From the NCBI GenBank assembly GCA_021775935.1, contig JAJFGY010000047.1, forward strand, positions 1 through 33,676: DNA of 33,676 nucleotides. Reading direction: 5' to 3'. The DNA comes from Alphaproteobacteria bacterium. GTDB lineage: Bacteria > Pseudomonadota > Alphaproteobacteria > Parvibaculales > Parvibaculaceae. The translations under genes were made by a program, and so were the position numbers. The notes under the pieces are model-generated. The model ran no database searches and had not been told where the DNA came from. It was given only the letters and a program-made list of their open reading frames with translations. Below, piece by piece: positions 1 to 33,676 of the stretch (positions are counted from its first letter, which is position 1; each line of letters opens with the position of its first letter).

Positions 1-1596
1 AATGCGGCAACCGGCGACATAGATGTTGGTGCGACAACCGCTGGGACCTCGATCATGATCTCCGGTCAGGATATTGATCTCGGTGGCAAAGTGACAGGTG
101 GCGCGCTTGCGAGCCTGACTGCAACCTCTGGAAACATTTCATCCCCCGGATCGCTTGAAATAGAGGCAGGCTCTATTTCGCTTTTAGGCCGGGTTGTGGC
201 GGCGGGCGATGTTCTTTTGACTGCGCTGACCGGCGGGCTTTCTTCAACAGGTAGTTTGACCGCTACGGTTGGAAATATTATCGCGACTGCACCTACTGGA
301 CCGATTTCAGTAGATGACCTGGTCGCAGGCAACAATATTCGGCTCGTTGGTGCCTCAGTTAGCGTCGCGGGCACCGCTACTGCTCAGGGCGGTGCATTTG
401 TTCAGGCCTTAGCCGGCAATGTCGCTGTCAGCGGAAGTGTTAATGCAGCAGGCGGCGCCCTCGTTTTGAACGCGGCAAACGGTACGGCTCTTCTCAACAG
501 GATCGGAGCGCTCGATGATGTCACGCTGACTGTGGCCGATCTTGATCTGTCTGGTTCCATCACTGCTGGTGACCAGTTTATCCTGGAAACAGCGCGGACC
601 GGTCAGACGATTGTGCTGGGTGGGGACGGCTCGACGGCTGGGGTCACTTTGCGCCGGGCCGCGGGTCTCATTATCGACGAGGCAGAACTTACAAAAATTT
701 CCGCAGGTCGTTTTGATGTAGATGGCGGCGCCAACGATGTTCTGCTGCTTGATGCGCGCTTTAGCGGGGCAAGTTTGGACACGTTGATGATTGGCACGGA
801 TCAATCATCTCGCATCATTGCGGCGGGTACGGTGACGGGGCTTTCGTCACTGCAGCTGGGATACCAAACGAGCGAAATTGACCGACGGCCCGACCTCATT
901 CTGGTCTCCGGGCAATTGGGACTTGATACCGCTGCGGGACGTTTGGGTACCGTGCGCCTTGAATCTTCTGACGACATCGTCATTGGGACCGAAAAATTCC
1001 TCGATGTTTTTGAAACAGGAACCCTCTCTCTGTTCGGACTTGCTTCCCTGCCAAACAGTCTTGTCGGAGGCACCACCGATCACGTCTTTATTGCGACCGA
1101 TCAACTGCAATTTGTTGCGCCTGGCTCAATCGTTCAACTGAACACGGGCAGGGGTGTGGATGGCGCCGGTATTGTTTTCGGTGTGCCTGGTGCAGGCGAC
1201 GGTGTCTTGTTTCCGTCTGGAACTGGGCCAACGGAAGTCCTTCTCTTCGGCGATGTTATTCGTGCGGATGGATCCCGTGTCTCAGGATTTAGTGCAAGTC
1301 TTGAGGATAATATTTTGTTTGGCGGGAACACGATGACCAGTGCGGTGGGTCTTGCCCAGAACAATCAGTATTATATGAACTTCTGCCTCATTGGTGATCC
1401 GGTGAGTTGCTCTGCGGACTCTCTGCGGGAAATTGAACGCAATACCCGCTTTATTAATGGAGACCCTTCTGGTCTTGGTGGTGTGATTCCGGTTGTTTTT
1501 GAAACTGGGGAAGATGACGAACGCAACCAGGAAGAAGATTTGGGCGGTGTCGCCGCCAGCGGCAATGAAGCCCTTTGGGATGCGGGGAGCCAATGA
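1..1596 (+). CDS. Filamentous haemagglutinin-like / beta-helix repeat exoprotein, C-terminal part (5' truncated by window)
   Basis: Reading frame is open from base 1 (NAATGDIDVGATTAGTS...). It shows degenerate short repeats rich in G/S/T/A/V/N/D (e.g. 'GSLTATVGNIIATAPTGPISVDDLVAGNNIRL'), typical of FHA-type beta-helices. No C-terminal autotransporter barrel is visible; it ends in an acidic tail. Confidence 0.75.
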   Translation, partial: NAATGDIDVGATTAGTSIMISGQDIDLGGKVTGGALASLTATSGNISSPGSLEIEAGSISLLGRVVAAGDVLLTALTGGLSSTGSLTATVGNIIATAPTGPISVDDLVAGNNIRLVGASVSVAGTATAQGGAFVQALAGNVAVSGSVNAAGGALVLNAANGTALLNRIGALDDVTLTVADLDLSGSITAGDQFILETARTGQTIVLGGDGSTAGVTLRRAAGLIIDEAELTKISAGRFDVDGGANDVLLLDARFSGASLDTLMIGTDQSSRIIAAGTVTGLSSLQLGYQTSEIDRRPDLILVSGQLGLDTAAGRLGTVRLESSDDIVIGTEKFLDVFETGTLSLFGLASLPNSLVGGTTDHVFIATDQLQFVAPGSIVQLNTGRGVDGAGIVFGVPGAGDGVLFPSGTGPTEVLLFGDVIRADGSRVSGFSASLEDNILFGGNTMTSAVGLAQNNQYYMNFCLIGDPVSCSADSLREIERNTRFINGDPSGLGGVIPVVFETGEDDERNQEEDLGGVAASGNEALWDAGSQ

Positions 1597-4571
1597 TCGC
1601 TCGACTTCCAGCCTTATTGTCAGCCTTTGTGCTCTTCGCTGCTGCTTGTGTTCCGGAGATGGGATCGTCTCTTCCAGATGCACTTGATCTGGGCGCAAGT
1701 TCAGAGGGCGACGCTTGCAGGGCAGGCAAACGCCTTGATACGGAGGCGGTTGGTGCCCTTGCGCGCTATGATGTGTTTTGCGGAACCTGGCGGCGACCAG
1801 CGGCAACATTAGATGTCTATCCAGGCGACAAAGTTGCGGGCAGTGTGCTGCTTGAGGGATGCATGTCGTCAGCAAACACGACCCAGCTGGGCGAGGGGGT
1901 GTTGAGCTGCCCCGGGAAGATTTCAGGTTCCTTGCTGCAGGATCTCGCCATTAGCGCGACGGGCGCGAACAATGTGGTTCATGCACGCGGAATACCCGGC
2001 GCGCTGCCTGCTATGAGACGGGGCGCTGCAGCTCTTGCAGGACTTGAGGCGCCCATCGAACTAAGCTCGGATGAGATGGCAGGCTTGCCTGGTGTTGCAG
2101 CCCTGCAGGATCAGGAAGTTTTGCGGCGACGGGGGCACCGTCGGAACGTCTCTTTCCGGTTTTCTCTTGCGGCAGAAGACTATGCGAAGGCGGTAGCAAT
2201 CCAGGATGGTCTTTTCGGGGGCGATCCGGTTCGTCGCGCCGACATTGCGCTGGATCTTGGCCTAAACCTGTCCAGCCAGGGTCGGTTTGCAGAAGCTGAG
2301 CAGCTGCTTGAGGACACGGCTTTGTCTGCTGGTGTGCAGACCACTTCCTGGCTGCGGGACAAATTGATCAACTATCAAGCGGTCCATCAGCTGAACACTG
2401 GGAATTACCGAGAGGCTCTTGCGCTCGCCGAGCAACCGTTTGCACCCGAAACATTTGGCGCGTTCGCATTTGTGTCGGGTGATGTGGCAGAGAGCGTCAT
2501 CACGCCCCGTGCTGCTGAGTTTGTAAATCATCGCAGTGGCGATGGGGTTCCTCCGATTTACTCCGATGCAGAACTGCGGCCTGGTGTTCGAGCGATCATT
2601 CTTGAGGCCCATCGTGCTTACCTGCTGGCTTCTGCTCTTCTTTTGTCGGGGCGTGAGGGTGCTGGAGATGCACTGGACGACGCGGCTTCTTTGGTTGAAC
2701 GTGCCCCGGAGGGGTCTGCTGGATGGCTGGATGCATTGATTGAAGAGCGCCGCGCGGCCAACGATCTAGAGCAGGGAAATATTGGTGCAGCTCGCTCCCG
2801 GCTCTCTACCCTTGTTTCTAGGTGGATCCGGGATCAGCCGCAATCTCTGCTCACTGCGCGGTTGCTTGCAAGCCTCGGAAAAACCCAAATCGCAGATGGC
2901 GACGTCTCCGCCGCGCTGGCATCGTATGATCGTTCTTTTGACCTCTATTCCGGCGTAGAGGGATCGTTTGGGATATCGCCTGATGTCGCCGGTGACTATT
3001 TGGGCGTATTGCTGCGGGCTCAAAAGGCAGGTCTTGGGGATGCGGCGCGTCTTACGCGGCGCTTTGTGGACGCATTTGAAGGGATGGTTGAGCCGCGCGC
3101 GGCTGCCGCTATGGCCATGGCTGCTGCTCGTGTTGCCGGCGAGGGCACTGCTGATGAAATTCGTGCCTTGCAGGATGCTGAACGCGCTCTTCAGGAGGCA
3201 CGTCTCGCGCTACAGCAAGGTGCCAGTACGGATGATCCTGAGGAGCTTGCGCGGTTGACGCTTGCCGCCGATACCGCGGAAACCTTAGCTCTGGATGCGG
3301 AGGTGCTCGCACGACATGCACAACCCCAATATATGCAACTGATCAATGGGGGTGCGGAAACTGCCGACCTCATTTCTACACTCGCGGCGGACGAAGCTTT
3401 CGTGGCTTTTGCGCCGACACAAGCCGGTGGGTTTGGGTACGCAGTCTTCGCTGGCAAGATTATGCCCTTTGGGACAGAGCTTGGTCGGGATGAAGCGCGT
3501 CGATTGGTGCGCCGCGTGCGCTCAACCTTGCGGGCGCGCGCTGGTGGCACACCGCCCTTCGCAGCTGAGCAGGCCCACACGCTGTTTGAGGGCGTCTTCC
3601 AGCCTGTCTATGCTGATCTTGTTGAGGCGGGCGTGAAGACGCTGGTCTTTGCGCCACGCGGCGTGATTGGGTCTCTGCCGCCGTCTCTTCTTCTGTCGAC
3701 ATTTGAGGACGAGCATAAAGTTCTTGCGCGATCGCGTTCCTATTCGACCCTGCCCTGGCTTGCGAATGATTTTGCGTTCATTAACACGCCAAGTGCGGCA
3801 AGCTTTGTGGCGGCGCGGTTGGCTGATGCACCGGAAGCGAATTCTGGCATGACGGTATTTGGACCGCCAGTGCCCCCTAACAATTCTGATGCATGGGTAA
3901 AAGATTTTACGGCCCGCATGACTGCTGAGGGCAGGCCGGAACGGTGTGGGCAGGTCTTTGCAGGCGAACCCAATTTGCAGAAACCCTTGACGGCGCTTCG
4001 GTCTTCGGTTGGTTCTTCATTTGGTCGCCGGGATGTCACCGGTCGCGCATTCACTGATCTGGATATAGCGCAGGATGCCTCACTGGTTGATCAGCAAGTG
4101 TTGGTCTTTGTTACGCATGGCTTTTTCGGGGATGGGTTTTGTATCTCTGAACCGTCGCTCCTCACCTCGCTCGATACGCAAGGTGGAGATGGCATGTTGA
4201 GCGCAACTGAGATCCTTGATCTGAAGCTGGACGCAACGCTGGTCGTCCTTGCCGCCTGTGATACCGCGCGTGCAGCGGAAGGCGCCGAGGGTGTTGCTGC
4301 AGTCTTTGATGGTGCGCAACTGGATGGGCTTGTGCGTAGTTTTGTCTATGCAGGTGCGCGCTCGGTTCTCGCAACACACTGGGTTGCAGACGACGCAGCA
4401 GCGGATGCGGTTGTCCGAAAATTCTTCGCCGACGCAGCGCGGGAGCCGATGCATGAGGCATTGCGCGGCGCACAGCGAAGCCTTATTGCTCAGGACAAAT
4501 TTGCGCACCCCTACTTCTGGGCACCCTACGTCATGATCGGCGACGCAGACCGCGTACTTGGGCGCAGCTAG
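1593..4571 (+). CDS. TPR and CHAT-domain protein, putative lipoprotein (caspase-like peptidase family)
   Basis: Start at ATG 1593 overlaps the upstream stop (ATGA) and gives MIARLPALLSAFVLFAAACVPEMG, a lipoprotein-type signal with an AAC lipobox. TPR-like helices lie in the middle. C-terminal CHAT signatures are VFVTHGFFGDGFC (His codon 4116-4118) and LVVLAACDTARAAEG (Cys codon 4257-4259), followed by GARSVLATHW and HPYFWAPYVMIGD. Confidence 0.88.
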   Translation: MIARLPALLSAFVLFAAACVPEMGSSLPDALDLGASSEGDACRAGKRLDTEAVGALARYDVFCGTWRRPAATLDVYPGDKVAGSVLLEGCMSSANTTQLGEGVLSCPGKISGSLLQDLAISATGANNVVHARGIPGALPAMRRGAAALAGLEAPIELSSDEMAGLPGVAALQDQEVLRRRGHRRNVSFRFSLAAEDYAKAVAIQDGLFGGDPVRRADIALDLGLNLSSQGRFAEAEQLLEDTALSAGVQTTSWLRDKLINYQAVHQLNTGNYREALALAEQPFAPETFGAFAFVSGDVAESVITPRAAEFVNHRSGDGVPPIYSDAELRPGVRAIILEAHRAYLLASALLLSGREGAGDALDDAASLVERAPEGSAGWLDALIEERRAANDLEQGNIGAARSRLSTLVSRWIRDQPQSLLTARLLASLGKTQIADGDVSAALASYDRSFDLYSGVEGSFGISPDVAGDYLGVLLRAQKAGLGDAARLTRRFVDAFEGMVEPRAAAAMAMAAARVAGEGTADEIRALQDAERALQEARLALQQGASTDDPEELARLTLAADTAETLALDAEVLARHAQPQYMQLINGGAETADLISTLAADEAFVAFAPTQAGGFGYAVFAGKIMPFGTELGRDEARRLVRRVRSTLRARAGGTPPFAAEQAHTLFEGVFQPVYADLVEAGVKTLVFAPRGVIGSLPPSLLLSTFEDEHKVLARSRSYSTLPWLANDFAFINTPSAASFVAARLADAPEANSGMTVFGPPVPPNNSDAWVKDFTARMTAEGRPERCGQVFAGEPNLQKPLTALRSSVGSSFGRRDVTGRAFTDLDIAQDASLVDQQVLVFVTHGFFGDGFCISEPSLLTSLDTQGGDGMLSATEILDLKLDATLVVLAACDTARAAEGAEGVAAVFDGAQLDGLVRSFVYAGARSVLATHWVADDAAADAVVRKFFADAAREPMHEALRGAQRSLIAQDKFAHPYFWAPYVMIGDADRVLGRS

Positions 4572-4580
4572 GGCGAAAAC

Positions 4581-5477
4581 TTATCGCGGGCAAAGCGCTT
4601 CGGAATCACCACCACCGATGAGAGCAAGAGCGGCTTCACGATCAAGGCCTGCGTCTTTGGCAGCACTGATTTGCTGTGCTGCCTCATAAGACCAAACATA
4701 CGGGTCTTCTGCGGCAATGCAGAATGCTGCCAGCATGGTTGCCGTGTCTTCGCCCATCCAAGCGGGAATAGCTGGTGGTGTGGCTGAAGGCACATCTGCA
4801 ACCGCGTCAAAGAAGGTCTGACGTGTGCGGCCATAGGCATCTTTCACCACGATCGTGTATCTGCCTGGCACAATGGTCCTGGCGGGGAGCGTCGTTGAAA
4901 TGTCTGACAATGTCTGAGTTGCGAAAATCCGATCTGTGGGGTCAAGGACAAGCAATTCGTAAGGAGCTTGGCCCCCTGACCACCCAACCCAAAGAGGGCG
5001 GAAGCCTGCTTTGATTTGTGCAGACTCTGTTTCCAGATCCAGCAGGCCAAATTCAAACTCTCCCCCTGAACGGGCCAATCCCTGGCCGACCAGTCGGTCG
5101 CCAAGAGGCAATAGCCTTCCTTCGATCAGTTCGCTGATGGATTGGCTGCCTGTGGATGCAGGTCCCACCGTATAGCTTTTTGGTCCGCGAATTTCGTTGG
5201 GCCCTGAACTCCCGGCAATGCCGAGTACGACCCGGTCACTTGCGCTCTTCAGGCTGACAACATCGCCTTCACAGAGAGGCGAGAAGACGGCAAGTGAGGC
5301 TTCAGATCCAGCTCGATTGATGCGAATGCTGTCTGACCCGCCATCGATTTGTTTCACAAAGGCGACTGTGGCTGAGCCGCAGGCAGGGATCGCTGCTTGC
5401 GCACTTGTTGCGCCCATCCATGCTGCCGCGCCCAGCGCAATTGCAATGGCTGTATTAGCTGTTTTTTGTTTCAGCAT
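4581..5477 (-). CDS. Secreted protein with signal peptide, possibly FecR-like N-terminal domain
   Basis: MLKQKTANTAIAIALGAAAWMGATSAQAA is a Sec signal with an AxA site. 'VAFVKQIDGGSDSIRINRAG...LCEGDVVSLKSASDRVVLGI' resembles the FecR/prepilin-like sandwich. The family call is tentative. Confidence 0.6.
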   Translation of the reverse strand: MLKQKTANTAIAIALGAAAWMGATSAQAAIPACGSATVAFVKQIDGGSDSIRINRAGSEASLAVFSPLCEGDVVSLKSASDRVVLGIAGSSGPNEIRGPKSYTVGPASTGSQSISELIEGRLLPLGDRLVGQGLARSGGEFEFGLLDLETESAQIKAGFRPLWVGWSGGQAPYELLVLDPTDRIFATQTLSDISTTLPARTIVPGRYTIVVKDAYGRTRQTFFDAVADVPSATPPAIPAWMGEDTATMLAAFCIAAEDPYVWSYEAAQQISAAKDAGLDREAALALIGGGDSEALCPR

Positions 5478-6924
5478 TTCTCAAGCTTTCCATTAATTCT
5501 TCGAAGTCTTCTCTGGCTTCGTTAAGCGCTGCTGCATATGCCGGCGCAGCCAAACCAAGCCAAAGACCGTCGTCCAGGAGAAAATAGCTCACACCAGCCC
5601 CAACCCAGAATACCCCCACACCGATCAATATCTTGATGATAACCGGATTGGTCAACAAATTGATAGGTGTGCGGGCAATCCTCATTGCCCAGTGCAGGTC
5701 TTCCATTGGTTTTAGGAAGTCTCGGGCTTTCCGGCAGTACCAGAATGCCAAAACTATCAGCATGACGAATATGGTTAATAGCACGGCCTCAAAATACCAC
5801 GCCATCCGCCGCACTTCGCCGCCCGCTTCAACGCCACGGATGATGTTCGCAATGACCAGGCTACCTCCCATAGCGCCATAAGCGGAGATATGTCGGTCTC
5901 TTGCAGCTTGGGCTGCTGACCCAATAATAATGACGCCATCATTGGCAGAAAGACCTGCGACCATCCCAGGCTCTACAAAAGCTGCTGGGATTACGAACAT
6001 GTCTGCCGCCGGGAGTTGGGGCTCAGGGTCATCTGCCGTACCGGCGTTCAGGCTGTAATTGATCAGGCTTTGCTGACCTTTGAATGTCATCGGTGCCCGG
6101 CCAGGGATAGAGAGGTCGAAGGCAACGTCATCCCAGGTTCCAGCACAATAGGCGCGGGGACCCTCCATTGTCTTTTGCACGGCCTGAATTGCGTCACGGG
6201 GACTGTCGGCTTTCCGCGCAATGGCCGCATAGAAAGCTGTGGTGGCAGAGGCCTCGATGCCGGTGGGCGTGTCGATGCAGAGGAAGTGAGAGAAGTACCG
6301 CGCGCCCATCACCTCATCTCCGGTGAGTTGGGCACTTGCCCAAACAATATTGTCCTCTGGCGCGGAGAGAATGATGCTGTCTCTGTCAGAGGCGCGCGCT
6401 GCGGCAAGAGAACCAGGTCGGCCATCCCCCTCTGTCACTTCTCGCTGTAGAATGAGCAAAGGGGCTTCCGGGTCGCGGCCCCACTTCTGAAGCAGCTCAT
6501 CGATCCGTTGTTCGGCGGCTTCATCTGGGGTGCGCCAAAACAGGTCAATGTCGACAATCACGACTTTCGGGCGCGGCATGCCTGGCAGCCCATAGGATGC
6601 TTCAATCAAGTCTGCCAGAACGGGGCGCGGTGCATAAGCCAGCGCAGGGCCGTCGGCGGTAGCACCCTGCCAGACTGAGTCATCTAAATTGAGAAAGAGA
6701 ATGGGGTGAGATCCGGGCAGCGTTTTGTTGACCCGCATCTCAAACGCTATCTGCAGGGCCTCGCGGTCAGCCTCGCCGACAAAACTTCCCCAAACGACAT
6801 CATTGCGTAGGCCCACCCAGACCAGCAGAGCCAACGCCAAAGAGATCAAGAAATTGACATCGAAGGGGCCTTTTTCAGGCTTGTCCGCTTTTTCACTGCC
6901 GTTGGTTGTCACTTCGTTCCCCAT
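5455..6924 (-). CDS. CHASE2-domain-like membrane protein without recognisable output domain
   Basis: N-terminal TM segment (FLISLALALLVWVGL), then a long extracytoplasmic region with CHASE2-like features (PKVVIVDIDLFWRTPDEAAEQRIDELLQKW, GVIIIGSAAQAARDRHISAYGAMGG), then about 3 C-terminal TM segments and a short tail. The ORF extends to a TTG at 6939; ATG at 6924 is preferred. Overlaps the downstream gene by 23 bp. Confidence 0.72.
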   Translation of the reverse strand: MGNEVTTNGSEKADKPEKGPFDVNFLISLALALLVWVGLRNDVVWGSFVGEADREALQIAFEMRVNKTLPGSHPILFLNLDDSVWQGATADGPALAYAPRPVLADLIEASYGLPGMPRPKVVIVDIDLFWRTPDEAAEQRIDELLQKWGRDPEAPLLILQREVTEGDGRPGSLAAARASDRDSIILSAPEDNIVWASAQLTGDEVMGARYFSHFLCIDTPTGIEASATTAFYAAIARKADSPRDAIQAVQKTMEGPRAYCAGTWDDVAFDLSIPGRAPMTFKGQQSLINYSLNAGTADDPEPQLPAADMFVIPAAFVEPGMVAGLSANDGVIIIGSAAQAARDRHISAYGAMGGSLVIANIIRGVEAGGEVRRMAWYFEAVLLTIFVMLIVLAFWYCRKARDFLKPMEDLHWAMRIARTPINLLTNPVIIKILIGVGVFWVGAGVSYFLLDDGLWLGLAAPAYAAALNEAREDFEELMESLRNAETKNS

Positions 6925-6979
6925 ATCTCGTCTTGGCAAGATAGTGCGGGGGTAAGGGCCCGCGCAACGGGAGAAGTGA

Positions 6980-7007
6980 GCAGGCTGTCATTTGTCCGAC
7001 AGCCTGC
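6980..7007. terminator. Perfect 10-bp inverted-repeat hairpin downstream of acyl-CoA dehydrogenase
   Basis: GCAGGCTGTC-atttgtcc-GACAGCCTGC followed by cTTTTG on the + strand. It lies just after the stop of the minus-strand gene 7017-8237. Confidence 0.5.
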
Positions 7008-7016
7008 CTTTTGTTG

Positions 7017-8237
7017 TTAAACCGGCAAACCGCCAAGGGCGGAATGCAGTGTGCCGCTTTCTTTGAAGCTTTTGATCGTACGCTCTGCGATCCGCATTTG
7101 GTGGATTTGGTCGGCACCGTCCGCAAAGCGTGCCCACCGAGCTTGTTGTGCCATGTGGGCGAGAGGTGTGTCGTGGGAATAGCCCAATGCCCCGTGGACC
7201 TGAATGGCCCGATCAATGATCCGGTTCAGCGAATTGGCGACGAAGTGTTTTGCCATGGACACTTCTGAGCGGAAATCGTCGCCGTTGTCGATCTTATAAG
7301 CGGCATGCAGAACCATCAGCTTTGATTGATAGAGCTCCATGGTGCTGTCAGCGATCATCCACTGGATGCCCTGTTTTTCAGACAGATAGGAGCCGTGGGA
7401 GAAGCGCTTGGTTGACCGGTCGACCATCATTTCCAGGGCAGTTTCTGCCTGTCCAATCCAGCGCATACAATGGGCAAGGCGCGCGGGTCCCAGACGGGAT
7501 TGTCCCAGTCGGTGACCATCGCCGCGTCCCCCCAGACGCCGTGTGTCTGGCACACGCAGGTTTTCAATCAGGATTTCAGAATGGCCGGAAGACCCGTGCA
7601 TGGTTTGGATTTCGCGGACCTCGGACCAGCCGTCTGAGGGCAGGTCGATGATGAAAGCCGTATTGGCTGCCTGTGGAATTTTTGGGTCGTCTTCTGTGCG
7701 CGCGATCAGAATGGCAAAGTTGGCGCGATGCGCACCGGTGATGAACCACTTATGGCCGTTGATGACCCAGCTATCTCCTTCGAGCTTTGCATTGGTGCGG
7801 ATGAGTGTCGGGTCTGATCCCGCAACCTCCGGTTCTGTCATGGCAAAGCAGGAGAATTTTCTTCCTTCGCACATGGGCCGCAGATAGGTGTCCTTCTGTT
7901 CCTCTGTTCCCCATTTCAGTAGCGTGTGCATGTTGCCTTCATCGGGCGCCTGGCAATTGATGGCGAACGGACCGTATCGAGAGCGCGCAGCCTCGGCAGA
8001 AATCATTGCGAGCTCCACATGGCCGAGCGCCATGCCGCCCCATTCTTCTGGCATATGTGGCAGCCAAAGACCTCTCTCATACGCTTCCGTTCGCATTTTG
8101 ATGACGCCCTCGCGCACCGACGTGCGGTCATCCTCATCCATTGCTTCTTCGACAGGCTTTACGACCTCGTCAATAAAGTTGCGGATAGATGTTCGGATGA
8201 CTTCGACTTCTTCTGGAAAGCTAAAATCAATCGCCAT
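7017..8237 (-). CDS. Acyl-CoA dehydrogenase family protein
   Basis: Family motifs CFAMTEPEVAGSDPT, WVINGHKWFITGA, RLGPARLAHCMRWIG and AIQVHGALGYSHDTPLAHMAQQAR. Confidence 0.92.
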   Translation of the reverse strand: MAIDFSFPEEVEVIRTSIRNFIDEVVKPVEEAMDEDDRTSVREGVIKMRTEAYERGLWLPHMPEEWGGMALGHVELAMISAEAARSRYGPFAINCQAPDEGNMHTLLKWGTEEQKDTYLRPMCEGRKFSCFAMTEPEVAGSDPTLIRTNAKLEGDSWVINGHKWFITGAHRANFAILIARTEDDPKIPQAANTAFIIDLPSDGWSEVREIQTMHGSSGHSEILIENLRVPDTRRLGGRGDGHRLGQSRLGPARLAHCMRWIGQAETALEMMVDRSTKRFSHGSYLSEKQGIQWMIADSTMELYQSKLMVLHAAYKIDNGDDFRSEVSMAKHFVANSLNRIIDRAIQVHGALGYSHDTPLAHMAQQARWARFADGADQIHQMRIAERTIKSFKESGTLHSALGGLPV

Positions 8238-8455
8238 GATGTTTCCTCCTCGGTTTTGTTGGGGAAAGGCTAGCAGGGTGTTTGAGGTTGCAAAAGCATC
8301 AAGGATGCGGGCACGTCAGCGGGTCAAGGGACCTGGCATTGCAATTTCGGTGTCCTGCAATTCAGTTTTGGGCAGTTTTGAACGCCCTCTCTCATTGACT
8401 TTGGAGGGATCAGAGCGAAGTCTGTCTCCAATGATCAATGAAAGGCACTTCACAT

Positions 8456-9082
8456 ATGATTACTGTCCACCATCTCAATAATTCCCGGTCACAGCGCATT
8501 CTCTGGATGCTGGAGGAGCTGGGTCTTGAATATGAAATCGTCCATTATCAGCGCGACAAAGAAACCAATCTCGCGCCGGAGTCCTTGAAGAAAATTCATC
8601 CGCTGGGCAAGTCGCCCGTCCTGACCGATGGTGATGTCAAAATCGCGGAGTCCGCGGCAATCATTGAGTATCTGGTTGATACATATGGCAAAGGTGCGTG
8701 GAAACCTGCGTCGGGTACACCAGAAGCGCTGCGATATCTGGAATGGATGCACTATTCAGAAGGTTCGGCCATGTTGCCGTTGCTGCTTGGGCTCTATGTC
8801 GGACGCCTCGGTGAGGCCGGTGGTCCGCTGTTGCCACGGATCATGGGTGAAATGACAAATAATTTTGCCTATATGAACGGCGCTCTGGAGAAACAGGATT
8901 GGTTTGCAGGGGATGAAATCACTGCGTGTGATGTGCAGATGAGCTTTCCCATGGAAGCAGGTCAATCAACCGGTTTGGTCAAGGAATACCCTAATCTTGT
9001 GGGCTATCTGGAGCGCATTCAGGCACGCCCTGCCTACAAAAAGGCACTGGAAAAGGGTGGTCCATACCAACTGGGTGGTTAA
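8456..9082 (+). CDS. Glutathione S-transferase family protein
   Basis: Thioredoxin-fold N-terminus MITVHHLNNSRSQRILWMLEELGLEYEIVHYQRD, 'PLGKSPVLTDGDVKIAESAAIIEYL' and a GST C-terminal helical domain. ATG 8456 is preferred over ATG 8438. Confidence 0.92.
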   Translation: MITVHHLNNSRSQRILWMLEELGLEYEIVHYQRDKETNLAPESLKKIHPLGKSPVLTDGDVKIAESAAIIEYLVDTYGKGAWKPASGTPEALRYLEWMHYSEGSAMLPLLLGLYVGRLGEAGGPLLPRIMGEMTNNFAYMNGALEKQDWFAGDEITACDVQMSFPMEAGQSTGLVKEYPNLVGYLERIQARPAYKKALEKGGPYQLGG

Positions 9083-9115
9083 CCCTTTTATGACAGTTCC
9101 TTGACGCTCAGACCT

Positions 9116-9178
9116 CCCAGTTTGTAGCCTTTGACGATTCGCGAGCTGCGCTGGTGGGCGCAAGGCGAACAAACTGGG
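9116..9178 (+). promoter_or_regulatory. Structured leader: nested inverted repeats upstream of alpha/beta hydrolase gene
   Basis: CCCAGTTTGT (9116-9125) pairs perfectly with ACAAACTGGG (9169-9178). Nested inside are GCCT (9127-9130)/AGGC (9163-9166) and TGCGC (9147-9151)/GCGCA (9158-9162). The 3' arm abuts the G-run (9176-9180) that precedes the ATG at 9189. Confidence 0.45.
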
Positions 9179-9188
9179 GGTTTCCTGA

Positions 9189-9980
9189 ATGGCAATGATG
9201 TCTGAGTCTGCTGACCTCGACCGTCCGCAATTGCGCTGGCTCTATTTGGAGTTTGGGCGAACCATGGCTGAGGTGGCGACATTGCCGCTCTTCCAACAGA
9301 TTCTGAAACGAGCGCCCGAGGGGGATGGTCATCCCGTGATGGTCCTCCCCGGCTTTATGGCAGGTGATAACAGTACGGGTGTGCTTCGACGCTTTCTTGC
9401 GTCACGCGGATATGAAGCCTATCCGTGGGAGCTTGGTCGTAACCTTGGTCCGGCCACAGCTGGGTATGAAGGTGAGCGGATCGCTGAACGGATCGAAGAG
9501 ATTTCTGACAATCATGATGGCCAGAAAATTAGCCTGGTTGGATGGAGCCTTGGTGGCGTGCTCGCGCGTGAAGTTGCTAAACGTGCGCCAGATGCCGTTC
9601 GTCAAGTGATCACGCTGGGCAGCCCTTTTTCGGGGAAGCCTGAAACCAGTCGCGCCTGGCCGCTCTTTAAGGTGATGGCCAAGGGTGAGACGCAGACAGA
9701 GAGGTTTCGAGAACTGGTTGAAACCATCGCGGTTCCTCCGAGTATCCCGACCACATCCATCTACACAAAGACCGATGGTATCGTGCACTGGAAGAATTCA
9801 ATCGAAGCGCAGGAAGACCACACGGACAATATTGAGGTTCGCACGTCTCATTGTGGACTTGGGTTTAACGCTCCAACCATGTATGCGGTAGCAGACCGTT
9901 TGGCGCAGGCAGAAGACGATTGGCGCCCCTTCCATCGGGAGGGTTGGCGCGCGATGGTCTACCCATCAAGTGGGCACTGA
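9189..9980 (+). CDS. Alpha/beta hydrolase (lipase/esterase-like)
   Basis: Nucleophile elbow GWSLGG in 'ISLVGWSLGGVLAREVAKRAPDAVRQVITLGSPFSG', with 'HPVMVLPGFMAGDNST' upstream and a C-terminal 'SHCGLGFN' as the catalytic His candidate. Confidence 0.9.
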   Translation: MAMMSESADLDRPQLRWLYLEFGRTMAEVATLPLFQQILKRAPEGDGHPVMVLPGFMAGDNSTGVLRRFLASRGYEAYPWELGRNLGPATAGYEGERIAERIEEISDNHDGQKISLVGWSLGGVLAREVAKRAPDAVRQVITLGSPFSGKPETSRAWPLFKVMAKGETQTERFRELVETIAVPPSIPTTSIYTKTDGIVHWKNSIEAQEDHTDNIEVRTSHCGLGFNAPTMYAVADRLAQAEDDWRPFHREGWRAMVYPSSGH

Positions 9981-10006
9981 GACTTTCATTTGACCAGAAG
10001 ACACAA

Positions 10007-10046
10007 AAAAGCGGGCTCCTGAAATGATCTTTCGGAAGCCCGCTTT
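10007..10046. terminator. Bidirectional intrinsic terminator between convergent genes
   Basis: AAAAGCGGGCTcC ... GgAAGCCCGCTTTT, with A/T runs on both sides, between the genes ending at 9980 (+) and 10066 (-). Confidence 0.85.
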
Positions 10047-10065
10047 TCTGTTTTGAGACGTTAAA

Positions 10066-11646
10066 CTATCCCGCCTTTTGCTCGAGCGGTGGCTCGTCTT
10101 TTGGCGTATCCAGTTTCGCTGCTGGCTTTCGCTTTGCTGCCGTTTTCTTTTTGGCAGGTGCTCTCTTTTTCTTCGGAGCCGCTTTGCTTTTTGCTTTCGC
10201 CTTTTTTGCAGGTGCTGATTTTTGGTTGGAGCCGAGGATGGCGAGTTCCAGCTCATCAAAGCTTTCTTGCAAACATTCAGCATAGAATTCTGGGTCGGGC
10301 ATCATATCCCGGTCCGCTGTAATGGTGATGGTCACCTCTTTGTCGTAGCTCATGACGACGTGGCCGAGACCAAGTCCATCAAACAGGCAGAGTAGGCCAT
10401 AATATTTCACCATCTGCGCGCCGTTCGAATAGATCGGGATGGGCGGGCCGGGAACATTGGTAACCACAGTATTGAAGAAAGGTTTTGTTGAATTGGCGAG
10501 GCCAAACTGAGTGTAGAGCCTTGCTGCGATCCCGGTGAAAAGTGCAGGTGCTGTTTTGCTGAGCTCCGACATTTGTCGTGCACCCAATGCACTCGTCAGC
10601 GCTTTTTGTTCCTGCGTATAAGCAGAAATCGACAAGATGCGCTCAGTGGGATCTGCAATGTCACTGCCGAGCTGAACCATCATCGCGGAAACCTGGTTGC
10701 CGAGAGATCCGCTTTCGTCATTGGAGCGCACAGAGACGGGGGCCATGGCGACCAGGGTCGTTTCCGGCAATTCGGCTTTCGACTCCAGGTATTTCCGCAT
10801 AGCGCCCCCAACGATGGTCAACATCACGTCGTTGACCTTGGCGCCAGGAACACCGGTCTTGACCTCTTTGATCCGGGCCAGATCGAAGGCAACACCTTCG
10901 ATGACGCGGTGGGCGGAGATCTTATTGTTGAAGCGTGTGCGCGGCACAGACATCGCTTGGCCGAGAGAGAATTCTTTGGTCAGCAACCCTTTGATCGTGC
11001 GCGCGAGGCCCGGAAGGGTTTTGCCGGCCATCTCAACCCATTTGAACGGCTGCTTAACATTGCCAAGGTACCCCCGTACTGCCATTTCAACGGCAGATGG
11101 TTTCTTCTCTGGCTTCCAATTGTCATCCAGGGCGGGGAGCGTGTCTCCAGGCTTGATTGTATGCAGGGCATTCATAATGTCGACGCCGGACATGCCATCA
11201 ATTGCCGAGTGATGGATCTTGGAGATGAGAGCATAGGAGCCCTTGGGCACGCCCTCCACATTGTCCAGGCCTTCAATGATTGTGAACTCCCACAGTGGCT
11301 TTGTGAGATCGAGAGGCCGCGCCATGATCCGTGCTGATTGGATGCAGAGTTGCCGCCAGTCCCCCGGCTTTGGCAGGGCGACGTGACGCACATGGTATTC
11401 AAGATTGAAATCCTCAACCTCGACCCAATAAGGGTGGTCGATGCCGAAAGGCACGTTTGCCAGGCCCCGTCGGAAGGTGTTGGCGAGGGGCAGGCGTTCC
11501 TCAATAAAACTCAGAATGTCTTTATATCGGACAAACCCACCCGGTGCGGTGGATGGATCGTAGATGGCGATGCTACCTATGTGCATCGGCGAATTCTCTT
11601 GCTCCATATACAAGAAAGCGGCGTCGAGACCTGTCAATTGTTCCAT
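10066..11646 (-). CDS. Wax ester synthase/diacylglycerol acyltransferase (WS/DGAT family) with basic Lys/Ala-rich C-terminal tail
   Basis: N-terminus MEQLTGLDAAFLYMEQENSPMHIGSIAIYDP, the condensation-type HHxxxDG motif 'KIHHSAIDGMSG', and 'VTNVPGPPIPIYSNGAQM'. Tail is KSAPAKKAKAKSKAAPKKKRAPAKKKTAAKRKPAAKL. Confidence 0.93.
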   Translation of the reverse strand: MEQLTGLDAAFLYMEQENSPMHIGSIAIYDPSTAPGGFVRYKDILSFIEERLPLANTFRRGLANVPFGIDHPYWVEVEDFNLEYHVRHVALPKPGDWRQLCIQSARIMARPLDLTKPLWEFTIIEGLDNVEGVPKGSYALISKIHHSAIDGMSGVDIMNALHTIKPGDTLPALDDNWKPEKKPSAVEMAVRGYLGNVKQPFKWVEMAGKTLPGLARTIKGLLTKEFSLGQAMSVPRTRFNNKISAHRVIEGVAFDLARIKEVKTGVPGAKVNDVMLTIVGGAMRKYLESKAELPETTLVAMAPVSVRSNDESGSLGNQVSAMMVQLGSDIADPTERILSISAYTQEQKALTSALGARQMSELSKTAPALFTGIAARLYTQFGLANSTKPFFNTVVTNVPGPPIPIYSNGAQMVKYYGLLCLFDGLGLGHVVMSYDKEVTITITADRDMMPDPEFYAECLQESFDELELAILGSNQKSAPAKKAKAKSKAAPKKKRAPAKKKTAAKRKPAAKLDTPKDEPPLEQKAG

Positions 11647-11965
11647 TGTGAACGATCCTCCCTATCGTTGATTTTAGCGTAACAAGCTCTCGGCACGGCT
11701 ACCAATGGAATCGGGTCAGAGACCTCAGCACAATTGGTGAACCAGCCAGATTTGTCGGCTAACGTTAATAAGGGGATAGCCTGTGCTTTCTAGGCACTAC
11801 AAACTAATTGGGTTGAGGGTGCGGCTCTGACGCGCTGAAGCAAGAATGATCAATAGAGGGCTTGAAAAATATTGATCTTAATCATAACTGATAATAACAT
11901 CATATTAAGCTGCAGGCATGGTTGCCTTTTGTGCCAAAACTGCTGAAAAACAGGGAGAAAGCCTT

Positions 11966-12835
11966 ATGAGGCTCGTCACGTTTACAGATACTGGCTCTAC
12001 CCGGATTGGCATTCTGAAAAATGACAAGATTGTTGATTTGGCGGTTGTTGCGCCAGATCTTCCTCGTGAAATGGTCGGGTTTCTGGAGGCAGGGGAAGGC
12101 GCGTTTGCGAAGGCAAAAGCTGCTGCTGGATCCGAGGCGTCGATTAAGCTTGCTGATGTCACACTTGAGAGCCCGGTTTTGCGCCCTCCGAAAATTCTGG
12201 CGGTTGGTCTGAACTATCGCGAGCACGTGGAAGAGACGGGGCGCGAGCTGCCCAAAGTGCCAATCATCTTCAACAAGCAATCAACCTCTGCCACGGGTCC
12301 ATTCGCGCCCATCCTGCGACCTAAAGAGAGCGTGGCGATGGATTACGAAGGCGAGATGGGCGTCGTTATCGGCAAACGATGCCGTCGTGTTCCAAAAGAC
12401 CGGTACGAAGAAGTCATTGCCGGATACACGGTGCTCAACGATGTCACTATCCGTGATTGGCAGCGGCGATCCCCAACCATGACGATGGGGAAATCCTGGG
12501 ACAGTCACTGCCCTATGGGACCAGCAATCGTCACGCCGGATGAAGTCGATATTTCCAAGCTGGACCTAAAAACACTGGTCAATGGGGAAGTTCGCCAACA
12601 CTCCGACACGAGCTATTTGATTTTTGACGTCCCAACTCTGATCGAACATCTCTCGACGGCTTTCACCTTGGAACCAGGTGACGTCATTGCCACGGGCACC
12701 TGTGCGGGCGTTGCGGCGGCCATGGAAGGGACGCCTTGGTTGAAGCATGGTGACGTTGTTCGTGTTGAGATTGAATCCTTGGGGGCGATTGAAAATGTCG
12801 TTGCAGATGATGAGGGTGGCACCCTGATCGAGTGA
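11966..12835 (+). CDS. Fumarylacetoacetate hydrolase family protein
   Basis: Starts ATG 11966 after AGGGAGAAA. FAH motifs: 'KILAVGLNYREHVEETG', 'PIIFNKQSTSATGP', 'MDYEGEMGVVIGK', 'GYTVLNDVTIRDWQRR', 'GDVIATGTCAGV'. Confidence 0.94.
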   Translation: MRLVTFTDTGSTRIGILKNDKIVDLAVVAPDLPREMVGFLEAGEGAFAKAKAAAGSEASIKLADVTLESPVLRPPKILAVGLNYREHVEETGRELPKVPIIFNKQSTSATGPFAPILRPKESVAMDYEGEMGVVIGKRCRRVPKDRYEEVIAGYTVLNDVTIRDWQRRSPTMTMGKSWDSHCPMGPAIVTPDEVDISKLDLKTLVNGEVRQHSDTSYLIFDVPTLIEHLSTAFTLEPGDVIATGTCAGVAAAMEGTPWLKHGDVVRVEIESLGAIENVVADDEGGTLIE

Positions 12836-12870
12836 CGCGTTCAACTTGCTCACGTGATAGGAAAATTGGA

Positions 12871-13794
12871 ATGATCAAAGTCGAAGACATTGTCTATGTG
12901 CGTTTTAGCGCGCCAGACCTGGATAAGATGGAAGCATTCCTTCTTGATTTCGGGATGACGCGCTATGAGCGCACCGATACCGCGCTCTATATGCGCGGTG
13001 TTGGGTCCGATCCAATCGTTCATGTGACCGAACTGGGGGACCCTGGATTTATCGGGTTGGCGCTTCAAGCGACAAATGAGGCTGACCTGCAGACCGTTGC
13101 AGACGCCAACGGTGCTGTGGTTGAAAACCGATCGGAGCCTGGAGGTGGGAAACGTGTGCTTGTCCATGATCCTGATGGCTTCCCGATCGAAATTGTTCAT
13201 GGCTTAGAAAAGCTGGATGTCGCTCAGGTGCAAGAGATCGCACCGCTGAATGCGCGGTTGGTGAAACCGAGACAGGGTGAGGTTAAGCGCATGGCTGCCG
13301 GTCCTGCCCATGTGCACCGACTTGGCCATGTGGTCTTGAATGTCACCGACTACCCAAAAAGCTTCGCCTGGTACCACGAGCAATTTGGCCTGCTGAAGTC
13401 AGATGAGATCTACATAGGCGACGAGAACACTGTGATCGGGGCGTTTACGCGGTGTGATCAGGGTGAAAAATTTGTCGACCATCATACATTGTTCTTATTG
13501 GGCACTGGTAAGCCTGGTTTCAATCACGCGGCCTGGGAAGTTGCTGACCTTGATGACCTGATGCTTGGCCGCGACGTCTTGAGTGGCAAAGGGTACACAT
13601 CTGTGTGGGGTGTTGGGCGTCATGTTCTCGGGTCGCAAGTCTTTGACTATTGGCGTGATCCTTGGGGACACACAGTTGAACACTGGACAGATGGTGATCT
13701 TTTTGATGCTTCAACCCCTCCCGGCAAGGCGTCAGTTGACGAGCTGCTCGGGCTGCAATGGGGTCCTGAACCACTAGAAGACATGGCTGGCTGA
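12871..13794 (+). CDS. Two-domain VOC family protein, type I extradiol dioxygenase-like
   Basis: Two VOC repeats. C-terminal domain retains candidate metal ligands H..E: 'HRLGHVVLNV', 'GFNHAAWEVADLDDL', 'FDYWRDPWGHTVEHWTDGD'. ATG 12871. Confidence 0.87.
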   Translation: MIKVEDIVYVRFSAPDLDKMEAFLLDFGMTRYERTDTALYMRGVGSDPIVHVTELGDPGFIGLALQATNEADLQTVADANGAVVENRSEPGGGKRVLVHDPDGFPIEIVHGLEKLDVAQVQEIAPLNARLVKPRQGEVKRMAAGPAHVHRLGHVVLNVTDYPKSFAWYHEQFGLLKSDEIYIGDENTVIGAFTRCDQGEKFVDHHTLFLLGTGKPGFNHAAWEVADLDDLMLGRDVLSGKGYTSVWGVGRHVLGSQVFDYWRDPWGHTVEHWTDGDLFDASTPPGKASVDELLGLQWGPEPLEDMAG

Positions 13795-13818
13795 AGCGGT
13801 TGAACCCGGAGAAGAAAC

Positions 13819-14682
13819 ATGATCATAAGTGACGAACAAGTGACGACCGAGGAAGTAAAGTCCTGGAAAGGGCTGCACCTTCTTCATTTTGGCGGCAGCA
13901 CATGTTCTCAGAAAGTCCGGGCCTTGCTGCGCGAAAAAGGTCTGGACTACACCTCTCATCACGTGGACTTGGCAAAACAAGAACATGTAACTCCGTGGTA
14001 TTTGGGGATTAATCCGCGTGGTGTCGTCCCGGTGCTCGTTCACGATGGCGTCGTGCATGTGGAGAGCAATGATATCCTTGCTTACCTTGATGCGCTGCCG
14101 AGCGAGGTCGCTGCATACTTTCCGCAGACGCCAGAAGAACGTGCGATCGTTGATGCATCCCTAACGCTGGAAAACGATCTTCATTTCGCGTTGCGAGAGA
14201 TCACGATGGGCTTCATCTTTCCAAAGCGGTTGGCGCAAAAACCTGATGACGTGCTCGCCAAATATGAGAAGGACGGTGCTGATGATCCGTCTCGCGCAAA
14301 AGAGATTGCCTGGTGGCGGGCGTTTGCAGTGGCTGGTATTACGAACGATCAGGCGCGGGCAGCAGTCAAAGCCCATCGTGATGCGTTTGATGTGCTTGAA
14401 AAACGCCTGGAGACCAATGAATGGTTGATTGGCGATCGAATTTCGGTTCTAGAGCTTGCCTGGTTTATCACCATGAACCGCTTGCGTATGGGCGGCTATC
14501 CGCTGGAGATACATCCAAAGCTCTTCGGGTTGTATAACCGACTTATCGAACGTCCGGCGTTTGCTTTGGAAACCAAGACGCCAGCGATCATCTCCAAAAT
14601 TCTTCTGCCCGCTGTGCGGGTTGGACAGATTTTACGGGGCAAGCGGATGAAGGATGTGGCTGGGGATATTCTGGCTGCCTGA
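13819..14682 (+). CDS. Glutathione S-transferase family protein
   Basis: 'LHFGGSTCSQKVRALLREKGLDYTSHHVDLAKQEHVTPWYLGINPRGVVPVLVHDGVVHVESNDILAYLD' with a GST C-terminal domain. Confidence 0.92.
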   Translation: MIISDEQVTTEEVKSWKGLHLLHFGGSTCSQKVRALLREKGLDYTSHHVDLAKQEHVTPWYLGINPRGVVPVLVHDGVVHVESNDILAYLDALPSEVAAYFPQTPEERAIVDASLTLENDLHFALREITMGFIFPKRLAQKPDDVLAKYEKDGADDPSRAKEIAWWRAFAVAGITNDQARAAVKAHRDAFDVLEKRLETNEWLIGDRISVLELAWFITMNRLRMGGYPLEIHPKLFGLYNRLIERPAFALETKTPAIISKILLPAVRVGQILRGKRMKDVAGDILAA

Positions 14683-14713
14683 AGGGTCATTTCTTTCTTG
14701 GATCAGGCAATGG

Positions 14714-14747
14714 AAAGCCGCCCAGTGCAAGCGCACGGGCGGCTTTT
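14714..14747 (+). terminator. Intrinsic terminator, likely bidirectional
   Basis: AAAGCCGCCC-agtgcaagcgcac-GGGCGGCTTTT, between the gene ending at 14682 (+) and the gene ending at 14767 (-). Confidence 0.85.
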
Positions 14748-14766
14748 GAAACTCAGTGCCTATCGT

Positions 14767-15117
14767 CTATTCGTGATAGCGGTAGCTTGAGATTTCGCAC
14801 ACGTCGATCCGTTCGCGCACAAGTACGTCGCCGTCAGCAAAGACCGCCCGGAAGTCATACATGCAATATCCGGTGCCATCATCGATATCGATCATAACGC
14901 TGTCGCCAGATCCCAAGACGTCATAGCCAAGAATGTCTTCTTCCCAATCATTGGTGCCGACATTTGAGGCGTAGAATTCGACCATCGTCCAGTTTGTTTC
15001 GTTGATGATGCGAACATTGCGGTTTTCAGCCTGGCTTGGTGCGGCAGTTGCCACAATAAAAAGACCCACCAGGGCTGCGACAGCTGCGGTGCGAACCGCA
15101 TGGATTGTTTTGTTCAT
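14767..15117 (-). CDS. Small secreted protein of unknown function
   Basis: 116 aa. Signal peptide MNKTIHAVRTAAVAALVGLFIVATAAPSQA, then 'NRNVRIINETNWTMVEFYASNVGTNDWEEDILG' with two cysteines. Confidence 0.75.
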   Translation of the reverse strand: MNKTIHAVRTAAVAALVGLFIVATAAPSQAENRNVRIINETNWTMVEFYASNVGTNDWEEDILGYDVLGSGDSVMIDIDDGTGYCMYDFRAVFADGDVLVRERIDVCEISSYRYHE

Positions 15118-15345
15118 AATTCCCCACAGATAAAAACGTACCCACGCGAATTTTGGGGGAATAGAGATTTTAAGTCAACGCACAGGTGTAAAACGGGCGG
15201 ACACCCGTGCATTTTTGGACTGTTTGCGTGACATTTTCTCCATAGATTCTCTTGGTCTTGGTGCTCGGCCCGCTTACCATGCCGCAAAATTGGCTGCAGA
15301 AGACCGCTGGCGAAAACGAAGCGGCGATTCAGGGAAGTGACTAAA

Positions 15346-16455
15346 ATGACGAACGCGCAAACAGCGGCAAACTTTTGGGTAAAGCGCGATGATCTGCGCA
15401 CAACAAAGATTGTCGAAACACCAGTTCCATCCAGCGAGACACTTGCACCAGGTGAGGTTCTTTTCAAGGTCGATGATTTTGCGTTTACGGCCAACAACAT
15501 CACATACGCAGCTTTTGGTGAAGCTATGCAGTATTGGAACTTTTTCCCAGCTGATGAAGGTTGGGGGCGAGTGCCCGTCTGGGGTTTTGGTGATGTTATT
15601 GTGTCCAACGCTGAGGGCGTCGCGCCAGGTGAGCGGTTCTATGGGTATTTCCCCATGTCGACCCATTTCGTTGCCGAGGCTGTGCGCATTTCCGACGCGG
15701 GCTTCTTTGATGGCGCTTCTAATCGGGCAGACCTTTCACCGGTCTATAACAACTATCTCAGAGTAGCGGCTGATGCTGGATATGATGCCGCACGGGAAGC
15801 TGAGCAAAGTCTTCTCAGGCCGCTTTTTACAACCTCCTTCCTGATTGACGATTTTCTAGAGGATAATGAATTTTTCGGTGCCTCTGCCGTTGCGCTATCG
15901 AGTGCCTCCAGTAAGACGTCTCTGGGGCTTGCACAGGTGCTGTCCAACCGAACCGGTGATCGACCGCGGGTGATTGGCCTGACGTCCAAGGGCAACATCG
16001 AATTTGTAAAGGGTGTTGGGTATTACGATGATGTCGTGGCCTACGAAGATATTGCGACTATCAAGGTTGACGGCAATGCGGCGTTTGTCGATATGGCCGG
16101 TGATGCCAATGTTCGCGCAGCGGTCCACAACCACTTCGCTGATCGCTTAACCTGTAGCTGTGCTGTTGGTGGCACGCATTGGGAGCAAGGTGGGGGCGCT
16201 GACAATCTGCCTGGCGCAAGCCCAACGCTTTTCTTTGCACCTTCCCAGATCCAGAAGCGAAACAAGGATTGGGGTGCGGAAGTTTTACAGTCAAAGATCG
16301 CAAAGGCTTGGGCCATTTTTCTGGGGTCGGTCGACGGTTGGATGAAAGTCGAGAGGTCAGGCGGCTTGTCGGTGACCAAACAGGTCTATCTAGATGTTTT
16401 GGAGGGACGTGTTTCGCCTGAAAGCGGAAAAATCATCTCTCTTTGGGATCTCTGA
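15346..16455 (+). CDS. DUF2855 family protein (MDR/quinone-reductase-like fold suspected)
   Basis: 'TAANFWVKRDDLRTTKIVE...LAPGEVLFKVDDFAFTANNITYAAFGEAMQYWNFFPADEGWGRVPVWGFGDV' resembles DUF2855. An upstream GTG at 15337 is also possible. Confidence 0.82.
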   Translation: MTNAQTAANFWVKRDDLRTTKIVETPVPSSETLAPGEVLFKVDDFAFTANNITYAAFGEAMQYWNFFPADEGWGRVPVWGFGDVIVSNAEGVAPGERFYGYFPMSTHFVAEAVRISDAGFFDGASNRADLSPVYNNYLRVAADAGYDAAREAEQSLLRPLFTTSFLIDDFLEDNEFFGASAVALSSASSKTSLGLAQVLSNRTGDRPRVIGLTSKGNIEFVKGVGYYDDVVAYEDIATIKVDGNAAFVDMAGDANVRAAVHNHFADRLTCSCAVGGTHWEQGGGADNLPGASPTLFFAPSQIQKRNKDWGAEVLQSKIAKAWAIFLGSVDGWMKVERSGGLSVTKQVYLDVLEGRVSPESGKIISLWDL

Positions 16456-16486
16456 TAATTTTTTCTTTAGTAAGGAAGGGTGTCTC

Positions 16487-18127
16487 GTGACGACCACCAT
16501 TTATTCGGCGAAACGGATCATCACCATGAACCCTGCGCGTCCCTTTGCGACCCATGTGGCTGTGAGGGAAGGACGTGTCTTGAGCGTTGGGACGCTTGAG
16601 GAAGTAAGTTGCTGGGGTGAGGCACAAATCGACGATCGCTTTTCTGACCAGGTTTTGATGCCGGGTCTGATTGAGGGCCACAGCCATCTGGTTGAAGGCT
16701 CATTGTGGGACCATGTTTATGTCGGTTATTACGACCGGATGGGACCGGACGGCAAGGTTTGGCCTGGGTTGAAATCGGTTGATGCCGTGGTTGAACGCTT
16801 GCAGGAAGCTGCTGCAGCTATGGACGACCCCGATGTTTCCCTTTTTGGTTGGGGCTTTGACCCCATCTTTTTTGGTGAGCAACGCATGCATGCCAGCGAT
16901 CTGGACCGGGTGTCCAATGGCCGCAAGATCGGTGTGTTCCATGCCAGCCTTCATTTCCTCAATGTAAACTCCGCGGTGATTGATGAGACTGATCTCGCAG
17001 CGTCTGCGGATATGCAGGAGGTGATGACGGACACAGATGGGAAGCCAACTGGTGAGCTTGCGGGCATGGTCGGCATGTATCTGGCGCTCAGATCAATGAA
17101 TTATGATCTAGGCTCTGCGTCTACCTATCCGCCTGCACTTTGGAGCTTTGCCAAGGTTTGTCAGCTTGCAGGCGTAACAACGGCGACTGATCTGCATAGT
17201 CCGCTTGATGATGAGATGGTCACCCGCCTTAAAGCCGAAACAGACCGGCCGGACTTTCCGCTTCGTGTGGTGCCAGCGTTTGGCGGAACCCTGATGCCGG
17301 CTGATAAAGGCGCCGAGCGTATCGGTAGTTTGGTGGATCAGAGTACAGACAAACTCAAAATGGGCATCGTCAAACTGGTGCTCGATGGATCTATTCAGGG
17401 GTTTACCGCGCGGCTCAAATGGCCTGGTCACTTTAATGGAGCGCCAAACGGCCTTTGGTACATTGCGCCCGATGAGTTCAAGAAAACTGTTTCGGCTTAC
17501 AACGCAGCTGGCTTTCAGCTTCACATACACACGAATGGGGACGAGGCGACGGAGGTTGCGTTGGATGCAATTGAGGCAGCGCTGACCACACATCCGCATC
17601 CGGACCACCGCCATACGTTGCAACACTGTCAGATGGCGAGTGATGCTCAGTTCCGCCGCATGGCCGCGCTCGGCGTGGGTGTGAATCTCTTTAGCAACCA
17701 TGTCTATTACTGGGGTGATCAGCACTATGAGATGACCCTGGGTCCTGACCGCGCGCACCGGATCGACAATGCAGGCAGTGCGATCGAGCATGGCGTCGAT
17801 CTGGCCCTCCACTCTGATGCGCCGATTACGGCTATCGGACCGCTCTTTACCGCCTGGTGTGCTGTAAACCGCGTCACATCGACCGGCAAGCATCTTGGCG
17901 GGGAAGCAGAACGGCTGACAGTCGCAGAGGCGCTTTACACAATCACGATGGGTGCGGCTCTGTCGCTGAAGCTCGACAATGAGATTGGCAGCATTGAAGT
18001 TGGCAAGTTTGCCGACTTTGCGGTGCTTACAGGTGACCCTCTTGAGGTCGACCCTATGGCTTTGAAGGATGTTGGCGTGTGGGGCACGGTTGTGGGTGGC
18101 GAGGTTTTTGAAGCACCGAAGAACTAG
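16487..18127 (+). CDS. Amidohydrolase family protein (YtcJ-like)
   Basis: 'LMPGLIEGHSHLVEGSLW', 'DHRHTLQHCQMASDAQFRRMAALGVGVNLFSNHVYYWGD', 'LALHSDAPIT', 'GSIEVGKFADFAVLTGDPLEVDP'. GTG start at 16487 after TAAGGAAGGG is preferred to the longer ORF. Confidence 0.9.
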   Translation: MTTTIYSAKRIITMNPARPFATHVAVREGRVLSVGTLEEVSCWGEAQIDDRFSDQVLMPGLIEGHSHLVEGSLWDHVYVGYYDRMGPDGKVWPGLKSVDAVVERLQEAAAAMDDPDVSLFGWGFDPIFFGEQRMHASDLDRVSNGRKIGVFHASLHFLNVNSAVIDETDLAASADMQEVMTDTDGKPTGELAGMVGMYLALRSMNYDLGSASTYPPALWSFAKVCQLAGVTTATDLHSPLDDEMVTRLKAETDRPDFPLRVVPAFGGTLMPADKGAERIGSLVDQSTDKLKMGIVKLVLDGSIQGFTARLKWPGHFNGAPNGLWYIAPDEFKKTVSAYNAAGFQLHIHTNGDEATEVALDAIEAALTTHPHPDHRHTLQHCQMASDAQFRRMAALGVGVNLFSNHVYYWGDQHYEMTLGPDRAHRIDNAGSAIEHGVDLALHSDAPITAIGPLFTAWCAVNRVTSTGKHLGGEAERLTVAEALYTITMGAALSLKLDNEIGSIEVGKFADFAVLTGDPLEVDPMALKDVGVWGTVVGGEVFEAPKN

Positions 18128-18130
18128 GCG

Positions 18131-19042
18131 ATGACAGTTCCTGCACCAATCCCTGTGTCTGTTGTTGGGGGGTTTCTCGGCTCAGGCAAAACCACGCTGC
18201 TCAATCGCTTGCTGCGAGAAAATGACGGGCGGCGCCTTGGGCTGATCGTCAATGATTTTGGCGACATCAATATTGATGAAAAGCTGATTTTTACTCGTGA
18301 TGAAGACATGGTGAGCCTCGCCAATGGATGTATTTGCTGTTCCATTGGCAATGACTTTTTGCGGGCGCTAATCTCACTTGTGACGCGGCCTGACCCACCA
18401 GAACAAATCATCATTGAGGCAAGCGGGGTCGCCGATCCATTGCGGATCGCGGCGATTGCAAGAGCTGATAAAGCGCTTCGTCTCCAGGGGATTTTTGTGC
18501 TGGTTGATGTATCCCAGTACCGCAAACAGTCCGCTGATCCGTTGCTTGCTGATACGGTTAGCGCTCAGGTGCATGCCGCTGACCTGCTTGTTCTCACCAA
18601 ATCAGATGTTTCGACAGTGGCTGAGATTGACGCGGTGGGTGGCCTGTTAGAGAAGGAGAAGCCCGGTGCCTTGCAAGTGGTGTCTTCGCCAGAGGACCTG
18701 CCTGCTTCCCTTTTGTTCGATTTCGCTGATGCGACCGATGGGATGGCGCCGCATAGTCACGCGCCCCACGATGTTTTCTGGACGGGCTCGATTTCCAATA
18801 ACCTGCTTTTTGACATTGCGCGGCTCAAACAGGTGCTGGCCTCGCATGCAGGTCTTTTGCGCTGCAAAGGACTTGTTCAGACAGCGCCTAGAACCTGGCA
18901 GGTTGTACAGTGGGTTGCGGGCCGTATGGATGTAACGCCCGTTGCTTCGGGTAGCGCGCCCAACGAAAGCAGTCTTGTTTATATTGGCGTTGGAGAGAAA
19001 CCGATGGAATTGGACCAGTCTCTGACGCGGGTTTTCAGCTAG
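18131..19042 (+). CDS. CobW/COG0523-type GTPase (putative metallochaperone)
   Basis: Walker A GGFLGSGKTTLLNRLL, the CxCC motif in 'ANGCICCSIGNDF', 'IIEASGVADPLRIA' and 'VLTKSD'. Confidence 0.93.
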   Translation: MTVPAPIPVSVVGGFLGSGKTTLLNRLLRENDGRRLGLIVNDFGDINIDEKLIFTRDEDMVSLANGCICCSIGNDFLRALISLVTRPDPPEQIIIEASGVADPLRIAAIARADKALRLQGIFVLVDVSQYRKQSADPLLADTVSAQVHAADLLVLTKSDVSTVAEIDAVGGLLEKEKPGALQVVSSPEDLPASLLFDFADATDGMAPHSHAPHDVFWTGSISNNLLFDIARLKQVLASHAGLLRCKGLVQTAPRTWQVVQWVAGRMDVTPVASGSAPNESSLVYIGVGEKPMELDQSLTRVFS

Positions 19043-19743
19043 GCCAGCTTGTCGAGCTTTGCTTCGATCCGCGCCAGTCGTGTCGCGGTGCTATCGTCTA
19101 TCTCGGTCGTCGCTTTTAACGCGCGCCAGTAAGTGTGCCCAAGTTTTCTCGCAGCATCGCTGACGTCCAACATTTGGGCGCGCTTTTGTACAATAGATGT
19201 CCAGGCGACATGTTCAGCACCTCCATAGATCATGTCGCGCACCATATCGTCGCTCATATCTGTCTCAATGAGGTTTGCTGATCGCGCCTCCGATAGGACA
19301 ATGCGTAGCAGTCCGGTGTAGGAACGAAAGATATCGCGGGAGCTTGAGGTGAGGTAGGCGTCGGTTGCACGGACCTCACGTATCCACATGAGGAATAATT
19401 CAGGCTGCTCCAGGATCATGGAGATGTGTCGTTGAACAAGCAGCGTGATCTTTTCGCGGGTGCCTTCCAATGCCCCAAGAGTTTGAGCGAGGTCCTCTGC
19501 TTGAGCGGAGAACCATCGTTCTGCGACGCGGATTGCGAGCTCTCTTTTGCTGGGCACATAATTATAGAGGCTGCCTTCTGAGAGCCCTGTTGCTACAGCA
19601 ACGTCTGCCATGGTCATGCTGTCAAAGCCCTGCGCGGTGATGAGCTCCCAAGCAGCGTTCAGTATGGATTCCTCGCGATCTCCCCAGCGACCGGCGCGTT
19701 GCTTTGATGAGGCTGCGTTTTCAGAAATTTGACTGGTCCTCAA
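19039..19743 (-). CDS. TetR family transcriptional regulator
   Basis: HTH region 'ILNAAWELITAQGFDSMTMADVAVATGLSEGSLYNYVPSKRELAIRV'. Start uncertain (the predicted 19743 start is TTG). Confidence 0.92.
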   Translation of the reverse strand: MRTSQISENAASSKQRAGRWGDREESILNAAWELITAQGFDSMTMADVAVATGLSEGSLYNYVPSKRELAIRVAERWFSAQAEDLAQTLGALEGTREKITLLVQRHISMILEQPELFLMWIREVRATDAYLTSSSRDIFRSYTGLLRIVLSEARSANLIETDMSDDMVRDMIYGGAEHVAWTSIVQKRAQMLDVSDAARKLGHTYWRALKATTEIDDSTATRLARIEAKLDKLA

Positions 19744-19835
19744 AAAATGAACGCTCGAGATCAGTACTTATCTTCGAAGTGTTCCCTACTATAGCTTCTA
19801 TTTAGATACAGTTTGAGGTTGATCGTCCAGACAAA

Positions 19836-19850
19836 TTTGAGGTATCCTCA
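19836..19850. promoter_or_regulatory. Candidate TetR-type operator
   Basis: TGAGG-TAT-CCTCA palindrome (19838-19850) inside TTTGAGGTATCCTCA, 17 bp before the ATG at 19868. TTTGAGGT also occurs at 19812-19819 and the reverse CCTCAAA at 19738-19744. Confidence 0.4.
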
Positions 19851-19867
19851 GAAAAAGGGAGAATGGC

Positions 19868-20662
19868 ATGGAATTCAGGGACTACGACACTTTATCTTTC
19901 GCATATGAAGGGCGCGTGCTCACGGTCACGATTGATGGCCCGGGTCCGGTCAACGCCGTAAATGCGCAGATGCATGAAGAGCTTGGCCGCGTCTTTACCG
20001 ACCTTCAGCGGGATGAAGACAGTGATCTCATTATTCTTACGGGTGCGGGGCGGGCGTTTTGCGCTGGGGGGGACATGGACTGGTTCGATGAGATGATCGC
20101 GAACCCGGCAAAGTTTCGCTCCATCGCGCCAGAAGGGAAGCGAATTGTCACCTCGCTCCTTGATCTTGAGAAGCCAATTGTCTGCCGCCTCAACGGCGCT
20201 GCAGCGGGGCTGGGTGCCACGATTGCGCTTCTTTGTGACGTTATAATCGCAAGTGATGATGCCGTGATCGGCGACCCCCATGTAAAGGTCGGCCTTGTTG
20301 CAGGCGACGGTGGGGCCGTGATCTGGCCGCAACTTATTGGGTTTGCAAAAGCCAAAGAGCTGCTGATGACCGGTGACATGTTGAGTGGACAAGAAGCAAT
20401 GGGCCTCGGGCTTATCAATTATTCGGTTCCCGCCAAGGAGCTTGATGCGAAGGTCGGAGAGCTTGTGGCCAAGATTATGGGGAACCCAAAATGGGCCGTG
20501 CGCTGGACGAAGACAGCGGTGAACATCACGCTGCGCGAAATTGCAGTGAAAGTGATGGATGCGGCCATTGCCTATGAGGCCATCACCAACACGTTGGAAG
20601 ACCGCAAAGAAGCGGTCGCTGCCTTTAAAGAGAAGCGCAAACCCAACTTTACCGGCGAGTAG
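19868..20662 (+). CDS. Enoyl-CoA hydratase/isomerase (crotonase) family protein
   Basis: 'LIILTGAGRAFCAGGDMDWFDEM', 'KPIVCRLNGAAAGLGATIALLCDVIIASDDAVIGDPHVKVGLVAGDGG'. Confidence 0.94.
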   Translation: MEFRDYDTLSFAYEGRVLTVTIDGPGPVNAVNAQMHEELGRVFTDLQRDEDSDLIILTGAGRAFCAGGDMDWFDEMIANPAKFRSIAPEGKRIVTSLLDLEKPIVCRLNGAAAGLGATIALLCDVIIASDDAVIGDPHVKVGLVAGDGGAVIWPQLIGFAKAKELLMTGDMLSGQEAMGLGLINYSVPAKELDAKVGELVAKIMGNPKWAVRWTKTAVNITLREIAVKVMDAAIAYEAITNTLEDRKEAVAAFKEKRKPNFTGE

Positions 20663-20667
20663 CGTAG

Positions 20668-21837
20668 ATGTATTTCACCGATGAGCCAGAACACGTCACC
20701 ATCCTGCGGGATATGGCGAAGCGATTTGTTGCGGCAGAGATGCCGCGGGAAAAACGCCGCCAGTTGGATAAAGATCATACGTTCTGCCGCGAGGCATTTC
20801 GCAAACTTGCCGACCTTGGGGTGTGTGGTCTTACTATTCCTGAAGAGTATGGCGGGCAAGGCATTGACCTTGTGGCAGCCGTTGCTGTGCTCGACGAGCT
20901 TTGTCAGGTTGGCCCCTCGCTTGGCGGGCCGTTTATTCACGCCGCCTTTTATGGCGGGGCCAATGTGGTGGAGAACGGATCAGAAGCTCAGAAGCGCGAA
21001 TTGTTACCCAAGCTGGCCAAGGGAGACATGTGGTTTGCCTATGGGCTGAGTGAGCCAGACGTGGGCGGCGATCTGGCGACAGTGCGAACCCGCGCTCATT
21101 TGGAGGATGATGGCAAGACCGTCGTCGTGAACGGTGCCAAGCGCTGGTGTACTGGTGCGGATTGGGCGGACTATATCTATTGCCTGGTGAATAGTGATGG
21201 TGAGGGCAAGAAATACAAAAACCTCACCGTCCTGCTGATCCCGACGGACGCGCCAGGCATTTCGATGCAACCGATTGAGCATTCAAATCTGCGCTACACC
21301 GCGTCGTGTGACGTGTTTTTTGATGATGTGCGCATTCCGGTGAGCCAAGTCCTTGGTGGTCCTGAAGGATGGAACAAAGGTTGGGGCATGCTTGCAGGTC
21401 GTACGCTGGACGTTGAGAAAATTGAGATCACGACTGTGACTTATGGCATTGCTCGTGCGGCCGTTGATGAAGCGTGGGCCTATGCGCAAGAACGTGTGCA
21501 GTTTGGTCAGCCGATTGCTGCTCATCAGGCAGTGCGGCATGCGCTCTCAGGCGCAAAAACCAAACTTCAGGCCTGCAAGCATATGCTCTATCACGCCGTG
21601 CATCTGGCACATGAAGGCAAGCCCTGTTCAGTTGAAACAAGTATGGCCAAGCTCTTTGTTGCTGATACGGCCGTTGAGATCGTCCTTGCTTGCCAGCAAG
21701 TGATGGGAGCGTACGGTCTGTCGGATGCTTATGACATGGAGCGAAATGTGCGCGATGTCCTCGGCATGCCTATTGTCGGCGGCTCTTCCAATATGCAGCG
21801 AAACAATATTGCCGCCCGGCTTGGACTGCCGCAGTAG
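20668..21837 (+). CDS. Acyl-CoA dehydrogenase
   Basis: 'CGLTIPEEYGGQGIDL', 'WFAYGLSEPDVGGDLATVRTRA', 'VVVNGAKRWCTGADWADY', 'VMGAYGLSDAYDMERNVRDVLGMPIVGGSSNMQRNNIAARLGL'. Confidence 0.94.
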   Translation: MYFTDEPEHVTILRDMAKRFVAAEMPREKRRQLDKDHTFCREAFRKLADLGVCGLTIPEEYGGQGIDLVAAVAVLDELCQVGPSLGGPFIHAAFYGGANVVENGSEAQKRELLPKLAKGDMWFAYGLSEPDVGGDLATVRTRAHLEDDGKTVVVNGAKRWCTGADWADYIYCLVNSDGEGKKYKNLTVLLIPTDAPGISMQPIEHSNLRYTASCDVFFDDVRIPVSQVLGGPEGWNKGWGMLAGRTLDVEKIEITTVTYGIARAAVDEAWAYAQERVQFGQPIAAHQAVRHALSGAKTKLQACKHMLYHAVHLAHEGKPCSVETSMAKLFVADTAVEIVLACQQVMGAYGLSDAYDMERNVRDVLGMPIVGGSSNMQRNNIAARLGLPQ

Positions 21838-21859
21838 TGCGCGCATAGGAGGAAATTTG

Positions 21860-23023
21860 ATGGTATCGCAAAGTGACGCGCTATTATCGGCGGCTGAAGG
21901 ATTTGTCCCGATGTTGCGAGACCGCGCTAACGAGATCGAACAGGCTCGCCAGGTTCCACAAGATATTGCAGAGAGTTTTGCACAAGCTGGTTTCTATTCA
22001 GTCATGGTGCCGGAGGTCTATGGCGGCCTTGAGCTTGACCCTCCGACCTTCTTGAAGCTCATTCGAACACTGGCGCGCGGTGACTCTTCTGCGGCCTGGT
22101 GCACGATGATTGGTGCGACCACGGGTCTGGGCTCCGCCTATATGCCCAGGGCGGATGCGGAAGAGATTTTTGGCGGTGGTAAGCGCACTATTACATCGGG
22201 TGTGTTTGCACCAACCGGAAAGGCTCTGCCGGAGGGCGACCACTACCGGGTGTCAGGTCGGTGGCAGTGGGGGTCTGGTAGCCGCAATGCTGCTTGGATT
22301 TCTGGCGGATGCTTTGTGATGAAGGACGGAAAGCCGGAAATGTCTGACACGGGTGTTCCGATCAGTCGGATGATGATGGTGCCCGCTGGTGAGGTGACGC
22401 TGCTTGATACTTGGGATGTGTCTGGTTTGTGCGGCACCGGTAGCACGGATTTTGAGATGAAAGACGTGCTTGTGCCTAAGGCCCGTGCGGTGGCCTTTGG
22501 ATATGACACGCCGATGGAGAGACCGCTCTACGTATTCCCTCTCTTTGCTCTTCTGGCATCTGGCATTGCCAGTGTGTCGCTCGGAATTGCCCGCTCGGCG
22601 ATTGATGAGCTTGTGGGGTTTGCGTCGGCCAAGACGCCTCAGGGTACGTTGAAGCCGCTTGCAAAGAGGCCCGATACGCAAATAGGTGTGGCGCGCGCCG
22701 AAGCGCTTGTTCGGTCTGCTCAATCCTGGATGGATGATACGTTTTCCGACGCGTGGGAGGCTGCGCAGACCAAAGGCGTTATCAGCGTAGATCAGCGGCG
22801 CGACATGCGCCTGTCCATGGCCCACGCTACGACCGCATCAGCGCAGGCGGTGGACATTGCCTATGACCTTGGCGGTGGCACGTCTGTCTACAAGCGCTCC
22901 TCTCTGCAGAGGCATTTCAGGGATGTACATGTTGCGACGCAGCACATGATGGTGGCGAAAGGCGTCCTGGAACAGGCAGGGCGGCTCTTTCTGGGGTTAG
23001 AGACAGACACGCGGCTCTTTTGA
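21860..23023 (+). CDS. Acyl-CoA dehydrogenase-fold protein, group D flavin monooxygenase-like (HsaA/HpaB-type C-terminal domain)
   Basis: Start ATG 21860 after AGGAGG. 'PQDIAESFAQAGFYSVMVPEVYGGLELDPP', 'RGDSSAAWCTMIGATTGL', 'DTWDVSGLCGTGSTDFEMKDVLVP', C-terminal 'GGGTSVYKRSSLQRHFRDVHVATQHMMVAKGVLEQAGRLFLG'. Confidence 0.85.
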   Translation: MVSQSDALLSAAEGFVPMLRDRANEIEQARQVPQDIAESFAQAGFYSVMVPEVYGGLELDPPTFLKLIRTLARGDSSAAWCTMIGATTGLGSAYMPRADAEEIFGGGKRTITSGVFAPTGKALPEGDHYRVSGRWQWGSGSRNAAWISGGCFVMKDGKPEMSDTGVPISRMMMVPAGEVTLLDTWDVSGLCGTGSTDFEMKDVLVPKARAVAFGYDTPMERPLYVFPLFALLASGIASVSLGIARSAIDELVGFASAKTPQGTLKPLAKRPDTQIGVARAEALVRSAQSWMDDTFSDAWEAAQTKGVISVDQRRDMRLSMAHATTASAQAVDIAYDLGGGTSVYKRSSLQRHFRDVHVATQHMMVAKGVLEQAGRLFLGLETDTRLF

Positions 23024-23140
23024 TCTCTTTGTTGGCTACATTTCCGGACGGAAAACCGCCTACACTTTTCCTGGAAATGCTCGCGCCCTTTCCACAAGAG
23101 CTGAAATGTCACAGACTTCGCGAAAGCGGGGGAGAGAGAA

Positions 23141-24322
23141 ATGAGTGTTATGGGTGCAGCCGGTGAGATTCAATGTTCGGCGTTAGAGAAAGTTATCTTC
23201 GGGCAACCAGCTGCTGAGGCATTGGCAGAACAAGTTGAGGCTCTGGGCGCAAGCCGTGTCTTTCTAATCGCGAGCAAAACACTTTCTGACAAGACCGATG
23301 AGATAGACAAAGTCCGCGCGGCGCTGGGTGCGAGGCTCGCGGATGTTTACGACGGCATGCCTGCTCATACACCCCGCCCGGCAGTTATTGATGCGGCCAA
23401 TGCGATGCGCGAGGCACGAGCTGATCTTCTTGTGACACTGGGTGGCGGGTCTGTGACCGATGCGGGAAAGATTGTCCTTGTAGCGCTTACCCATAACGTG
23501 AAAGAGGCTGACGGCCTTGAGCCATTTCATGTACGTGTTGAGAAAGACGGGACGGTGGTGCATCCAGAGTTTGAGGGGCCTGCCATTCGTTCTATCGCCA
23601 TCCCAACAACGCTCTCTGGTGGGGAGTTCAACCCGCTTGGCGGGGCGACAGATCTTCGCAAGAATTTGAAAGAGGGCTACGAACATCGCGACCTGGCTCC
23701 TCATACAGTGATCCTTGATCCCACCCTCACGCGCCATACACCTGAATGGCTCTGGCTTTCTACCGGTGTGCGCGCGCTTGATCATGCCATTGAAACTTTG
23801 GCATCTCTACAATCCAACGCCTATTGCGATGGGTTGGCAGACAGCGCTCTTCGCCTGCTGGTGGATGGTCTGCCCCGCGTCAAAGCAAACCCGCAAGACA
23901 TGGATGCGCGTCTGAACTGCCAGATTGGCATGTGGCAATCCATGGTGCCCGTTGTTTCTGGCGTGCCGATGGGCGCGAGCCATGCGATTGGCCATGTGCT
24001 TGGCGGCGCGTGCGACGTGCCGCACGGATATACGTCCTGCGTGATGTCCCCTTATGTGCTGGCTTTTAATGAACCTGCAAACGCTGAGCGTCAAAAACGT
24101 ATCAGCTCCTGCTTTGGGGCGCCGGAGCGGCCTGCTTCAGAGCTGGCGGATGAATTCATCGCTGGCCTTGGTATGCCGCGAACGCTTAGCGCTGTGGACG
24201 TGGGAGAAGACCGGCTTCAGGAGGTCGCTGAAAAAACCATGCATGATTTCTGGGCGCGAACAAATCCGCGCCCTATCGCTGATGCCGCGGACGTGATGCA
24301 AATTCTTCAGCTCGCAAGGTAG
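23141..24322 (+). CDS. Iron-containing alcohol dehydrogenase, maleylacetate-reductase-like
   Basis: 'VIFGQPAAEALAEQVEALGASRVFLIASKTL', 'LLVTLGGGSVTDAGKIV', 'AIPTTLSGGEFNPLGGATD', metal-ligand regions 'GVRALDHAIE' and 'MGASHAIGHVLGGACDVPHGYTSCVMSPYVL'. Confidence 0.85.
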   Translation: MSVMGAAGEIQCSALEKVIFGQPAAEALAEQVEALGASRVFLIASKTLSDKTDEIDKVRAALGARLADVYDGMPAHTPRPAVIDAANAMREARADLLVTLGGGSVTDAGKIVLVALTHNVKEADGLEPFHVRVEKDGTVVHPEFEGPAIRSIAIPTTLSGGEFNPLGGATDLRKNLKEGYEHRDLAPHTVILDPTLTRHTPEWLWLSTGVRALDHAIETLASLQSNAYCDGLADSALRLLVDGLPRVKANPQDMDARLNCQIGMWQSMVPVVSGVPMGASHAIGHVLGGACDVPHGYTSCVMSPYVLAFNEPANAERQKRISSCFGAPERPASELADEFIAGLGMPRTLSAVDVGEDRLQEVAEKTMHDFWARTNPRPIADAADVMQILQLAR

Positions 24323-24325
24323 CAA

Positions 24326-25147
24326 TCAAGCGTCGCTGAATTTTCCAGGTCGCTTTTCCATTGTCGACATGATGGCCTCAATCTGATTGGCGGAGCCGAT
24401 AATGTCGTCTTGCTCAACGGACTCTGCCAGCAATCCGGCACCTGCATCAACATAAGGGGCCGCGTTGAAGATGCGTTTGTTGGCGCGGATCGCGTCGGGA
24501 TTTCTTCCGGCGATCTCATGGGCTGTTTCCAGCGCAAGGGCACGTGGATCATCGACAACACGGGTTGCAAAGCCATAGTCCAATGCTTCTTCGCCAGAGA
24601 AGATCCTTCCGGTGTAGCTAAGCTCGCGAACAATGTCCTCACGTACCAGATTGCGCATCAGCTGGGTGCCTGCCATGTCGGGGACGAGGCCCCATTTGAT
24701 TTCCATGATGGACATTTTTGTGTCCGGAGCGACATAGCGCATATCTGCACCCAGACAGACCTGAAAGCCTCCACCGAAGGCAACGCCATGTACGGCTGCG
24801 ATGACCGGAACGGGCACTTCACGCCAGACCCATGCCGCGTATTGCGCGCGGTTGGCGAGTCCATGTGTTCTTGGTGCAAGCGCATTGCGCTTGTTATTGG
24901 ATTTGGACCCTGCATCATCACCGCTGTCGGCCATCTTGCCAAAATTGCCCATATCAAGCCCAGCGCAAAAGGCGCGACCTTCGCCTGAGAGTACGACCGC
25001 GCGGACACCCTTCTCTGTTTTCAGACGCTCGCCAGTATCCACAAGAGCGTTAAACATGGCGTCGTCGAGCGCGTTCATTTTGTCACCACGGGTGAGGCGG
25101 ACATCTGCAACGCCATTGGTAATATCGACAGAAATACGTTCGCTCAT
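24326..25147 (-). CDS. Crotonase/enoyl-CoA hydratase family protein
   Basis: 'VVLSGEGRAFCAGLDMGNF', 'PVIAAVHGVAFGGGFQVCLGADMRYVAPDTKMSIMEIKWGLVPDMAGTQLM'. Confidence 0.94.
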   Translation of the reverse strand: MSERISVDITNGVADVRLTRGDKMNALDDAMFNALVDTGERLKTEKGVRAVVLSGEGRAFCAGLDMGNFGKMADSGDDAGSKSNNKRNALAPRTHGLANRAQYAAWVWREVPVPVIAAVHGVAFGGGFQVCLGADMRYVAPDTKMSIMEIKWGLVPDMAGTQLMRNLVREDIVRELSYTGRIFSGEEALDYGFATRVVDDPRALALETAHEIAGRNPDAIRANKRIFNAAPYVDAGAGLLAESVEQDDIIGSANQIEAIMSTMEKRPGKFSDA

Positions 25148-25407
25148 AGAGTGCTCCTGGCGGCCCTTCAGGCCGTGCTGTGTCTGTGTTTGTCTGTTTT
25201 CAAGTTGAGCGCAGTCTAAGCGTGGGTATGGGCTTAACGCAATCGCCGCTGCTTTACGTAGGGAAATGCTTGCCTAAAACTCATGGCTGAAAGATGTGTG
25301 CGCCCGCCCCTAAAAGAGCGTTGAATCTCATCTCCGCTCGGCCCATCTTAGCGCCAAATCGACCCACATGTTGATGATCAGACACGTACTTTCAAGAGGA
25401 AATAGAC

Positions 25408-26580
25408 ATGGCAGAAGCTTATATCGTCTCAGCGTCCCGGACCGCCGGTGGGCGCCGCGATGGACGCCTTAAAGGCTGGCACCCTGCGGATATGGCAGGG
25501 GAAGTCCTGAAGTCCGTTATCTCCAAAGCGAACGCTGACCCTGCGCGCATTGATGATGTGATCATGGGGTGCGTTGGCCAAGCCGGTGAACAGGCTGGCA
25601 ATATTGCGCGCAGCGGTGTTCTGGCCGCGGGCATGCCCGAAAGTGTTCCTGCAACATCTGTTGATCGCCAATGTGGTTCGTCTCAGCAGGCGCTTCACTT
25701 TGCGGCACAGGCGGTCATGTCTGGTTTCATGGATTGCGTGATTGCATCTGGTGTTGAGAGCATGACACGGGTGCCCATGGGCATGCCGATGGTCCTGCCA
25801 GCGAAAAACGGTTTTGGTAGCTATGTCAGCCCTCACATGAAGGAACGCTATCCTGACATTCAATTTAGCCAGTTTGCCGGTGCTGAGATGATGGCAAAAA
25901 AGTATGGACTTACCAAAGACCAGCTCGATGCATTTGGTTTCGGCAGTCATGCAAAAGCGATTGCTGCGACGCAAGCTGGTGCATTTGACGATGAAGTCGT
26001 TGGCCTTGAAGTTGAACTCGAAGACGGCACAAAAGAAGTGCACAAGATTGACGAAGGCATTCGCTTCAATGCAAGCCTTGAAGGCATCCAGGGTGTGAAG
26101 CTTCTGGTTGAGGGCGGCGCACTGACAGCGGCAACATCCAGCCAGATCTGTGATGGCGCCTCAGCTGTGATGGTTGTGAATGAAAAGGGCCTGAAAGATT
26201 TGGGCGTTGATCCTATCGCACGCATTCATCACCTCACCGTTACAGGTGGTGACCCGGTCATCATGCTGGAAGCTCCTATTCCTGCAACGAAGGTTGCTCT
26301 GGAAAAGACAGGCATGAAGATTGATGACATTGATCTTTTCGAAGTGAATGAAGCGTTCGCCTCAGTACCTGCTGCGTGGCTGAAGGAGACAGGCGCAGAC
26401 CCTGATCGTCTTAACGTGAATGGCGGCGCTATTGCGCTTGGTCACCCGTTGGGGGGATCAGGTACTAAGCTGATGACAACGCTGCTTCATGCTTTGCAGA
26501 AAAAGAACAAACGCTACGGCCTGCAGACAATGTGTGAAGGTGGCGGTCTTGCCAATGTAACAATCGTTGAACGCCTCTAA
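25408..26580 (+). CDS. Acetyl-CoA C-acyltransferase (thiolase)
   Basis: 'DRQCGSSQQALHFAAQAVMSGFMDCVIASGVESMTRVPMG', 'NVNGGAIALGHPLGGSGTKLMTTLLHAL', 'TMCEGGGLANVTIVERL'. Confidence 0.95.
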   Translation: MAEAYIVSASRTAGGRRDGRLKGWHPADMAGEVLKSVISKANADPARIDDVIMGCVGQAGEQAGNIARSGVLAAGMPESVPATSVDRQCGSSQQALHFAAQAVMSGFMDCVIASGVESMTRVPMGMPMVLPAKNGFGSYVSPHMKERYPDIQFSQFAGAEMMAKKYGLTKDQLDAFGFGSHAKAIAATQAGAFDDEVVGLEVELEDGTKEVHKIDEGIRFNASLEGIQGVKLLVEGGALTAATSSQICDGASAVMVVNEKGLKDLGVDPIARIHHLTVTGGDPVIMLEAPIPATKVALEKTGMKIDDIDLFEVNEAFASVPAAWLKETGADPDRLNVNGGAIALGHPLGGSGTKLMTTLLHALQKKNKRYGLQTMCEGGGLANVTIVERL

Positions 26581-26600
26581 GGCTTTTTGCATCTGATTTG

Positions 26601-26630
26601 AAAGGCGGTGCTTCGGTGCCGCCTTTTTTT
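26601..26630 (+). terminator. Intrinsic terminator after thiolase gene
   Basis: AAAGGCGG-tgcttcggtg-CCGCCTTTTTTT. Confidence 0.88.
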
Positions 26631-27600
26631 ATTGAGCGTTAGCGTTGGCAGTCAGGCAATCAGAAATGCTGGTGGCGAGAGCCCTGAGTGTTGCCACGAA
26701 GTGATCTGGACCCGTTGGAATGCTGCTGCCTAATGGGTCTAAGTAACTGAGCCTTGCCCCTTCGTCGTCCATCAGGACACGCAAGATGCGTGGCTCAAAT
26801 TGTGGCTCTGCGAAAACACATACAGGGCCCTGCCCAGCTTCTTTCAGTTCCGACATGCGCCGTGCTCCGGGGCGGACATCCGGGTTTGCTGTGACTGCTC
26901 CCAGGGGGGAGAGACCGTACCGTTTCTCAAAATATTGGTAGGCATCGTGGAAGACGAAATAGGGCTCAGTGGAAAAGGCGGCAAGTTGCTCTTTCAACTC
27001 AAGATCGAGTGTTGTGAGTTGGGTCCTCAGAGTGTCAGCATTGTCTGAGAAAGTCGGCCCCAGGCCCGGATAGGTATCGCTCAAGCGTTGTTCAATGGCG
27101 TTTGTCAGCGCAATTGTATTGTCCAAGTCGAGCCAGAGGTGAGGATCGAAGGAATGTTCCTCGTCTTCTTCATCGCCCTGATGTTGATCATGATGCTCAT
27201 CCTGGTGCTCGTCGTCGTGTTCACCATTGTGGAGATGGTCTCCCCAAACGCCACCTTCGCGTGCCTCAAGAAGCTTTAAACCGTCGACCGCCATCAGGGG
27301 AACCGAGGCGCTGTCATGCACCAGATTTTTCATAGGGTTTGCCAAAAACCCCTCAAGATCGGGGCCGATCCAGAAGACGAGATCTGCATTGTTGAGAGCT
27401 GTCGCATGAGAGGGTTTGAGGGAAAAAGTATGTGGGGAAGCGCCGCCGCTCACCAGAAGCGTCGGGTCTCCTGTGTCGCCCATAATGGAGGCAACGAGGC
27501 TGTGGACCGGCTTGATGCTGGCGACAACGCGCGGTGTGTCGGCAAAGCTTGGTGCAGCGGAGAAGAAAGCCAGAGTGAAAGCGAGGAGATACGCGCGCAT
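26629..27600 (-). CDS. znuA: Zinc ABC transporter substrate-binding protein (ZnuA family)
   Basis: Start ATG at 27600 gives the signal peptide MRAYLLAFTLAFFSAAPSFA, then 'TPRVVASIKPVHSLVASIMGDTGDPTLLVSGGASPHTFSLKPSHATALNNADLVFWIGPDLE', the His/Asp/Glu-rich loop HLHNGEHDDEHQDEHHDQHQGDEEDEEH and 'FDPHLWLDLDN'. Confidence 0.9.
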   Translation of the reverse strand: MRAYLLAFTLAFFSAAPSFADTPRVVASIKPVHSLVASIMGDTGDPTLLVSGGASPHTFSLKPSHATALNNADLVFWIGPDLEGFLANPMKNLVHDSASVPLMAVDGLKLLEAREGGVWGDHLHNGEHDDEHQDEHHDQHQGDEEDEEHSFDPHLWLDLDNTIALTNAIEQRLSDTYPGLGPTFSDNADTLRTQLTTLDLELKEQLAAFSTEPYFVFHDAYQYFEKRYGLSPLGAVTANPDVRPGARRMSELKEAGQGPVCVFAEPQFEPRILRVLMDDEGARLSYLDPLGSSIPTGPDHFVATLRALATSISDCLTANANAQ

Positions 27601-27676
27601 GTGGGACCTTTGTTCCGGGAAGGGGGCGATCCTAGCGATCAGATGCTGTGTGTAAAGCGGCGGATGACGGGTTTTG

Positions 27677-27703
27677 GATATCCTCCCAGTTGGTGGGGAT
27701 ATC
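27677..27703. promoter_or_regulatory. Imperfect palindrome upstream of znuA
   Basis: GATATCCtCCCAGTTGGTGGGGATATC, about 77 bp upstream of the znuA start. Confidence 0.3.
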
Positions 27704-27760
27704 TGCAAATAAAGGCTTCTAGCGATTGATGTTTGAAGCAAAGCTTGATACCCCGGATGA

Positions 27761-27804
27761 CTAGGGCATCTTCAGGAAGACCTATGTTGCTAAATATGCC
27801 CTAG
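27761..27804. repeat. Perfect 9-bp inverted repeat in divergent intergenic region
   Basis: CTAGGGCAT (27761-27769) ... ATGCCCTAG (27796-27804). Confidence 0.55.
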
Positions 27805-27905
27805 CTTGTTGTTTGAACGCGTTTTCCGGGCGACGAACCGCCAAATCTGTTCGGGCAATTTGCCTGAGAGCGCTTAAGTCTTTTGAGCTGGAGCCAGCAC
27901 TTCCC

Positions 27906-28637
27906 ATGTCCGCACGTAAGAAGCACTTTGAGACCATCTACCGGAACTTTAATGCGTCGATTTCCGAGAAGTATGATTGTGGCCAATTCTGTGCGCCCCT
28001 GAACAATGGCGATCCGGTTTGTTGCGATGTGGAGAATGCCATTCCGGCAGCTTCGCCACCCGAATGGAAGGTGATTAAGAAGCGCAGCAATCTTTGGAAA
28101 AAATACAAACCCGATCCCGATGACAAGCATGCGGTGAAGGAAGTCAAAAGTATCAATGAGACCTGTATTGCCTGTGTCTGCAAGGGTGCAGCCAAGTGCG
28201 AGCGGGACAATCGTCTGATGGCATGCCGGTCATTTCCCTTCTTTCCCTACATTACGAAGGAAGGTGAATTTATCGGTCTTGGCTATTACTGGATTTTCGA
28301 GGACCGGTGCTGGGTGATCTCAAACTTGCAGATTGTAGAGCCCGAGTTTGTCAAAGAGTTTGTTGATGCCTATCAGATGCTCATCGATGTGGATGAGGGA
28401 GAGTTTGAAGCGTTCGTCGAACAATCTGCTCAGATGCGTCGCATTTTCTCCCGCCGCAATGAGATTATTCCGATTATCGACCGGGAAGGTGGCTACCTGA
28501 AGGTTCTGCCAAAATCAGGTGGTAAGATCGAGCTGGCGGATGTGACGGAGTTTGCGAAATTTGGGCCCTTCGTGTCCGACAAGGCTTACAAAAAAGAAGT
28601 CAAAAAAATGGAAAAGATTTTCGCTGAGATCGAATAG
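27906..28637 (+). CDS. Cysteine-cluster protein (YkgJ-like metal-binding motif suspected)
   Basis: Cys pattern 'YDCGQFCAPLNNGDPVCCDVENAIP', 'ETCIACVCKGAAKCERDNRLMACRSFPFFPYITKEGEFIGLGYYWIFEDRCWV'. ATG 27906 is preferred over the longer ORF from 27813. Confidence 0.72.
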   Translation: MSARKKHFETIYRNFNASISEKYDCGQFCAPLNNGDPVCCDVENAIPAASPPEWKVIKKRSNLWKKYKPDPDDKHAVKEVKSINETCIACVCKGAAKCERDNRLMACRSFPFFPYITKEGEFIGLGYYWIFEDRCWVISNLQIVEPEFVKEFVDAYQMLIDVDEGEFEAFVEQSAQMRRIFSRRNEIIPIIDREGGYLKVLPKSGGKIELADVTEFAKFGPFVSDKAYKKEVKKMEKIFAEIE

Positions 28638-28664
28638 TCAGCGGGGTCTTTCAGGGAGTGATTT

Positions 28665-29333
28665 ATGGGATTGATCGTCTATGGGGCGGCTCTGTCGCCG
28701 TTCGTACGCAAAGTTCGGGTGTTTCTTGCTGAGAAGGGCGCGGATTACACGCTGGAGAATGTGAACATCTTTCCGGCACCAGACTGGTTTGCTGAAATCT
28801 CTCCTCTCAAACGCATCCCCGTGCTTAAGGATGACGATGCCGGCGTGACGTTGGCCGATTCCTCCGCGATTTGCGGATATCTGGAAAAGACCTGCACCGC
28901 ACCTGCACTCTACCCCTCAGAAGCTGGCGACTTTGGTCGGGCGCTCTGGTTTGAAGAATATGGCGATTCAGAGCTAGCGGGACATATCGGCATGGGCACA
29001 TTCCGGCCGATGGTGGTCAATCCGCTAATGGGCAAAGAGCCAGACACTGCAACGGCGGAAAAGACCATTGCAGAGAAGCTGCCCTCCTATTTTGCTTATC
29101 TGGAGAGCGAAGTGGGCGCTCGCGAATTTCTCGTTGGTGACGCGTTTTCGATTGCCGATATTTCTATCGCAACGCAATTCGTCAATTTCGCCCATGGCGG
29201 CTTCGTGCCCGGGGCGGAGGCCTACCCAAATCTCACTGCCTATCTCGAGCGGATGCATGCGCGGCCGAGCTTTGCAGCCTGTATTGCAGAAGAAACGGCG
29301 ATGCTGGACAAAGTGCTGAAACGCACCGAGTAG
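28665..29333 (+). CDS. Glutathione S-transferase family protein
   Basis: 'GLIVYGAALSPFVRKVRVFLAEKGADYTLENVNIFPAPDWFAEISPLKRIPVLKDDDAGVTLADSSAICGYLEK' with a GST C-terminal domain. Confidence 0.93.
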   Translation: MGLIVYGAALSPFVRKVRVFLAEKGADYTLENVNIFPAPDWFAEISPLKRIPVLKDDDAGVTLADSSAICGYLEKTCTAPALYPSEAGDFGRALWFEEYGDSELAGHIGMGTFRPMVVNPLMGKEPDTATAEKTIAEKLPSYFAYLESEVGAREFLVGDAFSIADISIATQFVNFAHGGFVPGAEAYPNLTAYLERMHARPSFAACIAEETAMLDKVLKRTE

Positions 29334-29430
29334 GAAGTCCCTCCTAAGCTATTCCTTGGCATTCTTCCTCTCAGGGGCTTAAATCGCTGAAAAGCATAAA
29401 GCCGCTGAAGCAACCTGCTGGGAGAAACAA

Positions 29431-31194
29431 ATGTCTGATACGCCTGACGCGTCTGGGATGGCAGCCGGGTGGCCTGCGCTATCGATAGCGGATGCCCACG
29501 ATCTTCTAACGAATACGCCTGACTCTCCCTTTGAGATGGCCGAAGAAGATGTGCGCGGGGTGAAGCTGCGTGTTTGGAAGAATGCCCCCTCGTCCCTTCG
29601 CGAACTGTTTGAGCTTGGCCGCGCACATGGTGATCTTGAGTATCTTGTTTTCGAAGAAGAACGGATCACCTACGAAGCACACTACCGTGCTGTCGCGAAA
29701 CTTGCCCATCATCTGGTCGAGCGCGGTGTCGGCAAGGGCGATAGAGTTGCGATTGTGATGCGCAACTATCCTGAATGGTCGGTAGCTTTCTGGGCGACGG
29801 TTGTGATTGGTGCGGTTAGTGTTCCGCTTAATGCATGGCTCACAGGGCCTGAGCTTGAATATGGGTTGAGTGATTCAGGATCAAAAGTCGCCATTGTGGA
29901 TGGTGAGCGCGCTGAGCGGATCCGGGATCACCTGCCGAAACTAAACGGACTTTCTTCCCTGATCGTTGTTCGACCCGGCAGTGCGCTGCCAGACGGTGCT
30001 GTCGCTTGGGCCGATATAGTTGCGGCCCCCGGTGCCCTCAACACGCTGCCGGATGTATCTCTTCCTGAAATTGATATTCTTCCAGATGATGATGCGACGA
30101 TCTTTTACACATCGGGAACAACGGGTAAGCCGAAAGGGGCGCTTGGAACGCACCGCAACATTCTGACAAATCTTGTGAGCCTGGGGATTGCGCCGACCCG
30201 CGCATTTCTGCGCAGAGGTGAGGTGCCACCAGCGCCTGATCCAGACGGGCCCAAGCGGGCTTTTCTGCTTTCCGTTCCATTTTTTCACGCAACCGGATGC
30301 CATTCGATCCTTGTCCCAAACCTCGCGGCTGGCGGCAAGATCGTGATGATGTACAAGTGGGATCCGGAAGAAGCGTTGCGCCTGATCGAGCAGGAGAAGA
30401 TCGCTGCCTTTGGTGGTGTGCCGGCGATGGTGTGGCAGGTTTTGGAGTCGCCGAACTTCGCGCGTTTCGACCTCTCGACCGTTGAATCTGTTTCTTACGG
30501 GGGCGCACCGAGTGCACCTGAACTTGTCACAAGGATCAAACAGGCGTTCCCAAAAGTCTCGCCGGGCAATGGGTATGGCTTGACTGAAACCTCGTCTGTT
30601 ACGACGCAGAATTCTGCTGAGGATTATCAAAACCGTCCCTCAAGTGCCGGTCCTGCTGTGCCAGTTTGTGATCTGAAGATTGTTGATACGGAAAATAAGG
30701 AAGTGCCTTTGGGTGAGGTCGGTGAGCTTCTTATTCGTGGCCCCAATGTGGTTAAGGGGTATTGGAACAAGCCCGAAGCAACAGCAGAAGCGATTGACGC
30801 TGATGGGTGGTTCCGATCAGGTGATCTTGTGCGTATGGATGAAGAAGGGTTTGTCTACATTCTTGATCGCGCGAAGGACATGCTGATCCGGGGCGGAGAG
30901 AATATCTACTGTGTAGAGATTGAGGATGTGCTCTACGCCCATCCAGATGTGATGGACGCGGCCATCATTGGTATTCCCCACAAAATTCTGGGTGAAGAAG
31001 TAGGCGCTGTGGTTCAGGTGACTGAAGGGTCTTCGGTTGGCGAAGAGGCGCTTCAGGGGCATGTGCGCGCCCAGCTTGCGGCGTTTAAAGTGCCCATCAA
31101 AGTCGAAATTCGTCATGAACCGCTGCCGCGCAATGCCAATGGGAAGATTCTGAAGACGCAGCTTCGTGAGGAATTTCTGGCCTCAATGGGATGA
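29431..31194 (+). CDS. AMP-dependent synthetase/ligase (acyl-CoA synthetase)
   Basis: 'TIFYTSGTTGKPKGALGTHRN', 'GNGYGLTETSSVTTQN', 'GWFRSGDLVRMDEEGFVYILDRAKDMLIRGGENIYCVEIEDVL', 'RNANGKILKTQLREEF'. Confidence 0.95.
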   Translation: MSDTPDASGMAAGWPALSIADAHDLLTNTPDSPFEMAEEDVRGVKLRVWKNAPSSLRELFELGRAHGDLEYLVFEEERITYEAHYRAVAKLAHHLVERGVGKGDRVAIVMRNYPEWSVAFWATVVIGAVSVPLNAWLTGPELEYGLSDSGSKVAIVDGERAERIRDHLPKLNGLSSLIVVRPGSALPDGAVAWADIVAAPGALNTLPDVSLPEIDILPDDDATIFYTSGTTGKPKGALGTHRNILTNLVSLGIAPTRAFLRRGEVPPAPDPDGPKRAFLLSVPFFHATGCHSILVPNLAAGGKIVMMYKWDPEEALRLIEQEKIAAFGGVPAMVWQVLESPNFARFDLSTVESVSYGGAPSAPELVTRIKQAFPKVSPGNGYGLTETSSVTTQNSAEDYQNRPSSAGPAVPVCDLKIVDTENKEVPLGEVGELLIRGPNVVKGYWNKPEATAEAIDADGWFRSGDLVRMDEEGFVYILDRAKDMLIRGGENIYCVEIEDVLYAHPDVMDAAIIGIPHKILGEEVGAVVQVTEGSSVGEEALQGHVRAQLAAFKVPIKVEIRHEPLPRNANGKILKTQLREEFLASMG

Positions 31195-31258
31195 TTTTTG
31201 GCTCCGCGTGTTGCGTGCTACCATGAGCCCTAAGAAAAACAACAGGTAGTGCGTTACC

Positions 31259-32038
31259 GTGGAAACAGATGTGGCATCCAAAAACCCGGCTGGTCTCAAG
31301 ATGCGAGAACTTGAGCAAGCTACCGGTGTTGGTCGCGAGACAATCCGTTTCTACATACGTGAAGGTCTATTGCCTGAACCAGAACGGCCCAAGCGCAATG
31401 TTGCGCGGTATAGCGATGTGCACGTCGTGCGTCTGAAATCCATCAAGAAGCTACAGCAGGAGCGATTTCTTCCGCTCAATGTGATCAAAGAAATCGTCAA
31501 AGCACAGGACGGAGAACCTGCTTCAGGCATTGAGAGTTTTGTCGGGCTAGAGAATGCGCTTTATCCGTTGCTCGGCGATCCCGGAAAACTTGAACCGCGG
31601 CGGCTGACAGACGTTGCAAGCGATTCTGGTTTTACTGTCGAAGATGTTGATGAGCTGATTGCGCTTGGTTTCGTCAATGTTGACGAGCGTGAGGGAGTGC
31701 GGTGGCTTGACAGTCGCAATGCGCGCATCGTCGCCCTGTGGCGGGGTATACAGGATGCTGGATTTTCTGAGGAGAAGGGTTACACGGCAGAGACCTGGAG
31801 CATTTACGGCACATTTCTAAGCTGGCTGGTTCAGCAAGAGGTGAGTTCATTTTACACTAATCTCGCCGACCAGGTTGGACAGTCAGAAGCTGCAGAAATG
31901 GCGGCCGAGGGAATACGTATTATGAATGAAATTATTCCCCTCATGCGAACGGACCGGCTCATTCGTGCTGTCGAGGAGATTAGCCAGAGTGGTAACCTTC
32001 CTGGCACCGCAGAGGACGACACCTCATCAGATGCCTGA
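31259..32038 (+). CDS. MerR family transcriptional regulator
   Basis: 'KMRELEQATGVGRETIRFYIREGLLPEPERPKRNVARYSDVHVVRLKSIKKLQQERFLPLNVIKEIV' followed by a long C-terminal effector region. GTG start at 31259. Confidence 0.92.
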   Translation: METDVASKNPAGLKMRELEQATGVGRETIRFYIREGLLPEPERPKRNVARYSDVHVVRLKSIKKLQQERFLPLNVIKEIVKAQDGEPASGIESFVGLENALYPLLGDPGKLEPRRLTDVASDSGFTVEDVDELIALGFVNVDEREGVRWLDSRNARIVALWRGIQDAGFSEEKGYTAETWSIYGTFLSWLVQQEVSSFYTNLADQVGQSEAAEMAAEGIRIMNEIIPLMRTDRLIRAVEEISQSGNLPGTAEDDTSSDA

Positions 32039-32069
32039 TAGGGAGGGTGGCCCTGTAAAGCGCTCCCTA
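32039..32069. repeat. 7-bp inverted repeat spanning the stop region of convergent genes
   Basis: TAGGGAG ... CTCCCTA. No clear U-tract, so terminator function is uncertain. Confidence 0.35.
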
Positions 32070-33167
32070 CTCTGCAAAGAGGAGCGTGTCTTCTGTACGC
32101 CAACTCACCCAGACTGCGTCTCCTTGCGTATATCCTGAGCCAACGCCTCTTTCAGCATTTGTGATCTCAGCAAGAATGGGTGTGGCAGCGCCTACTTCCA
32201 CGTAGAGATTTGAGTAGCCGCCATAATAGGCAATGTCTGCGACTGTTCCCTGGATCGACAGGAGGTTGCTGTCTGCTGGCTTGTCGCGGCTGACACTGAC
32301 TTTCTCAGGTCGAACGGCAAGGCATACCGAGCCAGTGGTGGTGCCATTGAGCACCTGGTCAGAAAGTGGCGCAGCGCTCACATTGACTTTGCCTTCTCCG
32401 GCAGGGGATGCACTGCCGTTGAACAGGTTGATCTGTCCAATGAAATCTCCAACAAACTGGCTTGTCGGATGCTCATAGAGCTCAGCGGGGCTTGCTACCT
32501 GACGCACAATGCCTGCTTCCATCACGGCAATGCGGTCCGCCATTGAGAGGGCCTCTGCCTGGTCGTGGGTCACAATGACAAAGGTGATGCCCACGGTTTT
32601 TTGCAGGCGAACAAGTTCCAGCTGCATGGCTTCGCGCAATTTGGCATCGAGGGCTGAGAGCGGCTCGTCGAGAAGCAGGACACTTGGGCGCTTGATTAGC
32701 GCTCTGGCAAGAGCCACACGCTGGCGTTGCCCACCTGAGAGTTCGTCGGGCATGCGCGCACCAAGGCCACCCAGCTTTACAAGCTCCAGGGCTTCTTCTA
32801 CGCGGGTTGAAATTTCTTTTCTGGCAACACCATCAATCTTGAGGCCGTATCCAACATTCTGCGCCACCGTCATGTGGGGGAAAACCGCGTAAGACTGGAA
32901 CACCATATTCACCGGGCGCTTGTTGGCCTGAACATCGGCCATATTGTCGCCGTCAATCGTCACCGTGCCCTCGGTGGGCGTTTCAAAGCCTGCGAGCATC
33001 CGAAGGAGCGTGGTTTTTCCACAGCCAGAAGGTCCCAGCAGCGCAAAGAACTCCCCCCTGTCGACGGTCAAGGAAACATTGTCTACGGCACGAACATCAG
33101 AGCCATAGATTTTGGTGACGTCTTTGATCTCGATAATGGGTGCGTCTGACGGGGCGGGGCTTTGCAT
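32067..33167 (-). CDS. ABC transporter ATP-binding protein, spermidine/putrescine type (PotA/PotG-like)
   Basis: Walker A GPSGCGKTTLLRMLAGFETP, signature LSGGQRQRVALARAL, Walker B LLLDEPLSALD, and a C-terminal TOBE-like region. Confidence 0.94.
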   Translation of the reverse strand: MQSPAPSDAPIIEIKDVTKIYGSDVRAVDNVSLTVDRGEFFALLGPSGCGKTTLLRMLAGFETPTEGTVTIDGDNMADVQANKRPVNMVFQSYAVFPHMTVAQNVGYGLKIDGVARKEISTRVEEALELVKLGGLGARMPDELSGGQRQRVALARALIKRPSVLLLDEPLSALDAKLREAMQLELVRLQKTVGITFVIVTHDQAEALSMADRIAVMEAGIVRQVASPAELYEHPTSQFVGDFIGQINLFNGSASPAGEGKVNVSAAPLSDQVLNGTTTGSVCLAVRPEKVSVSRDKPADSNLLSIQGTVADIAYYGGYSNLYVEVGAATPILAEITNAERGVGSGYTQGDAVWVSWRTEDTLLFAE

Positions 33168-33168
33168 A

Positions 33169-33676
33169 TCAACCTGCTTGCAACATGTTGTTTCGGTTCT
33201 GGAGCCGGAGCGCCAGGGCGGTAATGATCACGGTGATCACAATGAGCACTGTAGAGGCAGCATTCACCTCTGGCGTGACGGAGAAGCGAACCATTGAGTA
33301 GATCTTCACTGGGAAGGTGAGTGTTCCTGGTCCAGAGGTAAAGAAAGTAATGACGAAATCGTCCAGAGAAAGCGTAAAGGCCAGCAGGGCCCCTGCGATC
33401 AGGCCTGGTTTCATATGAGGGACAATAATGTCTCTAAATACCTGAAATTCGCTCGCACCCAGATCCTTCGCACTCTCTGAGAGCTCTGTATTGAAACTTT
33501 CAAGGCGCGCGCGAATGACGATTGCGGCAAAGGGGAAGCTGAATGCGATATGGGCAATGGTGATGGCAGAGAGATTGAACGGCCATACCCAGCCGCCTGT
33601 ATTAAAACCGGTTCGCAAGAAAAATACCATGAGCGCCACGCCCATACAGATTTCGGGGATGACGACTGGCAAGGCC
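33169..33676 (-). CDS. ABC transporter permease, PotC/PotI-like (truncated by window end)
   Basis: 'LPVVIPEICMGVALMVFFLR', the EAA loop 'LSESAKDLGASEFQVFRDIIVPHMKPGLIAGALLAFTLSLDDFVITFF'. The frame is open past 33676 on the minus strand. Confidence 0.92.
   Translation of the reverse strand, partial: ALPVVIPEICMGVALMVFFLRTGFNTGGWVWPFNLSAITIAHIAFSFPFAAIVIRARLESFNTELSESAKDLGASEFQVFRDIIVPHMKPGLIAGALLAFTLSLDDFVITFFTSGPGTLTFPVKIYSMVRFSVTPEVNAASTVLIVITVIITALALRLQNRNNMLQAG

Follow-up and report, generated by a model that had tools for sequence, protein, structure and literature searches.

Do the four genes at one end of this contig form a single system at the cell surface and, if so, on what does its CHAT protein act? 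The window, that is the whole stretch of DNA analysed (33,676 nucleotides from an alphaproteobacterium of the Parvibaculaceae, GCA_021775935.1), is the entire contig C239 (JAJFGY010000047.1), the start of which falls inside the first of the four genes. According to the original prediction, made from the sequence alone, an FHA-like exoprotein, a TPR-CHAT lipoprotein, a CHASE2 sensor and a secreted FecR-like protein would all act outside the cytoplasm as one module, in which the CHAT peptidase processes or releases the exoprotein and the other pair senses or controls it. An ORF check confirmed the four genes (Table 1) together with the compact layout described for them: the CHAT start (ATG at 1593) overlaps the TpsA stop as ATGA, CHAT and the gene for the small secreted protein (SEC) are convergent with 9 bp between them, and the CHASE2 and SEC genes overlap by 23 bp. 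A location outside the cytoplasm or in the membrane is predicted for all four products, as had been proposed.

Table 1. Features of the locus (window positions)
Feature	Position	Strand	Evidence or remark
TpsA (FHA-like two-partner-secretion exoprotein), C-terminal part	1..1596	+	cut by contig edge
FCLIGDPVSC, CX8C cysteine pair near TpsA C-terminus	1381..1410	+	candidate disulfide anchor loop
LGGVAASGNEALW, conserved TpsA C-terminal tail motif, acidic run before it	1540..1578	+	
TPR-CHAT lipoprotein, 992 aa, predicted extracytoplasmic cysteine peptidase	1593..4571	+	Pfam CHAT 6e-36, TPR; AF2; Foldseek
Lipobox cysteine, residue 19, LFAAAC (lipobox-like)	1647..1649	+	sequence
N-terminal beta domain, residues 30-133, four invariant cysteines C42, C63, C90, C106	1680..1991	+	53-sequence alignment, AF2 model
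TPR solenoid, residues 159-545	2067..3227	+	Pfam, AF2 model
CHAT domain	3570..4544	+	Pfam
Predicted catalytic His842	4116..4118	+	invariant in alignments A1, A2, A4
Predicted catalytic Cys889	4257..4259	+	invariant in alignments A1, A2, A4
SEC, small secreted protein, 298 aa, four conserved cysteines	4581..5477	-	no Pfam/NCBIfam family
CHASE2 protein, four predicted TM segments, no output domain	5455..6924	-	ATG start; TTG alternative start at 6939

The TpsA piece in the window itself matches no FHA or TPS family in Pfam, and it is identified as TpsA because of the upstream part found on a second contig of the same genome, C14, and because of relatives in which the gene is uninterrupted. At the end of C14, outside the window, a TpsB gene (9100-10812; ShlB 1e-19, POTRA_2 7e-12) adjoins a TPS domain (PF05860, 11000-11725, 1.1e-21) belonging to a TpsA frame that runs off the contig, and these are the only ShlB and TPS domains detected in the genome. 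The FHA secretion domain and TpsB that the original prediction expected upstream are, thus, both present at the C14 end, as they are directly upstream in relatives. No exact overlap between C14 and C239 was found, so that here the link to TpsB is based on synteny. Where relatives have uninterrupted contigs, TpsA is full-length with an N-terminal TPS domain, and the gene order is TpsB-TpsA-CHAT, followed by the convergent SEC and CHASE2 genes. Both hallmarks of a type Vb system, a TPS secretion domain and an adjacent TpsB with POTRA and ShlB barrel domains, are therefore found.

The CHAT, SEC and CHASE2 genes occur in the same convergent arrangement at 12 loci from two families, referred to here as the window clade (the window, L019-L025, L098, L103, L105 and L137, the last from a Candidatus Phaeomarinobacter MAG), and TpsB-TpsA precede CHAT in all eight loci that reach far enough upstream (L019, L020, L022, L024, L025, L098, L103 and L105). 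The distribution of SEC follows the same pattern, as it was found in exactly eight of the 40 genomes of the order, namely those with a full-length CHAT and at the same locus, and is absent from the other 32. Because the arrangement is the same in relatives from two families it is not due to chance, and the proposal that the genes are merely neighbours without a functional link, refuted by the conserved linkage and the matched presence and absence, retains a negligible probability. A conserved module in which TpsB-TpsA-CHAT faces CHASE2-SEC is well supported, and the proposal that the four genes constitute one module is upheld. TpsA of the window clade ranges from about 1200 to 2600 aa; in L020 (7461-10773) the frame is broken into two overlapping frames, reflecting a frameshift or an assembly error. 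The TpsB proteins of the clade have a lipobox-like start (LLFMCLLTVGC, SLMVAGC), unusual for an Omp85-type transporter, which was seen in L018 (C14, 9100-9220) and also in L019, L020, L022, L024, L025, L103 and L105.

The original prediction had also called for the co-occurrence of CHAT, CHASE2 and FHA families to be examined, and linkage was found both in the order and across the class. Among 289 genomes sampled evenly from the class, CHAT was present in 61, CHASE2 in 149 and ShlB in 89. The neighbourhoods of the 75 full-length CHATs were annotated with local HMMs, and 24 of the 75 are TPS-linked, 15 of these with CHASE2 nearby. SEC or another small secreted protein was found with 14 of the 15 TPS-linked CHATs that have CHASE2 and with none of the nine that do not, and the association of CHASE2 with a small secreted protein holds in 7:0 independent pairs on the CHAT tree. 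At those nine of the 24 loci the stretch examined has the whole TpsB-TpsA-CHAT core but no CHASE2. FHA-CHAT pairs lacking the CHASE2/secreted pair, which were held to count against the module, are therefore not found in the window clade, where every locus has the pair, and do occur in part elsewhere. A scan of public genomes, biased towards TPS-linked CHATs in a way that the class survey is not, yielded 80 loci, of which 49 have TPS genes and 25 have CHASE2 in the stretch examined; Caulobacteraceae, Sphingomonadaceae/Erythrobacteraceae and Rhodospirillales account for most of them, Burkholderiaceae and Methylomonas for a few. One further locus of the same class, L031 (180-7782), brings together a CHASE2-cyclase, a CHAT without the six cysteines described below, a DUF928 secreted protein and TpsB.

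The CHAT protein (Pfam CHAT 6e-36, TPR_12 1e-7) carries the His-Cys dyad of clan CD peptidases within its CHAT domain. In the alignment of 53 TPS-linked CHATs (A4), which are mostly 22-28 % identical to that of the window, H842 and C889 are invariant together with six cysteines (C42, C63, C90, C106, C785 and C850). Of the 24 TPS-linked CHATs of the class survey, 22 have five or all of the six, versus two of the 51 others (Fisher 1.4e-14), and the TPS label changes three times on a tree built from 101 CHATs, versus 34 in shuffles, with two large TPS-linked groups. The TPS-linked CHATs are, hence, a recognisable subfamily with six invariant cysteines and an intact dyad. Lipobox-like N-termini were also found in the CHATs of L019-L025, L053, L079 and L103, and the signal peptides or lipoboxes and the paired cysteines, which would form disulfides, fit an extracytoplasmic location. 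That CHAT might instead be a structural chaperone or plug for secretion, its protease activity being incidental, is very unlikely: TPR domains are common peptide-binding scaffolds and the gene lies within the secretion operon, but both the His and the Cys are invariant in 53/53 TPS-linked CHATs at identities to the window protein mostly below 30 %.

An AlphaFold model of the CHAT protein (pLDDT 85) comprises a beta domain, a TPR solenoid and a CHAT domain, and a Foldseek search with it retrieved DdvA, separases and the Craspase TPR-CHAT (7y8t, 7y84, 9hma), all with low global TM-scores; the best match by E-value was the membrane anti-sigma factor DdvA (8rot, 8rw5; global TM-score 0.24-0.29). 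A role as a defence system or Craspase was considered and rejected, as PADLOC returned nothing and the neighbours are TPS genes. The match to DdvA is one of two observations that would suit a different reading, in which CHAT has a periplasmic substrate other than TpsA, be it SEC, CHASE2 or a target in the cell envelope; its cleavage would serve signalling or self-damage, and TpsA would sense contact or surfaces. The other is that CHAT also lies beside a CHASE2-cyclase without TPS at 8/51 survey loci, so that the CHAT-CHASE2 link can exist outside secretion loci. We consider this reading distinctly unlikely, given that the six-cysteine subfamily is tied to TPS, that the CHAT gene lies downstream of TpsA and often overlaps it, and that the tail common to the TpsA proteins (see below) would then need another reader. 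A CHAT gene next to a CHASE2-cyclase gene, with no TPS genes in the stretch, was seen in L029, L030, L057, L066, L070, L086 and L094.

Within TpsA, which otherwise varies, it is the C-terminal tail that is conserved. TpsA proteins of the window clade end in N-x-C-[LIV]-I-G-x-x-x-S-C, an acidic run and L-G-G-V-A-x-x-G-N-E-x-L-W, with the CX8C pair kept in every C-terminus read. Related tails are found in the CHAT-linked TpsA of other lineages (SSWGNEALWQ, GTGSEEIWRQ, SNTGKDTLWR and SGGDASLY), and the common signature is [hydrophobic]-N-x-C...C and/or a terminal G-[ND]-x-x-[LIV]-[WYF]. A loose form, G[NDSK][EDPTAS]x[LIV][WYFLI], is found within the final 60 residues in 29 of the 52 tail clusters versus 4.8 % of internal windows of the same proteins, and the cysteine pair in 27/52 clusters versus 1/925 internal windows; these patterns are partly post hoc, defined in part on the sequences scored. 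Even the loosest motif is absent from about a third of the tail clusters and the cysteine pair as written from about half. When G[ND]xx[LIV][WYF] was written from earlier loci and scored on later ones, it was found in 13 of 38 held-out clusters versus a background of 2.1 % (p 6e-13). The strict pattern GN[ET][ASG]LW hardly generalises (1/38 held-out clusters), while the looser form does. In a small control set of complete TpsA without CHAT (n=10) the motif was found in none (one with the loosest form) and the cysteine pair in one. The tail gives the idea that CHAT acts on the exoprotein a candidate physical target.

A possible further step, which we put forward tentatively and at somewhat less than an even chance, is that a dedicated six-cysteine TPR-CHAT enzyme reads the terminal G-[ND]-x-x-[LIV]-[WYF] tail, whether or not the cysteine pair accompanies it, as a C-terminal sorting or processing signal. 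The two would then make up a signal/enzyme pair not described before for type Vb exoproteins, linked to CHASE2 signalling and occurring across alphaproteobacteria and in some gamma- and betaproteobacteria. Such a short, position-specific C-terminal motif beside a dedicated clan CD enzyme resembles sorting-signal/sortase pairs, and there are parallels in PorU, the clan CD sortase of type IX secretion, and in the GPI transamidase subunit. CHAT could accordingly be a maturation or sorting enzyme that removes or transfers the tail of every TpsA, anchoring or finishing it, instead of a release switch. The core that is complete where CHASE2 is absent means that CHAT may work without a switch; however, no acceptor or anchor molecule is apparent, and the CHASE2/SEC pair is always present in the window clade, which suggests regulation. 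We regard obligatory maturation as unlikely overall.

As to that pair, the description of the secreted protein as FecR-like was not borne out. Neither FecR (PF04773) nor any other family was detected in SEC with Pfam or NCBIfam, the AF2 model is weak (pLDDT 57), and Foldseek gave generic Ig/CopC-like beta-sandwich matches alone. A FecR-domain protein does adjoin a second TpsB locus, which has no CHAT, in two genomes of the same genus (G002 and G004; L127, 11214-14899, and L131, 11241-14143), and that of L127 also includes a CHASE2-histidine kinase, another pairing of TPS with CHASE2. The CHASE2 sensor stands in part: the CHASE2 domain (Pfam 7e-9) is followed by TM segments, but an output domain (kinase, cyclase or GGDEF), which most relatives have, was not found in the window protein, and its role as a sensor is thus only inferred. 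The CHASE2 proteins of other lineages do have a cyclase and are likewise found with a small secreted protein; the latter is about 230 aa, and all 42 members found are in CHAT loci beside the cyclase gene. Comparison of SEC with these proteins (hhalign E 0.008, 75 collinear columns, probability 5 %) shows weak similarity and is no more than suggestive of homology. The CHASE2 profile of the window clade has no match outside the clade at E 1e-3, and descent from the TPS-linked CHASE2-cyclases is, therefore, not claimed. Genes for cNMP-binding proteins lie behind CHASE2-cyclase genes in two loci (L026, 2130-5575, and L060, 1774-2661), one of these proteins being a fusion with a mechanosensitive channel, which points to cyclic nucleotides as the output.

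The reading that we prefer, and to which we give a little better than an even chance, is of a type Vb locus with a dedicated extracytoplasmic CHAT protease that acts on a periplasmic TpsA tail and is gated by a membrane/periplasmic CHASE2/SEC pair. TpsB would export the long exoprotein TpsA, the C-terminal tail of which, with its cysteine pair and terminal G-N-E-x-L-W, would stay in the periplasm. There the TPR solenoid of the CHAT lipoprotein may bind the tail and the His842/Cys889 dyad may cut it, determining whether the exoprotein stays attached or is released, with the CHASE2 membrane protein and its secreted partner gating CHAT from the periplasmic side. The CHASE2 proteins of other lineages would, in addition, drive an intracellular cyclase. 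The location of the tail, its binding and cutting, the direction of proteolysis and the gating are what we infer from the genes and motifs described above. The original prediction was, hence, right in outline, in that there is a module with TpsB upstream, with two corrections: FecR is not supported, and the CHASE2 protein has no output domain.

In the open-access literature we found no paper linking CHAT with CHASE2 or with two-partner secretion, and none that gives an extracytoplasmic CHAT protein a role in exporting surface proteins, a silence that is weak evidence for the novelty of the module. If the proposed mechanism is true, the TpsA tail becomes a definite substrate for extracytoplasmic CHAT proteins, with a motif that can be tested, and it would be a new way of controlling what is on the cell surface. 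The six-cysteine signature and the tail motif provide a means to find the system in genomes.

Among known systems, the Craspase TPR-CHAT of type III-E CRISPR and separase likewise have a CHAT/separase-type protease behind a TPR or alpha solenoid, but they are intracellular, whereas the CHAT protein here has a signal or lipobox and six extra cysteines and no PADLOC match. Unlike DdvA, it has no anti-sigma part. CHASE2-cyclase operons have the CHASE2 extracytoplasmic domain in common with the module, relatives of which carry CHASE2-cyclases with cNMP-binding proteins nearby, though the window-clade CHASE2 protein itself lacks a cyclase. FHA with SphB1 in Bordetella is likewise a TPS exoprotein with a maturation or release protease (PMC5422565), but SphB1 is a subtilisin autotransporter encoded elsewhere. 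In HMW1A/HMW1B and HxuA a C-terminal cysteine pair is described as a disulfide anchor in TpsB, the loop of HMW1 or HxuA being able to lock the end of TpsA in TpsB with the tail left in the periplasm (PMC5422565); no CHAT or CHASE2 is described there, and the terminal G-N-x-x-L-W is an addition here. The nearest parallel in operation is CdrA/CdrB with LapG/LapD of Pseudomonas, where LapG, controlled by c-di-GMP, cleaves CdrA in its periplasmic tail (PMC5422565). Both have a TPS exoprotein, and the module here would also share a periplasmic tail as protease target and a membrane regulator of that protease. However, the only protease here is CHAT, of clan CD, with none of LapG type, and the putative regulator is CHASE2 with a secreted protein (a CHASE2-cyclase in relatives) and not a c-di-GMP receptor: the CHASE2 protein has no cytoplasmic domain and so nothing resembling the GGDEF/EAL receptor of LapD. 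All of the genes here are also in one locus. The module would, by this analogy, work like LapG/LapD-CdrA using unrelated parts, not as a member of that family, and, if so, would be a second, unrelated solution to the problem of holding or letting go of a giant surface protein.
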